The translations under genes and the position numbers were made by a program. This document shows, in pieces, positions 1 through 64,000 of a DNA stretch of 64,000 nt. The notes below the pieces were generated by a model. That model did no database searches, was not told the DNA's origin, and saw nothing but the letters and a program-made list of their open reading frames with translations. Positions within the stretch are counted from its first letter, which is position 1, and each line of letters opens with the position of its first letter. The stretch is from Stygiobacter sp. RIFOXYC2_FULL_38_25 (GTDB taxonomy: Bacteria; Bacteroidota; Ignavibacteria; Ignavibacteriales; Melioribacteraceae): NCBI GenBank assembly GCA_001803165.1, contig MHAZ01000017.1, positions 62,001-126,000 of the forward strand, in the 5' to 3' direction.

Positions 1-1559
1 GAAATGTTTGCCTTGTGCGGGAAACTAAACTTGGAATGAGCGGCATACTGCGCGCGTTCTACTACCGCGGATTGCACAATGCGCGTTTTGAAGAAAATCT
101 CCGCTCACAAATAATTGAAGAAGTTTTTGATCTTGAAGAGAACCACATTCACGAACATAAATCTTCAGTTTTCTTCAGAGAGATAATGAAGCTTCCAAAG
201 AATGTGGGTACACTTCTTACATTAATGAATGAACTTGGTGTGCTCGCCGCGTTCTTGCCGGAGTTCAAAGAGTTAGTCGGTTTCTTTCAGCCTGGAGTTT
301 ACCATTGTTACACTGCTGATGAGCACACTTTAATTGCTCTTGCCAACGTTGAAAAACTTAGCGAAGAAACTACCGTGCTCGGCAAATTATATCAAAGTTT
401 GCGGGATAAGGATATTTTGTTTCTCGCAATTTTATTTCACGATATAGCAAAACCAATCAGCGTTTCCGGTCACGAAATTATTGGCGGCGAGATTGCAAAC
501 TCCGTAATGGAGCGTCTTGGCTTTTCGTTTGAAGAAATTGAAATGGTTCAGTTCCTCGTTAATCATCATTTAACAATGGAACAAGTTGCCTTCCGTAGAA
601 ATCTTAATGATCCTTCAACACTCGATAACTTTGCTCAAATATTTCCTTCGCCCGAACATCTTGATTTACTTTACTTGGTTACTTATGCTGATCTCTCCGC
701 CGTTTCGCCTGCAGTTTGGACTCAATGGAAAAGTGATTTGCTGGATGAACTTTACCGCAAGACAAAAATTATGTTGGATGAGCGAATCAGCGGACAAGAA
801 ATGCTCTCGGATAATCTAAAAGAAATTATGAGCAGCTCGGAAGTTTACTGGGAAGAGAATATTAAGGATCATATCGAATCTATTGATGACATCGGCTATC
901 TGCATCACTTTTCTGTTGAAGAAATCAACCAGCACATTGATGAAATTGAAAAGGGTTCTGCCGTTTCGGTTTTCTATAAGGAAGAAGAAGCGTTTACTAA
1001 TGTTACAATAATTACCCGCGATAGAGATGCGCTGCTTTCACGTCTGTGCGGTGCGCTGGCGATTAATGATCTTAACATTCACGATGCAAAAATCTTTACA
1101 CGCAAAGATGGAATCGTTATAGACAGCTTCAATGTAACAGATTTTAGAGCCGGACATAAAGTTGAACAAGAGCGATATAAAAAAATCACTCACGATTTAG
1201 AGCTTGCCGTGCAAAACGAGCTTCAGATTGTGAAAGAGTTCAACAATATCAAGTCCAAGTGGTGGCGCATTGAGAACAAACTCTTCAAGCGAAAAGGCAA
1301 AGTTAAAATCGCATTCGAAAAACATGAGCGCTACACAATTGTTGATGTTTACTCGCCGGATAGACTTGGCTTGCTTTATCAAATCACTAAAAAACTAAAT
1401 GAACTTGGATTATCAATTTACTTCGCAAAAATTTCTACAAAAGCGGATGATATTATAGATGCTTTCTACATTTTGGACCGTCACCGCAAAAAAGTTTCAA
1501 CTTATCAGTACGAACTTATTACTCACGAATTAACTCAAACAATTGAAGAAATGTTATAG
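1..1559 (+). CDS. glnD: [Protein-PII] uridylyltransferase/uridylyl-removing enzyme, 3' part
   Basis: C-terminal ~519 residues of GlnD, the sensor that adds UMP to PII and removes it according to glutamine level. The reading frame is open from base 3, so the gene is cut by the window edge. The N-terminal nucleotidyltransferase domain lies outside; GlnD is normally about 850-900 residues. Numbering from the GTG at 15: the linker segment comes first, then an HD hydrolase domain with the HD pair in FHDIAK (residues 142-143) and a later NHH, which is the UMP-removing site. Two ACT domains follow, about 328-375 and 440-490, which bind glutamine in the family. The GTG at 15 is only the first possible start inside the window and is not the true start. 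murI follows after 8 bases, so the two are probably co-transcribed. Confidence 0.93.
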   Translation, partial: NVCLVRETKLGMSGILRAFYYRGLHNARFEENLRSQIIEEVFDLEENHIHEHKSSVFFREIMKLPKNVGTLLTLMNELGVLAAFLPEFKELVGFFQPGVYHCYTADEHTLIALANVEKLSEETTVLGKLYQSLRDKDILFLAILFHDIAKPISVSGHEIIGGEIANSVMERLGFSFEEIEMVQFLVNHHLTMEQVAFRRNLNDPSTLDNFAQIFPSPEHLDLLYLVTYADLSAVSPAVWTQWKSDLLDELYRKTKIMLDERISGQEMLSDNLKEIMSSSEVYWEENIKDHIESIDDIGYLHHFSVEEINQHIDEIEKGSAVSVFYKEEEAFTNVTIITRDRDALLSRLCGALAINDLNIHDAKIFTRKDGIVIDSFNVTDFRAGHKVEQERYKKITHDLELAVQNELQIVKEFNNIKSKWWRIENKLFKRKGKVKIAFEKHERYTIVDVYSPDRLGLLYQITKKLNELGLSIYFAKISTKADDIIDAFYILDRHRKKVSTYQYELITHELTQTIEEML

Positions 1560-1567
1560 GTGTTAAA

Positions 1568-2395
1568 TTGAATTTTATGAACAAAACTAATCCGATTGGA
1601 TTTTTCGACTCCGGAATAGGGGGATTAACTGTTGTTAAAGCTGTAACACGACTAATGCCAAATGAAAACATTGTTTACTTTGGAGATACAGCACGTGTGC
1701 CGTACGGTTCAAAATCGAACGACACTGTAGTAGAATACTCAATCCAAGCAGCAAATTTTTTATTAAGGAAAAATATTAAACTGCTCGTTGTTGCTTGCAA
1801 CACAGCTTCTTCAGTTGCGCTAAATGAGCTTCGCAAGTTCTTAACAGTTCCGGTTATTGGTATGATTGAACCCGGCGCTAAAATGGCTTTGAGTGAATCG
1901 AAAAATAAACGCATCGGTGTAATTGGAACGCGCGCTACAATTAACAACAAAGCTTACGCGCACGAATTAAAACGCCTTAATCCAAAAGCAAAAGTATTTG
2001 AAGAAGCTTGCCCGCTTTTCGTTCCCCTTGCAGAAGAAGGCTGGCTTGATCATAAAGCTACCGAGCTTATAGCTAAAACCTATCTTTCAGAAATGAAAGA
2101 AAACAAAATAGATAGCCTCATTTTAGGATGCACTCATTATCCAATTCTTGCAGATATAATTCAGAAAGTTGTTGGCAAAAGTGTAAAGTTGGTTGATAGC
2201 GGAACACCGGCTGCGAGATTAGTGGAAGATTATCTCAACGGACGCGGTTTGCGCAATCAGTCTGTTCATCATGGGCAAAGCGAGTTTTACGTTAGTGATG
2301 TACCTACCAAATTCCGTGAGATTGCAGAGATATTTTTAGGAAAGAAAATTACTCATCTGCACAAAGTTGAATTAGAAGAACTAACTAACGAGTGA
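1568..2395 (+). CDS. murI: Glutamate racemase
   Basis: Makes D-glutamate from L-glutamate for peptidoglycan. The 275 residues match the usual family length. Visible family signatures are GFFDSGIGGLTV with the catalytic-site Asp (D14), GDTARVPYGSKS, ACNTAS with catalytic Cys77 and GCTHYP with catalytic Cys188. The start given is a TTG at 1568, with an AGG seven bases upstream. An ATG at 1577, three codons in, is an equally good start. The stop codon overlaps the first base pair of a heptamer repeat arm, so the four-helix element downstream begins exactly at the end of this gene. Cytoplasmic; co-directional with glnD. Confidence 0.96.
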   Translation: MNFMNKTNPIGFFDSGIGGLTVVKAVTRLMPNENIVYFGDTARVPYGSKSNDTVVEYSIQAANFLLRKNIKLLVVACNTASSVALNELRKFLTVPVIGMIEPGAKMALSESKNKRIGVIGTRATINNKAYAHELKRLNPKAKVFEEACPLFVPLAEEGWLDHKATELIAKTYLSEMKENKIDSLILGCTHYPILADIIQKVVGKSVKLVDSGTPAARLVEDYLNGRGLRNQSVHHGQSEFYVSDVPTKFREIAEIFLGKKITHLHKVELEELTNE

Positions 2396-2433
2396 TTCTA
2401 GATGCTAGATGCTTGATGCTAGTAACTGGATAA
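2394..2433 (+). repeat. Left heptamer arm of four-helix-bundle element 1
   Basis: From the murI stop to the next ATG the sequence reads as consecutive 7-mers: GATTCTA, GATGCTA, GATGCTT, GATGCTA, GTAACTG, then GATAA. Its reverse complement resembles the right arm at 2830-2857 (shared TTATCCAG, ATCAAG and ATCTAG). The two arms could pair with the ORF in the loop. There is no separate ribosome binding site, so the arm itself serves as the leader of the small gene. Confidence 0.85.
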
Positions 2434-2817
2434 ATGGAATTGAGCTATAGGAATTTAGAAATATGGAAATTGGCAAAGGAAGTTGTGGTTGAAATTCACG
2501 AGATGAGTTTAATGCAACTTCCCAAGTTTGAGATGTACGAAGTCGGCTCACAAATCAGACGATCAAGCAAATCTGTAAGAGCAAATATTGTTGAAGGTTA
2601 CGGAAGAAGATATTATAAACAAGAATTTATTCATCACTTGATAATTGCGATTGCATCAAATGATGAAACTTGTGATCATTTAGAAACGCTTTATGAAACG
2701 AAATCGCTTACGGATGAGGCGCTTTATACAAGCCTTCACACAAAAATTGAGTTACTTGGCAAGAAGATCAATGCTTTTATCCAAGCAGTAAAAGAAGAAC
2801 ACCAAAGCCCACGCTAA
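2434..2817 (+). CDS. Four-helix-bundle protein (23S rRNA intervening-sequence/S23 family)
   Basis: 127-residue protein of the S23/IVP-like four-helix-bundle family. The family opens with the phrase [12 protein letters not shown], has a central [20 protein letters not shown] block, and the rest is amphipathic helix. Family members were first noticed as ORFs inside intervening sequences of bacterial 23S rRNA; their biochemical role is unknown, and a related fold is the Avd accessory protein of diversity-generating retroelements. Here the gene sits between murI and a convergent NUDIX gene, exactly filling the gap, and is bounded by inverted arms of 7-bp repeats. A second family member lies at 53761-54138 in the same arrangement. 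No reverse transcriptase or rRNA is nearby. Confidence 0.9.
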
Positions 2818-2829
2818 GTCTGTCTCTTT

Positions 2830-2857
2830 TATCCAGCATCAAGTATCCAGTATCTAG
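2830..2857 (-). repeat. Right heptamer arm of four-helix-bundle element 1
   Basis: Four 7-mers in a row: TATCCAG, CATCAAG, TATCCAG, TATCTAG. They end exactly where the stop codon of the convergent NUDIX gene begins (2858). The arm is inverted relative to 2394-2433. Confidence 0.85.
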
Positions 2858-3388
2858 TTACGCATTCAGTTTATACATAGCTATTCCGCAAATAGTTTTT
2901 GCGTCGCAAATTTCATTAGTGCGAATCTTCTCATCAATCTCTTCCAGCGTCATTTCAACTAATTCAATTCCTTCTTCACCTTCTTCTCTTGCATGATCTC
3001 CAAACGTCAATTCCTTTGTCAGGTAAATGTGCAAAACTTCGTTACAAAAGCCGGATGTCGTAATTATCTGACCAAGTTTAGAAATGTTAGCGGTGGTGTA
3101 GCCGGTTTCTTCTTTTAACTCGCGAGCAGCACACTTCATCGGGTCTTCATTCTTATCCAATTTGCCTGCCGGTAATTCGTACAAAACTGTTTTGTGAGGC
3201 CAGCGGAATTGTTTTATCAATACAAGCTTGCCGTCATCTTTAACTGCAACAGCAACAGCACCTCCTGGATGAACAACAGTTTCGCGGTGAACTATTTTTT
3301 CTGAACCTTCAAATTTTACTTCCTCAACTCTAATATCAACTACTTTCCCTTTGAATGGAGTTTCACTTTTCAAGATTTCGTACTTCAT
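2858..3388 (-). CDS. NUDIX hydrolase, ADP-ribose pyrophosphatase type
   Basis: 176 residues. The Nudix box is complete at about residues 75-97: G75, E81, then R89-E90, E93-E94 and G96, matching GX5EX7REUXEEXGU. That box binds Mg2+ and cleaves a nucleoside diphosphate linked to another group. The N-terminal strands (VEEVKFEGSEKIVHRETV) and the upstream sequence FRWPHKTVLYELPAGKLD resemble ADP-ribose or ADP-sugar pyrophosphatases (NudF type). Exact substrate cannot be fixed from sequence. Convergent with the four-helix gene; no partner gene in the same direction. Confidence 0.88.
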   Translation of the reverse strand: MKYEILKSETPFKGKVVDIRVEEVKFEGSEKIVHRETVVHPGGAVAVAVKDDGKLVLIKQFRWPHKTVLYELPAGKLDKNEDPMKCAARELKEETGYTTANISKLGQIITTSGFCNEVLHIYLTKELTFGDHAREEGEEGIELVEMTLEEIDEKIRTNEICDAKTICGIAMYKLNA

Positions 3389-3523
3389 TAATTACCTTTC
3401 AAAAATTTCGGTGCAAAGTTAGTGAAAATGTGTAATCTGAACGCCAAAAAAATAATTCAGAATTCTAACTTCAACTAACTATTTTAAAGTGTGGTCTTGT
3501 AAAATATTTCACTCGGAGTAAAG

Positions 3524-4984
3524 ATGAGTATTTCCCGCTTTCAAGTTTGTATTCTTCTTCTGTCACTTTTTATTCTTTCAGCTAAACTGCATGCCCAAGA
3601 ATATTTGCAAAAATATTATCCGGAAACAGATCCGTTGGTAATCAAGCAAATAGAGAAATGGCAAGACATTAAATTCGGATTGCTAATGCACTGGGGTCCA
3701 TATTCTCAATGGGGAATTGTTGAATCATGGTCTATTTGTTCGGAAGATGAAGGCTGGTGCGCCCGCAAGACGGATAACTATGTTGAATACAAAAAGGAAT
3801 ATGAGAATCTCAAGAAAACTTTCAATCCCACTAAATTCGATCCAAGTAAATGGGCAGAGGCGGCGAGTAATGCCGGAATGAAGTACGTTATCTTTACTAC
3901 AAAACACCATGATGGTTTTTGTATGTTCGATACCAAGCAGACCGATTATAAAATCACTGATAAAGAAACTCCGTTTAGTATTAATCCCAAGGCAAATGTT
4001 ACCAAAGAAATTTTTGATGCATTCCGCAAAAAGGGATTTATGACCGGCGCATATTTTTCAAAACCGGATTGGCACAGCGAAAATTATTGGTGGTCATACT
4101 TTGCAACTCCGGATAGAAATGTGAATTATCAAATAAGTAAATATCCTGAACGTTGGAAAAAATTTGTTGAGTTCACACATAATCAAATTATGGAATTGAT
4201 GACCGATTACGGAAGAGTTGATATTCTCTGGCTTGATGGCGGATGGGTGAGAGTTAAAACTGATGCAGAAGTTAGAGAGCAATTGTTGAGTTCAAATTAT
4301 GCGGCGCGTCCGCAGAGCCAGGATATAAATATGCCGGAACTGGTGCGCAAGGCAAGAGAGAAACAGCCCGGACTAATTGTAGTAGACCGCGCTGTTGAAG
4401 GTCCATATCAAAATTATCTTACGCCTGAAAATCAAGTTCCCGGTAAGTTGCTTCCATATCCGTGGGAGTCTTGCATTATAATGGGAGGCGGATGGAGTTA
4501 TGCTTTCGATGCGAAATATAAAACTCCACACGAAGTAGTTCACTTGTTGGTTGATATTGTTTCTAAAGGTGGAAATCTACTTCTCAACATTGCGCCATCG
4601 CCGGAAGGAACCTGGGATGAAGAGGCTTATGCTACTCTTAAAGGTGTTGGCGAATGGATGAATATTAATTCCGATGCCATCTATAACTCCCGTCCATTGT
4701 TCCCATATCAATCCGGAAAAATTTGTTTTACGCAGAACAAAAATGATAAAACGATTTATGCAACCTATTTTGCCGAAAAAGATGAAGCGAAAATGCCGGA
4801 GAAAATTCTTGTTGAAGGAATTTCGCCTGGAACAGAAGCGAAAGTTTTTATTCTTGGTTCGAAGGAAAAATTGAATTGGAAAAAAGTTGAGAATGGTTTT
4901 GAAGTTGAAATCCCAAAGAGCTTACAAAATAAGCCGCCGTGCATAAACGCTTGGGTGATAAAAGTCTCAAATGAAAGCTTATAA
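3524..4984 (+). CDS. Alpha-L-fucosidase, GH29, exported
   Basis: 486 residues with a signal peptide (hydrophobic stretch about residues 8-22, cleavage likely before QEYL). GH29 enzymes remove terminal alpha-L-fucose by a retaining mechanism. Visible are FGLLMHWGPYSQWG near the start, KHHDGF (H128, H129, D130) and DILWLDGGW, in which D238 is the expected nucleophile. The NLLLNIAPSPEGTWDEEA block near residue 355 is also typical. It has no type IX sorting tail, so it is probably periplasmic. The GH35 gene starts 24 bases downstream, suggesting one operon for trimming fucosylated, galactose-containing oligosaccharides. Confidence 0.93.
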   Translation: MSISRFQVCILLLSLFILSAKLHAQEYLQKYYPETDPLVIKQIEKWQDIKFGLLMHWGPYSQWGIVESWSICSEDEGWCARKTDNYVEYKKEYENLKKTFNPTKFDPSKWAEAASNAGMKYVIFTTKHHDGFCMFDTKQTDYKITDKETPFSINPKANVTKEIFDAFRKKGFMTGAYFSKPDWHSENYWWSYFATPDRNVNYQISKYPERWKKFVEFTHNQIMELMTDYGRVDILWLDGGWVRVKTDAEVREQLLSSNYAARPQSQDINMPELVRKAREKQPGLIVVDRAVEGPYQNYLTPENQVPGKLLPYPWESCIIMGGGWSYAFDAKYKTPHEVVHLLVDIVSKGGNLLLNIAPSPEGTWDEEAYATLKGVGEWMNINSDAIYNSRPLFPYQSGKICFTQNKNDKTIYATYFAEKDEAKMPEKILVEGISPGTEAKVFILGSKEKLNWKKVENGFEVEIPKSLQNKPPCINAWVIKVSNESL

Positions 4985-5008
4985 ATTTTTGTTCTAACGG
5001 AGATAGAA

Positions 5009-6805
5009 GTGAAAAAGATTTTAACTATGGCTATAATTATTCTTCCACTCTTCTTATTCGCACAAAAAGCGAAGCATAATTTTGCTTTCAATGCAGATGA
5101 TTTCCTTCTTGATGGAAAACCATTTCAAATGATTAGCGGAGAAATTCATCCGGCGCGTGTACCAAAAGAATATTGGCGTCATAGAATTCAAATGGCGAAG
5201 GCGATGGGCTGCAATACAATCGCCGCGTACATTTTCTGGAATTATCATGAATCATCTCCCGGCAAATTCGATTTCAAAACAGAGAATAGAGACATAGCTC
5301 AATTTGTAAAGATTGCACAAGAAGAAGGGATGTGGGTTCTCTTTCGTCCCGGTCCTTATGTTTGCGCCGAATGGGATTTTGGCGGGCTTCCACCATATTT
5401 ACTTAAAATTCCCGATATAAAAGTGCGCTGCATGGATGAACGCTACATGAAAGCAGTCGAGCGTTACTTAAAAGAAATGGCAAAGTTGATTAAACCGCTT
5501 TTGGTTACCAATGGCGGACCAATCTTAATGGTGCAGATAGAAAACGAGTATGGCAGCTTCGGCAATGATAAAATTTATCTTGAAGAGCTTCGGAAATATT
5601 GGTTGAAAAATGGAATCAATGTTCCGTTCTATACCGCCGATGGACCTACGAATTTTATGTTGGAAGTCGGAAATATAGACGGTGCGGTAATTGGGTTGGA
5701 TAGCGGCAGCAGTCAAGTAGATTTTGATACTGCTAAAAAGAGAAATTCGAATGTTCCGGCATTCAGCAGCGAAACTTATCCCGGCTGGCTAACACATTGG
5801 GGAGAAAAATGGGCTCGCCCGGATACAACCGGACTTTTGAAAGAGGTGAAGTTTTTACTTGATACAAAAAAGTCTTTCAACTTTTACGTAATTCATGGCG
5901 GAACAAATTTTGGATTTAGTGCTGGCGCAAATTCCGGCGGCAAAGGATACGAGCCGGATTTAACCAGTTACGATTACGACGCACCGATTAACGAGCAAGG
6001 AAATCCAACACCAAAATATTTTGCTTTGAGGAACTTGATTGGTAAGTATGTTAAGAATATTCCCGATGTGCCAAAAGCAATTCCGGCAATTGAGATTCCG
6101 GAAATCAAAATGGAATTGTTCTCCAGCGTTTGGGAAAATTTGTCTAAGCCAAAATTCTCTGTTCAACCAAAGCCAATGGAATCATTCGATCAGAAGGAAG
6201 GATTTATACTTTACAAAACAAAATTGATCGGACACAAAAGCGGCAAGCTTACTATTACAGACTTGCACGATTACGCGACAGTTTTTCTAAATGGGAAATA
6301 CATTGGCAGGCTTGATAGACGTGAAGCTGAAAGTTCTATCGAGATTCCTAAGAGCAATGTGCAAGATCCCGTTTTAGAAATTTTTGTTGAAGGAATGGGA
6401 AGAATCAACTTTGCGCAATACTTAATTGATAGAAAAGGGATCACCGAACGTGTTACGCTTAACGGAATGACCTTGATGAATTGGGAAGTTTACAATCTTC
6501 CTTTGGATGCAAAGTATATTCAATCGTTAAAGAAATCAGTTCCTTCAACTGATAGAAAAGGGAATTTCTTTAAAGGTACTTTTGAGTTAAACAAAACAGC
6601 CGATACTTACATAGACATGAGCAATTACAAAAAAGGTATTGTGTTTGTAAACGGAAATAATCTTGGCAGATATTGGGAAATCGGTCCACAGAAAAGATTG
6701 TTCTGCCCGGCTACGTTTTTGATGAAGGGACAAAACGAAGTAGTAGTTTTTGATTTACATGAGGCAGAGGCAAAAAATCTTTCGGGTAAGAAAGAACTGG
6801 AGTAA
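5009..6805 (+). CDS. Beta-galactosidase, GH35, exported
   Basis: 598 residues. The start is GTG, with a plausible AACGGAG ribosome site about 10 bases upstream and a signal peptide directly after it (MKKILTMAII...FLFAQ). It cleaves terminal beta-galactose. GH35 hallmarks are SGEIHPARVP, YIFWNYHE, FRPGPYVCAEWDFGGLP and QIENEYG, with acid/base Glu180. SSETYPGW holds nucleophile Glu255. The beta-sandwich region follows with FVNGNNLGRYW near residue 545. No sorting tail. It is cotranscribed with the GH29 fucosidase, so both probably act on the same imported glycan. Confidence 0.94.
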   Translation: MKKILTMAIIILPLFLFAQKAKHNFAFNADDFLLDGKPFQMISGEIHPARVPKEYWRHRIQMAKAMGCNTIAAYIFWNYHESSPGKFDFKTENRDIAQFVKIAQEEGMWVLFRPGPYVCAEWDFGGLPPYLLKIPDIKVRCMDERYMKAVERYLKEMAKLIKPLLVTNGGPILMVQIENEYGSFGNDKIYLEELRKYWLKNGINVPFYTADGPTNFMLEVGNIDGAVIGLDSGSSQVDFDTAKKRNSNVPAFSSETYPGWLTHWGEKWARPDTTGLLKEVKFLLDTKKSFNFYVIHGGTNFGFSAGANSGGKGYEPDLTSYDYDAPINEQGNPTPKYFALRNLIGKYVKNIPDVPKAIPAIEIPEIKMELFSSVWENLSKPKFSVQPKPMESFDQKEGFILYKTKLIGHKSGKLTITDLHDYATVFLNGKYIGRLDRREAESSIEIPKSNVQDPVLEIFVEGMGRINFAQYLIDRKGITERVTLNGMTLMNWEVYNLPLDAKYIQSLKKSVPSTDRKGNFFKGTFELNKTADTYIDMSNYKKGIVFVNGNNLGRYWEIGPQKRLFCPATFLMKGQNEVVVFDLHEAEAKNLSGKKELE

Positions 6806-6816
6806 AAGAAAAATTT

Positions 6817-6839
6817 CTCGCTAAGACGCAAAGGTGCAG
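6817..6839. repeat. CGCAAAG-type degenerate repeat
   Basis: The intergenic spacer carries CTCGCTAAGACGCAAAGGTG-like sequence. It resembles the CCGCAAAGGACGCAAAG repeat at 12797-12845. Such 7-9-bp-spaced repeats are scattered in many genomes of this lineage. Here no small ORF is attached. Confidence 0.5.
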
Positions 6840-7964
6840 TTAAGATAAATCTTTCTTATAACATCTTCTGCGTTTATGCTGGCGCGCATCGTAGTGGCGC
6901 CATTGCGCTTGCACTTTTGTGTTCGCTTCAAGTTCTCGGTTAGTTTCAACATACTTAATATTGTTGCGGATGAAAACGTTGTTGATCTCGTTAATGATTA
7001 CCGCGTTAACACCTTTGTTCTGCAATTCAGGCTTTACAGCTGTTAGATAAAGATCAACTTCGGGATTATTCTTCATCGCATTTAATAAGTGAATAAAGCC
7101 AAACGGAAATAATTTTCCATTCGCTTTTTTGATTGCTTTGGAAAGAGAAGGCATTGTAATTCCAAAACCGGCTACCTTGTTTTGCTCATTGAGAACCACC
7201 GGAACAAAACCCGGTTTGATGAAACCAAAGTAAGCCTTTACATACATATCAATCTGCTTGTCGGTTAGTTCTACAAATCCGTATAAGTCTTTGTAAGCAT
7301 CGTTAATCAAATAGAAAATTTCCCGTGCGTAGGGAAGCATCTCTTTGGCTTTTTTCACTTTTAACACGTGAAGTTTTTCGCGGGAGGCAACAGCTTTTGC
7401 TATTCGGGATACTTTTTCCGGAATAGCTTTATTAAGTGTAACGCGAAACTCAAGCCAGTCGGCATCTTTTTCGTAACCAAATTTTTCAATGTGCTGAGGG
7501 TAGTATTCGCTATTATAGATCGAACCGAATGTGCTTACTTCGTTAAACCCTTCTATGAGCATTCCTTCGCCGTCCATATCGGTAAAGCCAAGCGGACCGT
7601 GAACGTGATTCATTCCTTTTTCTTTAGCCCATGACTCAAATGTATTTATCAATGCGGAAGAAACTTCATGGTCATCTATAAAATCTATCCAGCCAAAGCG
7701 TGCAAACTTAACGTTAAACTTTTCATTGTATTTGTGATGAATGATTCCGGCGATTCTACCAACCGGCTTGTTGTCTTTGTAAGCAAGCCAATATTCCGCT
7801 TCGCAGAAATCGAATGCCGGATTTTTGTCTTTGCGGAGTGTCTTAAACTCATCCATGATGAGCGGCGGTATCCAGTTCGGGTTATCTTGATAGATGCTGA
7901 AGGGGAATACGATGAATTTTCTTAGATCACTTTTGCCGGAAACTTTCTTAATACTTACACTCAT
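6840..7964 (-). CDS. GNAT-superfamily N-acetyltransferase-like protein
   Basis: 374 residues, monocistronic on the minus strand. The N-terminal half contains EYWLAYKDNKPVGRIAGI, a typical GNAT beta-strand 2-4 pattern, followed by GPLGFTDMDGEGMLIEGF. The C-terminal part has ELQNKGVNAVIINEI, which resembles an acetyl-CoA pyrophosphate-binding helix, and YVETNRELEANTKVQAQW. I recognise this as a widespread family of conserved proteins with a double GNAT fold in this phylum; the acyl acceptor is unknown. The very basic C-terminus (KRRRCYKKDL) lies next to a repeat, so the end may have been altered by it. Confidence 0.7.
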   Translation of the reverse strand: MSVSIKKVSGKSDLRKFIVFPFSIYQDNPNWIPPLIMDEFKTLRKDKNPAFDFCEAEYWLAYKDNKPVGRIAGIIHHKYNEKFNVKFARFGWIDFIDDHEVSSALINTFESWAKEKGMNHVHGPLGFTDMDGEGMLIEGFNEVSTFGSIYNSEYYPQHIEKFGYEKDADWLEFRVTLNKAIPEKVSRIAKAVASREKLHVLKVKKAKEMLPYAREIFYLINDAYKDLYGFVELTDKQIDMYVKAYFGFIKPGFVPVVLNEQNKVAGFGITMPSLSKAIKKANGKLFPFGFIHLLNAMKNNPEVDLYLTAVKPELQNKGVNAVIINEINNVFIRNNIKYVETNRELEANTKVQAQWRHYDARQHKRRRCYKKDLS

Positions 7965-8060
7965 TTTTAAAAGCCGTTTAATTGCTTTGCCAATATAATT
8001 ATTCGCGCCGATAAAAAGATGGGCTAATTCGATTTAATAATTTCTTAATGACCGATGGTA

Positions 8061-8091
8061 GAACGAAAAACTAATTTTTAAATCTTCGTTC
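8061..8091. repeat. GAACGAA/TTCGTTC inverted repeat
   Basis: A 7-bp inverted repeat, GAACGAA (8061-8067) and TTCGTTC (8085-8091), with 17 bases between. It is followed at about 8127 by CACTCTT-CACTCTA heptamers. The same two sequence types recur at 8914-8959, on the other side of the DUF4160/DUF2442 pair. Confidence 0.55.
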
Positions 8092-8178
8092 CTCACATCA
8101 CGAGCCGCGAGACGGAACGGGTACACTCTTCACTCTACCAGTCTCGCGTTACCGCAAGGCTGGGCGGGCGTTCGTAGT

Positions 8179-8298
8179 TCAATCATAGTATGGAATAATC
8201 TCGCTTCCCACAGATTTTAATACTGCCATAGTTCCCTCAGGGTCATTAAGACAGTCACGAAGACTAATCGGATGATCGTGGTATGAGAAGTTTGACAT
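8179..8298 (-). pseudogene. Duplicated C-terminal fragment of the YkvA/DUF1232 gene
   Basis: On the minus strand this stretch encodes 39 residues ending AVLKSVGSEIIPYYD-stop. The intact gene at 8994-9332 ends AVLKFMGSEIIPYYD-stop. The similarity runs through the last ~24 codons and on into the sequence downstream of the stop (AATCrTAGTA). The first ~15 residues (MSNFSYHDHPISLRD) do not match the YkvA protein. It therefore looks like a truncated copy made by a segmental duplication. Whether the small ORF is expressed is unknown; no convincing ribosome site precedes it. Confidence 0.7.
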
Positions 8299-8363
8299 GC
8301 TATATTCTGTACCTTTTAATAGTTTCAAGCTATATATTACAGCCAGTTATTTATAGGTTTTTT

Positions 8364-8624
8364 ATGCAGGAAATATCCCGCTTCTACGGAATTATTATTT
8401 CGATGTATTACGATGATCATAATCCACCTCACTTTCATGTTAGATATAGTGAATACTCGGCTGTTATTGGAATACATGATTTTGCATTACTAGAAGGAAG
8501 TCTTCCACCAAAAGCACTTGGCTTGGTAAATGAATGGGCGGCTCTGAATAAAAATGGTTTATTAGAAAACTGGGAATTAGCGAAGAACAATGAATTGCTT
8601 AAAAAAATAACTCCGTTGATGTAG
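8364..8624 (+). CDS. DUF4160 domain protein
   Basis: 86 residues from the ATG giving MQEISRFYGIIISMYYDD. A longer ORF runs back to 8283, but its extra N-terminus (YILYLLIVSSY...) is not part of the family, and DUF4160 proteins normally begin with this EISRF(Y/F)GI phrase. The HNPPHFHVRY motif is the family hallmark. It lies 8 bases upstream of a DUF2442 gene. This pairing is very common in bacteria and is suspected to be a toxin-antitoxin-like module, but I know of no defined activity. The pair sits inside a duplicated segment, which supports recent acquisition. Confidence 0.85.
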   Translation: MQEISRFYGIIISMYYDDHNPPHFHVRYSEYSAVIGIHDFALLEGSLPPKALGLVNEWAALNKNGLLENWELAKNNELLKKITPLM

Positions 8625-8632
8625 GAGGATTT

Positions 8633-8896
8633 ATGTATTATGATTTAGAAGAAGTAAAATATAAACATGGATATATATTGGAAGTTGCTTTTGTTGATGG
8701 CACGAAAGGGGAAGTGAATCTAGAAGAGTATTCTAAAAAAGGGGGAGTTTTTTCTTCTTTTACTAATATCGAATTTTTCAAAAAGGTATTTGTCCACCCA
8801 GAACTAAAAGTTCTTACATGGCCTAATGAGATTGATATTGCACCGGAAACAATCTACTCGATGGTTACAAACCGTTTAGTAAATAAAGTTATTTAA
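8633..8896 (+). CDS. DUF2442 domain protein
   Basis: 87 residues. A strong ribosome site, TAGGAGGA, sits just before the ATG. The pattern (LEVAFVDGTKGEVNLEEY ... LKVLTWPNEIDIAPETIY) is that of DUF2442, a small beta-rich family usually found next to DUF4160. Together they form a probable two-gene operon of unknown function, possibly a regulatory or toxin-antitoxin pair. The downstream side carries an inverted repeat (8914-8943) and then the intact YkvA-like gene. Confidence 0.85.
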   Translation: MYYDLEEVKYKHGYILEVAFVDGTKGEVNLEEYSKKGGVFSSFTNIEFFKKVFVHPELKVLTWPNEIDIAPETIYSMVTNRLVNKVI

Positions 8897-8913
8897 CCTA
8901 ACTAAGAAATAAA

Positions 8914-8959
8914 AACGAAGAGCTAAGATTATCACTCTTCGTTCTTCGTTCTACACTCC
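8914..8959. repeat. Inverted repeat plus ACTCTTC/GTTCTTC heptamers
   Basis: AACGAAGAG (8914-8922) pairs with CTCTTCGTT (8935-8943) over a 12-base loop. The right arm continues as heptamers CACTCTT, CGTTCTT, CGTTCTA, CACTCCC. The heptamers match the family that flanks four-helix element 2 at 53.7-54.2 kb, but here there is no small ORF in the loop. Confidence 0.65.
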
Positions 8960-8960
8960 C

Positions 8961-8984
8961 GCCTCGACTCGCGTCAAGCGAGGC
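8961..8984. terminator. Dispersed hairpin, copy A (GCCTCG...CGAGGC)
   Basis: A perfect 6-bp stem with a 12-base loop between the convergent DUF2442 and YkvA-like genes. Closely similar sequences are at 24394-24425 and 43530-43554. It could work as a bidirectional terminator, but it lacks a T-tract and is better described as a dispersed repeat. Confidence 0.5.
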
Positions 8985-8993
8985 GAGCTTCAC

Positions 8994-9332
8994 TCAATCG
9001 TAGTACGGGATAATCTCACTTCCCATAAATTTAAGAACAGCTGCTATAACCCCAAGATCATCTAAATAGCCGATGAGCGGAGCTAAATCCGGAATCGCGT
9101 CAATCGGACTTATAAAATAAATAAGCGCGCCGACGACAATTGATTTTCTGTACCAAGGAATATGTCGGTCACGCATGTAACGGTAAAGCGCTTTTACATC
9201 TTTAGCAAAACGGATTTTACTTCCGGCTTTTTCAACTTTCTCCCAAAGATTATCTTGAACGTAAGCACTGCCCCGCTCAACTTTCTCTTCGCTGTTATAC
9301 TGATCATCTAACTCATTAATATCATAATTCAT
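8994..9332 (-). CDS. YkvA-like DUF1232 membrane-associated protein
   Basis: 112 residues. The DUF1232 core is present: HIPWYRKSIVVGALIYFISPIDAIPD, where PIDAIPD is the family signature, followed by a weakly hydrophobic helix and GYLDDLGVIAAVL. Function is unknown; members are usually thought to be membrane associated. It follows the S9 peptidase gene after 12 bases, so it is probably the second gene of that operon. A truncated copy of its 3' end lies at 8179-8298. Confidence 0.85.
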   Translation of the reverse strand: MNYDINELDDQYNSEEKVERGSAYVQDNLWEKVEKAGSKIRFAKDVKALYRYMRDRHIPWYRKSIVVGALIYFISPIDAIPDLAPLIGYLDDLGVIAAVLKFMGSEIIPYYD

Positions 9333-9344
9333 TTTAAACCCCTT

Positions 9345-11384
9345 CTATTTTTTGAATTGTTCTATCCAATCGAAAACTGTGTTGTACCACAAACGAGAAT
9401 TTTGCGGCTTGAGTACAAAGTGAGTTTCATCCGGGAAATAAAGAAACTTGCTCGGTACACCTCTCCTTTGCAAATATGTGAAATGTTGGAAACCTTGTTC
9501 CTCGGGAACGCGGAAATCCATTCCACCTTGAATTACAAGCACTGGAGTTTTTACATTGCTTGCGTGTCTATGCGGCGAAAATTTATCATACATCGCTTTG
9601 TTAGACCAGGGCGTTCCCTTGTTATCCCACTCCGGAAACCAAAGTTGCTCTGTCGTTCCGTACATGCTTTCAATATTGAAAACACCCGCGTGACAAATAA
9701 GTGCATTGAAGCGATCTGTCTGAGTTGAAATCCATGCGGTCATGTATCCGCCGTATGAACCGCCCGCCGCAAAAAGATTTTTCGAATCTATGAATTTGTA
9801 TTGCTTCAAAGCGTTATCAACGCAGCTCATAATATCTGTGTAAGGCTTGCCGCCCCAATCGCCGCTGATTGCGTCTGTAAACTTCTGTCCAAATCCGGTA
9901 GAGCCGCGGAAGTTTGGTGCAAAAACTACATAACCTTTGGATGCGAAGAGCTGCAGGTTCCATCTAAAATGAAATTGATCCGAAGTAGTTCCTTGCGGTC
10001 CACCGTGAATTACAACAAGCAACGGATATTTTTTGTTTGCATCAAAAAATGGCGGCTTGATTAACAATGATTGAACTTGCACTCCGTCTTTTGCTTTCGT
10101 CCAAAATGATTCTGTTGCGTTCATATCGAGTTGAGCCAACAAATCTTTATTCAGTGACGTAATCTGTTTGATTTCTCCGCTGGATAAATTCATTGAACAA
10201 AGTTCAATGGGCATATTACTCTTCTGATGTTTGAAGTAGAGTATGCTGCCATCCGGCGAAATTTCCATATCGTTGCTGTAAGCTTCTTTAACCAGCAATG
10301 TGAGTTCACTTGTTTCTACATTCAATTTATATATGGAGTGAAACGATTCGCGGTCAGCATCAAAGTAAATGAATTTTGAATCTGGAGAGAAAACTACTTT
10401 GCCAACAGAAATATCAAATTTTGCGGATAGGTCTTTAGTCTGTTTTGTTGTTCTATCATAAAGCATCAAACGAAGTTTATCAGCTTCAAAACCGGCACGT
10501 TCCATCGAAAGAAAAGCTAAATACTTCCCATCGGGTGAATAAACCGGCTGGTTATCATTTCCTTTGCTTGTAGAAATTGTATTGAATTGCCCGCCGAATT
10601 TTTTTGCGTTGATTAGAGCAATGTCATTATTTGTGCTTGTTGCGAGCTTTGTACCGGAATCCTTTTTGTAACTATCAAAATTGATTGTTAGAGCAACCTC
10701 CTTGTCAATTGGAGAAAATGCGTAATCAAGATGACCGCCGAGTGCAATAGGGGGAACATCGGCGTAGGAATCTTTTGTTAAGTCTAAAGATTTTTTTGTT
10801 TCCATGTTCAACAAGAAAAGATGACTAACTTTCTCTCCGCGCCAATCATTAAAATTGCGGTAATAGAGACTGCTGAAAATTTTCGCTTTCACTTTGCTTG
10901 CTTCGGCAGCTTTATCTTTTTGTTCGTTACACTCTTGCGAATCACAATCCGGATAAACCGAAGAAACAAACAGCGCAAACTTTCCATCTTTACTCCAAAC
11001 TAAGTCGGAAGCACCGGTGTAGAGAGTTGTAAGCTGTTCATCATTCTTGCCATCGAGATCGCAGAGCCAGATTTGTCCTTTCATTTCGTAAGAAATCTTT
11101 TTCCCATCAGGAGTAAACTTTGGTGCGCTTTCTCCGGCTTCACTATTCTTAAGCGGGTGTAAATTTGTTCCATCAGAATTCATTATCCATATATCGGAAT
11201 TGCCTTTGTTCGTTTCCATATTGTAAGAAGTAACTGCAAATGCAATTAGCTTTCCGTCCGGCGATAAACTGTAATCGCCAATACGCTTCATGTTCCATAA
11301 ATCTTCTACAGTGATTGCCCGCTTTTGAGCGGAGAGAGTTGTTACAACGAGAATCAAAAGTATAAAGCGAAAGAAATATTTCAT
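9345..11384 (-). CDS. S9 family prolyl oligopeptidase-like peptidase, exported
   Basis: 679 residues with a signal peptide (FFRFILLILVVTTLSAQ). The N-terminal two-thirds is a beta-propeller of WD40-like PD40 repeats (SPDGKLIAF, TPDGKKISY, SPDGKYLAF, SPDSKFIYF). The C-terminal third is an alpha/beta hydrolase with GGSYGGYM (Ser543), GGMDFRVP (Asp623) and DETHF (His655). That is the S9C acylaminoacyl/dipeptidyl-peptidase arrangement. It should cleave short peptides in the periplasm. No type IX tail. Upstream partner of the YkvA-like gene. Confidence 0.93.
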   Translation of the reverse strand: MKYFFRFILLILVVTTLSAQKRAITVEDLWNMKRIGDYSLSPDGKLIAFAVTSYNMETNKGNSDIWIMNSDGTNLHPLKNSEAGESAPKFTPDGKKISYEMKGQIWLCDLDGKNDEQLTTLYTGASDLVWSKDGKFALFVSSVYPDCDSQECNEQKDKAAEASKVKAKIFSSLYYRNFNDWRGEKVSHLFLLNMETKKSLDLTKDSYADVPPIALGGHLDYAFSPIDKEVALTINFDSYKKDSGTKLATSTNNDIALINAKKFGGQFNTISTSKGNDNQPVYSPDGKYLAFLSMERAGFEADKLRLMLYDRTTKQTKDLSAKFDISVGKVVFSPDSKFIYFDADRESFHSIYKLNVETSELTLLVKEAYSNDMEISPDGSILYFKHQKSNMPIELCSMNLSSGEIKQITSLNKDLLAQLDMNATESFWTKAKDGVQVQSLLIKPPFFDANKKYPLLVVIHGGPQGTTSDQFHFRWNLQLFASKGYVVFAPNFRGSTGFGQKFTDAISGDWGGKPYTDIMSCVDNALKQYKFIDSKNLFAAGGSYGGYMTAWISTQTDRFNALICHAGVFNIESMYGTTEQLWFPEWDNKGTPWSNKAMYDKFSPHRHASNVKTPVLVIQGGMDFRVPEEQGFQHFTYLQRRGVPSKFLYFPDETHFVLKPQNSRLWYNTVFDWIEQFKK

Positions 11385-11454
11385 TGCAGCCTCGAATGAT
11401 TTTTAAGTGATTGCAAATTAGGAAAAGCTGGATGGAAATTAAATACAAATCTAT

Positions 11455-11823
11455 TTACTTATGAAGAGGCAAAGTTCTGATACGGATTTTTTCCGGTTCA
11501 ATTAGAATGAGAGAACCGTTTATTAACTCACCGCTGTGATTATCAATTATTACTTTAATTGCAGATAACTGAGTTGTTGGGTTGTATGAAAAAAATCTGA
11601 AAAGGATTACGGAAGGAAGATTCCTATTCCATCTGGAAAGTAAGTAACCAAAGTCAGTATCTGCCGTAATGATTATAAAATTATTTTCGAAAGCGAATTC
11701 AAAAATCTCTTGGTCGGTCGCATTTTGTTTATCAATATCTTTTACATGAAGACACTCAAAACCGAAGGCGGAAATGGAACCCGCAAGTTTAGGAGAGAGA
11801 TTATTGTCAATTAGAAATTTCAT
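11455..11823 (-). CDS. DUF5615 PIN-like protein, putative toxin
   Basis: 122 residues. MKFLIDNNLSPKLA at the N-terminus, a conserved KDIDKQNATDQEIFEFA segment and IIITADTDFGYLL give the acidic residues of a PIN-like nuclease fold (Mut7-C-related DUF5615). Members are the toxin half of toxin-antitoxin pairs with DUF433 proteins. Its ATG directly follows the stop codon of the DUF433 gene with no spacer, which indicates translational coupling. RNase activity is inferred from the family only. Confidence 0.85.
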   Translation of the reverse strand: MKFLIDNNLSPKLAGSISAFGFECLHVKDIDKQNATDQEIFEFAFENNFIIITADTDFGYLLSRWNRNLPSVILFRFFSYNPTTQLSAIKVIIDNHSGELINGSLILIEPEKIRIRTLPLHK

Positions 11824-12051
11824 CTAAATTGCTAAAGGAAGTTCTCTATAACGCAGTTGTTCGGATGCAAATTTTAGCGCTTCTTTTATGTCTTCTTTTT
11901 CAAGTTCAGAGTGCTCTGCTAAAATGTAATTCTCGTCATAACCTTCAGCTAACATTGCAATAATTGTTGAGATGGGCATCCTGAGATCGCGGATACAAGG
12001 TACGCCACCCATTTTATTAGGGTCAATCGTTATTCGTTTATAGTTATACAT
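11824..12051 (-). CDS. DUF433 protein, putative antitoxin
   Basis: 75 residues beginning MYNYKRITIDPNKMGGVPCIRDLRMPISTIIAMLAEGYDE, the full DUF433 pattern: a small winged-helix-like domain that is the usual partner of DUF5615 PIN-like toxins (VapB45-type). First gene of a two-gene operon; probably binds its own promoter and neutralises the protein encoded next. The upstream region 12052-12160 is shared with the divergent nitroreductase gene. Confidence 0.85.
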   Translation of the reverse strand: MYNYKRITIDPNKMGGVPCIRDLRMPISTIIAMLAEGYDENYILAEHSELEKEDIKEALKFASEQLRYRELPLAI

Positions 12052-12160
12052 AAAATATCCTTTATTACTACAATCAATTTACTGAATGATTTTTGCAAAT
12101 TAAAGCCAAATGGAACTGAATGGTTTATATGCACGTTATTTGATTGTTAGGTTAATATAA

Positions 12161-12775
12161 ATGAAAGAAAACATGATAAAAGAGGCAAAAACAGAGCATA
12201 AAGTTCACGAGTTAATTAAAAAGAGATGGAGCGCGAGATCGTTTTCAGAAAAAGAAATTACTCAAGAAGAGCTTGATACAATTTTAGAAGCTGCGGGTTG
12301 GGCTTTTAGTGCAATGAATTATCAACCATGGCGTTATATCTACGCTTTCAAAAAGGATTCGGAAAACTTTTCAAAGTTAGCAGATTGCCTTGCCGGATCA
12401 AACAAGACTTGGGGAAAAGAAGCGTCCGTGCTAATTATGTCTTTGGCAAAAAAAAAATATGATAACGGAGTTCCAAACAAAGCAGCCCTGCATGATGTTG
12501 GCGCTGCTAATGCGACTCTGATGTTGCAAGCTACCTCAATGAATATTTATGGTCATCTTATGGGTGGATTCGATAGGGAGAAAGCTATAGAGCTTTTCAA
12601 TATTGATATAACTGAGTATGAACCTATTGTTTTTATTGCGCTCGGTTATCTTGATACACCGGAGAAATTAGAAGAGCCTTTCAAAACACGAGAAGTTACT
12701 CCGCGTACACGTAAAGCAATCTCCGAGTTTGCGATTGAATTTAAGAGTGAAACTGAAGAAGTATTAACCAGATAA
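12161..12775 (+). CDS. Nitroreductase family protein
   Basis: 204 residues. The FMN-binding nitroreductase fold is seen as KKRWSARSFSEKEI (the RxSxRxF phosphate-binding start), ILEAAGWAFSAMNYQPWRY and HDVGAANATLMLQATSMNIYGHLMGGFD. These enzymes use NAD(P)H and FMN to reduce nitro groups, quinones or enones; the physiological substrate is not predictable. Single gene, divergent from the DUF433/DUF5615 operon. Confidence 0.9.
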   Translation: MKENMIKEAKTEHKVHELIKKRWSARSFSEKEITQEELDTILEAAGWAFSAMNYQPWRYIYAFKKDSENFSKLADCLAGSNKTWGKEASVLIMSLAKKKYDNGVPNKAALHDVGAANATLMLQATSMNIYGHLMGGFDREKAIELFNIDITEYEPIVFIALGYLDTPEKLEEPFKTREVTPRTRKAISEFAIEFKSETEEVLTR

Positions 12776-12796
12776 TTTTCTTCGTGAACATTTGTG

Positions 12797-12845
12797 GTTA
12801 AAAAAACTTAACCGCAAAGGACGCAAAGATTTCACTAAGAGCACA
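12797..12845. repeat. CGCAAAG-type degenerate repeat
   Basis: Spacer between the nitroreductase and pgl ends, with the pieces ACCGCAAAGGACGCAAAG, CACTAAGAG and CACAAAG. A related stretch is at 6817-6839. Preceding sequence TTTGTGGTTAA is partly complementary to CTTAACCGCAAA, which could form a hairpin. Confidence 0.5.
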
Positions 12846-12850
12846 AAGTT

Positions 12851-13588
12851 TTATACCATTAAATTTGCTGCCGCTTCATCCAACATCCAGATTAACCTTC
12901 CATGTTTTGGTTTAACAAACGAAGCCGGAAGTTTTTCAAAATCATTTTTCTTGTTGATGATTGTATCAATCATTTTTGCTTTGCCGATACCTGTTACAAG
13001 GAAAATTATTTCAGAAGCATTGTTAATTACTTCGACCGTAAGAGTGATTCTTTTTTGGCAGAGTTCGGGATGTTGCGCAACTTCACAAATGTTTTTCGAA
13101 TTGAGTAACTCGATTTGATTTGGAAAAATTGAGGCGGTGTGTCCATCTTCGCCCAAACCAAGTAGAATTAAATCGAACGAAGGAACACCATATTTTATCG
13201 CAACGTTTTCCATGATGATGTTTGAATAGCGAACCGCTTCTTTTGATGGAACATTGCTGCCGTCAATAGCAAAAATATTCTCAGCCGGAATTTCAATTTC
13301 ATCAAACAGATTTCCCTTTGTCATCGAGTAATTGCTATCGGGATGATCTGCCGGAACGCAGCGCTCATCCCCCCAAAAGAATTTTATCTTGTTCCAACTG
13401 ATTTTGTTTTTATAATTCTGAGCTAAATATCTAAAGATTATTTTTGGTGTTGAACCGCCGGAAAGAGCAACAGTAAAATAATCTTCTGTATCGTTAGCTC
13501 CGCTTTGTAACAGCCTCGCAACTTTTTCGGAAAGTTCATCTATATTTTTTGAAACATCAATTTTATAGTTCACAGTAAATCCCATCAT
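12851..13588 (-). CDS. pgl: 6-phosphogluconolactonase
   Basis: 245 residues of the DevB/SOL type that hydrolyses 6-phosphogluconolactone, the second step of the oxidative pentose phosphate pathway. Motifs: VALSGGSTPKIIF, FFWGDERCVP followed by DSNYSM, and LLGLGEDGHTASIFP. The start overlaps the 3' end of zwf by 26 bases; two ATGs are adjacent (13588, 13585). Overlap and pathway order show that the genes are cotranscribed. Cytoplasmic. Confidence 0.94.
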   Translation of the reverse strand: MMGFTVNYKIDVSKNIDELSEKVARLLQSGANDTEDYFTVALSGGSTPKIIFRYLAQNYKNKISWNKIKFFWGDERCVPADHPDSNYSMTKGNLFDEIEIPAENIFAIDGSNVPSKEAVRYSNIIMENVAIKYGVPSFDLILLGLGEDGHTASIFPNQIELLNSKNICEVAQHPELCQKRITLTVEVINNASEIIFLVTGIGKAKMIDTIINKKNDFEKLPASFVKPKHGRLIWMLDEAAANLMV

Positions 13589-15083
13589 CAGACAAATTCT
13601 TGCAAGGATAACGCCATGTCATCATTTTGCCTTCAATAAGATCGTCGGTTTTTTCCGGTCCCCAAGAGCCCGATGGGTAACCAAACAGAGGAATATCTTT
13701 TTCGCTTTTCCAAGCGTCCAAAATTGGAGTTAAGAATTTCCACAAAGCCATTACTTCTTCCGTTCGCGCAAACAAAGTTGAATCACCTTTCATCGAATCG
13801 TAAATCAAACGCTCGTAAGCTGATGGAATTCTTCCAACTGATAAATCCGAATAGTGGAAATCCATGTTCACGGTTTGAACATCGAAACCTTGTCCAGGAA
13901 TTTTCATTCCAAACTTTAGTAAGATTCCTTCATCCGGCTGTATTCTAATAACAAGTTGGTTATGAGAGTTAACACTTCCATTTTTCTTGAACAAGAAATG
14001 AGGAGTTTGTTTGAAGTGTATTACAACCTCGTTAACACGAGTCGGCAAACGCTTTCCGGTACGGATGTAAAATGGAATTCCGCCCCAGCGCCAGTTATCA
14101 ATATAAAATTTTAACGCCGCAAAAGTTTCTGTAGTTGAATTTTGTGCTACACCTTTTTCTTCCCGGTATCCTATCAATTGTTCGCCTTTAACTTTGCTTG
14201 CAATGTATTGTCCGCGTATTGCAACGGATTTAACATCTTCCGGTTTGATTGGACGGAAAGATTGTATCACTTTTAATATTTCGTTACGAATAGAATCCGC
14301 TTCAAGTGAAGTTGGCGGCTCCATTGCAACAAGCGCAACTATTTGCAGTAAATGGTTTTGAACCATATCTCTTAACGCACCGGAAGATTCGTAATAGCCG
14401 CCTCGTCCTTCTACACCAATACTTTCTGCAGATGTAACTTCAACGTGGTCAATAAAATTTCTGTTCCAGAGGGGCTCAAATATTCCATTGGAAAATCTTG
14501 TTACCAAAAGATTTTGAACAGTTTCTTTGCCGAGATAATGATCAATTCTGTAAATCTGATTTTCATTCCAAGAGTCTAAAATTTCTTGTTTGAGTTTTTC
14601 TGCCGATGCAAGATCGTAACCAAACGGTTTTTCTATGATTAACCTTTTCCAGCCGCCGCTTTCATCGTTTAGTTTGTGAGCCGCAAGATTCTTTGGAATA
14701 ACTCCATAAAGACTTGGCGGAGTTGATAAGTAATAAATCGCGTTGCCGGAAATTTCGTGTTTAACACGCAACTCTTGAAGCCGCTTCTTCAAAGTTCTAT
14801 AATCGTTTACATCTTCAGTGTTAACAGATTGATAATAAACTTTGTTGAGAAACTCATCTTCTTTGGTATGGTCTTCGATCTCGCGGAATTCACTCAGCGC
14901 GGTTTTCATGTTATGCCGGAAAGCTTCATCATCTAAATTAGTTCTGGAAACGCCGAGCAGGGCAAAACTATCCGGCAGAAGATTTTGAACAAACAAAGAA
15001 TAGATTGCCGGAATTAGTTTACGCTTGGTTAAATCGCCGGAAGCGCCAAAGATTACAAAGATGTGGGCAGAGGGTTTATTCAT
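13563..15083 (-). CDS. zwf: Glucose-6-phosphate 1-dehydrogenase
   Basis: 506 residues. Oxidises glucose-6-phosphate with NAD(P)+ to 6-phosphogluconolactone. The N-terminal Rossmann motif is FGASGDLTKRKLIPA, and the active-site signature RIDHYLGKE is near residue 180. EKPFGYDLASA lies before it and the C-terminal dimer domain is complete. First gene of the zwf-pgl operon; no gnd gene in the window. Confidence 0.96.
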   Translation of the reverse strand: MNKPSAHIFVIFGASGDLTKRKLIPAIYSLFVQNLLPDSFALLGVSRTNLDDEAFRHNMKTALSEFREIEDHTKEDEFLNKVYYQSVNTEDVNDYRTLKKRLQELRVKHEISGNAIYYLSTPPSLYGVIPKNLAAHKLNDESGGWKRLIIEKPFGYDLASAEKLKQEILDSWNENQIYRIDHYLGKETVQNLLVTRFSNGIFEPLWNRNFIDHVEVTSAESIGVEGRGGYYESSGALRDMVQNHLLQIVALVAMEPPTSLEADSIRNEILKVIQSFRPIKPEDVKSVAIRGQYIASKVKGEQLIGYREEKGVAQNSTTETFAALKFYIDNWRWGGIPFYIRTGKRLPTRVNEVVIHFKQTPHFLFKKNGSVNSHNQLVIRIQPDEGILLKFGMKIPGQGFDVQTVNMDFHYSDLSVGRIPSAYERLIYDSMKGDSTLFARTEEVMALWKFLTPILDAWKSEKDIPLFGYPSGSWGPEKTDDLIEGKMMTWRYPCKNLSDDGIYCEL

Positions 15084-15383
15084 GTAATGCTCTTTCTTAG
15101 ATTAAAAAGTAATAAGCAAAGTTAATTCTAAAAATTATAGGACAAAAGTTAGATAGATAATGAAAAGTATGATTCTGTTAATTTTGATATCTGTGTTTAT
15201 TGGTGAAAAATATTTTTCTTTCAAATTTGATTTTTATTGCTACGCTTTAAGTGTTTTTGTATAATCAAAAAGGATTTAGAGCTCCTTTTCTTTCCCGCGA
15301 GTATGTATATAAGTGTTTCGTTTTATACATAGATAAATAACAAGAAAGCATTTACTTATTATTTTATCAACGCGAGGTATGAT
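15084..15383. other. Intergenic region without a recognised feature
   Basis: 300 bases between the divergent zwf and the remnant ORF at 15384. Very AT-rich. It probably holds the zwf promoter, but I see no clear -35/-10 pair, hairpin or repeat. Confidence 0.4.
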
Positions 15384-15611
15384 TTGAAAGGCGCAGTTAT
15401 ATTATTTGTGGTCTTTTGGTATACTGTAAAAATATTTGGTGGTACATATAGCGGGGGAAATGGTAGTTCAGAGAATCCATATCAGATTTCAAGCCCATTA
15501 AACTTAGCAGAATTTTGTGCAACTACATCCGATTGGGCAAGAGGAGTTTATTTATATAAACTGCAAACGGATAATTTTAATGCTGTTCGGAAATTGATTT
15601 TTATTAAATAA
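15384..15611 (+). pseudogene. Remnant of a type IX-secreted protein (N-terminus joined to sorting tail)
   Basis: 75 codons from a TTG with GAGG ten bases upstream. The first half, GGTYSGGNGSSENPYQISSPLNL, is the typical mature N-terminus of secreted GLUG/beta-helix proteins in this phylum. The last 25 residues, GVYLYKLQTDNFNAVRKLIFIK, match the end of the type IX tail in the next gene (GVYFYKLQSGSFVQTKKFILLK). Everything in between is missing. It is best explained by an in-frame internal deletion of a larger secreted-protein gene. It keeps a signal-like hydrophobic start and could still be expressed. Confidence 0.65.
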
Positions 15612-15665
15612 GGTTGATATGATTTAATTTAATTTCAATAAAGAGGCTTTAGTAAAGGAGTTAAA

Positions 15666-18600
15666 ATGAAAACTTACATAAGAACTCGAATTTTGCTAGT
15701 GGTCTTTTATTTTATTTTTTCGGGAAATATTATTGCGCAATATGATGATTGGAGAACAATTCCAACTAATGGAATTAGCGAGGTTAAAGCAGTTATTGAA
15801 GTTGATGGAGAGATGTATACTATTGGAATTGGATTTAATAAATCAACCGATGGAGGTGAAACATGGCAAAATGTAACCAACATTAATAATTTTTATGGTG
15901 GAAAAGATGTCTGGATGACTTCCAAAACAAATGGCATTGCAATTGGCTATGATGAAATATTCAGAACAACGGATGCATGGCAGACAGCTGCACGAGTTGA
16001 AAATATTAATAGTGTAAAAAGTATTTTCATGATTAACGAAAATGTTGGCTGGGCTGCCGGCTCTTTTGGTTATCTCTACAAAACAACGGATAATGGACAA
16101 TCGTGGATACTTAATAGACAAGATCCGAATATGTTTTATAACAGCTTTAATAGTGTTTCATTTAATACACCCCAGACAGGACACATTGTAGGCGAAAATA
16201 TTTATAAAACTTCAATTGACGGCGGCAATACTTGGCAAATGAATACTAATGTACCTGACTATGGCGATTTTAGAAATGTGTATTTTTTTGATGCAAATAA
16301 TGGATGGATTATTGGCGGCAACGGACTAATTTTTAATACATCAAATGGGGGAAATATATGGCAGAAGCAAACCAGTAACACTACAAACACATTAACAAGT
16401 ATTTCATTTATTAATTCTCAAGTTGGATATGCTGTTGGCGAAAATGGAACAGTAATGAAAACTACCAATTCGGGATCAACTTGGATAACCGTAAACCTAA
16501 ATTCAACTAACCATTTCAGGGATGTGCTTACTAAATCAAACGGTGAAGTATGGATTGTTGGTACACATAGTCAAATATTAACAAATAAACCCGCTCCTCA
16601 AAAAATAAATCTCACAACTTCAGTATTTCCAGTGGAGGCTGCTGCTGATGGATGTACAATTACTCCTTCCGGCACAAACCAATATGATCTTAATACAAAT
16701 GTTAGTATGGATGCAAACGCGGGGACCGGTTGGGTATGGGATAAGTGGAGTGGTTCATTATCAGGTTCAGTGAAACCCCAAACACTCATAATGGATGCTG
16801 ATAAAAATGTTGTTGCTAATTTTCAACCTATATTAAATCTTGCTCTTACTTCACCACCGGACGAAAATCATTGCTTACCAAATGAAAACGAAGAAATCAC
16901 AATCGCTACAGCAAAAATATTTGTTGATGGAGTAGATTGGCAATTGACCGGAATTACTTTCTCTGCTGTTGAAAAATTTAAATCGGATTTTACAGAAGCT
17001 TGGATTGAATATTCTGGGATAAAACTGAAAGGGACAATAGCTACTGACTCAGATGGATTTATCATATCAATTGCCTTTACGCCGAATCAAATCATTCAGG
17101 AAGGAACAACACTTGATGTGCGGTTATTCTTTATGCTCAGCTTCCCTTCTACTTCACCAGATAAATATATCCCTAGTGCCTTATCTACTATATTGAAATA
17201 CAAAGTAAGTATTCATGTAGGACAGGTACAATGCGTCCCAATACCAGAATCAGCCAAACCTGGAGTAAAAACACCGGTCTATCCTCCGACAATTTTCTAT
17301 TCAAATATTCTAACTATTGCTTCAATCTGGAATGTTAGCAGAAATCCTTATAAACCCTTTAGTACCATTAAAGAAGCTATAGAATCAAATGAAACACAGC
17401 CTGATGACCTCATAAGGTTATGTCCCGGTTTGTATCTTGAAAGCGTAGCTGTAGATAAGCCGCTTACAATATTTTCATCGGATGGATATGAACGAACTAT
17501 TTGGCAACCTGATTCACAGGAAAAAATAAATACAGATAAAAATATTTTAACAATTAAAAAAAGTAACACTAAAATTTTCGGAATTTCATTCATGAAAGGC
17601 AGTAAGGCTATCTCTTTAGATGCTGGTGGACAAAAGCTAGCAAACATTGAAATAAAAGAAAATTATTTTCAAGACAATACGTGGGGTATATTTTCCACTA
17701 AAACGGATTCCAGTTATTTCTTCCGGAATATCTTGTGCGATTACTTAACTATTTTAAATGGCGTTGGAAATGTTTGTGAGAAAAACAGTATCCAAAGCGA
17801 TTTGCATCTTATTAGTAAGAGTAGCAATAACACCGTTAAAGAAAATATTTTTGGGGGTGATAATGCCGGACTTGAAATTGATTCTAATTCAACTGAGAAT
17901 AATATTATCGGAAATACTTTTGGATTAAAAGAAGATGGGAATACCGAATGGGCAATCAAAGGTGATGGTATTCAATTGGCAGGCAAATTAAATATTATTG
18001 AAAACAACATCATTTCAAATTGCATGTATGGAATTATCTTACAATCTGCGAAGAATAATATTGTTAGAGGTAATATTATTGGATTAAATTCAGACAAAAC
18101 TAAAGTAATGAAAAATATGGTTGGCATATTTGCTGATAAGGGTGGCTGTAGTGCAAATATTATAGAAAATAATATTATTTGCGGTAGTAGAGAAGCTGCA
18201 ATAAAATTTGCTGCCCAAAGATATGATGATGAAATAAATGTTGAGAATATAATTAGAAACAACATTTTTGGACTAAGTGATACTGGTATTATAACCGAGC
18301 AACTAAATTTAGTAGGTTTAATATTGCCTAACTTCTGCAATCATAATCTTATCGAAGCCAATACATTTGGATTTAACGGCGTCGTTGCCTATATATCTGG
18401 TAATTCAAATAGAATTTCCAATAACAAATTTGGTACAGATATATCCGGTTCAAAACAAGTAGCATCGTCAATTGGTGTTGTCCTATCGGGGGAAGAAAAC
18501 ATGATCTCATCAAATATTTTTGCAACTTACGGCATTGGTCTCACACTAGGAGTAAGTAAAAATGCTGTGGATCCAGTTTGTAGAAGTAATTATATTATTT

Positions 18601-20297
18601 CCAACAAATTTGGTATTGATATAACCGGCAATAACCCATTCCCGATTGCGGTAGGAATTTTAACAAGTGATGGTGCAAAAAATAATATTATTGAGGAAAA
18701 TGCTTTTGGAGAAATAACGAGTATAGCAATATTATTAACGGGGATAGATTGCAGTGAAAATTGGATACGATTCAATTCTATTGGAACGAATAAAAGCGGT
18801 TCCACCTCCTTCAATTTTAAATATGGAATTTCACTTTCCGATAAAGCTAATAGAAATTTAATCTTATTTAACACAATCGGTTCGTCTTCCTCAACAACAA
18901 AATCGAGAGCAATTATAATTGATTCCTTAGCTGAGAAAAATACGATTAGGGGAAATTATATCGGAACAAATAAAAACGGCTCGATAAAAATACCGAATTA
19001 CATAGGTGTTGATATTTATAGTAATAACAACAATATAATACAGAATAAGATTTGGTATAACTATGCAGGTATAGTTGCAGAAAATTGTAAAAATTATATA
19101 GCACATAATGATATCCGTTACAGTAAGCAGAATACCGGGATCCATTTAGTTAATTCTTCTTCGAACATTTTTGGAAATACAATTTCCTTTGATGAACAAG
19201 ATGGAATAAAGTGCGAGCAGGGTTCAAACCCAATAATTGTTGGGAATAATATTTTCTCTAACAAAGGATTTGCCCTCAATAATGCCGATCCAAATGTTAA
19301 GATTAATGCCCTAGGCAACTATTGGGGCACTGCATCAGGTCCAGGTGCTTCAATTAATGGAAATATTAACGCATCCTCTTGGCTTAATTCTGAAAATAAA
19401 TTAATCCTATCATCTGCACTCGATACTCTCTTTATACCGGAAAATGGAATTGATTCTCTTTCCTTCTTCTACACTAACTGGCTCAATTCAAACGATAAAC
19501 TGAACATCTCGATAACCTCAAATAAGGAGAACTGGATCACTTCTCAAAAATCTTTTATTGCTGATTTAAGTGCACCTAACTCAGGTGAAAGTAAAATTAA
19601 GTTTGTTTTGCCAGCCGGAACTGCAAAAGATGATAAATCTCAAGTGGTAATAAAGGCAGTTTCTCAGTCTAACTCTTCACTCACTGCAAGCGATACTGTA
19701 ACCGTGATGGTTTATCAGCGTAAGCTAAATTTTCTGGCAGTAAGACCGGATACTATTTCTTGCAGTCCGGGAGATACACTTTATTTTGGAATTGCTGGAT
19801 TCGATCAACATCGTAATGAAATGACAATAACAGATCCCATAACATGGAGCGCTAATGGAGGTTCAATTAATAATTCGGGAAGGTTCGTTGCCGGTTCATC
19901 TTCCGGAATATTTCATATTACAGCTACTGATATAAAAAACAACATCAAATCCATTTCTAAAGTTAAGATAGGAAATTCAACTACTTCAATTGAAGAAAAT
20001 AAAAATGAAGAACTGCCAGCTACCTATTCCCTATCCCAAAATTATCCCAATCCGTTTAATCCGGTAACAACAATCAAATATTCAATTCCTTCAAACGAGA
20101 AAGGGAAAACGGAAAACGTAATGTTAATAGTTTATGACATACTTGGAAGAGAAGTAGAAGTGTTAGTAAATCTAAAACAATCAGCCGGAAATTATGAAGT
20201 GAAGTTTGACGGATCAAAGATTGCGAGCGGAGTTTACTTTTACAAGCTTCAAAGCGGTTCGTTTGTGCAGACCAAGAAATTTATTTTACTAAAATAG
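15666..20297 (+). CDS. Large secreted protein: YCF48-like propeller, beta-helix, type IX tail
   Basis: 1543 residues with a signal peptide (ILLVVFYFIFSGNIIAQ) and ribosome site AAAGGAG. Rough domain order: residues 20-310 repeated TxDGGxTW/GWAAG units (YCF48/BNR propeller); 318-385 a divergent InlB-like repeat (WDKWSGSLSG ... VVANFQP); 390-520 unassigned beta-rich; 545-1290 a long right-handed parallel beta-helix with many NxIxxNxFG turns (NosD/PbH1-like); 1290-1450 Ig-like segments; last ~85 the linker SQNYPNPFNPVTTIKYS and type IX sorting domain ending QTKKFILLK. Probably a surface adhesin or polysaccharide-binding protein. AT-richer than its neighbours. Confidence 0.85.
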   Translation: MKTYIRTRILLVVFYFIFSGNIIAQYDDWRTIPTNGISEVKAVIEVDGEMYTIGIGFNKSTDGGETWQNVTNINNFYGGKDVWMTSKTNGIAIGYDEIFRTTDAWQTAARVENINSVKSIFMINENVGWAAGSFGYLYKTTDNGQSWILNRQDPNMFYNSFNSVSFNTPQTGHIVGENIYKTSIDGGNTWQMNTNVPDYGDFRNVYFFDANNGWIIGGNGLIFNTSNGGNIWQKQTSNTTNTLTSISFINSQVGYAVGENGTVMKTTNSGSTWITVNLNSTNHFRDVLTKSNGEVWIVGTHSQILTNKPAPQKINLTTSVFPVEAAADGCTITPSGTNQYDLNTNVSMDANAGTGWVWDKWSGSLSGSVKPQTLIMDADKNVVANFQPILNLALTSPPDENHCLPNENEEITIATAKIFVDGVDWQLTGITFSAVEKFKSDFTEAWIEYSGIKLKGTIATDSDGFIISIAFTPNQIIQEGTTLDVRLFFMLSFPSTSPDKYIPSALSTILKYKVSIHVGQVQCVPIPESAKPGVKTPVYPPTIFYSNILTIASIWNVSRNPYKPFSTIKEAIESNETQPDDLIRLCPGLYLESVAVDKPLTIFSSDGYERTIWQPDSQEKINTDKNILTIKKSNTKIFGISFMKGSKAISLDAGGQKLANIEIKENYFQDNTWGIFSTKTDSSYFFRNILCDYLTILNGVGNVCEKNSIQSDLHLISKSSNNTVKENIFGGDNAGLEIDSNSTENNIIGNTFGLKEDGNTEWAIKGDGIQLAGKLNIIENNIISNCMYGIILQSAKNNIVRGNIIGLNSDKTKVMKNMVGIFADKGGCSANIIENNIICGSREAAIKFAAQRYDDEINVENIIRNNIFGLSDTGIITEQLNLVGLILPNFCNHNLIEANTFGFNGVVAYISGNSNRISNNKFGTDISGSKQVASSIGVVLSGEENMISSNIFATYGIGLTLGVSKNAVDPVCRSNYIISNKFGIDITGNNPFPIAVGILTSDGAKNNIIEENAFGEITSIAILLTGIDCSENWIRFNSIGTNKSGSTSFNFKYGISLSDKANRNLILFNTIGSSSSTTKSRAIIIDSLAEKNTIRGNYIGTNKNGSIKIPNYIGVDIYSNNNNIIQNKIWYNYAGIVAENCKNYIAHNDIRYSKQNTGIHLVNSSSNIFGNTISFDEQDGIKCEQGSNPIIVGNNIFSNKGFALNNADPNVKINALGNYWGTASGPGASINGNINASSWLNSENKLILSSALDTLFIPENGIDSLSFFYTNWLNSNDKLNISITSNKENWITSQKSFIADLSAPNSGESKIKFVLPAGTAKDDKSQVVIKAVSQSNSSLTASDTVTVMVYQRKLNFLAVRPDTISCSPGDTLYFGIAGFDQHRNEMTITDPITWSANGGSINNSGRFVAGSSSGIFHITATDIKNNIKSISKVKIGNSTTSIEENKNEELPATYSLSQNYPNPFNPVTTIKYSIPSNEKGKTENVMLIVYDILGREVEVLVNLKQSAGNYEVKFDGSKIASGVYFYKLQSGSFVQTKKFILLK

Positions 20298-20323
20298 TTT
20301 CCAAAAGAATAAACAGTTTACTT

Positions 20324-20353
20324 AAACGGATTGGGATGGCTCTCAATCCGTTT
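20324..20353 (+). terminator. Rho-independent terminator
   Basis: Stem AAACGGATTG / CAATCCGTTT with a 10-base loop, followed by further T residues, 26 bases after the stop of the beta-helix gene. Confidence 0.85.
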
Positions 20354-20468
20354 TTATTTAACTAAGTCAAACCGAGCCTTTTCCCCGCAAAGAGTAGGGG
20401 ATAAACTTGTTAACCCAAGCCAATTTTTCGTAATTTTCCGCACAATTTTTAACTAATCTAAGAAAACA

Positions 20469-22934
20469 ATGAAATATCCCTTTCAAGAGATCGAAACCAA
20501 ATGGCAAAAGTTTTGGGAAGAGAATAAAGTTTATAAAACCGATTTAACCGACGATGAGAAAAAACTCTACTGTTTGGTAATGTTTATTTATCCATCCGGC
20601 GCAAAACTGCATTGCGGCCACTGGTATAATTACGGTCCAACCGATTCCTGGGCACGCATGAAGAAGCTGCAAGGCTACAATGTGTTTGAGCCGATGGGTT
20701 ACGATGCGTTCGGTCTTCCGGCAGAAAATTTTGCTATCAAAACGGGCGTGCATCCAAAAGACAGTACTCTGAAAAACATTGCCGATATCCGCGAAATGCT
20801 GAAGAGAATGGGAACGATGTATGATTGGGATGCTGAGTTAATGACTTGCGTTCCGGAATATTATAAGTGGAATCAATACTTATTCTTACAGCTTTACAAA
20901 CGAGGTTTGGCTTACAGAAAGAATGCACCGGTTAATTGGTGTCCATCTTGCCAAACGGTTTTGGCCCACGAGCAAGTTCTTGGCGACGGTAACTGCGAAC
21001 GTTGCGGAACAACGGTTGAACAGAAAAATCTTACTCAATGGTTTTTTAAGATTACTCAATATGCAGATGAATTACTTGACGGCTTAAGCAAAATTGATTG
21101 GCCAGGAAAAACAAAACTAATGCAGACCAACTGGATCGGCCGCAGCTACGGAAGCGAAGTTGAGTTCAAGATTGAAGGACACGATGATAAGTTGACCGTC
21201 TTTACAACTCGTCCGGATACATTGTTTGGTGTAACTTATGTTGTACTCGCTCCGGAAAAAGAATTAGTTCAAAAAATCACCAAGCCGGAATTCAAGGACG
21301 GAGTTGATAAATATATTGCGCAGACAAAACTTCTTACCGAAGTTGACCGTACATCAACAGTAAAAGAAAAAAGCGGCGTTCCAACCGGCGCATATGCAAT
21401 TAATCCGGTTAATGGTGAACGCGTGCCTATCTGGGTTGCTGATTATGTTCTTGCAACATACGGAACCGGTTACGTAATGGCTGTTCCTGCACACGATGAA
21501 CGCGATTTTGAATTCGCTAAAAAGTTTGATCTACCAATTCGCAAAGTAATCTTGCAAGAAGGAACAGATGCAAATGCTGAATTAACAGAAGCGTTTACAG
21601 AAGTTGGAACGATGGTTAATTCCGGCAAATATGATGGAATGAATTCCGATCTGGGAATTGAAAAAGTTACAGAAGATTTAGCTGCACAAGGTTTAGGAAA
21701 GAAAACTGTAAACTACCGTTTGCGCGATTGGCTGATTTCCCGTCAGCGTTACTGGGGAACACCAATTCCAATAGTCCATTGCGAACATTGCGGAGAAGTT
21801 CCGGTTCCCGAAGAACAGCTTCCGGTTGTACTTCCTTATGAAGTAAATTTCAAACCCGATGGCGGTTCTCCGCTTGCCGGCAATATGGAATTCGTTAACA
21901 CAACTTGTCCAAAGTGCGGTGCGCCGGCTAAACGGGATGCAGATACGATGGATACTTTTGTTGATTCGTCTTGGTATTACTTGCGTTATCCAAATCCAAA
22001 TTTCAGCGAAGGAATGTTTGATGCTAAACTCGGCAACGCTTGGACTCCGGTTGATATGTACGTAGGCGGCGCTGAACACGCAACAATGCACTTGCTGTAT
22101 GCCCGCTTCATCCACAAAGTTCTTCGCGATATTGGTTTGGTGAACAGTGATGAACCATTTAAGAAATTGATTCATCAAGGAACCATTACGAATAATGGCG
22201 CAAAGATGTCTAAGTCGAAGGGAAACATTGTTAATCCCGATGATTTTATTGTGAATGTAGGCGCGGATGTTTTCAGAATGTACTTGATGTTTATGGGTCC
22301 ATACGAACTTGGCGGCGATTGGAGTGATAAAGGAATTGTAGGTGTTGACCGGTTTGTTCAAAGAGCTTATGCAATTTTTGAAGCCAACAAAGATGTTGCT
22401 AAAACAAATCCGGCAAAAGCTAAATATGATATTGCGGAATTAAACGAAACAGAAAAAAATATTTATAGAAAGATAAACGCTACACTCGCAAAAGTTGCTG
22501 TAGAAGTTGAACATTTCAGATTCAACACTGCAGTTGCGGCTTTGATGGAATTGATCAATGAAATGAAAGGCTTGGATTCTTGCAGTGCTGAAATGAAATC
22601 TTACATTCTCGAAAGGTTCGCATCCATGTTGGCGCCGCTTGCGCCGCATCTTGGCGAAGAATGCTGGCAGATGATAGGAAAGGAAAAAACTTTGTTTGAA
22701 TCTCCGGTCTGGTTTGAAGTAGATCAGCTTGCGCTTACAAAAGATAACGCGCTTGTTGTTGTTCAGATAAATGGAAAGGTTCGTTCTAAGATCGAAATTC
22801 CATTTGATATGCCGGAAGCTGAAGTTAAACTTGCGGTGTATGCTGATGATAAAGTGAAATCATACACAGACGGCAAGCAGCTCGTTAAAGAAATCTATGT
22901 GCCGAATAAAATTTATAATATTGTAGTGAAGTAA
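20469..22934 (+). CDS. leuS: Leucyl-tRNA synthetase
   Basis: 821 residues, full length for bacterial LeuRS. Class I signatures: YPSGAKLHCGHWYNYG, where the HIGH motif is HCGH, and AKMSKSKGN for ATP binding. A zinc ribbon CPSC ... CERC follows WCPSC near residue 160, and a second CEHC/CPKC pair occurs near 440-480. The editing CP1 domain has TTRPDTLFGVTY and ATYGTGYVMAVPAHDERD. The C-terminal anticodon region is complete. Probably transcribed alone or with serS. Confidence 0.97.
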   Translation: MKYPFQEIETKWQKFWEENKVYKTDLTDDEKKLYCLVMFIYPSGAKLHCGHWYNYGPTDSWARMKKLQGYNVFEPMGYDAFGLPAENFAIKTGVHPKDSTLKNIADIREMLKRMGTMYDWDAELMTCVPEYYKWNQYLFLQLYKRGLAYRKNAPVNWCPSCQTVLAHEQVLGDGNCERCGTTVEQKNLTQWFFKITQYADELLDGLSKIDWPGKTKLMQTNWIGRSYGSEVEFKIEGHDDKLTVFTTRPDTLFGVTYVVLAPEKELVQKITKPEFKDGVDKYIAQTKLLTEVDRTSTVKEKSGVPTGAYAINPVNGERVPIWVADYVLATYGTGYVMAVPAHDERDFEFAKKFDLPIRKVILQEGTDANAELTEAFTEVGTMVNSGKYDGMNSDLGIEKVTEDLAAQGLGKKTVNYRLRDWLISRQRYWGTPIPIVHCEHCGEVPVPEEQLPVVLPYEVNFKPDGGSPLAGNMEFVNTTCPKCGAPAKRDADTMDTFVDSSWYYLRYPNPNFSEGMFDAKLGNAWTPVDMYVGGAEHATMHLLYARFIHKVLRDIGLVNSDEPFKKLIHQGTITNNGAKMSKSKGNIVNPDDFIVNVGADVFRMYLMFMGPYELGGDWSDKGIVGVDRFVQRAYAIFEANKDVAKTNPAKAKYDIAELNETEKNIYRKINATLAKVAVEVEHFRFNTAVAALMELINEMKGLDSCSAEMKSYILERFASMLAPLAPHLGEECWQMIGKEKTLFESPVWFEVDQLALTKDNALVVVQINGKVRSKIEIPFDMPEAEVKLAVYADDKVKSYTDGKQLVKEIYVPNKIYNIVVK

Positions 22935-22937
22935 TTC

Positions 22938-23065
22938 ATTTAATACTGAGTCCCGCATTTTTGTGGGGCGAAGTATCTCAATGAGGATTTGTTAGAGATT
23001 CTCCCGAGGTCCGAAGGGCTCCTATGGGGGATGCCTTCGGCATTCTCTCGATAAATCGGGATTCA
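22938..23065. repeat. Intergenic hairpin-rich dispersed sequence
   Basis: Between leuS and serS. It contains two possible stems: CCGAAGGG ... CCTTCGG (with GATGCC-ttc-GGCAT nested) and TCTCCCGA ... TCGGGA. The wording (GAGATTCTCCCGAGGTCC, CGATAAATCGGGATTC) is of the kind that recurs between genes in this lineage. It probably includes the leuS terminator or serS leader, but no role can be shown. Confidence 0.5.
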
Positions 23066-23086
23066 GAATAAAAAGAAGAGGAAAAA

Positions 23087-24364
23087 ATGTTAGATGTAAA
23101 ATTCATTCGCGAAAATCCGGAAGTTGTTAGACAAGGATTGTTAAATAAAAATGCTAAAGACATCGTAGATGAAATTCTTCAGCTTGATGAACAGCGCAGA
23201 GGATTCATTTCTAAAACAGAAGAGTTGAAAGCGAAGAAGAACCAAGTCTCGGCTGAAATTCCTAAGTTGAAAAAAGCAGGACAAGATACCAGCGCAATCT
23301 TTGAGGAAATGAAAAAAGTTGGTGATGAGATAACCCAGCTTGATTCTCAGTTGAAAGAGATTGAAGAAAAGATTGAAAACATTTTGCGCCACACTCCAAA
23401 CTTGGCTCACGCAAGCGTGCCGGTTGGAAAAAGCGCGGAAGAAAATGTTGAAGTCCGCCGCTGGCTGCCGGAAGGATTTAAGTTTGAAAACGATTTCAAA
23501 GTGCTCGATCATGTTGAACTTGGCAAAAAACTCAGCTTGCTCGATTTTGAGCGCGGTACAAAAATTTCCGGCTCGGGATTTCCTCTTTACACCGGCAAGG
23601 GCGCAACTATGGAACGTGCGCTAATAAATTTTATGCTCGATACACATTTGCAGAATCACGGCTACACAGAAGTTATGCCGCCGATTCTTGTAAACAGAGA
23701 TTCGATGAAAGGCACTGGACAGATTCCGAAAATGGAAGAAGATATGTACTTCATAGAGAAAGATGGTTTGTATCCGATTCCTACAGCAGAGGTTCCGATT
23801 ACAAATATTCATCGTGATGAAATTCTTGCCGAGAAAGACTTAACAATTAAATATGTTGGCTATTCCCCATGTTTTCGCCGTGAAGCCGGTTCTTACGGAA
23901 AAGATTCTAAAGGATTTCTGCGCGTTCATCAATTCAATAAAGTTGAAATGGTAAAATTCGCTAAACCCGATAATTCCTATGATGAGCTTGAAGCAATGAC
24001 TAACGACGCGGAAAATATTTTGAAAGCTCTCAATGTACCGTACAGAATTTTAATGCTTTGCACGGGAGATTTAAGTTTTTCAGCCGCAAAATGTTACGAT
24101 ATTGAAACGTGGTCACCGGCAGAAAACAAATGGCTGGAAGCTTCTTCTTGCAGTAACTTCGAAGCCTTCCAAGCTCGCAGAGCAAACATCCGCTACAGAA
24201 AAGAAGAAACTAAAAAACCGGAGTTTGTTCACACACTCAACGGTTCCGGATTGGCAACAAGTCGGTTGATGGTTTCAATAATGGAAAACAACCAAACGCC
24301 GGAAGGGAAAATCATCGTACCAAAAGCATTACAAAAATATACCGGATTCGAAGTTATTGGGTAA
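23087..24364 (+). CDS. serS: Seryl-tRNA synthetase
   Basis: 425 residues. An N-terminal long coiled coil (about 30-105) binds the tRNA extra arm. Then comes the class II catalytic core: motif 2 FRREAGSYGKDSKGFLRVHQF and motif 3 NGSGLATSRLMVSIMEN. Ribosome site AGAGGAAAAA precedes the ATG. Length and order are normal. Cytoplasmic, essential. Confidence 0.97.
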   Translation: MLDVKFIRENPEVVRQGLLNKNAKDIVDEILQLDEQRRGFISKTEELKAKKNQVSAEIPKLKKAGQDTSAIFEEMKKVGDEITQLDSQLKEIEEKIENILRHTPNLAHASVPVGKSAEENVEVRRWLPEGFKFENDFKVLDHVELGKKLSLLDFERGTKISGSGFPLYTGKGATMERALINFMLDTHLQNHGYTEVMPPILVNRDSMKGTGQIPKMEEDMYFIEKDGLYPIPTAEVPITNIHRDEILAEKDLTIKYVGYSPCFRREAGSYGKDSKGFLRVHQFNKVEMVKFAKPDNSYDELEAMTNDAENILKALNVPYRILMLCTGDLSFSAAKCYDIETWSPAENKWLEASSCSNFEAFQARRANIRYRKEETKKPEFVHTLNGSGLATSRLMVSIMENNQTPEGKIIVPKALQKYTGFEVIG

Positions 24365-24393
24365 ACGTTTTAGAACGTAGAGAAAAGAGTGTG

Positions 24394-24425
24394 CCCCGCT
24401 TCGACTTGCGTCTTGCGAGGCGAGG
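24394..24425. repeat. Dispersed hairpin, copy B (CGCTTCG...CGAGGCG)
   Basis: CCCCGCTTCGACTTGCGTCT followed by TGCGAGGCGAGG. It differs from copy A (8956-8987) at a few bases and from copy C (43530-43554) by a short deletion in the loop. The sequence downstream, TTTTCGTTCTTAATTTTTC, again resembles the GTTCTTC heptamers. Confidence 0.55.
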
Positions 24426-24528
24426 ATCGAAGAATTGAAAATTTTACTTTTCGTTCTTAATTTTTCATCAGAATTGAATTTTTTTCAACAGTGCTTTGTT
24501 GGAATTATATAGAAAGGGATTAATAAAC

Positions 24529-26277
24529 TTGTTCGGTAACCTCAAACATCTCAATAAATATTTCCGGCGATATAAAACCAAATTGCTTCTTGGTTGCTTA
24601 TTTATACTGCTCTCCAATGTAGCAAACGTTTATATACCACTAAACGTTAAGGAGGGAATAGATACACTCTCGAAGAGCGGCGACTTCAATGTTGTCCTAA
24701 GATTAGTAGCTATACTTTTAGCCGCGGCTTTTCTCAGCAATTTGTTTCGGTTTTTTATACGTCAAACAATTATTGTCGTATCGCGAGAAATTGAATATGA
24801 TTTGCGCCATGATTTCTGGTCACACATTCAAAAACTGCCTCTAAGATTTTTCCAGAACAATTCTACCGGCAATATAATGTCGCATGCTACTAACGATATT
24901 AGCGCAGTGAGAATGTTTGTTGGTCCCTCTGTAATGTACACGATTGATAACGGAATAAAATTTATTCTCACACTTTCGGTAATGATTTCGTTAAGTCCCA
25001 TGCTTACGTTATATGCACTTCTGCCAATGCCTCTTATGTCGTTTATAGTGTATGTTGTTATGAAGAAGATGCATACCAAGTACACACGCATTCAAGAAAA
25101 GTTGTCTGATCTTACTGCTAAAGCACAAGAAAATTTTTCCGGGATACGAGTGATTAAATCTTACGAAAGGGAAGACTATGAGATTTCCGAATACAAAAGG
25201 GAAAGTGGAGAATATCTAAATCGTAAGATGGATCAAGTAAAACTACAAGCTTTCTTTGGACCAATATTCATGCTGATTGCCGGACTCTCAGCAATAATAG
25301 TTGTACTTGCCGGCGGAAACATGATTATCAATAACACTCTTAGCGTTGGTGTAATATTCGCATTCATGCTCTATTTAATGGATTTGATCTGGCCGATGAT
25401 TTCTTTCGGCTGGGTTGCTAATATGATTCAGCAAGCCGACGCCAGCATGAAGCGTTTGTTGAAAATTTGGAATGAGCCGGTTGAAATCTCCGATGAAAAT
25501 GTTGATGCAAGAATTTCATCAATCAAGGGAGATATAGAATTTAGAAATGTTTCTTTCCGATACGGAGAAAATCTTCCGTGGGTTCTAAAGAATTTAAATT
25601 TATCTATTAAGCATGGCGAAACAGTTGCGTTCATTGGCAATACCGGCGTAGGTAAAACAAGTTTGATAAATCTCATCCCACGTTTATATGATGTTACTGA
25701 GGGAAGCGTTTTCATTGATGGGAAAGATGTCCGTAAAATTCCTCTTGGAGTTTTGAGAACAGGAATTGGTCTGGTTCCTCAAGAGAATTTTCTTTTCTCG
25801 GATACACTTGCCAACAATTTAATGTATGGATTAGATAATGGTAATGAAGAATTAGTTCAAAAAGTTTCCGGTATCGCCCGCTTATCTAAAGACGTAGATA
25901 CTTTTCCCCTTGGTTACGAAACAATTCTTGGTGAAAGAGGCATTACACTTTCCGGTGGACAAAAACAGCGTTCCACATTAGCGAGAGCAATAGCAATTGA
26001 TCCGAAGATTTTAATTCTAGATGATTCGTTCTCCGCAGTTGATACAAATACAGAAGAAGAAATTCTGCGTCAATTAAAAGAATTTATGATTGATCGCACG
26101 AGCATAATTATTAGTCACAGAATTTCTACGGTGAAGGATTCCGATAAAATATTTGTACTTGATGAGGGAAAAGTTGTAGAGCAAGGAACACACGATGAGC
26201 TAGTAGCAAAAGATGGAATTTACGCCGACTTAAATACAAAGCAGTTGTTGGAAAAAGAACTTTTGGAAATGAGTTAG
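24529..26277 (+). CDS. ABC exporter half-transporter, degenerate ATP site
   Basis: 582 residues from the TTG at 24529, chosen because AGAAAGGG lies ~10 bases upstream; an in-frame TTG at 24496 would add 11 residues without a ribosome site. It has an N-terminal type IV exporter membrane domain (about six helices, residues 15-300) and a C-terminal nucleotide-binding domain: Walker A GNTGVGKTS, signature LSGGQ, Walker B ILILDD. The Asp at residue 499 replaces the catalytic Glu. The partner has a normal Glu but a changed signature, so the two make a heterodimeric exporter (TM287/288 or BmrCD type) with one non-hydrolysing site. Substrate unknown, perhaps drugs or lipids. Confidence 0.92.
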   Translation: MFGNLKHLNKYFRRYKTKLLLGCLFILLSNVANVYIPLNVKEGIDTLSKSGDFNVVLRLVAILLAAAFLSNLFRFFIRQTIIVVSREIEYDLRHDFWSHIQKLPLRFFQNNSTGNIMSHATNDISAVRMFVGPSVMYTIDNGIKFILTLSVMISLSPMLTLYALLPMPLMSFIVYVVMKKMHTKYTRIQEKLSDLTAKAQENFSGIRVIKSYEREDYEISEYKRESGEYLNRKMDQVKLQAFFGPIFMLIAGLSAIIVVLAGGNMIINNTLSVGVIFAFMLYLMDLIWPMISFGWVANMIQQADASMKRLLKIWNEPVEISDENVDARISSIKGDIEFRNVSFRYGENLPWVLKNLNLSIKHGETVAFIGNTGVGKTSLINLIPRLYDVTEGSVFIDGKDVRKIPLGVLRTGIGLVPQENFLFSDTLANNLMYGLDNGNEELVQKVSGIARLSKDVDTFPLGYETILGERGITLSGGQKQRSTLARAIAIDPKILILDDSFSAVDTNTEEEILRQLKEFMIDRTSIIISHRISTVKDSDKIFVLDEGKVVEQGTHDELVAKDGIYADLNTKQLLEKELLEMS

Positions 26278-26288
26278 AAAAGAGCAAT

Positions 26289-28073
26289 ATGACCGAACAA
26301 AAGGATGATGAAATATTAGGTAAAGCTTACGACTCGCAGTTAATGCGCAGATTGCTTACTTATATTAAGCCTTATAAGAAATATATAATCCTTGCGATTA
26401 TTCTAAACATCGTAGTTTCTGCGCTTGGTCCGCTTCGTCCATACCTTTCTAAAATTGCGTTCGACGATAAAATCCAAAACAAAGATTTTAACGGATTGCT
26501 GGTTGTTTGCGCTATTCTGCTCGGCTCGCTAATGCTTCAAGCGCTAATACAGTATTTCCTTACTTATTACACAGAACTTACAGGACAAAAAATTGTTTAC
26601 GATCTACGCATTCAGCTTTTCTCACATGTTCAAAAGCTCGCGCTAAAATATTTTGATAAAACTCCGGTTGGCAGAACAGTAACACGCGTAACAAACGATG
26701 TGGATTCGCTGAACGACATGTTCTCCTCCGGCATCGTTTCAATTTTCAGCGACATCTTCAGTATTGTCTGGATTTTCATCTTCATGTTTGCAATGTCATG
26801 GGATCTTTCCTTAGTTACGCTTGCAGTTTTACCGGCGCTGATTTATGCTACATTTTTATTCCGTAAAAAAGTTAGAGAAAATTACCGCGATGTGCGCAAA
26901 CATCTTGCAAGATTAAACTCATTTATGCAAGAACGCATAACTGGAATGAATGTTGTCCAAATTTTTGCCAAAGAAAAAGAGGAACTAAAGAATTTTTCTT
27001 CAATCAATAAAGACAATAAGGATGTAAACATTCAATCCGTGTTCTATCACGCGGTATTTTTCCCGGTAGTGGAAATGCTTAGCGTAATATCGGTTGCGTT
27101 GATTATTTGGTATGGCGGCGGTGAAGTAATTCAGAAAAATCTTACAATAGGTGTGCTGCTTGCTTTCTTGCAATACACAGAAATGTTTTGGCGCCCGGTG
27201 CGCGATCTTTCCGATAAGTACAACATTCTTCAAACAGCAATGGCTTCTTCAGAGAGAATTTTCAAGCTGTTGGATGACAACACAATTATTAAGAATCCGT
27301 CTGAACCTAAGACCATCAAATCTATAAAAGGTGAAGTTGAGTTTAAGAATGTTTGGTTTGCTTACAATCCGGAAGAATATGTACTGAGAAATGTTTCTTT
27401 CAAAATTAATCCGGGAGAAAGGATTGCTATTGTAGGCGCTACCGGAGCGGGGAAGACAAGTATCATCAATATTTTTACACGCTTCTATGATATTCAACAA
27501 GGAAGCATAACTTTAGATGGAATTGATATTCGCGATTTAAGCAAGAGCGAACTAAGAAAATACATCGCAATGGTGCTTCAAGATGTTTTTCTTTTCAGCG
27601 GTACAATAAAATCAAATATCAGCCTTGGTAATAAAGATATTACCGATGAAAAGATAATTGAAGCGGCAAAGTTTGTAGGTGCCGATAAGTTTATCTCTCA
27701 GCTTCCAAATGGTTATGATGAAGTTGTGAAAGAAAAAGGCGCTACTCTTAGTGTCGGACAGAAACAACTAATTTCTTTTGCGCGCGCGCTTGCTTACAAT
27801 CCTCAAATTCTTATTTTAGATGAAGCTACTTCCAGCGTTGATACGGAAACTGAAATCTTGATTCAAAATGCTATTGAAAAATTGCTCGTTGGAAGAACTT
27901 CAATCGTAATTGCGCATCGTCTTTCTACAATTCAAAATGCTGATAAGATTTTAGTGATGCACAAAGGCGAATTGAAAGAGGCGGGAACGCATCAAGAACT
28001 TCTTGCCCACAAGGGCATCTATTATAAGCTCTACCAGCTACAGTATAAGGATCAAGAACTTAAATCTGCATAA
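26289..28073 (+). CDS. ABC exporter half-transporter, catalytic partner
   Basis: 594 residues, 11 bases after its partner. Six-helix membrane domain (about 25-310), then NBD: Walker A GATGAGKTS (383-391), signature LSVGQ (487-491, second Gly replaced by Val), Walker B ILILDE with catalytic Glu512, and H-loop IAHRLS. In a head-to-tail NBD dimer, the degenerate site would combine the partner's Asp-containing Walker B with this LSVGQ signature. The consensus site would combine this Glu with the partner's LSGGQ. That matches the known asymmetry of heterodimeric exporters. Ends 9 bases before fbp. Confidence 0.93.
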   Translation: MTEQKDDEILGKAYDSQLMRRLLTYIKPYKKYIILAIILNIVVSALGPLRPYLSKIAFDDKIQNKDFNGLLVVCAILLGSLMLQALIQYFLTYYTELTGQKIVYDLRIQLFSHVQKLALKYFDKTPVGRTVTRVTNDVDSLNDMFSSGIVSIFSDIFSIVWIFIFMFAMSWDLSLVTLAVLPALIYATFLFRKKVRENYRDVRKHLARLNSFMQERITGMNVVQIFAKEKEELKNFSSINKDNKDVNIQSVFYHAVFFPVVEMLSVISVALIIWYGGGEVIQKNLTIGVLLAFLQYTEMFWRPVRDLSDKYNILQTAMASSERIFKLLDDNTIIKNPSEPKTIKSIKGEVEFKNVWFAYNPEEYVLRNVSFKINPGERIAIVGATGAGKTSIINIFTRFYDIQQGSITLDGIDIRDLSKSELRKYIAMVLQDVFLFSGTIKSNISLGNKDITDEKIIEAAKFVGADKFISQLPNGYDEVVKEKGATLSVGQKQLISFARALAYNPQILILDEATSSVDTETEILIQNAIEKLLVGRTSIVIAHRLSTIQNADKILVMHKGELKEAGTHQELLAHKGIYYKLYQLQYKDQELKSA

Positions 28074-28082
28074 GGAGGAGAA

Positions 28083-29105
28083 ATGGCAACAACCCGATTT
28101 ATGACTCTTCCACGTCATATAATTGAAGGTGAAAAACTCCACCCGGAAGCCACCGGAGAACTCTCCGGAATTCTACTTCAACTTGGACTCGCTGCAAAAT
28201 TAATTTCATTGGAAGTAAACAAAGCCGGTTTGGCAAACATACTTGGCTTTACCGGAGATGAAAACGTTCATGGCGAAAAAGTTAAGAAGCTCGATATGTT
28301 TGCTCACGAAATGTTAATTAAAGCTATGGATCATGGCGGACATTTTTGTGTAATGGCAAGCGAAGAAGAGGAAGATATTATTCATCTGCCGCCACATCAA
28401 AAAATCGGCAAATACGTTTTGCTGTTCGATCCGCTTGACGGTTCATCCAACATTGACGCGAACATCAGCATTGGAACAATTTTCTCAATCTACAAACGTG
28501 TCAGTGAAGGCGATGGTCCGGGTACACTTGAGGATTGCCTTCAGCAAGGATACAAACAAGAAGTTGCCGGTTATATTCTTTACGGCTCAAGTACAATTTT
28601 TGTTTACACCGCCGGACATGGACACGGTGTTTACGGTTTTACTTTAGATCCGGCATTTGGCGAGTTTCTACTTTCACATGATGACATCAAAATTCCGAAG
28701 CAAGGAAGAATCTACAGCTTGAATGAAGGCAATTATTTCTCATGGCCAAAAGGTCTGAAAGATTACATCAAGTATTTGCAAGCGAATTACTTTGAAGGAA
28801 AACCATACCAGGCACGTTATGTTGGTTCAATGGTTGCCGATGTTCACCGCACATTACTCTACGGCGGCATTTTTATTTATCCGGGTGATAGAAGAAATGC
28901 CAAAGGTAAATTGCGTTTGAGTTATGAATGTAATCCTATGTCGTTTATTGTTGAAGCTGCGGGCGGAAGAGCAACAGACGGCAAAGAGAGAATCTTAGAT
29001 AAGAAACCTGAAGCACTTCACGAACGCACACCAATTTACATTGGCAGCGAAAAAGATGTGTTACTTGTAGAAAAATTCTTGAGTGAGGCAAGAGAAGCGT
29101 ACTGA
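28083..29105 (+). CDS. fbp: Fructose-1,6-bisphosphatase, class I
   Basis: 340 residues. Gluconeogenic dephosphorylation of fructose-1,6-bisphosphate. The metal-binding signature is FDPLDGSSNIDANISIGTIF, preceded by the ASEEEED acidic loop; GGIFIYPGD and KLRLSYECNPMSFIVEAAGG form the sugar-phosphate site. The ribosome site AAGGAGGAG overlaps the end of the ABC gene region, so translation follows the exporter operon closely. The pathway link to the exporter is not obvious. Confidence 0.95.
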   Translation: MATTRFMTLPRHIIEGEKLHPEATGELSGILLQLGLAAKLISLEVNKAGLANILGFTGDENVHGEKVKKLDMFAHEMLIKAMDHGGHFCVMASEEEEDIIHLPPHQKIGKYVLLFDPLDGSSNIDANISIGTIFSIYKRVSEGDGPGTLEDCLQQGYKQEVAGYILYGSSTIFVYTAGHGHGVYGFTLDPAFGEFLLSHDDIKIPKQGRIYSLNEGNYFSWPKGLKDYIKYLQANYFEGKPYQARYVGSMVADVHRTLLYGGIFIYPGDRRNAKGKLRLSYECNPMSFIVEAAGGRATDGKERILDKKPEALHERTPIYIGSEKDVLLVEKFLSEAREAY

Positions 29106-29111
29106 AAAGCA

Positions 29112-29160
29112 ATGGTGAATTGAGAATGGAGAATTAAAAGATTATCAATTCTCCATCATC
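29112..29160. terminator. Bidirectional hairpin of GAATGGA-like heptamers
   Basis: ATGGAGAATT (29126-29135) pairs perfectly with AATTCTCCAT (29147-29156) over an 11-base loop, between the convergent fbp and hypothetical genes. The left arm reads as 7-mers GAATTGA, GAATGGA, GAATTAA. It may act as a terminator and is one of the gene-less heptamer inverted repeats. Confidence 0.6.
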
Positions 29161-29179
29161 AACTTTCTACTAACAACTT

Positions 29180-29449
29180 TTAGTGTTTTTTAATCTTCGC
29201 AATTTCTTCTTCTATCTTCTTAGCCAAATCAGCGAGAGATATTCCTTCAACTTTCAGCTTAGCGTTTCTTACAATAATTTCGGGTGCATCACCTTCGCCT
29301 TTAACAAGTCTATACAGATTAAAACCAAGACGGTTTCTATCGTTTGGAATAGGTAGATAATCTTTTAGAGATTCCGCAATTCCATAGCATTGTTTTTCGA
29401 TTGAGTCTTCCGGGAAAAATTTAACTGCCGGAGGAGGTAAAGTTGTCAT
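29180..29449 (-). CDS. Conserved hypothetical protein, 89 aa
   Basis: Not recognised. An acidic/basic soluble protein, MTTLPPPAVKFFPEDSIEKQ..., with a predicted beta hairpin (APEIIVRNAKLKVEGIS) and a C-terminal charged helix (LADLAKKIEEEIAKIKKH). No signal peptide or membrane segment. Convergent with fbp and divergent from the GT9 gene. Codon use looks like that of its neighbours, so it is probably a real gene. Confidence 0.6.
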   Translation of the reverse strand: MTTLPPPAVKFFPEDSIEKQCYGIAESLKDYLPIPNDRNRLGFNLYRLVKGEGDAPEIIVRNAKLKVEGISLADLAKKIEEEIAKIKKH

Positions 29450-29563
29450 ATCAGTTCCGTTTTGTTCTTGCCAAAAATAAGTAAGTGAGTTTATACTTCC
29501 AACCGCCAGAAGAAAGCAAAATTTGGTAAATTTAGTCTGGAATAAGAAAACTTTGGAAATTCT

Positions 29564-30544
29564 ATTAATCAGACCAGCAAAATCCTTGTAATCCGGTTTA
29601 GCTCGCTCGGCGATGTACTCTTAACCACTCCAATTGTACGCGTGTTAAAACTTAGGTACCCGGAAGCGGAAATACACTTTGCTGTTCGTAAGGAATTTTC
29701 GGATGTGTATTCTCAAAATCCAAACATCTCCCGGCTCATCATATTTGATAAAACTCGTGAGGCAGAACTAAAGACTGAGCTATCAAACGAGAAATATGAT
29801 TTGATAATTGATTTGCAGAACAACTGGCGCAGTAGAAAACTTACAAGGGGAATGGCTGGCAATATCCTAATGTTCGTAAAACCAACATTTGCCAAGCTTT
29901 TGCTTGTCTATCTAAAATGGAATTCCTTGAAAGAGAATAAATCTATTGTTAAGAGATATGCAGAAGCCGCAGGAGTGGAACTTGATCAAGCCGGCTTAGA
30001 ATTATTTTTGCCAAGCGAAATTAAATCATCACTCGAAAGTGGAAAACAATACATTGGCTTTGCACCCGGCGCAAAACATTTTACTAAACGATGGCTGCCG
30101 GAATATTTTGTAGAGCTTGGAAATGAGCTAACAAAACTCGGGTTTCACATTGTTTTGTTTGGCGGAAAATCAGATCAGCAATTGTGCTATGAAATCTCAA
30201 AACAAATTTCCGGCTCAATTAATCTTCAGAATGATGACAATCTTTTCCAGATTGCCGCCGATATGAAGCTCTGCAAGCTAATAGTCTCCAACGATTCCGG
30301 ACTGATGCACACAGCCGCTTCAGTTGGTGTTCCGGTAGCAGCAATATTTGGTTCAACTGTAAAAGAATTTGGCTTTGCGCCGTATGGTGTTCAAAATTTA
30401 ATCTTAGAAAATAATTCGTTATTTTGCCGCCCGTGTAGTCACATTGGTAAATCAACTTGTCCCAAGAAGCACTTTAAATGTATGAAAGACGTTACGCCGC
30501 ACAATGTGCTAAATCATCTTCAAAACTTTCTCCCCGGCTTATGA
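29564..30544 (+). CDS. Glycosyltransferase family 9 (heptosyltransferase-like)
   Basis: Transfers a heptose-like sugar to lipopolysaccharide core. The family N-terminus, KILVIRFSSLGDVLLTTPIVR, is encoded well upstream of the first GTG (29642), so that start is too late. The frame is open back to 29546 but holds no ATG, GTG or TTG before this motif; an ATT at 29564 would give 326 residues. In the next frame a TTG at 29553 opens MEILLIRP, so a frameshift is another possibility. C-terminal motifs: GFAPGAKHFTKRWL, VSNDSGLMHTAASVGVPVAAIFG and a Cys cluster FCRPCSH...CPKKHFKC. ATGA overlap with kdtA. Confidence 0.85.
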   Translation: MNQTSKILVIRFSSLGDVLLTTPIVRVLKLRYPEAEIHFAVRKEFSDVYSQNPNISRLIIFDKTREAELKTELSNEKYDLIIDLQNNWRSRKLTRGMAGNILMFVKPTFAKLLLVYLKWNSLKENKSIVKRYAEAAGVELDQAGLELFLPSEIKSSLESGKQYIGFAPGAKHFTKRWLPEYFVELGNELTKLGFHIVLFGGKSDQQLCYEISKQISGSINLQNDDNLFQIAADMKLCKLIVSNDSGLMHTAASVGVPVAAIFGSTVKEFGFAPYGVQNLILENNSLFCRPCSHIGKSTCPKKHFKCMKDVTPHNVLNHLQNFLPGL

Positions 30545-31818
30545 AAACAATCTGGTACTGGTTTTATAATTTAACTTTCATTCCATTCGCAAAAGGATTT
30601 TTGTTCTTCGCACAGTTATTTCATCCTAAAATAAAGATCGGTTTAAAAGGTAGAAGAAAGCTTTTCGAAAATCTGATTATTGATCTTGCCGGAGTTGACC
30701 GTAAAAAGAAAATGGTCTGGTTTCATTCGGCTTCGATGGGTGAGTTTGAACAAGCAAAGCCTATCATTGAACGCATCAAAACGGAAAAAGATGTTAATAT
30801 AATTGTAACCTTTTTCTCCCCTTCCGGTTACACAAATTCGCTTAAATATCCTTTTGCCGATGTAATTACTTATTTCCCATTCGATACAGCTTTAGCCGCC
30901 AAGCGGTTTTTGAATTTAGTTCGACCGAATTTAGCAATCTTTATGCGTTATGATATTTGGCCAAATATGATTTGGCAGCTTGAACAGAAATCAATCCCAT
31001 GTATGATTGTTGACGCAACGATGCGAAAAAAAACTCCGCGCAAATGGGCAGTAGCAAAAAGTTTTCACAAATCACTCTTTTCTTGTTTTACAAAAATCTT
31101 AACTGTTTCCGAAAACGATTCTGAAAACTTTGGCGAGTTTGGCTTAGACAAAAACAAGATAACGGCTGTCGGCGATACTCGCTTTGACCGCGTTTACCAA
31201 AAAAGTTTGGATGCCAAACAAAAGAAATTATTCCGTGAAGACTTCTTCAAAGATAAAAAAGTCTTTGTGTTAGGCAGTTCATGGGAAAGCGATGAAGAAG
31301 TTTTGCTGCCGGCATTGCAAAAAGTTATGAAGAATGATGAGCGCGTAATTACAATCATAGTTCCGCACGAGCCAACCGTCTTGCATGTTGAATATCTGGA
31401 GAATCAACTGCATGGTAAGTATGAAACAATTCGTTTTTCGTTGCTTAACAATTACAAAGGCGAACGCATAATTATTATTGATTCAATTGGTGTGCTGCTT
31501 ACTTTGTATTATTATGCGCATATTGCATACGTTGGCGGCAGTTTCAAGCAAGGAATCCACAACGTGCTTGAACCGGCGGTTTATGGCATTCCGGTTGTCT
31601 TTGGTCCCAAACATGAAAACAGCCAGGAGGCTTTAGTTATGGTTAAGAATGGCGGCGGAATAACAATCAAAAATAAAAAAGAAGCTTACCGGGTTTTAAG
31701 AACACTTTTCAGCAATCAAAACTTACGCGCAGAAAAAGGACAAATATGCGCCGAGTACGTAAAAGCCAATATTGGCGCCACTCAAAAGATTCTTCAAGAG
31801 ATTTACCGGATTTTATGA
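30541..31818 (+). CDS. waaA: 3-deoxy-D-manno-octulosonic acid transferase
   Basis: 425 residues from the ATG at 30541, which overlaps the GT9 stop as ATGA; the longer frame from 30478 would read into GT9. It attaches Kdo to lipid A precursor at the inner membrane. A hydrophobic N-terminal anchor (FYNLTFIPFAKGFLFFAQLF) is followed by HSASMGEFEQAKPII, a GDTRFDRV linker and the GT30 C-terminal motif YVGGSFKQGIHNVLEPAVYGIPVVFGP. With GT9 it forms an LPS core operon. Confidence 0.94.
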   Translation: MKTIWYWFYNLTFIPFAKGFLFFAQLFHPKIKIGLKGRRKLFENLIIDLAGVDRKKKMVWFHSASMGEFEQAKPIIERIKTEKDVNIIVTFFSPSGYTNSLKYPFADVITYFPFDTALAAKRFLNLVRPNLAIFMRYDIWPNMIWQLEQKSIPCMIVDATMRKKTPRKWAVAKSFHKSLFSCFTKILTVSENDSENFGEFGLDKNKITAVGDTRFDRVYQKSLDAKQKKLFREDFFKDKKVFVLGSSWESDEEVLLPALQKVMKNDERVITIIVPHEPTVLHVEYLENQLHGKYETIRFSLLNNYKGERIIIIDSIGVLLTLYYYAHIAYVGGSFKQGIHNVLEPAVYGIPVVFGPKHENSQEALVMVKNGGGITIKNKKEAYRVLRTLFSNQNLRAEKGQICAEYVKANIGATQKILQEIYRIL

Positions 31819-31932
31819 TAAACCAATCTTTCGGCGCTCAGCAAAGTTTCGCAAAAGAAGAAAGAACGTCTTTATTTTAATTTATAGAGCATATTTTATA
31901 AATTGAATCTGTATTTAACGAGCTGATTACTA

Positions 31933-34900
31933 ATGCCGCCAACTCAGAACAAAACTTTCGAACAAACGCGAGCCGAAATTTCATTTAAGGAAATTTTGGA
32001 GTTCGCGCCCATCGGGATTTTGATCTTCCAGAGCAATTGGAAAATTAAGTTTGTCAATTCTAACTTTTTCAATTTTCCTGGAGTGCTGGGAGAAAGCCCG
32101 GCAAATGCAGTTGGGCAGAGCGTTTACGATAACAGACTTTTCGAGAAAATTGATATTCGCCCGGAACTTGAGCTCATACAAAAAGGGGAAAGCTTTGAAA
32201 AGCAAATCTCCGTCAGCAAATCATTCAGAGGAGTACAAGTTTCCATCCTATTAAAAGGAAGTCCCATTACACTGGAAGATGAAAGCGCCGGCGGAATTCT
32301 GATTATAGAAGATGTAAAAGTTGACACAAGCAAAACACATTCGCCGCTTTCAAAAACACCGGAGTTTAAAAGCTTTCTTAACCACATAGGGGACTTTTTC
32401 GTAATTGCAGATGCCGATGGTGTAATCAAAGAAACCTCTGAGCAAAGTAATTCAGCTTACGATTTTCTTTTTGAAGCAGATTCCTTAAAGCAAAACAAAA
32501 AATTATCACCTATTCTTTTCAAAAAGAATCTCGAAACAGTTGTATTATCTAACGAAACTGTAACAACCAAAATTCCATTTATTAAGGAGGGTGCGGAATA
32601 TCTTTCCAAGATAACACTGATTCCATTTAGCGAAGAGGGATTAACAGTTGATAATGTAATTCTGATTCTGGAAGACCTTAGCAAGAGGAATGATGATCTT
32701 GGTAAAACTCAAATTGAAATTGACGAGCTTTCCAAGTATCAAAAAATTACTGCTTCTGTGGTAGATGGATTAATTGGTGTTAACAAAGGAGGAAGAATTG
32801 TTCTGTGGAATGAGTCTTCCGCGAAATTGTTTGGTCTTACAAAGAGCGAAGTATTTGGTAAGTATATAGGTAAAATATTTCCATCACTTGATGAAGCCGG
32901 CTTTACCAAGCTAAAAAGTGATGTAGCAATGAATAACGGCTGGAATGGAATCTTATCAATCGGATTCGATGAATCTATTGCCGAGCATTTCAAAGTGAAA
33001 GTTACCGAGTTAAGCGATGAAGCAGAGGAGTCTTATATTTTCCTTTGCACAAACGTCACGGAAAGTATTCGCGCTGAAAAAGAACTGAAAGATTCGGAAG
33101 AAAAATTTAGAAACATTGTAACTAACGCGCCTGAGTTTATTTGTACACTTGATAAACGCGGTAACCTGACCTTTGGTAACAAACAATTTCTTGAAGCATT
33201 TAAGATCTCTCAAGCCGAATTGAAAAAAACAAATTTTACGGATTTGATTGACCCGGATTTTCTTCTTACCAATGGGTTTGATTTAGAAAATATTACAACG
33301 AAAAATATATGGAGTGTTGATCTTCCGTTAGTCAACAAACTCGGTCATAAAATTTTTGTACTTGCCAACTTTTCTACAATTAGAAATGCCAAAGAAGAGC
33401 TGCAAAGCTTCACGTTGAATCTGACCGATATTACTCAGAAGAAAGAAGCAGAAAAAGATTTGCTCCTCATCCGCTCTGTGTTTGAGGCGTCTGTTGATGG
33501 TATAGCTCTTATTAACAACAGCAGATTTGTACTAGTTAATGATTCGTTTGTAAAAATGTTGGGCTACTCAACAACAAGCGAAATGATAGATGAGATTCCG
33601 CTGAATCTAATTAGCGGAAAAGACAAAGAAATTGTTTCCGGCTATTTGAATCCATCGTATGAAAATATTAACCAGCCGCCGAAATTTAATTTTACTGCCC
33701 GCAGAAAAGATGGTACAACCTTCGCTGCCGAAAACTCTGTCTCTTACTACGAAGTTGAAGGAGAAAGGTTTATAGTTTGGGTCTTGCGGGATGAAACAGA
33801 AGAGATGCTGGCTAAAGAAGCTTTACAAACATCGGAAGAAAGGTACAGAAGTATTTCCGAAAGTATAAATGAATGTATTTGGGCTGCGGAAAATGTAAAA
33901 GGTGATTTGAAAGCAATCTTCTACACGCCTTCGGTTAAAAAGATTACAAGTTATGAACCGCAAGAATTTTTGGATGATGAAGAATTGTGGGGAAAAATTA
34001 TTCATCCGGATGATGTGGATTTTGTAGGCGATAAGATGGATAATCTCTACGGCGACCCAATAAGAAATCTTGAAACTCTTGAATACAGAATAATTGATAA
34101 ACTTGGCAGTATTATTTGGATTGAGAACAAAATTACTGTTGTACGCGATCCGAAAGGTAAAATCCAAAAGGTATTTGGAATCATAAGCGACGTGAGCTTA
34201 TCAAAGCGCGCTGAAGAAGAATTGAAACGTTCAACGAGTGATTTAAAAGAACTAAACGAAACAAAAGACAGATTTATTTCTATAGTTTCTCACGATTTAC
34301 GTACGCCGTTCAGTTCAATAATCGGCTTTACCGATTTGCTTCTTACAGATAAGAATCTTGATGAAGAAAAGAAAATACAGTATATCCACTTCATTCAGGA
34401 ATCATCAAAGAGTATGCTGGGATTGGTTAATTCACTGTTGGATTGGACTCGCTTGCAAACCGGAAGAATCAAATTTGAGCCGGACAGAATTAACGCAAAA
34501 TATATTATTGATAAATCAATCCAAATACTTTCCGGCGCTGCTATTCAGAAGAAGATTAAACTTGTTAACGAGCTTGCGAAAGAGTTTTACATCCACGCGG
34601 ATGAAAGTTTGCTTCTGCAAGTTTTCAACAACTTAATCTCGAACGCAATTAAGTTTACCAAGCCGGAAGGAAGCATAGTTGTCTCAGCAAAAGCTAATAT
34701 CGAAAAGAAGCAAGTGGAATTTAGTGTTAAGGATGATGGCATAGGAATCCGTGCTGAAAATGTAGATAAATTGTTTAAGATAGATACGAAGTTTACAACA
34801 AGCGGCACCGCCGGAGAAAAAGGAAGCGGTCTGGGCTTATCTCTTGTTCACGATATTATCCGCAAACATGGCGGCGATATTTGGGTTAACAGCGAACCTG

Positions 34901-35322
34901 GAAAGGGAACACAATTTATTTTTTCAATTCCGGTTGCTTCTTCTTATTTGTTGATTGTTGATGATATGAAAACCGACCGCTTGCTCTACACAAAGCTGAT
35001 AAAGAGTTTGATTCCAAATTATAATATTCTTGAAGCGGAAAACGGAAAAATTGCGCTTGAAGTGATTAAGCAATCATTGCCGGCGCTTGTAATTACAGAC
35101 CATAATATGCCGGTGATGAACGGTTATGATTTTGTTAAGCAGTTGAGTATCACTCCGTTAAAATATAAACCGCCGGTAATTGTTCTAAGCGGCGATGTTA
35201 ACAAAACCATTGAAGCAGAGTACAAAGAGTTTGGTGTTGAATATGTATTCTCGAAGCCGGTTAACCTGAGCAATTTCAAGAATGCGATTGAGCGTTCTTT
35301 AAGAAAAGCTATTTTTAATTGA
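31933..35322 (+). CDS. Multi-PAS hybrid sensor histidine kinase
   Basis: 1129 residues without clear membrane helices, so probably a cytoplasmic sensor. About five or six PAS/PAC modules fill residues 20-760 (PAC ends such as FGIISDVSLSKRAEEELKR). Then HisKA with IVSHDLRTPFSS (His787), HATPase with NLISNAIKFT, KDDGIGI and GSGLGLSLV, and a C-terminal receiver with VDD and ITDHNMP (Asp1056). A phosphorelay His-to-Asp within the protein is expected, with an external phosphotransfer protein or response regulator. No output gene is adjacent. PAS ligand unknown. Confidence 0.93.
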   Translation: MPPTQNKTFEQTRAEISFKEILEFAPIGILIFQSNWKIKFVNSNFFNFPGVLGESPANAVGQSVYDNRLFEKIDIRPELELIQKGESFEKQISVSKSFRGVQVSILLKGSPITLEDESAGGILIIEDVKVDTSKTHSPLSKTPEFKSFLNHIGDFFVIADADGVIKETSEQSNSAYDFLFEADSLKQNKKLSPILFKKNLETVVLSNETVTTKIPFIKEGAEYLSKITLIPFSEEGLTVDNVILILEDLSKRNDDLGKTQIEIDELSKYQKITASVVDGLIGVNKGGRIVLWNESSAKLFGLTKSEVFGKYIGKIFPSLDEAGFTKLKSDVAMNNGWNGILSIGFDESIAEHFKVKVTELSDEAEESYIFLCTNVTESIRAEKELKDSEEKFRNIVTNAPEFICTLDKRGNLTFGNKQFLEAFKISQAELKKTNFTDLIDPDFLLTNGFDLENITTKNIWSVDLPLVNKLGHKIFVLANFSTIRNAKEELQSFTLNLTDITQKKEAEKDLLLIRSVFEASVDGIALINNSRFVLVNDSFVKMLGYSTTSEMIDEIPLNLISGKDKEIVSGYLNPSYENINQPPKFNFTARRKDGTTFAAENSVSYYEVEGERFIVWVLRDETEEMLAKEALQTSEERYRSISESINECIWAAENVKGDLKAIFYTPSVKKITSYEPQEFLDDEELWGKIIHPDDVDFVGDKMDNLYGDPIRNLETLEYRIIDKLGSIIWIENKITVVRDPKGKIQKVFGIISDVSLSKRAEEELKRSTSDLKELNETKDRFISIVSHDLRTPFSSIIGFTDLLLTDKNLDEEKKIQYIHFIQESSKSMLGLVNSLLDWTRLQTGRIKFEPDRINAKYIIDKSIQILSGAAIQKKIKLVNELAKEFYIHADESLLLQVFNNLISNAIKFTKPEGSIVVSAKANIEKKQVEFSVKDDGIGIRAENVDKLFKIDTKFTTSGTAGEKGSGLGLSLVHDIIRKHGGDIWVNSEPGKGTQFIFSIPVASSYLLIVDDMKTDRLLYTKLIKSLIPNYNILEAENGKIALEVIKQSLPALVITDHNMPVMNGYDFVKQLSITPLKYKPPVIVLSGDVNKTIEAEYKEFGVEYVFSKPVNLSNFKNAIERSLRKAIFN

Positions 35323-35333
35323 GGTTTTTTTAC

Positions 35334-35425
35334 TCTGTGTAGCTCGGTGTCTTCTCCGCGGAACTCTGTGAAAAAATATTTCACAGAGAAGCACCGAGAT
35401 TAAACAGAGAGCCCCACAGAGAAAA
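35334..35425. repeat. CTCTGTG heptamer inverted repeat (gene-less)
   Basis: Left arm contains CTCTGTG, CTCGGTG and CTCTGTG; right arm contains CACAGAG, CACCGAG, CAGAG and CACAGAG. The central stem CTCTGTGAAA (35364-35373) / TTTCACAGAG (35379-35388) is perfect with a 5-base loop. It lies between the convergent hybrid kinase and dipeptidase genes and may double as a terminator. Same architecture as the four-helix elements but no ORF. Confidence 0.7.
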
Positions 35426-35434
35426 CATCTGAAA

Positions 35435-36031
35435 TCAGTTTATTCCGGTATCAAGAATTCCAAATTTTTTCCAATCCTTAAAATCGAAATGCCACCACTC
35501 CGTTTCCATTGGATCAAATCCAAATTGAATCATTGTCTCGCGCAGAAGCTTTCTATTTATATATGCTTTCTCAGAAACGTCCTTGCTGGCAAATGAAGCC
35601 CGCTCGGTAAAATCATCGTACGGTGTTCCCATATCAAGCTCGTTCCCATCAGCATCAATAAGAGTAACATCAACTGCAGCCCCGCGGTTATGGCGCGATC
35701 CTTTTGCCGGATCTGCAACATAGCGGTCATCCGGAAGGATTTGCCACATTATTTTCTGTACGAAGAGAGGGCGGAAGCCATCGAAAATTTTTATTCTGAC
35801 GTTATGATTCTTCTTAAGAAACTCGTTTGCTTGTGCTAAATGCTCTGCTGCAACCTTTCTTAAAAATACTTTAGCCGATGGATAAAGAACTTGCTTGGTA
35901 AAATTATTTGCGGTAGCATATTTAACATCTTGCACAATTGTAGAGTCTATTGATTTGAGCGGTACAATCAGTGTGTCTTCTTGTGCGAACACAATAGAGC
36001 TTATGAGCAGAAGAAATAAAAATTTATACAT
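35435..36031 (-). CDS. D-alanyl-D-alanine dipeptidase, M15D (VanX/DdpX-like)
   Basis: 198 residues from the ATG at 36031; a TTG two codons earlier overlaps the upstream stop. Signal peptide MYKFLFLLLISSIVFAQ. Zinc-site motif SRHNRGAAVDVTL (His114, Asp121) and ETEWWHFDF (Glu178, His181), plus FDGFRP. It cleaves D-Ala-D-Ala dipeptide, most likely for recycling cell-wall fragments; no vanHA resistance genes are nearby, so glycopeptide resistance is not implied. Follows a secreted hypothetical gene with 2 bases between. Confidence 0.9.
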   Translation of the reverse strand: MYKFLFLLLISSIVFAQEDTLIVPLKSIDSTIVQDVKYATANNFTKQVLYPSAKVFLRKVAAEHLAQANEFLKKNHNVRIKIFDGFRPLFVQKIMWQILPDDRYVADPAKGSRHNRGAAVDVTLIDADGNELDMGTPYDDFTERASFASKDVSEKAYINRKLLRETMIQFGFDPMETEWWHFDFKDWKKFGILDTGIN

Positions 36032-36033
36032 AG

Positions 36034-36804
36034 TCAATCCACTTTCTTTAGTTCGGCAAATAATGTGGTAATATCAGCAACTGGTGTCTCGTCAGATAAG
36101 TTATACAACAAAATATTCTTTCCAACTTTTCTCCAATGATATGATCTGTCTTTAATTGTTTTTTCAAATGCTTCTTGAATAATATTGTTTCTACCTTTCT
36201 TCTGAAATGTGATTATATCAAAGCTTGTTAGAGTATGATGATGAACAACATATTGGTTAAAATCTTCAAAGCCTTCAATTTGCCCGTCTTGTGAAAAGTT
36301 TAATCTAAGTTTTTGATCTTCCGATATATAAGTCCCGGCAAAAGATTTGTCATTTACAAAATGTTCAAAACCATCAAAAGTACCGTATTCCCTTGGAAGC
36401 GAAACGTAAAAGATTGTGTCGTTGCTGGACTCCTTTATTTCATGAAGTGCAAGGAAAGCTTTTCCAGCTTTAGTTGCTAAAGAAAGTGTGTACGGATTTC
36501 TAAAAAAAGGAGACTTAGCTACATATATTTCATTCGGGCTCCTAACAAAAAACGATTCTCTGTTTCCTTCAATGAGAGACCCGATAATTAGAATTGAATC
36601 CTTTCTGTTAAAATAGATCCGCCTAATTTCAAAATCGGAAAAATTCATTGCACTGCAGACACTATCACTCTTAGTTAATCTTTCATAGTATTTGTCTAAA
36701 AGCCAAGTATTGTTGAAACCGCTACTAGGTTCGATAGTTTGTGCTGAACAAAAATATGGAGAGACACAAACCAAAATGGCTGCCAGCACAATCAATGATT
36801 TCAC
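36034..36804 (-). CDS. Exported hypothetical protein, 256 aa
   Basis: Not recognised. Signal peptide at residues 1-21 (SLIVLAAILVCVSPYFCSAQ). The rest is beta-rich and soluble, with no repeated motif and no type IX tail. An internal hint is the segment SFAGTYISEDQKLRLNFSQDGQIEGF, which resembles lipocalin-like or META-like small beta-barrel repeats (GTY...LRL..DG), but this is weak. Middle gene of a likely pulA-hypothetical-dipeptidase operon (26 bases from pulA, 2 bases to the next). Confidence 0.65.
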   Translation of the reverse strand: MKSLIVLAAILVCVSPYFCSAQTIEPSSGFNNTWLLDKYYERLTKSDSVCSAMNFSDFEIRRIYFNRKDSILIIGSLIEGNRESFFVRSPNEIYVAKSPFFRNPYTLSLATKAGKAFLALHEIKESSNDTIFYVSLPREYGTFDGFEHFVNDKSFAGTYISEDQKLRLNFSQDGQIEGFEDFNQYVVHHHTLTSFDIITFQKKGRNNIIQEAFEKTIKDRSYHWRKVGKNILLYNLSDETPVADITTLFAELKKVD

Positions 36805-36830
36805 TATTGAGTAGTCCTTAGTTGGATTCT

Positions 36831-38948
36831 CTATTTCAATCTCAGCACTGCGCCGGTAACCGGTTCTAAAATGACTTTGCCGCCGGTAACATAACGGGTT
36901 TTTGTTCCCGCTGAATCTTTATCAACCAGAACATCCCAAGCGCCTTCAGGCAAAGGGAACTCAAGCGATTGATGCGGATCGGCATTAAAGAGTACTACAA
37001 AAGTTTCTTCGCCGTAATTAATAACATAACCAAGACCAAACTTGCTGTTCGGGTGTTCGTAGAAAGTAATATCTTCATAATCAGCGTGACGGAATGAATC
37101 ATATTTTTTTCTGAGTCCAATTAAACCTTTGTAGTAATCGAGCAAGTCTTTATTAATCTCCGCGTGTTTAAAGTTGAGATAATTTGTTTCATTGTCTTTA
37201 TCATAAGCGTTATGATCAATCCTTCCTTTGTTGGTGTCTTTAACCGTCAGGTTGTAAGGAATAACTTTAGAGCGCGCAAATTCCTGTCCGCTGTGAATCA
37301 TAGTTATTCCTTGCGAAGTGAAAAGGAAAAGCGCGGCAAGTTTGTTAATCTTCAACTGATGCGGAGTGAGTTTAACATTTTTATCAATGTCTTTAATAAC
37401 TTTGTGCGGATCAACTTCTTTTGTACCAACGCGAATAAAATCCCCAAGTGTATAACCATCATGAGATTCCAGATAATTAACGGAATGTTCTTTTTGAACA
37501 AAAAGTCCAAACGAGTCGCGCATTAAAGTTCCGTTAACATAACTTTTAATTCTCTGTGGAGAATTGTTACCGTACCAATGTCCAAATACCCAGCCTAATC
37601 CATTGTAAGGATTTTCTCCCTTAATTCCATTTCTAATTTGATCATTCCATGCACCCCAATTGCGGCGTGAAAATCCGTTCGGATCGTAACCGCCACCCCA
37701 GGGCTCGCAAACAATAACCACTTTAGGATTTACTTTTCTTAGCTCTGTTGCAATTTCTTCAACGGTTTTCCAGTCAATTAATTTACCAAGATCAAAGCGG
37801 AAACCATCAACATGATATTCTTTCATCCAGTAAATCAAACTTTCAATTATCAGACGGCGAACCATAGGCCGCTCGGTTTTCAAATCATTGCCGCAGTAGC
37901 TTTCAGCGATGTAATGCCCCTTCTCATCAAGGCGGAAATAATATTCTTTATCAATCTGTTTTAAGTTGCCAATTTCATATTCGGAAAGGTGATTATAAAC
38001 TACATCCATCACCACACCGATTCCGGCTTTGTGGAAAGCCTTCACCATATCTTTGTAATCGGTTACTTGCTTTCCGGTTGAACCCATCCACTTATTCCAT
38101 TTAAAACTTTTCCAATCTTCACTGTAATAAGATGCTGGGGCGAAGAACGCGCCTGTCATGTAACCCCAATGGTTTCTTTCGTGAGGATTCCATGTATTAA
38201 ACTTTCCGGAGAGTGAATCACGGTATGGGAGTTCACAGTAACCAAAATCTTGTGTCGGAAGAAGCTCGACAGTATTTACACCAAGATTCTTAATGTATTC
38301 TAATCCTCCCTTCGTTCCTTTCTCAATCAATCCTTGGTAAGTGCCCGGCTTCTTAGCAGTGCTCGATTTGTGCGCGGTTAAATCTCTTACATGCATTTCA
38401 TAAATAATTAAATCGCGCCAGTCACGCTGAATCCACTGATCACCTTCCCAATCATAATTATTCTCTTTTACTACGATGGATTTGCGGGGATTCATGTAAG
38501 TAGTAAAAGTTGCAACCGCTTTAGAATAAGGATCAACACAAACCGGAATGCTTGGATTGGTGAAATCATCACCTTTGTGATATACTTTGTAACCGTAGAA
38601 TCTACCGGAGAAATCGCCGTCAAGTTTCAACTCCCACACACCTTGCTCATCGCGAATCATGTAATAGTCTTTGGAATTTTTATCATTTACCTTTTGAAAT
38701 ACACACAGTTTAACAAGCGTTGCAGATGGTGCGAACAAACGAAAAAAAGTTTTTTCTCCTTCAACAAAGGAACCAAGTTTTTTATCCGAGTAAAATTTAT
38801 CCAGTCCTTTATAATGCTGCCAAAACTCAGTTGTGTCTGTGTAAGACTTAAATAAATATGTGTGACGTAAATTCAAACCAGCTCCATTGTTTGTTGATAT
38901 TGTAAGTAGAAGAAGAAAGCCTACTGTTATTATCGCAAGTTGTCTCAT
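36831..38948 (-). CDS. pulA: Pullulanase-type alpha-glucan debranching enzyme, GH13
   Basis: 705 residues with a signal-like N-terminus (LAIITVGFLLLLTIS). An N-terminal CBM48 domain (RLFAPSATLVKLCVFQK ... WELKLDGDFSGRFYGYKV) precedes the (beta/alpha)8 barrel. GH13 regions: VVMDVVYNHL, DGFRFDLGKL (nucleophile Asp), VIVCEPWGGGYD (acid/base Glu) and ESHDGYTLGD. YNxxNWxY-like region is YNGLGWVFG. This is the type I pullulanase pattern, cleaving alpha-1,6 branches of pullulan or starch. Probably periplasmic. Confidence 0.92.
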   Translation of the reverse strand: MRQLAIITVGFLLLLTISTNNGAGLNLRHTYLFKSYTDTTEFWQHYKGLDKFYSDKKLGSFVEGEKTFFRLFAPSATLVKLCVFQKVNDKNSKDYYMIRDEQGVWELKLDGDFSGRFYGYKVYHKGDDFTNPSIPVCVDPYSKAVATFTTYMNPRKSIVVKENNYDWEGDQWIQRDWRDLIIYEMHVRDLTAHKSSTAKKPGTYQGLIEKGTKGGLEYIKNLGVNTVELLPTQDFGYCELPYRDSLSGKFNTWNPHERNHWGYMTGAFFAPASYYSEDWKSFKWNKWMGSTGKQVTDYKDMVKAFHKAGIGVVMDVVYNHLSEYEIGNLKQIDKEYYFRLDEKGHYIAESYCGNDLKTERPMVRRLIIESLIYWMKEYHVDGFRFDLGKLIDWKTVEEIATELRKVNPKVVIVCEPWGGGYDPNGFSRRNWGAWNDQIRNGIKGENPYNGLGWVFGHWYGNNSPQRIKSYVNGTLMRDSFGLFVQKEHSVNYLESHDGYTLGDFIRVGTKEVDPHKVIKDIDKNVKLTPHQLKINKLAALFLFTSQGITMIHSGQEFARSKVIPYNLTVKDTNKGRIDHNAYDKDNETNYLNFKHAEINKDLLDYYKGLIGLRKKYDSFRHADYEDITFYEHPNSKFGLGYVINYGEETFVVLFNADPHQSLEFPLPEGAWDVLVDKDSAGTKTRYVTGGKVILEPVTGAVLRLK

Positions 38949-39244
38949 AATCTTTCAGTGCCTTCAATTAATTCTTAATAAGATAGAGAAATGCAGCGGT
39001 GGAAAAATAGGAATTGCGGCTGATTTAAGGAAGTTAAACGGTCGCAATTAGTATAAGTTATTTCATTAGGATTAGCTTCCTAATGATGGTTGATTTACTG
39101 GCTTCTTAAAAATATTATTCAGTAACATTGGTTCACAAGCCATAATAATTGTTAATTCATTAGTTCGCTGACTATTAAGAATTGATTTTTATTTCAGAAT
39201 AAAGCAATATTAAGAAAAGAATTTTGCTAACAGCATATTAACAA

Positions 39245-41137
39245 ATGGGCATCACAATGATTAACATACCAATCTCGATTCAAATTCCTGAACTTTGGCA
39301 AGGGAAGACATTCTCAAAAAATGACTGGGGTTCAATTAATTTAGTAGTTGGTCCAAATGGTACAGGTAAATCGTTATTTGCAGACCAATTAAAAATCCAA
39401 CTTGCTCAAAATGGATACAAGGTAAGGCTTTTAAATGCAGAACGTCTGAGCGGACTTGAGAAGATGGATTATACATATTATACTCATGGGAGTCAGTTTA
39501 GACTTGGGTTAAACATTTCTCAATTCAATGAACTAAAGCAATATGGTGAGAATTACGGACTTTCTTCATCTGCCTTTGTAATACTTAAAGAGCGTTTAGA
39601 CATACGAGTCAAAATAGAAGCGCTTTTTTCTGACATTTTTAATAAAACTATAAGACTTGTTGAAGAAGGTGGTTTTTTAAAACCCAAAATTCAAAATAAC
39701 TCTGGTGGTGCTGAATATGAACTTAAAGGAAATGAGTGCCACGGCTTAAAAGAAATACTAACCCTACTAACTTTCCTTTATGATGAAAGTAAAGATTGTT
39801 TGATTTTAGATGAACCAGAATTGCATCTTCACCCACAGTTTCAATCTTTCTTTCTTGCAGAGATAAGAAAGTTAGCTGGCGACCCCAAAAGAGACCCAAC
39901 TAAAAAACTTTTCTTCATTATAACACATTCTCCTTATTTTATAGACTTGAGGAGTATTGATGATTTAAAAAGCATTCTTATTTGTCATTATGATATCCCA
40001 CCTGACTATGTAAATATGTTAGACCCACAAGATGAATATATTCTGAGCAGGTTTTTACCACGTTTTAACACACATCATAAGCAATTTTTCTTTTCACCTA
40101 ATCCTGTATTTGTTGAGGGTTACACTGACCAGCAGATTATTAGTCTCCTCTTTGACAAACTTAACTACAATATTTTTGCTGCTGGTTCGTGTGTAATTGA
40201 TGTTGGTGGAAAAGATGAACTAGCTGTTTTCTTTAGATTATGTAAGCATCTTAAAATACAAGCAAGAATTATTGCAGATTTAGATGCTTTCTTTAAAGGT
40301 AAGCTAAGGGAAGTTGCACAATCAGATTGTGACTGTAACGATTATATTCAGCAAAAGGGCATAGGAACAGATTTGTCTGTTTTGATAGGTGAGTTAGAAA
40401 GAAAAATAAAAGAAGTCGCTGATGATTTAGTAACAAAGATATCCGCTGACCCTGACATTATCAATCTAATAAATTTCTTGAAACCTATAATAAATACTGG
40501 AGACAAAAGAAGTACAGTTGTTACTGCTTGTACAATGGCTCTAATAAGATTTCAAACGAAAATATTAGCCGATGTATCCCCAGCACTACAGAATAATGTC
40601 AATTATATTATCCCACGATTTAATTTGCTGTTGGAGGCATTTAAGGCTGCCAATATCTTCATTTTTTCAAAAGGTGAAATAGAACACTATTATACTCAGA
40701 CTCCTATCGACTATCTAAACGTAACAGATAAAGATAAAAGCATTTCATTTCATGCTGAGAGAGACTATTTATTAGCAACTGCTGACAAAACTAAACTTGA
40801 ATCTACTTACCCAGATTTACTCTGCATTTTAAAAGAATCGATACCGCAGGTGAAAGTAAACTTAAGCAAGCATTTGAAGTTTCAGATTGTTGAATGGATA
40901 CAAACAGTTCAGAGAGCCATTTCCAAAGGTGATGTTTCTGAAATAAATGGCTTGAAATCAAATGCAAAAATTGATTATAAACTATTTAATCAAATAATTG
41001 AAGTTCTGGAGTTAGCTGTACAACCAGATAAAAGATTTACTTGTAAAATTAAAATCAATAAATCTTTGACCGAATTTAATACGGAAATAAAATTTGATGA
41101 AAAAACAATACCTCATGATTTTGTACTAACAGTATAA
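39245..41137 (+). CDS. OLD-family-like AAA ATPase with TOPRIM nuclease domain
   Basis: 630 residues. ABC-type ATPase: Walker A VVGPNGTGKS (36-43), a long insertion instead of an SMC coiled coil, Walker B CLILDEPELHLHP (Asp189-Glu190) and a switch His in FIITHSP. A TOPRIM domain follows: VFVEGYTDQQII (Glu291, Asp295), VGGKDELAVFF and IADLDAFFK (Asp345, Asp347). This is the layout of OLD/GajA-like nucleases, several of which act in phage defence. C-terminal ~250 residues are unassigned helices. Single gene; no UvrD-like GajB, DUF4435 or other defence partner is adjacent. AT-rich compared with its neighbours. Second ATG at 39257 is also possible. Confidence 0.8.
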   Translation: MGITMINIPISIQIPELWQGKTFSKNDWGSINLVVGPNGTGKSLFADQLKIQLAQNGYKVRLLNAERLSGLEKMDYTYYTHGSQFRLGLNISQFNELKQYGENYGLSSSAFVILKERLDIRVKIEALFSDIFNKTIRLVEEGGFLKPKIQNNSGGAEYELKGNECHGLKEILTLLTFLYDESKDCLILDEPELHLHPQFQSFFLAEIRKLAGDPKRDPTKKLFFIITHSPYFIDLRSIDDLKSILICHYDIPPDYVNMLDPQDEYILSRFLPRFNTHHKQFFFSPNPVFVEGYTDQQIISLLFDKLNYNIFAAGSCVIDVGGKDELAVFFRLCKHLKIQARIIADLDAFFKGKLREVAQSDCDCNDYIQQKGIGTDLSVLIGELERKIKEVADDLVTKISADPDIINLINFLKPIINTGDKRSTVVTACTMALIRFQTKILADVSPALQNNVNYIIPRFNLLLEAFKAANIFIFSKGEIEHYYTQTPIDYLNVTDKDKSISFHAERDYLLATADKTKLESTYPDLLCILKESIPQVKVNLSKHLKFQIVEWIQTVQRAISKGDVSEINGLKSNAKIDYKLFNQIIEVLELAVQPDKRFTCKIKINKSLTEFNTEIKFDEKTIPHDFVLTV

Positions 41138-41244
41138 ATGCAGTGAATAAGATATTACCTAAAGCGTGAGAGTCAAAATACTTTTGAGTATAGGAGTTGA
41201 TTACTAGAAATTTCATTGAGAATTAAAAATATTCTCGACGTTAG

Positions 41245-41275
41245 CCAGTTCCAACTGGGTTTCTATTTTTTATTT
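41245..41275. terminator. Short hairpin with T-tract
   Basis: CCAGTT-cc-AACTGG, then GTTTCTATTTTTTATTTTTT. It lies between the convergent OLD-like and beta-helix genes and could terminate the plus-strand gene. The two-base loop is short, so the true fold may differ. Confidence 0.5.
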
Positions 41276-41287
41276 TTTCTTCGGAAA

Positions 41288-43009
41288 TTATTTCATCAAA
41301 ACTAATTTCTTCGTTTCGGCTAAACTTCCGGCTTGTAATCTGTAGAAATAGACTCCGCTTTGTAAAGACGCGCCATGGCGCGTCTCTACATTAAATGTAG
41401 CTTTGTAAGTCCCAGAAGGTAGAAATTCATTTACAAGCATAGCAACTTCTCTTCCGAGTACATCGTAAACTTTTAAGCTTACGTTGCTGGCTTCTTGTAG
41501 CGTGTAGCTAATAGTTGTTTCCGGATTAAACGGATTGGGATAGTTTTGGTGCAATGAAAAATTTGCAGGCAAAGCAATGTCTAGTTCAGTATCATTTGAA
41601 TATTCAAATGCGCCATTGAAATCAATCTGCTTCAATCTGTATTTTATTTTTCCGTTCGGCGGAGTATTATCTGTAAATATATAATCTTTTGTGGAGTTAC
41701 TGTTACCGTGCCCTTGTACGAAACCAATTTTTTCCCATTTGTCTTTCTGAGCAAAGCGAAGAATCTCAAAACCGTAATTGTTCACTTCTGTTTCTGTGGA
41801 CCAAATTAAAACTACTTTTCCTCTAACAACGCTAGCAGAAAAGGAAGTTAGCTCTACGGGAAGAGGGGCGTCATCTGCCCAATATTCATAAGCCCCAATA
41901 TCAGTAGCTCCGTTTCTTTCAGCGGCACGCTGGTCCTGTGTGGGAATGGATACTCCATTGTTAGTTCCGCTATTCGAACCAGCATTAATGGCAATGCTAC
42001 CGCTTGTCGTTTTGAGTGTGTATGTTCCATTAGTTGTGTTGTTGGCTTCAAGAGTTGAACTTAGATTTAAGCTAGCTTGCTCTCCGGTAATATCATGTGT
42101 TGCGCTAAAAGTATATCCAGAGCAAATTTCGGCTATATTATAATCATTGTCATTAACTGTACCGCTGTTAGTAAAATCATTTGCCGTACCGCCTGAGATA
42201 GTGTTATTGGCAATGATTGTATTTTTTATATAGAGGGTTCCGGTATTATGAACTCCACCGCCAGTATAGCTAGCTCCACAAGTATTATTGGCTATTGTAC
42301 AATTTGTTAAAGTGTTAGTGCCTCCAGATAAATAAAGCCCCCCTCCTTTTTGAGTCGCATTGTTTCCGCTTATTGTGCAGTTGGTTAGCGTTAATGATGT
42401 GCCATAGCTTAAAATGCCGCCTCCACCCCACGAATCATAATATGATACATTCCCACTAATGGTACAATTTATTGCTGTTAGGGTGTTCGTATTAACAATT
42501 CCTCCCCCATACCCTCCAGAATAGTTATCAACTATATCACAATTGCTTAGAATTAGATTACTCTCATTTCTGATTCCACCTCCTTCTCCGCCGTCATTTC
42601 CATAACGAATTGTCAAATCTTTAATCGAAACATTCCCACCAGAAGCCCCAATCCAAAATACAATAGCTGCAGCCGTACCTTTAGATGAGGCAGCCTGAAC
42701 TATTGTGGTTCCTGCACCCGCACCTTTAACTGTTAGGTTCGTGAAATTTCTTGTAGAAATATTAATGACATCATTGTTTAAGGTGTAAGTGTTGCCTGAA
42801 ACGTGAATGAGGATTTCTGCAGTTGTTGGATTATCTACATTATTAACAGCAAATTCGATTGTTTTCCATGCATTAGTTCCCGAGCTGTGTCCATGGCTTC
42901 CGTCATAAATATCTGTACCAGCAGGGTCAACATAATAATTGATTTGTGCCATTGTGTTTACAGTAAGTAAAAAAGCAAAAACAAAAGTTATCAAAAAGAG
43001 CCTCTTCAT
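41288..43009 (-). CDS. Secreted parallel beta-helix protein with type IX tail
   Basis: 573 residues from the ATG at 43009 (ribosome site AAGAGG, then signal peptide RLFLITFVFAFLLTVNTMAQ). The longer frame to 43072 adds a non-signal sequence and is rejected. Repeats of the type LTNCTISGN and GGGIxNxGT from about residue 130 to 290 form a right-handed beta-helix of the polymorphic membrane protein/pectate-lyase kind. It ends QRAAERNGATDIGAYE, a common closing phrase. The linker LHQNYPNPFNPETTISY leads to the sorting domain. A palindromic DNA element is inserted in frame within that domain (41361-41390). Confidence 0.85.
   Translation of the reverse strand: MKRLFLITFVFAFLLTVNTMAQINYYVDPAGTDIYDGSHGHSSGTNAWKTIEFAVNNVDNPTTAEILIHVSGNTYTLNNDVINISTRNFTNLTVKGAGAGTTIVQAASSKGTAAAIVFWIGASGGNVSIKDLTIRYGNDGGEGGGIRNESNLILSNCDIVDNYSGGYGGGIVNTNTLTAINCTISGNVSYYDSWGGGGILSYGTSLTLTNCTISGNNATQKGGGLYLSGGTNTLTNCTIANNTCGASYTGGGVHNTGTLYIKNTIIANNTISGGTANDFTNSGTVNDNDYNIAEICSGYTFSATHDITGEQASLNLSSTLEANNTTNGTYTLKTTSGSIAINAGSNSGTNNGVSIPTQDQRAAERNGATDIGAYEYWADDAPLPVELTSFSASVVRGKVVLIWSTETEVNNYGFEILRFAQKDKWEKIGFVQGHGNSNSTKDYIFTDNTPPNGKIKYRLKQIDFNGAFEYSNDTELDIALPANFSLHQNYPNPFNPETTISYTLQEASNVSLKVYDVLGREVAMLVNEFLPSGTYKATFNVETRHGASLQSGVYFYRLQAGSLAETKKLVLMK
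41361..41390. repeat. In-frame palindromic element in the sorting domain, copy 1
   Basis: Core AGACGCGCCATGGCGCGTCT (41366-41385) is a perfect 20-base palindrome; with flanks TGTAA/CTACA the arms match at 14 of 15 pairs. In the gene it encodes V-E-T-R-H-G-A-S-L-Q between FN and SGVYFY of the type IX tail. Same family as the element at 45670-45697. Confidence 0.85.
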
Positions 43010-43529
43010 ATAACGCCTCTTAGCATTTGATTTTTTATTAAGAAATAAATTTCTCGCTTGATTGGGTAACAACCTGTTATGCGATCAATGGTAAATCGGC
43101 TTCCTGTTACAGCAGGAGATTTTCTTTAAGAGTGTACTTGCTCTGGATATGGATTACGATTTATATATAATCAATAAAAAGAATAGCTGTTATTGCGTTG
43201 TGCGGAATGAATGAAGATTTGGAGACTAACTTTATTTTGTTGCTCGAGAAAGCCACAGAAGATAAGTCCCTATTTGAACTGGGGTGAAACTACTAATAAA
43301 ATTATAGATGAGCAATAAGTCTAATTTAATTCAACTAAAACAAAAGTTCGGGAATGAAACTGTTCTCGCCTTATATGATTACTTTCGGAACTGTAATACC
43401 TCAAAAACCGATATAGCAATGAGCATAGATGTTCGCGGTATCGTCTCTAAAGGGGGATGTCGCGTAATTAATGAATCAAAAATATATCGGTGTAAATCTG
43501 TGCTGAGTGTACCGAAGCATTTGTTAAAT

Positions 43530-43554
43530 CCCCGCTTCGACTGCGAGGCGAGCG
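43530..43554. repeat. Dispersed hairpin, copy C
   Basis: CCCCGCTTCGACTGCGAGGC then GAGCG. Compared with copy B it lacks about 7 bases in the loop. Third member of the GC-rich family at 8956-8987 and 24394-24425. Confidence 0.55.
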
Positions 43555-43596
43555 CGTCATCTGCGGGCTATTTCTGATTAAATAGTTAATTATGCG

Positions 43597-43616
43597 AAAA
43601 TCCCTCACGGGATTTT
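43597..43616. terminator. Bidirectional terminator
   Basis: AAAATCCC-tcac-GGGATTTT, an 8-bp stem with a 4-base loop and T-run on one side, A-run on the other. It lies 25 bases beyond the stop of the minus-strand GH-A gene. Confidence 0.75.
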
Positions 43617-43640
43617 TAGCTCCGCTAGTCCGAAGCAATT

Positions 43641-45599
43641 TTATTTCATTAGAATAAGTTTCTTTGTAATACTAATCGAGCCGCTTTGAAGTCTGTAAAA
43701 ATAAATCCCGCTGGTCATTTCTCGACTGCGCTCGAAATGACGCGCGTTGAGTGTAACTTTATAATTGCCGGGCTGCTTAAACTCGTTTACAAGCGTTGCA
43801 ACTTCTCTCCCAAGTATATCATAAACTTTTAGGCTTACTTGGCTTGCCGCTAGTATCTTGTAGCTAATAGTAGTTTCCGGATTGAACGGATTGGGGCTGT
43901 TCTGAAATAATTCTATTCCCGGAATTGATTCACCAGTTCTGCTTTTGAAATCGTCAATGTGAGTAATTACATCGGTAGCCTTTATTGGATTAGCCCATGT
44001 GCCGTGCGTTAAAATTAGTTGAGTGAAAATTCTCTTAGCAAATTTCCCATGCCTAATTGTAAAACCAGCGCCGAATGTTGCTGCTTTAGTTCCCTTGGGA
44101 ATGTCGAAATTATCCGTAAATGGATAGTTGTTATCGAGCAGTGTAATTACTCTAGATTTTGCTGCTCCTTCATCAAAGCCAATGTGGGGATGAACTACGT
44201 AGTCAACTTTGTCACCTTCAATCGTAAACAATGAATCGTTTGTTATCTCTATTAGTAAATAATTCTTGCTGCCGGGGTTTAAGCTGGAAGGAACAAGCTG
44301 CATTTTGATTTCGGGAAGCTGCAACTGCTTCTTTGAGCAAAGAACAGAAATAGTTTCCGATTTAATCTCAACACCGCTTGCATCAAAGAAATGAAAAGTT
44401 AACTCTAAATCTTTTACTTGTTCTATGAGCTTGAGAGATAAATTTCCGCTAAAATAATTTGAGCTAACATTTTGAGTCAGAACAGTGCTATCATTCATTA
44501 CAATTGTAAATGAACGAACATCTTCAATTGTAAAAATCTCAACTGGGATTTGCTCACCGTAAATCTTTTCATTCTTGGGCTCGGTAATAATTGCTTTGTT
44601 GTATGTTGTGTAAGCAGACCATACCGGACGCGGGGAGCCAAACTTATCATTTTGATTTGCGAACTCGATTAATCCAAACCATTCCTCGGGAGTGGAATCG
44701 TGAACGAACTCATTTCCACCTTTCCACCAGCCGTCATGATATTGAAATACTACTCCGCCTTGAGCGCCGGCGTCAATCAAACTTCTGTACATTAATAAAT
44801 TGCCGCTGGTTTGCTGCGCTAAAGTATTTCCGCCGTAAGTATATTTTGTACCTGGAGTGCCCGGCGAAACCGAGAGTCCATATTCTGTAACGATAAATGG
44901 TTTTTGAGAAGCGCGGTTGTTTTTTAGAAAACTTAAATATCCGGCATAGCCATGTGAACCGCTTATTGTTACCGGATTGTAGATGTAAGCGTTGTATGCG
45001 GTGAAATCAAAAATATCTGTGCTTATGTAATCGCCTACAATTGTATTTGAAAAAGAAACCGGTATGCCGCTATGCCGTTGATGAATTAAATCTCTTACTG
45101 CTTGCCATAGGCTTACAAGATTCTCAGCGCCCGCGTTGTAGATATGAGCGACTTGCGGCTCATTCATTATTAGATAGCCAATAATGCATTTATACTTATT
45201 GGAGTAATTGAGAACTGCGTTTACTTGATTCAGCGCGGAAGTTCTAAATGACTGCGAGCCAAAATCTCCCGCTGGATCAATCCAAATACCGAACAAAATT
45301 TTTAAGCCGGATTCTTCAACTAATTTTAATTCTTCTTCTGTTATAGCGCCCCAAGTGCGGATTGTATTAAAGCCGGCGTTTTTAATTCTATCCAAATCAA
45401 ATTTAATCAGGTCAGCATCGAACTTGTAAACCCACGGCACTTGTGCCGGCCTGGTGTGTGTTTCGTAGCCGATGCCTTTTACAAAAAACTTTTTACCATC
45501 AATGTAATACCAGCCGTTAGCTATTTGGACATTCTGCGCCAGGCAGATTTTCAAAGTAAGAATTGTAAGCAGAAAAAATATTTTCCCGAAGCTTTTCAT
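43641..45599 (-). CDS. Secreted clan GH-A glycoside hydrolase with type IX tail
   Basis: 652 residues with signal peptide (KIFFLLTILTLKICLAQ). A TIM barrel of roughly residues 20-330: FVKGIGYETHTRP, NTIRTWGA, IIGYLIMNEPQ (acid/base Glu) and KPFIVTEYGLS (nucleophile Glu). This is the clan GH-A layout (GH2/GH5/GH72-like); exact family and substrate are not certain. A beta-sandwich follows, then FQNSPNPFNPETTISYK and the sorting domain ending ITKKLILMK. A palindromic element in frame encodes ARHFERSREMT in the sorting domain. Its start overlaps the M1 peptidase stop as ATGA. Confidence 0.82.
   Translation of the reverse strand: MKSFGKIFFLLTILTLKICLAQNVQIANGWYYIDGKKFFVKGIGYETHTRPAQVPWVYKFDADLIKFDLDRIKNAGFNTIRTWGAITEEELKLVEESGLKILFGIWIDPAGDFGSQSFRTSALNQVNAVLNYSNKYKCIIGYLIMNEPQVAHIYNAGAENLVSLWQAVRDLIHQRHSGIPVSFSNTIVGDYISTDIFDFTAYNAYIYNPVTISGSHGYAGYLSFLKNNRASQKPFIVTEYGLSVSPGTPGTKYTYGGNTLAQQTSGNLLMYRSLIDAGAQGGVVFQYHDGWWKGGNEFVHDSTPEEWFGLIEFANQNDKFGSPRPVWSAYTTYNKAIITEPKNEKIYGEQIPVEIFTIEDVRSFTIVMNDSTVLTQNVSSNYFSGNLSLKLIEQVKDLELTFHFFDASGVEIKSETISVLCSKKQLQLPEIKMQLVPSSLNPGSKNYLLIEITNDSLFTIEGDKVDYVVHPHIGFDEGAAKSRVITLLDNNYPFTDNFDIPKGTKAATFGAGFTIRHGKFAKRIFTQLILTHGTWANPIKATDVITHIDDFKSRTGESIPGIELFQNSPNPFNPETTISYKILAASQVSLKVYDILGREVATLVNEFKQPGNYKVTLNARHFERSREMTSGIYFYRLQSGSISITKKLILMK
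43714..43741. repeat. In-frame palindromic element in the sorting domain, copy 2
   Basis: GTCATTTCTCGA-ctgcgc-TCGAAATGAC, an imperfect inverted repeat with a short bulge, unrelated in sequence to the elements at 41361 and 45670. In the gene it encodes about R-H-F-E-R-S-R-E-M-T at the same position, between LNA and SGIYFY. Confidence 0.8.
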
Positions 45600-47605
45600 T
45601 TTGCCAGAATCATCTTCTTCGTCTCAACGTAAGAGCCAGTCTTTAAAGTATAGAAATAAACTCCACTTGGTAAAGGCGAGGCATGCCTCGTCTTTACATT
45701 AAATGTAACTTTATGAGTTCCAGCTTGCTGATATTCATTTACAAGCATTACAACTTCTCTCCCAAGAACATCATAAACTTTCAACGTTACATGGACTAAA
45801 GTCCCTCCTTTGGAGGGATTTAGGGAGGCTGGAATTCTGTACTCTATCGTTGTTTCGGGATTAAACGGATTGGGATAGTTTTGAGAAAGAGAAAATTTAG
45901 TCGGTATATTATCTCTATCCTCAATTTCAGTAGTTCCAACAACATCTTCGAGCAGCCAATTGTCCGGATCAATGGAAACCGATAACGGTTGTCCGCTGAT
46001 TGGAATAATCCAGCCCTGATCTTGCTGATCATTAAAGACACTACTAAAAATTGTTGATTTGTTTGTAGTGATTTTTATCTGAACCGGCATTGTGAAGAAT
46101 TGAGGGTTAGTATTTACGTTTTGCTTCAGACGGAAAGTTAGATGAAACAAATCGCCATTAATTTGTTTTGAGCTCCATCCAACAGTGTACTTTGGATAAT
46201 TCTCGCCGTAAATCCATTCCTTAAAAAAGTAATCCAAACTTTTACCGTAAACTCGTTCTGCAATTCGCTGGAAGTCTTCCGTTGTTGCAACATTGTAAGA
46301 AAGACCCGGCTCGCTGAGATATTCTTTCAGTATTCTAAAGAAGTTTTCATCGCCAACTACTCCGCGAAGCATATGCAATACAACGCCACCTTTGCTGTAT
46401 GATCTTGCGCCGTTAAAAATCTGTGCGATAGTTGAAATATCTTGTACATAAATAGAACCCTTCGCTGTTTTAGCCGAACTCATAATCGCATTTACATCGT
46501 TCGTGAACATGGAATTTCCATATTTAGCTTCGTAGTAAATGCTCTCGCTGTAAGTTGCAAAACCCTCATTCAGCCAAATGTTTTGCCAGTCTTTACATGT
46601 TACCCTATCCCCAAACCATTGATGAGCAAGTTCGTGCGCTACTACATCTTCCCGGAAAGTTGACATAGAAGAAACAGTTTGATGTTCCATGCTAACACTA
46701 TTCAAAACTTGAGCTTGTCCATATTTTTCGGCTACGAATGGATAGAGCCCAAATTTTTCCGAAAATATTTTTAGCATACCGGGTACTAAATCCAGATTTC
46801 CTTTGTTTGAGCTGAACAGTTCCGGAAACACATAATGAGTTACCGGCATAACTTTTCCGGTTTCATATTCAAATGGTGTGTCATATTTCTGATAGTTGCT
46901 CATCGCGAGCGAGATTAGATAATTTGCAATTGGATAGCGGTTCTTCCATTTATAAGTTGAAGTTCCATCCACATTATTAACAGTTTCTGTTAATACACCG
47001 TTGGAAATTGATGTGAATGATTTATCGGAAGTAATCCATACATCGGAAGAATCCGCTTTATCTGCTGGAGTGTCTTTGCTAGGCCACCACGATCTAGCAC
47101 CATAAGGCTCACTCAAAGTCCAAATTATTGGTTGTCCGGAGTGAGCTGTAAAAACAAAGTCTCCAAATCCGGCACTTTGCGGATAGCCGCTATACTTAAT
47201 TGTAACTGTAATTAAATCTCCTTTAGCGTACTCTTTTTCCAGATTTATCTTTAGTTGATTGCTGCTCTGGGAATAAGCCGCAGCAACATTGTTAGATGTA
47301 ACAGAAGTAACTGCCATAGTGCTTACAAGGTCGAGATAAAAGTTGGTTAGCTTATCAATTGAAGACCAAGCTTTAACAGTTACCTCGCCGGTTAGTAATT
47401 TACTATTGTAGTTGACGGAGAGATTTAGTTTATAATAGGTAACATCAATTTTGTCGTCGCCCGGATATGCAATTTTGCTAAGCCGGTTTGAGCTGTTGAA
47501 CGCTCTAATTTTTCCTTCGGAACAGTATTGAGAGGCGTCATCTTGAGCTAAGACATTTATTATAAAAATGAACAGGCAACTTGAAATCAATAGTATTCGT
47601 TTCAT
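45596..47605 (-). CDS. Secreted M1 family aminopeptidase with type IX tail
   Basis: 669 residues with signal peptide (ILLISSCLFIFIINVLAQ). M1 core: aminopeptidase N-like N-terminal beta domain, a SMEHQTVSS motif equivalent to GAMEN, zinc site HELAHQWFGD followed by NEGFATYSE (HExxH-18-E), and a catalytic Tyr region. It removes N-terminal residues from peptides outside the cell. The tail after SQNYPNPFNPETTIEYR carries two DNA elements: one in the linker encoding LNPSKGGTLV and one near the end encoding VKTRHASPLP. First gene of a two-gene operon with the GH-A enzyme. Confidence 0.9.
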   Translation of the reverse strand: MKRILLISSCLFIFIINVLAQDDASQYCSEGKIRAFNSSNRLSKIAYPGDDKIDVTYYKLNLSVNYNSKLLTGEVTVKAWSSIDKLTNFYLDLVSTMAVTSVTSNNVAAAYSQSSNQLKINLEKEYAKGDLITVTIKYSGYPQSAGFGDFVFTAHSGQPIIWTLSEPYGARSWWPSKDTPADKADSSDVWITSDKSFTSISNGVLTETVNNVDGTSTYKWKNRYPIANYLISLAMSNYQKYDTPFEYETGKVMPVTHYVFPELFSSNKGNLDLVPGMLKIFSEKFGLYPFVAEKYGQAQVLNSVSMEHQTVSSMSTFREDVVAHELAHQWFGDRVTCKDWQNIWLNEGFATYSESIYYEAKYGNSMFTNDVNAIMSSAKTAKGSIYVQDISTIAQIFNGARSYSKGGVVLHMLRGVVGDENFFRILKEYLSEPGLSYNVATTEDFQRIAERVYGKSLDYFFKEWIYGENYPKYTVGWSSKQINGDLFHLTFRLKQNVNTNPQFFTMPVQIKITTNKSTIFSSVFNDQQDQGWIIPISGQPLSVSIDPDNWLLEDVVGTTEIEDRDNIPTKFSLSQNYPNPFNPETTIEYRIPASLNPSKGGTLVHVTLKVYDVLGREVVMLVNEYQQAGTHKVTFNVKTRHASPLPSGVYFYTLKTGSYVETKKMILAK
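45670..45697. repeat. In-frame palindromic element in the sorting domain, copy 3
   Basis: GTAAAGGCGAGGCATGCCTCGTCTTTAC has arms matching at 13 of 14 pairs. It encodes V-K-T-R-H-A-S-P-L-P between FN and SGVYFY. It belongs to the same family as copy 1 (both GTArAGACGnG-cat-...), but its inner bases changed together on both arms. Confidence 0.85.
45796..45823. repeat. In-frame palindromic element in the tail linker
   Basis: CTAAAGTCCCTCC-ttt-GGAGGGATTTAG, a 12-bp stem with one bulged G. In the M1 gene it encodes about S-L-N-P-S-K-G-G-T-L-V between IPA and HVTLKVYDVLG, where the sister genes have only one or two residues. Confidence 0.8.
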
Positions 47606-47757
47606 GGTACTTTCTTTTTATGCAAAGATATTCAATATTGTATTTACCGGATAGAGGAAATATTTACGTATAATTTTCAAAAAAACGAGCAAATTTTCAC
47701 CTAATTATTCTATAATTGTAAAAGCAATTCATAAGATTCAATTTGAGGATTTTCTTC

Positions 47758-49026
47758 ATGAGCAGACATGCAAAAATATTTATCGGTCTTACATTTGGCG
47801 CAGTTGCCGGAGTTTTGAGCAACATGTTTTTATCTCCTTCGCCGTTTTTATCTTTCTTTCAACAATACATTACCGATCCGTTAGGCAAAATATTCTTGAA
47901 TTTCTTAATCATGATGGTAATTCCTCTTGTGTTTGCAAGCCTTTCTCTTGGTGTTGCTCAAATTGGAGATCTCAAAAAACTTGGAAGAATCGGCTTCAAA
48001 ACAATTGCTTACTTTTTCGTTGTAACAACTTTGGCTGTTACAATTGGGTTAACATTGGTTAATTTGATTAGACCGGGAGACTATTTACCGGAAGAAACAA
48101 AAGTAAAACTGTTGGATTCATATAAAGGACAAGCATCCGAAATAAAGACTGCAACAGAGAACACCGAGTTTGGGATTCAAACATTGGTGAATATTGTTCC
48201 GCGTAATCCAATTGCTGCCGTAGCTAAACCAAACCCGGATATGCTCGCGCTAATTTTCTTTTCCTTAATGATTGGAATAGCTCTCACAGTAATCAGCAAA
48301 GAAAAAGCTGAACCGTTGATAAAGGTACTAGAGGGAATTAACGATATAACAATTGTAATTATTAACATTGCAATGAAGCTGGCTCCGTTTGGAGTGTTTG
48401 CTCTTATTTTCAGTGTAACATCCCGCTTCGGTTTCGATCTTTTAGTAGCGCTAAGCATGTACGTGATAACAGTTTTACTTGGATTATTAATTCATCAAAT
48501 CGGTTCATTTTCAATCCTCATAAAAGTTCTTACAAAGTACAGTCCGCTAAAGTTTTTCAAAAAGATTGAAACTGTTATGCTAACTGCGTTTTCTACTAGT
48601 TCAAGCAGTGCAACTTTACCTACCACTATTTCTACTTCACAAAACAATCTTGGTATTCCATCTCAAATAACCGGATTTGTATTACCTCTCGGCGCTACGA
48701 TGAACATGAATGGAACAGCACTTTTTGAAGGTGTTACTGTTTTGTTTTTAGCACAAGTTTTTGGAGTTCAACTTTCTTTTGGAGTTCAACTTATTGTTGT
48801 ATTGATGAGTGTATTAACTGCAATCGGAACAGCCGGGGTACCATCCGGTTCCATTCCTTTATTGGTAATGGTTATGGTGATGGTAAATATTCCGGCAGAA
48901 GGAATAGCAATTATTCTTGGTGTAGATAGAATTCTAGATATGTGCCGGACAGTTCTTAATGTAACCGGCGATATTACTTGCGCAGCTTATGTTGCCAAAA
49001 CCGAAGGTTACGAGCTTAAGAAGTAA
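47758..49026 (+). CDS. Dicarboxylate/amino acid:cation symporter (DAACS)
   Basis: 422 residues from the ATG at 47758, preceded by TTGAGGA; an upstream TTG at 47743 is rejected because it includes this ribosome site. About eight membrane helices plus two re-entrant loops. Family signatures: TAFSTSSSSATLPTT (serine-rich re-entrant loop), GATMNMNGTALFEG and GTAGVPSGSIP. It takes up glutamate/aspartate or C4-dicarboxylates with Na+ or H+ in the inner membrane. The C4-dicarboxylate option would suit the methylmalonyl-CoA pathway 2 kb away, but gltP and dctA types cannot be told apart here. Confidence 0.93.
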   Translation: MSRHAKIFIGLTFGAVAGVLSNMFLSPSPFLSFFQQYITDPLGKIFLNFLIMMVIPLVFASLSLGVAQIGDLKKLGRIGFKTIAYFFVVTTLAVTIGLTLVNLIRPGDYLPEETKVKLLDSYKGQASEIKTATENTEFGIQTLVNIVPRNPIAAVAKPNPDMLALIFFSLMIGIALTVISKEKAEPLIKVLEGINDITIVIINIAMKLAPFGVFALIFSVTSRFGFDLLVALSMYVITVLLGLLIHQIGSFSILIKVLTKYSPLKFFKKIETVMLTAFSTSSSSATLPTTISTSQNNLGIPSQITGFVLPLGATMNMNGTALFEGVTVLFLAQVFGVQLSFGVQLIVVLMSVLTAIGTAGVPSGSIPLLVMVMVMVNIPAEGIAIILGVDRILDMCRTVLNVTGDITCAAYVAKTEGYELKK

Positions 49027-49037
49027 ATTCCCAATCA

Positions 49038-49988
49038 TTATTTCTTTGCTGATTTCTTCTTCCTTTTTTCCGCATCTTCTTTTATTACAACAGAAGCAAA
49101 CACGGAAATTGCTAACGTAGCAATAATTACAAGCAATGAAACCTGAACCGGAATATGAACAAATCCGGAGATGAGCATCTTTACGCCTACGAACAAAAGA
49201 ATGAAGGAGATACCATACTTCAAATAACGGAAGAGATTTAAGATGCCGGCTAATGCGAAGAAAAGGGAACGAAGTCCAAGGATTGCAAATAAGTTGGATG
49301 TTATTGCAATAAACGGATCGTGAGTAATAGCAAGCACGGCCGGAATTGAATCAATTGCAAAAATTACGTCTGTTGATTCCACCAAAACTAAAGTTATGAA
49401 CGCGACAGTAGCATATAACTTATGATTCTTTTTCACAAAGAAATGATCTGTCCCGGAAACTGTATCAATAGGAAAAACTTTCTTGGCTGCGCGGACAAAA
49501 AGATTCTTTTCCGGTTCGATTTTTCCTTCGCCGCTTGTCATCATTTTATAGGCAGTAAAAACAAGAATAGCACCGAAGATGTAAATCATAAAACTGAAAG
49601 ATTTAATAAGCCCAACGCCGGCGATTATAAAAAGGATTCTTAAAACTACCGCTCCAACAATACCCCATTTCAGAATTCGCGGTTGGTATCTATCCGGAAT
49701 ACCCATCGTGCTGAATATCATGATAAACACAAATAGATTATCTACCGATAGAGAATACTCAATAATGTATCCGGTGATGAATTCGAAAGATTTTGTGCTG
49801 CCTTCGGGGAAAAAGAAATAAATAAATATTGAAAAGAGGAATGCAGTGGAAATCCACACCGAAGTCCAGATTAATGCCGTTTTAACTCCAACAGAACCTT
49901 TCCGGTGATCAGTAATAAACATATCAACAACAAATACCGTTAGAAAGAGTGCTGCGAATATTACCCAAAAGAGAGAATGAATTTCCAT
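49038..49988 (-). CDS. TerC/Alx family integral membrane protein
   Basis: 316 residues with about nine membrane helices. TerC hallmarks: EYSLSVDNLFVFIMIF (acidic residues in helices), LVESTDVIFAIDSIPAVLAITHDPFIAITSN and NLFAILGLRSLFFAL. The family is linked to tellurite resistance and, for Alx, to manganese export with a pH-responsive riboswitch; I see no such riboswitch in the 110 bases upstream. Convergent with the symporter gene, 11 bases apart. Confidence 0.93.
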   Translation of the reverse strand: MEIHSLFWVIFAALFLTVFVVDMFITDHRKGSVGVKTALIWTSVWISTAFLFSIFIYFFFPEGSTKSFEFITGYIIEYSLSVDNLFVFIMIFSTMGIPDRYQPRILKWGIVGAVVLRILFIIAGVGLIKSFSFMIYIFGAILVFTAYKMMTSGEGKIEPEKNLFVRAAKKVFPIDTVSGTDHFFVKKNHKLYATVAFITLVLVESTDVIFAIDSIPAVLAITHDPFIAITSNLFAILGLRSLFFALAGILNLFRYLKYGISFILLFVGVKMLISGFVHIPVQVSLLVIIATLAISVFASVVIKEDAEKRKKKSAKK

Positions 49989-50098
49989 TATTTGCCTGAT
50001 TGTTAATAACTATGGCGTAAAGATAGAAAGTAGAGAGGTAGGATGAAAATGTAAATGAACAGAGACTTAACAAACGGGTAAGTCTCTGTCTAAAAACA

Positions 50099-51262
50099 TT
50101 ATCCCATAAAGAAGGAGAGAAGAATACCTGCGGCTACTGCCGAACCAATTACGCCGGCAACATTTGGCGCCATAGCGTGCATTAATAAATGATTTTTTGA
50201 ATCATACTGTAAACCTACCGTTTGAGAAACTCGCGCACTATCCGGCACTGCCGAAACGCCAGCATTACCAATAAGTGGATTAATCTTGTTCTCTTCGTCA
50301 AGGAATAAATTCATAATCTTAACAAACATTACTCCGCCAAAAGTTGCAATCATAAATGAGAATGCGCCAAGAGCAAAAATTCCAACCGACTTTGCTGTTA
50401 GAAATGTTGTTGCCTGTGTTGAAGCCCCGACAGTTAATCCAATCAGAATTGTTACTATGTCTATAAGAGAACCTTTTGCCGTATCTGCTAATCTTTTTGT
50501 AACACCACTTTCCTTTAGAATATTCCCGAAGAAGAGCATTCCTAAAAGTGGAAGTGCTGAGGGTGTAATAAAGCAAGTTAACAGTAACCCAACAATTGGA
50601 AAAAGAATTTTTTCAATTTTCGAAACTTGGCGCGGTGCCTTCATTTTAATTCTGCGCTCTTTATCTGTTGTTAGCAATTTCATAATTGGCGGTTGAATGA
50701 CGGGCACTAGTGCCATATATGAGTAAGCTGAAACAGCTATCGCGCCAACTAACTCCGGCGCCAACTTAGAAGAAAGAAAAATTGCTGTTGGTCCATCGGC
50801 ACCGCCGATAATTCCAATTGCTGCGGCTTGTTCCGGATGGAATCCTAAAAAGAGAGCAATTGTGTATGCGCCAAAAATTCCAAGTTGCGCCGCCGCACCT
50901 ATTAAAATTAATTTTGGGTTGGAAAGGAGATTTGTAAAATCGGTCATTGCGCCAATTCCTAAAAAAATTAGCGGCGGGTAAATACCATTTGTTACTCCAA
51001 AATATAAATAGTTAAGCACGCTGCCTTTTTCATAAATGCCAATTTGTAAACCAGCACCTTCTAGAAAAGGAATGTTGCCGACTAGAATTCCAAAGCCAAT
51101 GGGGACAAGCAACAGCGGTTCGTAATCTTTTGCTATTGCCAGATAAATAAATGCAAATGCAATCAAGATCATTATAACATGACCGAGTGTAAAATTTGCG
51201 AAAGCCGTATAGCGCATGAACTGATCAAATCCATGCCCGGTAAATTCAAGAAATTTTCCCAT
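50099..51262 (-). CDS. Na+-translocating decarboxylase beta subunit
   Basis: 387 residues, an integral membrane protein with about nine to eleven helices. The conserved IIGGADGPTAIFLSSKLAP region carries the Asp for Na+ transport; NPLIGNAGVSAVPDSARVSQ is also diagnostic. It couples decarboxylation of carboxybiotin to Na+ export in oxaloacetate, methylmalonyl-CoA or glutaconyl-CoA decarboxylases. Last gene of an operon with mutase, epimerase and carboxyltransferase, so the methylmalonyl-CoA type is most likely (MmdB). It starts 2 bases after the biotin-carrier stop. Confidence 0.95.
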   Translation of the reverse strand: MGKFLEFTGHGFDQFMRYTAFANFTLGHVIMILIAFAFIYLAIAKDYEPLLLVPIGFGILVGNIPFLEGAGLQIGIYEKGSVLNYLYFGVTNGIYPPLIFLGIGAMTDFTNLLSNPKLILIGAAAQLGIFGAYTIALFLGFHPEQAAAIGIIGGADGPTAIFLSSKLAPELVGAIAVSAYSYMALVPVIQPPIMKLLTTDKERRIKMKAPRQVSKIEKILFPIVGLLLTCFITPSALPLLGMLFFGNILKESGVTKRLADTAKGSLIDIVTILIGLTVGASTQATTFLTAKSVGIFALGAFSFMIATFGGVMFVKIMNLFLDEENKINPLIGNAGVSAVPDSARVSQTVGLQYDSKNHLLMHAMAPNVAGVIGSAVAAGILLSFFMG

Positions 51263-51264
51263 TA

Positions 51265-51708
51265 TTAGCTCCCGATTTCAACTAGTAGATCACCTTCGAG
51301 AACAGAGTCACCTTGTCTAACTTTAATGGAAACAACTTTACCTTCTTTGTCGGTGTTCACATTGTTTTCCATTTTCATTGCTTCAAGTGTAATTAGTCTA
51401 TCACCAATCTTAACCATATCGCCTTCTTTAACGTGTACATTAAGGATAACTCCTGGTAATGGCGATTTTATATAACCAACGCCTTTGGGAGCGGAAGGCT
51501 TGCTTGTTTTAGCAACTGAAGGAACTACATCCGTTGAGGGGGAAACAACAGAGCGCATTAGTTTTGGAGTCTTCGTTGTTTGTATTTGTCTATCAACTTC
51601 AACTTGGTATCTTATTCCGTTTACATCAACTTCGGCTAAATTATCCTCAACACTTACTATATCTACTTCGTATGGATTACCGTTAATTGTTAATTTAAAT
51701 TTTTTCAT
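51265..51708 (-). CDS. Biotin carrier protein of the decarboxylase
   Basis: 147 residues. The C-terminal biotinyl domain (about 75-147) has EAMKMENN with the biotinylated Lys in AMKM and the PLPGVILNVHVKEGD start. The N-terminus (KLTINGNPYEVDIVSVEDNLAEVDVNGIRYQVEV) is the usual extension. The linker is unusually rich in Ser, Val, Pro and Lys. It shuttles CO2 as carboxybiotin from the carboxyltransferase to the membrane beta subunit. Confidence 0.95.
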   Translation of the reverse strand: MKKFKLTINGNPYEVDIVSVEDNLAEVDVNGIRYQVEVDRQIQTTKTPKLMRSVVSPSTDVVPSVAKTSKPSAPKGVGYIKSPLPGVILNVHVKEGDMVKIGDRLITLEAMKMENNVNTDKEGKVVSIKVRQGDSVLEGDLLVEIGS

Positions 51709-51721
51709 TCACTCACGTCCT

Positions 51722-52147
51722 CTATCTTGGAAATTGTCTAATTCCGTAAATCTTTGAACTCCACGGAGAATATGTACGGGCAACTCTGTTAATTGTAAGA
51801 ATTGCATTTTCGTGATCATGTAAATCGCTTTGGTATAAATGTAGCGCCAATGCAATTGCTGCATATACTTCATCTTCTTTGATTGAAGTTATTTTCTTTT
51901 TCACTTCTACATGATGAGTTTTTTCTTCTGCTGTTTTGGCTGATTGTTTTACAATTATTCTGGAGATATTCATAAAAAGCAGATACAACAGAATTAATGA
52001 AAGGAATACAACTGCCATTCCAATGAAAGTCATCCCAACTCCCCAAGGATCAATTTCGTTAAACCGTGTGGAGTTTTGAGAAATTTTGGCTTTGGAAAGT
52101 GAATCTACCGCTGCCGCAGTCGCTTGTGCTATTATTGCTAAAGTCAT
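51722..52147 (-). CDS. Na+ decarboxylase gamma subunit (OadG family)
   Basis: 141 residues. One membrane helix (MTFIGMAVVFLSLILLYLLFMNIS) flanked by GVGM, the OadG signature. A soluble C-terminal part follows, EDEVYAAIALALHLYQSDLHDHENAILTINR, ending YSPWSSKIYGIRQF, which is typical of the version in this phylum. It anchors the carboxyltransferase to the beta subunit. It lies between the alpha and biotin-carrier genes with 7 and 13 bases of spacing. Confidence 0.88.
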   Translation of the reverse strand: MTLAIIAQATAAAVDSLSKAKISQNSTRFNEIDPWGVGMTFIGMAVVFLSLILLYLLFMNISRIIVKQSAKTAEEKTHHVEVKKKITSIKEDEVYAAIALALHLYQSDLHDHENAILTINRVARTYSPWSSKIYGIRQFPR

Positions 52148-52154
52148 TGCCGCC

Positions 52155-53714
52155 TCACAAAGGAATGTTAGAATGTTTCTTCGGAGGATTCACATCTTTC
52201 TTTGTAGCCAAAGATTGAAGTGCGCGGATAATTCTAAAGCGTGTATTTCGCGGCTCTATTACATCATCAATGTAACCATACTTTGCCGCAACGTAAGGAT
52301 TTGCAAATTTCTTTCTGTACTCTTCTTCTTTTTCAGCAACATATTTGTTTCTCTCTTCGGCATTTTCAATTGCGGCAATTTCTTTTTGATGAAGAACTTC
52401 AACGGCACCGCGCGGACCCATAACAGCAATTTCTGCTGTTGGCCAAGCGTAATTAATATCTCCTCGTAAATGTTTTGAGCCCATTACATCGTAAGCGCCG
52501 CCGTATGCTTTACGAAGAATAACAGTAACTTTTGGAACAGTTGCTTCACCATAAGCAAACAATAATTTAGCGCCGTGTAAAATTATTCCGCCATATTCTT
52601 GAGTTGTACCGGGTAAGAAACCGGGAACATCAACCAATGTTACAATTGGAATATTGAAAGCATCGCAGAAGCGAACAAATCGCGCTGCTTTACGTGATGA
52701 GTTAATATCTAAAACACCGGCGAGATAATTCGGTTGATTTGCAACTATACCGACAGACATTCCGTTAAAGCGTGCAAAGCCGGTAATCATGTTTGGCGCA
52801 TAGTGGCGCTGTACTTCCATAAATTCGTTATAGTCTGTAATCGCATGAATTACATCTTTTACATCGTAAGGTTTGTTTGCGCTTTCCGGGATGATTTCAT
52901 TTAGCGAATCATCTAAGCGATCAATCGGGTCATCACAAAATGCAAGTGGCGGGTCTTCTAAATTGTTTTGTGGAAGATAGCTTAACAATTTTCTTATTAG
53001 AAGAATTCCTTCTTGCTCGTCTTCCGCTACAAAATGTGTTACACCGGATTTTGAGCCGTGTACCATCGCTCCGCCCAGTTCTTCATCCGTTACAGTTTCT
53101 CCGGTTACAGTCTTAACAACTTTTGGTCCGGTAACAAACATGTAGCTGGTGTTCTTACTCATAATTGTAAAATCTGTAAGAGCAGGTGAGTAAACCGCGC
53201 CGCCGGCACATGGACCGAAGATTGCGGAAATCTGCGGTACAACTCCGCTTGCCATAATGTTGCGCTGGAAAATATCGGCATAACCGCCAAGGCTCTTAAC
53301 ACCTTCTTGAATGCGCGCGCCGCCGCTATCGTTAATACCAATTACCGGTGCGCCTACTTTCATTGCTTTGTCCATTACCTTACAAATTTTCTGCGCGAAC
53401 ATTTCGCTAAGCGAACCGCCGAAAACTGTAAAGTCTTGCGAGAAAACGTAAACCAATCTTCCGTCAATAGTACCGTAACCGGTTACAACGCCGTCTGAAA
53501 GGAATGATTGTTTGTCCAGACCGAAATCATGCGTGCGGTGAGAAACGAACATATCAAATTCTTCAAAGCTGCCTTCATCGAGCAGTGCGTCAATACGTTC
53601 GCGTGCGGTTAATTTACCTTTCTTATGCTGAGCATCAATGCGTTTTTCGCCGCCGCCTAATCGTGCTTTCTCACGTAAATCCATCAACTCTTTAATCTTT
53701 TCTTGAATTGCCAT
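52155..53714 (-). CDS. mmdA: Methylmalonyl-CoA decarboxylase/acyl-CoA carboxyltransferase alpha subunit
   Basis: 519 residues, the full carboxyltransferase with N- and C-terminal crotonase-like halves. Motifs: [27 protein letters not shown] (CoA-binding oxyanion glycines), [36 protein letters not shown] and [14 protein letters not shown]. It removes CO2 from (S)-methylmalonyl-CoA onto biotin in this operon; homologous propionyl-CoA carboxylase beta runs the reverse reaction. No biotin carboxylase gene is present, which supports the decarboxylase assignment. Ribosome site GGAGG ahead of the ATG lies next to a repeat arm. Confidence 0.92.
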
Positions 53715-53724
53715 TAAACCTCCG

Positions 53725-53760
53725 GGTGAGTGTAGAGTGTAGAACGAAGAGTGAAGAGTT
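53725..53760 (+). repeat. Left heptamer arm of four-helix-bundle element 2
   Basis: Seven-base units GGTGAGT, GTAGAGT, GTAGAAC, GAAGAGT, GAAGAGT, then T, ending directly at the stop codon of the four-helix gene (TTA at 53761-53763 on the plus strand). It is complementary in type to the right arm 54137-54167. It starts just upstream of the mmdA ribosome site, so it lies in the mmdA leader. Confidence 0.85.
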
Positions 53761-54138
53761 TTAATTTTCTCTTGCAGTCTTAATACTACTTGTTAATAAT
53801 CTCTCTAATTCATCACAGTCTTTAATTAGTGAATCATGTTCTTGTTGATTTATTATTTCAGTTTCTTTGAGTAATCTTATCCAATATTCCGTTTCTCTTG
53901 ATTCTTTAAGAGAGATCGAAAGTTTATTTATAAAATCTTTTTTAGTAGGAGCGCTTTGAGCTTCTGATACATTTGCACCAATTGAAGTCCCGGATCGAAG
54001 TAATTGTTTATAGAGTGGTTCGTATGATTTGTCTTTTTGCAAAAGGTGTTTATATAGTTTAACAATGCGGATAGAAAATCCAAATGCTTTTTGATAAAGA
54101 ATACTACTATAATTTACTAACGGTTCTAATACTTTCAT
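53761..54138 (-). CDS. Four-helix-bundle protein (S23/IVP family), second copy
   Basis: 125 residues: [33 protein letters not shown] ... [49 protein letters not shown], the family's central [13 protein letters not shown] block. Only distantly similar to the copy at 2434-2817. It interrupts a metabolic operon between mce and mmdA in the same direction, and both ends abut arms of 7-bp repeats: ATG begins inside ATTCTAC and the stop meets GAAGAGT. The product has no expected link to propionate metabolism. Function unknown. Confidence 0.9.
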
Positions 54139-54167
54139 TCTACACTCTATACTCTACGTTCTACACT
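54137..54167 (-). repeat. Right heptamer arm of four-helix-bundle element 2
   Basis: Units ATTCTAC, ACTCTAT, ACTCTAC, GTTCTAC, then ACTTCA, running from the small gene's start codon to the mce stop codon (54168). Inverted relative to 53725-53760. Sequence of the units differs completely from element 1 (ATCTAG type), but period and layout are the same. Confidence 0.85.
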
Positions 54168-54575
54168 TCACTCCGTTTTCTCACACAGTTCCGTTAAAAC
54201 TCCGCCGGTAGATTTTGGATGAAGGAACGCGATGTTCAATCCTTCAGCGCCTTTGCGTGGCTGTTTATCAATTAATTGAACACCTTTTGCTTCGACTTCA
54301 CCGAGAGTGTTTGCCAAATTCTTTGTAGCAAAAGCGAGATGATGAATTCCTTCACCTTTCTTTTCTACGAATTTTCCAATCGGTCCATCCGGTTCGGTTG
54401 ATTCCAGCAATTCTATTTTAGTTTGACCAACCATAAAGAAAGCGGTTTTTACTTTTTGGTCCGTCACTTCTTCAACCGCGTAGCATTTTAATCCAAGCAC
54501 TTCTTCATAATATTTAATTGATTCACCAATATTCTTAACCGCAATTCCTATATGTTCTATGTGTGATATTTCCAT
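54168..54575 (-). CDS. mce: Methylmalonyl-CoA epimerase
   Basis: 135 residues of the glyoxalase/VOC fold. HIEHIGIAVKNIGESIKYYEEVLGLK at the start, VKTAFFMVGQTKIELLE and GEGIHHLAFATKNLA give the metal-binding His and Glu residues. It interconverts (R)- and (S)-methylmalonyl-CoA, linking the mutase product to the decarboxylase. Its place in the operon agrees with this role. Confidence 0.94.
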   Translation of the reverse strand: MEISHIEHIGIAVKNIGESIKYYEEVLGLKCYAVEEVTDQKVKTAFFMVGQTKIELLESTEPDGPIGKFVEKKGEGIHHLAFATKNLANTLGEVEAKGVQLIDKQPRKGAEGLNIAFLHPKSTGGVLTELCEKTE

Positions 54576-54600
54576 TTAAATTCTCCTGTTGACTACAAAA

Positions 54601-55248
54601 TCATTTTTGACTGGGCTTTGGTATTTTGAGCAATAAATTAGTTGGTGTGAGATCAGAAATTGACCAGTGTATCTTTCGTAATATATTAATGCTTTCGTAA
54701 ACGGATAGAAATAGTAATGATTGAAAAGTTTCGTCCGCGAAATATTTTTGCCATTTCTTCAGTTGAGGAAATCTATTAAAATGAAAGTAATATGAATAGA
54801 ACCATAAGTCGATCAATTCATTCGCTGATACTTTATGTCCCTTATGAAAAATAAACCCATTTAAAATAGAAGCTGATTCAAATTTTTGTTTTTCTTCGAG
54901 AATAAATTGCAGATATTCTTTTGAAGAATTAAGAGACATAAGGTGTTTACAAATTTGTGTTACACTTATTTTTTCTTTTTTATGATGAAATGGTCTAAAA
55001 TCAAGATAAAGTCCTTTCAGTCTATACTCGCTTGGGAGTGGTTCTATTTTGCCAGAATAAAATCCTCTTTCACTCTTACGGATATTAAAAGACAATTTTT
55101 TTAATTCTAAGTCACTCAAATTTTCTTTCAAAATGCTAAATCTAGTCTTAAATAAGTCTATTACAGACCAATTTATTTTACTCACTGGCAATTCTACTTC
55201 AACTATTTTCGCATTTTTTGTCTCTTTCACGTAAAACGGACCAATCAT
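54601..55248 (-). CDS. Hypothetical protein, 215 aa, inside the mutase operon
   Basis: Not recognised. Lys/Phe-rich soluble protein with strongly helical C-terminal half (YLQFILEEKQKFES..., LIDLWFYSYYFHFNRFPQLKKWQKYF) and no signal peptide. AT-rich and lysine-rich, unlike the genes around it, and separates mutA from mce by 709 bases. A single heptamer arm (55262-55284) lies just ahead of its start codon. That suggests it arrived as cargo of a repeat element; it is not a normal part of methylmalonyl-CoA clusters. Confidence 0.7.
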   Translation of the reverse strand: MIGPFYVKETKNAKIVEVELPVSKINWSVIDLFKTRFSILKENLSDLELKKLSFNIRKSERGFYSGKIEPLPSEYRLKGLYLDFRPFHHKKEKISVTQICKHLMSLNSSKEYLQFILEEKQKFESASILNGFIFHKGHKVSANELIDLWFYSYYFHFNRFPQLKKWQKYFADETFQSLLFLSVYESINILRKIHWSISDLTPTNLLLKIPKPSQK

Positions 55249-55261
55249 TTCTTTCTCTGTT

Positions 55262-55284
55262 GTTCTACACTCTTCGTTCTACAC
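55262..55284 (-). repeat. Solo GTTCTAC/ACTCTTC heptamer arm
   Basis: GTTCTAC, ACTCTTC, GTTCTAC, AC, abutting the stop codon of mutA (55284-55286). Same family as element 2. No inverted partner is visible on the far side of the hypothetical gene (54576-54600). Confidence 0.75.
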
Positions 55285-56963
55285 TAAATTACAACGTGCT
55301 CTTTGTATTCGCCGAAAACTCCCCGCATTGTGTTGCAGATTTCCCCAATGCTTGCGTAAACTTTAACAGCATCAAGAATTACCGGCATTAAGTTAGCATT
55401 GCTTTCCGCGGCAGTTTTAAGAGCAGTTAGTTTTACTTTTACTTCTTGTTCATTTCTCTGTGCGCGTACTTTGTTCAAGAATTCAATCTGTTCACGCTGA
55501 ACGTCTTCATCAATTTTCAGAAGTCCTTTCGGCTCTTCCTCTTTGACTTGAAATTTATTCATACCGACGACAATTCTTTCATTGCGTTCAATTTCTTGCT
55601 GAAAGCGGTAAGCCGATTTTTGAATTTCTGTTTGAGTGTATCCGGCTTCGATAGCTGAAGCTGCGCCGCCCATTGCATCAATCTTAGAAATGTAGTCTTC
55701 TGCTTCTTTTTCAATTTGATCTGTTAACGATTCGATATAATATGAGCCGGCAAGCGGATCAATAGTGTTACAAACTCCGCTCTCGTATGCTACAACTTGT
55801 TGTGTACGTAAAGCAATTTTTACAGAATCTTCTGTTGGTAATGCGAGGGCTTCATCACGACTATTTGTGTGTAAACTTTGCGTTCCGCCAAGAACTGCAG
55901 CAAGAGTCTGCACAGTTACACGAATAATATTATTATCAACTTGTTGAGCAGTTAGAGAAGAACCGGCAGTTTGGGTGTGGAAGCGAAGCATTTGAGATTT
56001 ATCTTTTTTCGCGCCAAATCTTTCTTTCATAATTCTTGCCCAAAGACGGCGTGCGGCACGGTACTTGGCAACTTCTTCAAGCAAATCGTTGTGAGCGTTA
56101 AAGAAGAAAGAAAGTTGCCCTGCGAAATTATCAACATCCAATCCAGCTTTGATTGCTGCTTCAACGTATGCAATTCCATCAGCGAGTGTAAATCCAACTT
56201 CTTGAGCGGCAGTAGAACCAGCTTCGCGAATATGATAACCGGAAATAGAAATTGTATTCCACTTTGGAACTTCCTTTGAGCAGAACTCAAAAATGTTTGT
56301 TATCAAACGCATGGAAGGTTTTGGCGGATAAATATAAGTACCGCGTGCAATGTATTCTTTCAAAATATCATTTTGAATTGTACCGGAAATTTTATCCCGA
56401 CTGACTCCTTGCTTTTCCGCAACTGCGATGTACATAGCAAGCAAAACAGAAGCCGGCGCGTTTATAGTCATCGAAGTAGAAACTTTATCAAGTGGAATTT
56501 GATCGAACAAAATTTCCATATCAGCCAAAGTATCTATTGCTACACCAACTTTTCCAACTTCACCAAGAGCCATCGGGTCATCGCTGTCGTAACCAATCTG
56601 TGTCGGAAGATCGAAAGCAATAGAAAGTCCGCTTTGTCCTTGTCCTAATAAATATCTGTAACGTTCGTTGGATTCTTTTGCTGTTCCAAATCCGGCATAT
56701 TGTCGCATAGTCCAAAATCTGCCGCGGTACATTGTAGGCTGAACACCGCGAGTAAATGGATATAAACCGGGGAATCCCAATTTTTCATTATAAGTTGATT
56801 CATCAAAATCGCTTGGTGAATAAATCGGCTTTACAGATGTAAACGACTGAGTTGTAAATTCTTTGCGCTGTTCGGGAAATTTTGAAATAGTTTTTTGATA
56901 AGTTTTTTCGTTCCATGATGTGAATGCATCTTGCATTTTCTGTTTCAGTTCGCTGGTATCCAT
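55284..56963 (-). CDS. Methylmalonyl-CoA mutase, catalytic (large) subunit
   Basis: 559 residues, the substrate-binding TIM-barrel subunit without the C-terminal cobalamin domain. That domain must be a separate gene, not in this window. Motifs: [67 protein letters not shown] and [14 protein letters not shown]. It rearranges succinyl-CoA to (R)-methylmalonyl-CoA through B12 radicals. First gene of the operon; with mce and the decarboxylase it converts succinyl-CoA to propionyl-CoA plus CO2 or the reverse. No cobalamin riboswitch is visible upstream. Confidence 0.94.
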
Positions 56964-57166
56964 GGTTTCCTTTCTAAAGTAAAATTGTATTTGGGCAAGT
57001 AACGTGCCGTATTTTCAAAATTATTATTATGCCCACACTTTGAATAGAGAGTTTAGATGCAATTTCTCGCTAAAAAAGAAAAAAAGCTACAAAATCCCTT
57101 CTCAATTCTTGGAATAAGATTTTTGTAATTGATAAAGGCGAGCAAAAATAAAATTTCTGCACGGAC

Positions 57167-57195
57167 TTGACAGAAGTACACTTAAAATCTATTTT
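57167..57195 (+). promoter_or_regulatory. Sigma-70-type promoter for tRNA-Asn
   Basis: -35 TTGACA (57167-57172), 17-base spacer, -10 TATTTT (57190-57195). Transcription would start near 57202, about 16 bases before the tRNA. Confidence 0.75.
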
Positions 57196-57217
57196 TACGC
57201 CCACATTTTGATTGTAC

Positions 57218-57289
57218 TCCGCGGTAGCTCAATGGCAGAGCATGCGGCTGTTAACCGCAGGGTTGTAGGTTCGAGCCCTACCCGCGGAG
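57218..57289 (+). tRNA. tRNA-Asn (GTT)
   Basis: 72-base cloverleaf. Acceptor stem TCCGCGG/CCGCGGA is perfect; D-arm AGCTCAATGGCAGAGC; anticodon arm with CTGTTAA, so anticodon GTT reading AAC/AAU. T-arm is GTAGGTTCGAGCCCTAC, discriminator G. CCA is not encoded. Followed directly by a strong terminator. Confidence 0.97.
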
Positions 57290-57381
57290 CTAAGCCCCGA
57301 AAGAATTTCGGGGCTTCTTCGTTTTAAATACGAGATACACATGTTCTACGTATATGCTTTATACTCTTCCAAATTTAATAA
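57261..57381 (+). repeat. Direct repeat, copy 1 (tRNA 3' end + terminator + GIY-YIG 5' end)
   Basis: 121 bases starting in the tRNA-Asn T-arm and ending 41 bases into the GIY-YIG gene. Repeated almost identically at 57591-57723, so the 330-base unit was duplicated in tandem. Confidence 0.9.
57292..57316 (+). terminator. tRNA-Asn terminator
   Basis: AAGCCCCGAAA-gaa-TTTCGGGGCTT, an 11-bp perfect stem, then CTTCGTTTT. A second identical copy is at 57634-57658 in the duplicated segment. Confidence 0.9.
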
Positions 57382-57589
57382 GATATATATCGGGCAAACA
57401 TGCGATCTTACTAATAGATTAATCGAGCATAATTCCGGAAAATCATTTTATACAAAAAGATTCATTCCTTGGGAAATAATTTATACGGAAGAATTTGAAA
57501 CACGGGGAGAAGTCATGAAAAGAGAGAAACAGTTGAAGAGTCAAAAAGGGAGAGAATTTGTGTGGAATATAATTAAGAAAAAATCTTAG
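57341..57589 (+). CDS. GIY-YIG nuclease-domain protein
   Basis: 82 residues, only the GIY-YIG domain. FYVYALYSSKFNKIYIGQTCDLTNRLIEHNSG gives the Y-V-Y and Y-I-G strands, the helix Arg and a His; E67-like residues follow in MKREKQLKSQKGREFVWN. This is the small YhbQ/COG2827 type, of uncertain role and often mobile. It starts 24 bases after the tRNA terminator and has no obvious ribosome site. The start of the gene is repeated downstream (57682-57741). Confidence 0.88.
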   Translation: MFYVYALYSSKFNKIYIGQTCDLTNRLIEHNSGKSFYTKRFIPWEIIYTEEFETRGEVMKREKQLKSQKGREFVWNIIKKKS

Positions 57590-57590
57590 G

Positions 57591-57723
57591 GGTTGTAGGT
57601 TCGATCCGTTAGCTAAGGACTACCCGCGGAGCTAAGCCCCGAAAGAATTTCGGGGCTTCTTCGTTTTAAATACGAGATACATATGTTCTACGTATATGCT
57701 TTATACTCTTCCAAATTTAATAA
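57591..57723 (+). repeat. Direct repeat, copy 2, with 12-base net insertion
   Basis: Matches 57261-57381 except that GCCC in the T-arm is replaced by a 16-base near-palindrome, TCCGTTAGCTAAGGAC, and one C is T near the gene start. The remnant therefore holds a broken tRNA 3' end, an intact terminator and a truncated gene start. Confidence 0.9.
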
Positions 57724-57741
57724 CACAGCGGGCTGTGCTTG
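57682..57741 (+). pseudogene. Truncated GIY-YIG gene start
   Basis: MFYVYALYSSKFNN identical to the intact gene for 13 residues, then TAGCA and a stop. The sequence diverges at 57724. It is the 3' limit of the duplicated unit. Confidence 0.85.
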
Positions 57742-57871
57742 AATTTACACTCATTATTTCGGCGCGGAATCTTTTTTCGCTGCGAAAAAATCAAAGTTAG
57801 CCATGCTAAATAACAGATTGCGTCAAACCGATTTTTTTAATTAAATTGTCAAAAAGATTGGGCGGGGCAAT

Positions 57872-60163
57872 ATGACCTCTCAAAACAGATTCCTTTATTC
57901 TTTTGATTTTTTTAGACTACTATCCAAGTCTTCTTGCCTTCTCATAGTTATGATCGGGATATTAGTTTTGATAGGCTGGATTTTTGATATTCATGTTCTA
58001 ACAAGTTTCTATCCCGGTTTTGTAGGAATGAAACCAAGCACTGCAATATCATTCATCTTTGCCGGGTTGAGCCTTTGGTTCTTAATTAATCATGAATCAC
58101 AAAAACTGAAAATTTACAAATGGCAAACAAGTGCCGCGGTAGTTATAGCAATTAGTGGGTTTGCACTCCTTCAAAGCATATTTGATTTAAAATTTGGAAT
58201 AGACTCACTTTTCATAAAGGAACAAGTAAGCCGACTGGGAACAAGTAATCCTATTAGAATGGCTCAAGCTACGTCTGTTAATTTTTTGTTTGTTGGTTTT
58301 GCCCTTCTGTTCTATTCAAAAATTACCCTTTCAACCACGCGGGCTATTATCTGGTTAACTATTCCAATCTCAATCTTTGCATTTCTAAATCACCTGTATG
58401 ACAGTCATTCATTGCTTTACCCGGAAACTTTTAGCCCGATGGCATTATTATCATCAGCTTCCTTCATAATAATTGAAGTAGGATTTTTGCTCTTTCTATC
58501 AATACATAAACAAGATGAAGTACATAAATCTGAAAAGCGGTTTCGATATTCGTGGCAGCCTTATGCAGTGGCAATAATTGTAATTAGTTTAGCAGCAGCT
58601 TTACGTTTGTGGCCTCTTCAATCGCTCGGCTTACGTACGGTTTGGGTTACCTTCTATCCTCCTGTTATGCTGGCTGCCATATATGGTGGACTTGCCCCCG
58701 GGTTGCTAGCAACATTTCTATCATGCTTTATAGTATTATTCTTATGGCCGGTTTTTGTAGACCAACCGTTTATTAAAGATTTTGGTGATTGGCTAAGCAT
58801 GTCGGTTTTCCTTGTAACTTGTTCCATGATATCAAGTGTTGTAGAAGCTACTTATCGTGCCCGGGAAAAGGTTAAACGGACTAATCAACAACTTGCTGCA
58901 GTTAATTTAGAATTTGAAAAAGAAATTGAAATCAGGCAAGCTGCCGAAAAAAAAATCATGACACTAAATAGAGAACTTGAACAACGAGTTCTGGACAGAA
59001 CAGAGGAGCTGCGAAAAGCAAATAAGGTGTTGAGGAAAAGTGAAGAACGTTTTCGTTCAACTCTTGATAATATGCTTGAAGGATGCCAGATACTTGGTTT
59101 TGATTGGTGCTATATCTATCTCAACGATTCAGCCGATAGGCACAACCGCCGTCCTAAAGAAGAATTGTTGGGTAAAAAGTATACCGATATGTGGCCTGGT
59201 ATTGAATCTACAGAAGTTTACCGGATAATTAAGAATTGTATGGATAATAGAGTTACCCATCACATGGAAAATGAGTTTGAATTTCCCGACGGATCGAAAG
59301 GATGGTTCGAACTGAGCATTCAACCGATTCCTGAAGGCGTATTCATTCTATCGTATGATATTTCAGAGAGAAAAAAATCTGAGCATGAACTTCTAAAGCT
59401 AAATGCCGAACTGGAACATCGTGTTGCAGAAAGAACCACAGAACTTGAAGTGGTAAATAAAGAGTTGGAAGCGTTTACTTACTCAGTCTCCCACGATCTT
59501 AGAGCGCCACTTCGTCACATTAGCGGATTTGTACAGCTTTTAACCGAAAACAAAAGCCAGGCAATGGATGCTAAGAGCAATCGCTACCTGAGCATCATTT
59601 CGGATTCGGCTAAACAAATGGGAAAACTGATTGATGACTTATTAAATTTTTCGCGCATGGGCAGAGCATCTCTCAGATATGGTTTGGTTGATTTTAATTA
59701 TCTGGTGAATCAAGTAATTGGTGAACTTGAAAGTGATAGCAACCACAAAAATGTTAAGTGGGAAATAATGCAGCTTCCGTCTCTGCATGCTGATTATTCT
59801 TTGATGAAAATTGTCTTTGTCAACTTGCTGGATAATGCAGTAAAGTATTCCGGAAAAGTTGACTCGCCAAAGATTCAAATCGGGTTTAATAAGCCGGAAG
59901 AAACTAAAATCGTTTTTTATGTTAAAGATAACGGTGCCGGTTTTGATATGAAGTACGCTCATAAACTTTTTGGAGTGTTTCAACGTTTGCATAGTACGGA
60001 AGAATATGAGGGGACGGGAATTGGCCTGGCAACCGTAAGAAGAATCGTTCATAAGCATAATGGCGAAACCTGGGCTGAGGGTGAGGTAGGAAAGGGAGCT
60101 TCTTTTTATCTTTCATTACCGGTAACAGATTTAAGTGATCAACCAAATTCAACAAACATATAA
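57872..60163 (+). CDS. Membrane-bound PAS histidine kinase
   Basis: 763 residues. N-terminal ~215 residues hold about seven hydrophobic helices of an unassigned sensor domain; residues 225-320 hold four more, with TVWVTFYPPVMLAAIYGGLAPGLLA, the KdpD-like DUF4118 pattern. A coiled coil, one PAS (about 390-500), a second coiled coil and the kinase core follow: YSVSHDLRAPLRHI (His541), NLLDNAVKYS, KDNGAGFDM and GTGIGLATV. The core resembles phytochrome-type kinases. Its likely partner is the single-domain response regulator starting 44 bases downstream. Confidence 0.92.
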   Translation: MTSQNRFLYSFDFFRLLSKSSCLLIVMIGILVLIGWIFDIHVLTSFYPGFVGMKPSTAISFIFAGLSLWFLINHESQKLKIYKWQTSAAVVIAISGFALLQSIFDLKFGIDSLFIKEQVSRLGTSNPIRMAQATSVNFLFVGFALLFYSKITLSTTRAIIWLTIPISIFAFLNHLYDSHSLLYPETFSPMALLSSASFIIIEVGFLLFLSIHKQDEVHKSEKRFRYSWQPYAVAIIVISLAAALRLWPLQSLGLRTVWVTFYPPVMLAAIYGGLAPGLLATFLSCFIVLFLWPVFVDQPFIKDFGDWLSMSVFLVTCSMISSVVEATYRAREKVKRTNQQLAAVNLEFEKEIEIRQAAEKKIMTLNRELEQRVLDRTEELRKANKVLRKSEERFRSTLDNMLEGCQILGFDWCYIYLNDSADRHNRRPKEELLGKKYTDMWPGIESTEVYRIIKNCMDNRVTHHMENEFEFPDGSKGWFELSIQPIPEGVFILSYDISERKKSEHELLKLNAELEHRVAERTTELEVVNKELEAFTYSVSHDLRAPLRHISGFVQLLTENKSQAMDAKSNRYLSIISDSAKQMGKLIDDLLNFSRMGRASLRYGLVDFNYLVNQVIGELESDSNHKNVKWEIMQLPSLHADYSLMKIVFVNLLDNAVKYSGKVDSPKIQIGFNKPEETKIVFYVKDNGAGFDMKYAHKLFGVFQRLHSTEEYEGTGIGLATVRRIVHKHNGETWAEGEVGKGASFYLSLPVTDLSDQPNSTNI

Positions 60164-60207
60164 ATACTTGATACCACCTGAGTATTTAAGAAAACTTGGA
60201 GCAAGTA

Positions 60208-60639
60208 ATGAAAAACGTAAAAAGAATTTTGTATGCCGAGGATAACCCTAAGGACAGAGAACTAACGTTAACTGCTTTACAAGAACACAATCTTGCCAAC
60301 GAAGTTACTTGTGTTGGCGATGGTGAAGAAGCTCTGGATTTTTTATACAGGAGAGGTAAATATTCCGGCGAGGAAGAATACCCGCTTGCGGCAATTTTGT
60401 TGGATATCAAAATGCCAAAAGTAGATGGGATAGAAGTTCTACGTCAGATTAAATCAGACAATAAATTAAAACACATTCCGGTCGTAATACTTACTTCGTC
60501 CCGCGAAGAAAGAGATTTAATCGAAAGCTATCAGCTTGGTGTTAATGCATACGTGGTTAAGCCAATGGAGTTTAGCGAATTTATTGATGCTGTTAAAAAT
60601 CTTGGTTTATTCTGGGCTCTAATCAATGAAACTATTTAA
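60208..60639 (+). CDS. Single-domain response regulator, Rcp1-like
   Basis: 143 residues, only a receiver domain. The ATG at 60208 has GGAG seven bases upstream; an earlier TTG (60196) overlaps that site and is rejected. AEDNPKDRE acidic pocket, Asp66 in LLDIKMPKVDG, Thr/Ser in ILTSSREERD and Lys in VVKPMEF. The RGKYSG insertion before beta-3 is typical of cyanobacterial phytochrome response regulators (Rcp1). It has no output domain, so it probably passes phosphate to the hybrid kinase relay or binds a partner protein. Confidence 0.93.
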   Translation: MKNVKRILYAEDNPKDRELTLTALQEHNLANEVTCVGDGEEALDFLYRRGKYSGEEEYPLAAILLDIKMPKVDGIEVLRQIKSDNKLKHIPVVILTSSREERDLIESYQLGVNAYVVKPMEFSEFIDAVKNLGLFWALINETI

Positions 60640-60702
60640 CGTAATTGGTGCTGCCAATTATGCTTACGGATATTAAATAATTACTTAGAAAGTGGGTGGT
60701 TT

Positions 60703-62634
60703 ATGGACATTCAAATAAAAATCCTTCATTTGGAAGATAATGAACTGGATTCCGAATTATTAATTGCGACTTTAAAATCTGAAGGCATTAGTTGTACGGT
60801 TCACCGGGTAGATCAGAAACAGGATTATATTGATGCCATCACTAATAATAAATATGATTTAATTCTTTCGGATAATACACTTCCCGATTTTGACGGCATA
60901 GAAGCCCTCCGATATGCTAAACAGAAGCAGCCTGCAACTCCATTTATATTTCTTTCCGGTACTTTGGGAGAAGATGTTGCAATAGAAGCAATGAGATGGG
61001 GCGCATCGGATTATGTTCTTAAGCATAAACTACCAAAACTTGGTCTCACAATTAAAAGAGTTATAAATGAATATGAACAGAAAAAACAACTCGATTTAGC
61101 TAACGAAATAATTAGAGAGAGTGAAGAAAAATATAGGGTAATAACGGAAAATTCTGCCGACGCTATATTCGTTACTAATCTCCAAGGTGAGTTTGTTTAT
61201 GTGAATTCCGAGGCAACCAATCTTTTTGGTTATACTAAAGAAGAGTTTTTAGAACAAAAAATATCGGAGCTGGCACCACAAGAAAAATTGGAAGACTATA
61301 CAGCTCTTTTCAGAGAAGTAGTTAGTAAGAGGAGAGCCTTTTTCGATTTACAGCTTAGAAGGAAAAATGGTACGCTTATCCCGGTAGATATTAATGCCGT
61401 TGTTTTGCCCAATGGGTTTATTTATGGTAGTTGCCGCGATATTACAATACGGAAGATGGCTGAAGAAGAAATCTTGAAGGCAAAGGAAAGAGCTGAAGAG
61501 ATGAATAAGCTGAAGTCATGTTTTCTTTCGAATATGAGCCACGAATTGAGAACTCCTATGATTGCAATTATGGGTTTTGCGGAATTGTTACAAGATGAAA
61601 TCACCGACCCCGAACAAATAAAAATGCTGGATGGAATTTTAGAAGGGGCAACTAGATTGAATACAACATTCCATAATATTCTGGAACTGTCCAGAATTGA
61701 ATCTTCGGAAATTAAGTTAGAAACTTCTACATTTTCGCTGCATGAAGTTGTTGAAGAAAGCGTAAAGCCGCTGTACAAAATAGCCTCCAAGAAAAATTTG
61801 TATCTAAAAACAGAAATTTTAGACAATAATATTTTGGTTGATGTTGATCCGGTTTTGTTTCGCAATGCAATCTATCAAATTGTTGATAACGGAATTAAGT
61901 TTACTAAAAATGGGGGTGTGCTAATCCAATTAGGAACGCAAAGAATAAATGAACAATTGAAAGCTGTTGTTACGGTTTCCGATACCGGTGTTGGAATTAA
62001 TTCCGATGATATCCAAAAAATGTTTGGTGAGTTCAGGCAAATAAGCGAAGGACTTGGACGGGCGTTTGAAGGCTTGGGCGTAGGGCTTAATGTTGCAAAA
62101 AGAGTTGTTGAGATGATGAATGGCGAAATTAGTGTTACCAGCCAAATAGGCAGGGGAACAGCTATTTCAATTTCTCTTCCATTAAGAATGAGCGACGACC
62201 AGCTTAAAAAAGAAATTGCAGTGAGACGCAGAACTACTATTATTGAAGAGACTCCTCTTACTTTTAAAGACAAACCGTTATTATTATTAGTTGAGGATAA
62301 TCCGCTAAACATGGAGGTCATTAATATCTACCTTAAAAACGAATACAACATAACAGCTTCACAGGACGGAATTTCTGCACTGGTTGTTGCTTCTCAAAAG
62401 AATTTTGATGCTGTGCTAATGGACATAAACCTTGGTAATGGTATAGATGGAATTGAAACGATGAAACGATTGCGTACTATTGAGCATTATAGGAAGATTC
62501 CGATAATTGCAGTTACTGCTTATGTTATGGCGGGCGATAGAGAAAAATTTATGGAACACGGCTTTGATGCTTATCTTCCAAAACCATTTACCAAAGAGAT
62601 GGTTAACAAGTTATTAGAAAATGTTCTTCGTTAA
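60703..62634 (+). CDS. REC-PAS-histidine kinase-REC hybrid
   Basis: 643 residues, cytoplasmic. N-terminal receiver with LEDNELDSE and Asp57 in LSDNTLPDFDG; PAS domain (about 140-255); HisKA with SNMSHELRTP (His280); HATPase with QIVDNGIKFT, DTGVGI and GLGVGLNVA; C-terminal receiver with VEDNPLNMEV and Asp574 in LMDINLGNG. The N-terminal receiver probably takes phosphate from the upstream kinase or is read by the kinase core, giving a three-gene relay (membrane HK, RR, hybrid). No DNA-binding output is encoded. Confidence 0.93.
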   Translation: MDIQIKILHLEDNELDSELLIATLKSEGISCTVHRVDQKQDYIDAITNNKYDLILSDNTLPDFDGIEALRYAKQKQPATPFIFLSGTLGEDVAIEAMRWGASDYVLKHKLPKLGLTIKRVINEYEQKKQLDLANEIIRESEEKYRVITENSADAIFVTNLQGEFVYVNSEATNLFGYTKEEFLEQKISELAPQEKLEDYTALFREVVSKRRAFFDLQLRRKNGTLIPVDINAVVLPNGFIYGSCRDITIRKMAEEEILKAKERAEEMNKLKSCFLSNMSHELRTPMIAIMGFAELLQDEITDPEQIKMLDGILEGATRLNTTFHNILELSRIESSEIKLETSTFSLHEVVEESVKPLYKIASKKNLYLKTEILDNNILVDVDPVLFRNAIYQIVDNGIKFTKNGGVLIQLGTQRINEQLKAVVTVSDTGVGINSDDIQKMFGEFRQISEGLGRAFEGLGVGLNVAKRVVEMMNGEISVTSQIGRGTAISISLPLRMSDDQLKKEIAVRRRTTIIEETPLTFKDKPLLLLVEDNPLNMEVINIYLKNEYNITASQDGISALVVASQKNFDAVLMDINLGNGIDGIETMKRLRTIEHYRKIPIIAVTAYVMAGDREKFMEHGFDAYLPKPFTKEMVNKLLENVLR

Positions 62635-62664
62635 CGAAGGATAAAAATTAGGGTTATACCTAGA

Positions 62665-62792
62665 GACCTCTGAATAATTAATTTAGTGTCACACTGAAGT
62701 CCGTCGGCTGACGGATCGAAGTGTGACAATTTAGTTTGTAGTGTCATGGTTCGACAAGCTCACCATGACTTAGACTTAATAATTCAGAGGTC
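62665..62792. mobile_element. MITE-like nested inverted-repeat element
   Basis: Terminal inverted repeats of 17 bases, GACCTCTGAATAATTAA (62665-62681) and its partner (62776-62792), match at 16 positions. Inside are two hairpins: TGTCACACT/AGTGTGACA (62687-62695, 62720-62728) with TCCGTC-ggct-GACGGA nested at 62700-62715, and GTCATGGT/ACCATGAC (62743-62750, 62762-62769). 128 bases, no ORF. The whole folds as a cruciform with two arms on an outer stem. No target duplication is clear. Confidence 0.7.
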
Positions 62793-63096
62793 ACTCCTAC
62801 CTAAACATTTTATGAATCGGTTTTTGTTTTTCTTCGCACCATTTTTTATTTAGAAAAATCTTGATCTGTACGAGGAAATAGAATAAAGTAATTTTAACCG
62901 TTAGCTACATGCTATTAAAACTTTGACGCAGGATGCATCATTAGAGCATTTTATTAATCTAAACAGTAAAAAATGAATTATCGGATTTATTTTTAACGCT
63001 AAAAAATTAGTTAATTGACAAGTTTTGCCGGTGTTTTTCAGTGTTTATCATTTCACCTTGCGGTTCCACCCCAAAAAGTTTATCTTTTTTTTAGAA
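62793..63096. other. Intergenic region without a recognised feature
   Basis: 304 AT-rich bases between the inverted-repeat element and the next gene. A TTGACA at 63015 has no matching -10. No other structure seen. Confidence 0.35.
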
Positions 63097-63456
63097 ATGG
63101 GCAAATTCAAAAAAATATTACTAGTCATTTTGGCGCTGATATATGTTACGCATGTTTACAGCCGCTTAGTGCACACACCTCCAATTTATCTACCACTTAG
63201 TGCCGGTTCATCAAAGTGTACTTTAGATAATAATTTCGGAAAGTATAGTAGTTCTTTCATTCTTCACAGAAGACATCTACCATTAATAAAAAAAGTCGAA
63301 GTTGGAAAACTATATCCCACCTTATTGCAAGAAAATATTTCGCTACTTTATTCTAATAAGCCAATTGTTGTTTGTATCTTTTCATTAGTACACTTCAATT
63401 TATTCGATCTGAATTCTTTCCATAATAAGGCTCCACCGCTGTTTAACCTAATCTAA
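63097..63456 (+). CDS. Small exported hypothetical protein
   Basis: 119 residues from the ATG at 63097; a longer frame reaches 63025 but its extra part is not signal-like. N-terminal MGKFKKILLVILALIYVTHVYS is a good signal peptide or anchor. The mature part (LVHTPPIYLPLSAGSSKCTLDNN...) has one Cys. Not recognised. Another frame over the same bases (63015-63200) is rejected. Gene status is moderate: coding for a clear export signal is the main evidence. Confidence 0.5.
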   Translation: MGKFKKILLVILALIYVTHVYSRLVHTPPIYLPLSAGSSKCTLDNNFGKYSSSFILHRRHLPLIKKVEVGKLYPTLLQENISLLYSNKPIVVCIFSLVHFNLFDLNSFHNKAPPLFNLI

Positions 63457-63514
63457 AACCTCTTATTAATTAAATACCTTGATTGTGTTTTCATTTTTGT
63501 AATAGAAGCAAGAA

Positions 63515-63593
63515 GGAGAACCGTCTCCATGAAGAAGCAAGAAAACCATTGACTTCATATTTGAAAGATTTTATTTGATAAAAAAAATCTTTC
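63515..63593 (+). promoter_or_regulatory. Possible attenuator/leader-peptide region
   Basis: A hairpin GGAGA-accg-TCTCC (63515-63528) covers the Shine-Dalgarno of a 7-codon ORF, MKKQENH (63529-63552). It is followed by the stem GAAAGATTTT/AAAATCTTTC (63563-63572, 63584-63593), which ends just before the AGGGAGA ribosome site of the next gene. This could be a leader that couples translation to the dehydrogenase gene. Only inferred. Confidence 0.35.
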
Positions 63594-63605
63594 AGGGAGA
63601 ATATT

Positions 63606-64000
63606 ATGTTAAACGAAAAAACCACTAAACCAAAGTTTGCAGTTATTGGGGCTGGGCATGGTGGGCTTGCTATGGCAGGTCATCTTTCCCTTATGGATTT
63701 TGAGGTTAGTCTTTACAATCGTTCGGCGGAAAGATTGTGGGGCGTGAAATCCATGGGAGGGATTACACTTGAAGGTGAAATAGAGGGATTTGGTAAAATT
63801 GACATTGCCTCGACCAATATCAAAGATGTTATTGAGGATGCTGAAATTATTATGGTTGTTGTTCCGGCTACTGCACATGAATTCATAGCTGAACAATGTG
63901 CGCCATATCTAAAAGATGGTCAAATAGTAATTCTTAATCCCGGCAGAACATTTGGCGCACTAGAGTTTAAGCAAGTTGTAAAGAGACTGGGAAACGATGC
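63606..64000 (+). CDS. NAD/NADP octopine/nopaline dehydrogenase-family protein, 5' part
   Basis: The first 131 codons; the gene runs off the right edge. MLNEKTTKPKFAVIGAGHGGLAMAGHLSLMDFEVSLYNRS is a Rossmann GxGxxG NAD(P) site. Then ITLEGEIEGFGKIDIASTNIKDVIEDAEIIMVVVPATAH and ILNPGRTFGALEF match the N-terminal domain of the opine dehydrogenase family. The family reduces an alpha-keto acid-amino acid imine; members such as this in non-plant bacteria are of unknown substrate. A good ribosome site, AGGGAGA, precedes the ATG by 6 bases. Confidence 0.85.
   Translation, partial: MLNEKTTKPKFAVIGAGHGGLAMAGHLSLMDFEVSLYNRSAERLWGVKSMGGITLEGEIEGFGKIDIASTNIKDVIEDAEIIMVVVPATAHEFIAEQCAPYLKDGQIVILNPGRTFGALEFKQVVKRLGND

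Follow-up and report, generated by a model that had tools for sequence, protein, structure and literature searches.

Three consecutive sorting tails with in-frame palindromes

The window, by which we mean the whole 64-kb stretch of DNA analysed here, contains three consecutive genes for secreted proteins that end in a type IX secretion system (T9SS) sorting tail (Table 1). The initial annotation had proposed that each of these tails carries an in-frame palindrome, two of them related and one not; all three are present where it placed them and are in frame, the related pair belonging to a family that we call F1 and the third to an unrelated family, F2. It had also singled out a large protein of 1543 residues as free of an element at this loop, and the tail of this protein indeed has a plain loop B of six residues (DGSKIA), with a lengthened loop A (SNEKGKTEN). 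New relative to that annotation is a second palindrome in tail t87, which hosts F1 in loop B and a member of a third family in loop A.

Table 1. Features in the window. Loop A, s2-s3 crossover; loop B, s5-s6 loop; loop C, s6-s7 turn (PMC4804311, PMC11285876).
Feature	Position	Strand	Remarks
T9SS sorting tail t24 of large protein	20043..20285	+	protein ends near 20.3 kb; without palindrome
Secreted protein gene	41288..43009	-	choice-of-anchor Q domain and T9SS type A sorting tail
T9SS sorting tail t45	41291..41542	-	PF18962 / TIGR04183
F1 double-foot palindrome	41362..41389		GTAGAGACG-CGCCATGGCG-CGTCTTTAC, minus-strand reading; loop B of t45; codes VETRHGASL
Secreted protein gene with T9SS tail	43641..45599	-	glycosidase-like by eye
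T9SS sorting tail t89	43644..43895	-	
F2 palindrome	43715..43740	-	TCATTTCGAGCGCAGTCGAGAAATGA; loop B of t89; codes RHFERSREM
M1-like aminopeptidase gene with T9SS tail	45596..47605	-	
T9SS sorting tail t87	45599..45877	-	
F1 palindrome	45670..45697		GTAAAGACG-AGGCATGCCT-CGCCTTTAC, minus-strand reading; loop B of t87; codes VKTRHASPL
Palindrome of third family	45799..45821		AAATCCCTCCAAAGGAGGGACTT, minus-strand reading; loop A of t87; codes LNPSKGGTL

For the choice-of-anchor Q gene we chose the ATG at 43009, which precedes a signal-peptide-like stretch; ORF prediction gives a TTG at 43072. A family search with the enzyme part of the glycosidase-like protein yielded no match, and the third protein matched aminopeptidase models with an E-value of 7e-28, under their equivalog cut-offs. 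The t45 palindrome extends to 30 bp once its terminal T and A are included. Dinucleotide shuffles of the window gave 0 matches to either of the two palindrome patterns tried, as did a backward-pattern control over the whole genome.

The T9SS C-terminal domain (CTD) is a seven-strand Ig-like sandwich, as seen in the RgpB CTD (PMC4804311) and in a comparison of six CTDs (PMC11285876). Its loops vary in length except for s3-s4, which is needed for function (PMC4804311, PMC11285876), and export, cleavage and anchoring all remained normal when three residues of the RgpB β5-β6 loop, the equivalent of loop B, were replaced by 11 (PMC11285876). The tails studied here resemble RgpB and the other CTDs in that loops A and B vary in length; relative to the excerpted text of these papers, palindromic insertions are described only here, and "palindrom" is absent from that of PMC11285876. 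A sequence search with the tail against PDB found no match up to an E-value of 1, and a fold search none at 0.001 or better. The fold search supports the fold weakly, since T9SS tails (8glk, 7pq4, 8qb1, 5m11; E-values 4e-3 to 1.5e-2) rank below general Ig-like domains, which are the best matches. The AlphaFold2 model of t87 has a mean pLDDT of 80.3, with loop A at model residues 33-44 and loop B at 78-88.

Palindromes across the tails of the genome

Pfam detected 146 T9SS sorting tails in the window genome, and our alignment, tree and palindrome counts cover 140 of them (t100, t102, t141, t142, t143 and t145, partial or very divergent, were omitted). The initial annotation had proposed to map palindromes onto all tails of the genome and to compare them with intergenic copies. 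In this mapping, loop B holds F1 or F2 in 48 of the 140 aligned tails (F1 30, F2 18), and loop A hosts palindromes as well. With 9-base perfect arms, we observed 33 palindromes (loop B 24, loop A 8, core 1), compared to a mean of 2.0 and a maximum of 5 in codon-shuffled tails. Allowing one mismatch gave 26, 7 and 2, respectively, for 12-base arms (codon-shuffled 1.45), and 33, 18 and 5 for the loosest setting with 10-base arms (codon-shuffled 15.05, maximum 23). Genome-wide, F1 has 52 copies, with 32 of the 50 listed ones in tails, and F2 has 36, of which 17 are in tails. F1 is some 128-fold denser in loops A and B than in non-coding DNA, whose share was extrapolated from the window. The occurrence of palindromes in sorting tails is thus real and larger than first noted.

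A plain short loop B is found in 62 of the 140 aligned tails, and nine tails (t111, t118, t121, t125, t126, t128, t138, t139, t144) have a naturally long loop without a palindrome. An F1 or F2 insert of 9-10 residues brings the loop to the same length as in these nine. We considered a class of eight-residue loops (NSQFSIRNSQLSSG and similar, 15 tails) as a further element family and dropped it, as its DNA is too weakly palindromic.

F1 and its RAYT partner

The F1 pattern, GTARAGACG-N10-CGTCTYTAC, finds its closest identity in the published "double-foot" REPs of RAYT/TnpAREP subclass 2.4, judging from sequence features. These are palindromes with GT[AG]G...C[TC]AC feet, which flank the transposase gene and also occur in frame within it, between the HuH and Y motifs; Bacteroidetes are among their hosts (PMC6006769). 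F1 resembles them in its feet, its palindromic form and its copies inside and beside the transposase gene, and differs in that the in-gene copies described in the excerpted text of PMC6006769 sit in the transposase itself, whereas F1 also sits in T9SS tails; that text mentions neither such tails nor "Ignavibacter".

Among the 50 listed F1 copies, 41 have GTAG or CTAC at one or both ends; in the other 9 the foot is GTAA/TTAC or decayed. Copies are many, as in a double-foot REP (52, control 0). We surveyed 30 RAYT loci in the genome and its relatives, of which 28 had readable ORFs (L243 and L255 were unreadable). In 25 of these, a palindrome lies inside the gene just past the HuH motif, with GTA..TAC feet in 21 by eye; none was found in L250, L256 and L257. 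A palindrome within the RAYT gene is a feature already in print (PMC6006769). The palindrome often adjoins the gene as well. Over 116 genomes, F1 and the RAYT co-occur (Fisher p = 1.7e-5, uncorrected for kinship), and 14 of the 54 F1-bearing genomes have no such RAYT. The RAYT scored 58.8 bits against NF047646 (curated cut-off 80) and an E-value of 0.0011 in sequence comparison with PDB 4ER8; matching published features make it a candidate for subclass 2.4. We also considered F1 as a MITE, which failed for want of target-site duplications: direct repeats of 2-8 bases abutting both ends were found in 0 of 18 non-tail copies. No fixed insertion target was found either.

F2 and other palindromes

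Rickettsia palindromic elements are in-frame palindromes within functional proteins, and the initial annotation had offered them as the known analogue. The analogy holds in that F1 and F2 likewise lie in frame inside proteins, but the closest identity of F1 is with the double-foot REPs, and by description its GTAG feet, RAYT partner and Ignavibacteria hosts set it apart. F2, together with several other palindromes, has entered the same tail loops as F1. Its termini are CGTC (12), GGTC (4) and AGTC (1) in the 17 tail copies, and AGTC (11), TGTC (7) and GGTC (1) in the 19 others. It resembles the CGTC/TGTC-tagged REPs and is a candidate for this type. The CGTC type, with TGTC variants, is known in Chlorobi and Bacteroidetes, is said to be without a dedicated transposase and includes RPE-4 and RPE-6 (PMC3733652). 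This 2013 study reported intragenic GTAG and CGTC REPs inside many genes, such as uvrA and uvrB, and suggested that loops and linkers tolerate them. Its host genes are varied, whereas here the elements are concentrated in T9SS tails; the words "T9SS" and "secreted" are absent from its excerpted text.

Relatives and orthologues

Tail hosting recurs in relatives, in either loop and unevenly. In one relative (G042), 25 of 28 F1-pattern copies lie in tail DNA, 24 of them in frame and one supplying a stop; the other three lie within a RAYT gene or next to one. Another (G093), in which no RAYT was found at an E-value of 1e-15, has 32 F1 copies; of the 29 that were read, 4 lie in tails. In a third (G005), tails hold 0 of 7 sampled copies. 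Tail hosting of F1 is therefore not general among relatives. Among 46 distinct tails of M1 peptidase orthologues, orthologous tails lack palindromes or carry different ones (named cases were chosen by eye, as the loose setting used here yields many AT-rich chance matches). The initial annotation had named conservation of the segments, in length and sequence, across distant orthologues without palindromes as the finding that would speak against it; these tails do not show such conservation.

How the elements came to occupy the tails

One explanation for the abundance is that a transposase prefers the loop DNA and hits each tail independently. The boundaries of F1 in loop B are base-identical on both sides in 22 of 30 tails, although these tails are diverged, and on the downstream side in 30 of 30, which random landing does not predict. 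The loop-masked tail tree, poorly resolved with 82 of 137 inner branches open, also fits independent hits, requiring at least 15 F1/F2 changes across the 48 tails with an element and 11 subfamily changes across 27; on it, F2 labels are no more clustered than shuffled ones (16 vs 17.1). Subfamilies restricted to tails argue against this explanation: F1 centres RHG and LHA occur in 16 of 32 tail copies and 0 of 18 others (p = 1.3e-4), and the F2 C-variant in 14 of 17 and 1 of 19 (p = 3e-6), with groups chosen after the data were seen. Further, the loops differ by genome, mainly s5-s6 in the window genome and s2-s3 in G042; the 18 non-tail copies of F1 share no flank by eye; and the commonest element in G042 carries its flanks along. 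We consider independent hits unlikely. The tail-only subfamilies and the travelling flanks suggest that tail-to-tail spread, more than recurrent landing at one loop, accounts for much of the abundance, contrary to the initial annotation; its description of the loop as a tolerated or preferred landing site stands for tolerance, but no single loop is preferred.

Alternatively, an ancestral tail with its element could have been copied by gene duplication, without later exchange. Element-bearing tails are more similar to each other (about 0.68 identity) than tails without (0.558), F1 labels form clusters on the tree (18 vs 27.3 shuffled), neighbouring bearing tails share their type in 8 of 17 pairs (4.3 expected, p = 0.049), and in G042 flanks are alike within the TCATATATGA set. 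In the window genome, however, nearly identical elements lie in flanks that are about 70% alike (DNA identity 0.690 in F1PYM pairs, 0.678 in F1PYM-F2 pairs), so that the elements look younger than their tails. Similarity is scarcely higher in same-type pairs of tails than in different-type ones, and the close neighbours t115, t123 and t124 have three different contents (F1, F2 forward, F2 reversed). For this genome, duplication alone is weakened, and overall we regard it as quite unlikely. Identity just downstream of the element showed no excess in same-type over different-type pairs (0.740 vs 0.742); upstream, the F1-F2 comparison loses frame register, and that half was set aside. Conversion tracts are therefore not seen in the window genome.

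Selection for a role of the peptide or the mRNA hairpin in export, in handling by the sortase or in stabilising the mRNA near its 3' end would agree with the very high density of F1 relative to non-coding DNA and with an insert that reproduces the natural long-loop length. Yet the tails accommodate unrelated peptides, F2 in either orientation and insertion in several loops, many tails keep the plain short loop, and the grafted RgpB loop changed nothing (PMC11285876). Moreover, F1 copies outside tails have the same sequence as tail copies of their subfamily, so that element identity does not come from protein selection. Such selection is very unlikely, and tolerance, without selection, is the simplest explanation for the new peptides. 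Chance, a codon-usage artefact or ordinary loop-length variation has practically no probability left and is refuted, the existence of natural long loops notwithstanding, by the shuffle counts (about 2 strict palindromes vs 33) and by palindromes that recur exactly while the controls give no match.

We consider it probable that F1 elements are double-foot REPs which a RAYT rarely seeds into tail loops and which then spread by recombination between tails, their peptides being tolerated. Movement of F1 by the RAYT is inferred: the enzyme would process a single-stranded hairpin and now and then place a copy into a tail loop. In-frame events would survive because the s2-s3 and s5-s6 crossover loops of the Ig-like β-sandwich can be lengthened. 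Recombination, for which the genome offers about 150 related tails, may then pass copies of the element on to further tails, as its distribution suggests, sometimes with flanks (G042) and sometimes almost without a trace of them (window genome). Several results weigh against this reading: the low tail hosting in G093 and G005, the F1-bearing genomes that show no such RAYT, the lack of target-site duplications and of a fixed target, the base-identical boundaries in loop B, the lack of conversion tracts in the window genome and the RAYT score under the NF047646 cut-off. The outcome would be new peptides of 9-10 residues in an exported domain. The initial annotation's idea of a route by which repeats make new peptide in exported proteins fits these data: mobile-type palindromes are read in frame in many tails and, as they lie in the loops of export tags, a known mobile-repeat family adds peptide to exported proteins.

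It is conceivable, if less than an even prospect, that in parts of the order a REP family resides chiefly in T9SS tails, persisting and multiplying as a coding cassette that is handed from tail to tail; an "extragenic" palindrome would then sit mostly inside genes and keep reshaping the loops of an export domain. REPs are regarded as extragenic, and in-gene copies as scattered. In-gene REPs are already known, whereas their concentration in T9SS tails is apparently unreported: a link between REPs or palindromes and T9SS sorting domains did not appear in a literature search of open-licence papers, judged by title, abstract opening or term counts, and in the excerpted Melioribacter genome paper (PMC3534657) the sole "palindrom" is a CRISPR reference. 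A REP family living mainly in one exported domain would be a natural, countable system for the conversion of repeats into protein, and bears on spread between paralogues and on the insertion tolerance of a secretion signal.

Two trends noted by eye may matter for annotation: insert-bearing tails tend toward lower domain-search scores, and breaks in the assembly seem to fall at these repeated tails.

Palindromes in sorting tails of the window genome

The initial annotation had described in-frame palindromes within the sorting tails of three adjacent genes (see table). All three were confirmed, each preserving the reading frame and exceeding chance expectation, and the observation extends to 48 of 140 aligned tails at the same loop. 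Tails of the type IX secretion system (T9SS) were found with Pfam PF18962 (146 in the 4.41 Mb genome of 22 contigs, all read; 140 aligned). In loop B (s5-s6 of the Ig-like β-sandwich), between FN and SGVYFY, 30 tails carry family F1 (≤3 mismatches) and 18 family F2 (≤6 mismatches), the F2 copies of t40 and t132 being decayed. F1 has outer arms GTARAGACG and CGTCTYTAC around a variable, mostly self-complementary ten-base centre (CCATATATGG, CGCCATGGCG, TTGCATGCAA, AGGCATGCCT and others); the sequence of F2 is TCATYTCGAGCGNAGYCGAGARATGA. All loop B copies of F1 are read in the identical frame. F2 is oriented one way in 17 tails and reversed in t124 alone, where it still reads through.

Palindromes of any sequence with perfect nine-base arms, at most six bases apart, number 24 in loop B, 8 in loop A (s2-s3), 1 in the core and 0 in loop C (s6-s7), against a mean of 2.0 (maximum 5) in codon-shuffled tails. 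Twelve-base arms with one mismatch gave 26, 7, 2 and 0, respectively, against 1.45 after shuffling, and ten-base arms with one mismatch, a setting at which chance palindromes are common, gave 33, 18, 5 and 0 against 15.05 (maximum 23). Loop A also carries additional GTAG-foot palindromes and an NPSKGG element.

The turn of loop C has repeat-like inserts of its own: DPSLRSGHG and variants in t70, t109, t110, t133, t137 and t140 of the window genome, and LPTGRQAG in locus L191. Further, the LHA form of F1 also replaces codons of strand s5 in t10, t14, t20, t32, t38, t59, t68 and t88; in these eight tails the domain has about its usual length, the element codes for part of the strand, and the downstream junction is unchanged.

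Features with their coordinates, host genes and flanked loci
Feature	Location	Strand	Remark
Window	C17:62001-126000
Host gene 1 of three neighbours with tail palindrome			Choice-of-anchor Q protein
Host gene 2			Glycosidase-like protein, by eye
Host gene 3			M1-like aminopeptidase
TGTC-foot inverted repeat	Window, 62687-62728		Near window end; similar sequences adjoin several intergenic F2 copies
F2 tail copy	C11:46251		Assigned by its sequence; outside the 146 tails
F2 in T9SS-type protein	L059, 4335-5729	minus	In frame
F1 in T9SS-type protein	L207, 1501		In frame
Second RAYT type, window genome	C4:110925-111470		L155/L324
Second RAYT type, flanked both sides			L324, L325, L326, L328, L329, L330, L339, L341
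Palindromes around IS200-type gene	L154, 1366-1395 and 1925-1954

Copies outside the tails

F1 has 52 copies in the window genome, and 32 of the 50 listed lie in tails (30 in loop B, 2 in loop A). Of the other 18, 14 fall outside any ORF of ≥80 residues. The remaining four are one in frame within a gene resembling RAYT (the transposase of short palindromic repeats, REPs), one close to where a 211-residue ORF ends, one inside a questionable ORF of 92 residues and one across an ORF start. F2 has 36 copies, 17 in tails (16 by position, one by sequence) and 19 elsewhere, mostly intergenic. The comparison with intergenic copies that had been proposed shows loops A and B to be denser than non-coding DNA, about 128-fold for F1 and 60-fold for F2. 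The estimate extrapolates the coding share of 88.7% from the window and treats 15 of the 18 F1 copies outside tails, and 17 of 19 for F2, as non-coding. Since purging of harmful insertions alone would not raise a loop above non-coding DNA, something has concentrated or multiplied the elements in the loops.

The T9SS-type proteins L059 and L207, from different genomes, have their element outside the sorting tail, in regions that resemble each other (FEIQR...WExxGFxxGxG) and look fibronectin-like by eye. Contigs C3, C4, C5, C8, C12, C13, C17 and C21 start at most a few hundred bases from a sorting tail, as if the assembly broke at repeated tails.

Structural tolerance

An AlphaFold2 model of the M1 peptidase tail (26 sequences, mean pLDDT 80.3) has strands at 25-32, 45-52, 58-67, 70-77, 89-97 and 100-108, positions that place the inserts in the s2-s3 and s5-s6 loops. 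By the RgpB structure, as described in PMC4804311, both belong to the crossover loops and lie apart from the s6-s7 hairpin, for which that paper proposes the role of main export signal. PMC11285876 reports that the s3-s4 loop is needed and the remaining loops vary, and that export, cleavage and anchoring stay normal when three residues of the RgpB s5-s6 loop are replaced by an 11-residue segment. Nine tails of the window genome lack a palindrome and yet have a naturally long loop, roughly as long as those with inserts. Together with the loop placement, these natural loops and the RgpB data explain the tolerance of inserts.

Identity of F1

Among several Y1/RAYT-like genes of the window genome, one (L157) has F1 in frame directly after the HuH motif. 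It matches TnpAREP 4ER8 with a sequence E-value of 0.0011 (best stretch 0.051) and the NCBIfam RAYT model with 58.8 bits, under the curated cut-off of 80. A survey of 30 RAYT loci, one per genome (L231 for the window genome), yielded 28 readable genes, 25 of them with a palindrome at the same place after the HuH motif, 21 of these with GTA..TAC feet as judged by reading; it is absent from the readable genes L250, L256 and L257. A palindrome of the same type often also lies beside the gene. Over 116 genomes, 40 have both F1 and RAYT, 14 F1 only, 21 RAYT only and 41 neither (p = 1.7e-5, uncorrected for kinship). According to PMC6006769, double-foot REPs of subclass 2.4 flank their transposase gene and are inserted in it in frame; on that description, the type of element that F1 probably is, and its occurrence in RAYT genes, are already known. 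Searches of openly licensed PMC papers did not find REPs in T9SS sorting tails.

Proposed spread among tails

With loops masked, the element-bearing tails form a looser group of about 0.68 DNA identity, and flanks barely predict the element (F1PYM pairs 0.690, F1PYM-F2 pairs 0.678). A weakly resolved tree requires 15 F1/F2 changes among the 48 bearing tails; on it F2 is unclustered (16 versus 17.1 shuffled) and F1 clustered (18 versus 27.3). The close neighbours t115, t123 and t124 carry F1, F2 and reversed F2. Of the 32 tail copies of F1, 16 have the centre RHG or LHA, against none of 18 others, and F2 with TCATCTC (or TCACCTC) accounts for 14 of 17 tail copies and 1 of 19 elsewhere, groups picked after seeing the data; adjacent bearing tails are of the same type in 8 of 17 pairs versus 4.3 expected (p = 0.049, grouping likewise chosen afterwards). 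These tail-restricted variants and like-typed neighbours count against purely independent landing. We read the pattern as few seedings, probably followed by exchange between tails. The downstream boundary is identical to the base in all 30 F1 tails, and in 22 of them the upstream boundary is too. Downstream identity near the element is not raised in the window genome's tails (0.740 same type, 0.742 different type), and the 18 non-tail F1 copies have no target-site duplication. The earlier interpretation is supported in part: a tolerant loop is upheld, a single preferred landing site is not.

Relatives

The first listed F1 loci of 30 genomes, one per genome, contain 31 copies. Tails account for 11 (6 in loop B, 5 in loop A), RAYT genes for 4 and a different loop of a T9SS-type protein for 1; the script called 15 intergenic. 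Inspecting the rows that it had labelled "other ORF" assigned five of the tails, one RAYT gene and the T9SS-type protein. G042 represents a different family of the order (88% complete, 8% contamination), and its 28 copies were all read: loop A holds 23 by script plus L348 by inspection, L365 lies in tail DNA with a stop codon within the element, two copies are in RAYT genes and one lies beside RAYT. All 13 copies with the commonest centre are in tails, with flanks alike at 0.775 upstream and 0.874 downstream (other copies 0.473 and 0.562), which fits spread together with the tail. For G093, 29 of the 32 copies were read; 4 lie in tails and the script called the others intergenic. Samples of G060, G091 and G005 had 2 of 5, 1 of 5 and 0 of 7 in tails. 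Loops A and B of M1-peptidase orthologues (61 loci, 46 distinct tails) are variable and many are short; inspection by eye picked out GC-rich palindromes in L174, L184, L186, L267, L289 and L291.

Other transposases with flanking palindromes

A second RAYT type occurs in 15 of 116 genomes (L155/L324 and L325-L346). Of 23 loci, 17 are readable (two of them the same place), and eight of these are flanked on either side by double-foot palindromes of the form [ACT]GTC...GAC[AGT]. As CGTC REPs seem to be without a dedicated transposase, according to PMC3733652, this type is a candidate. In L154, an IS200-type transposase gene lies between palindromes TATAGCCCC..GGGGCTATA that differ in their inner stems.
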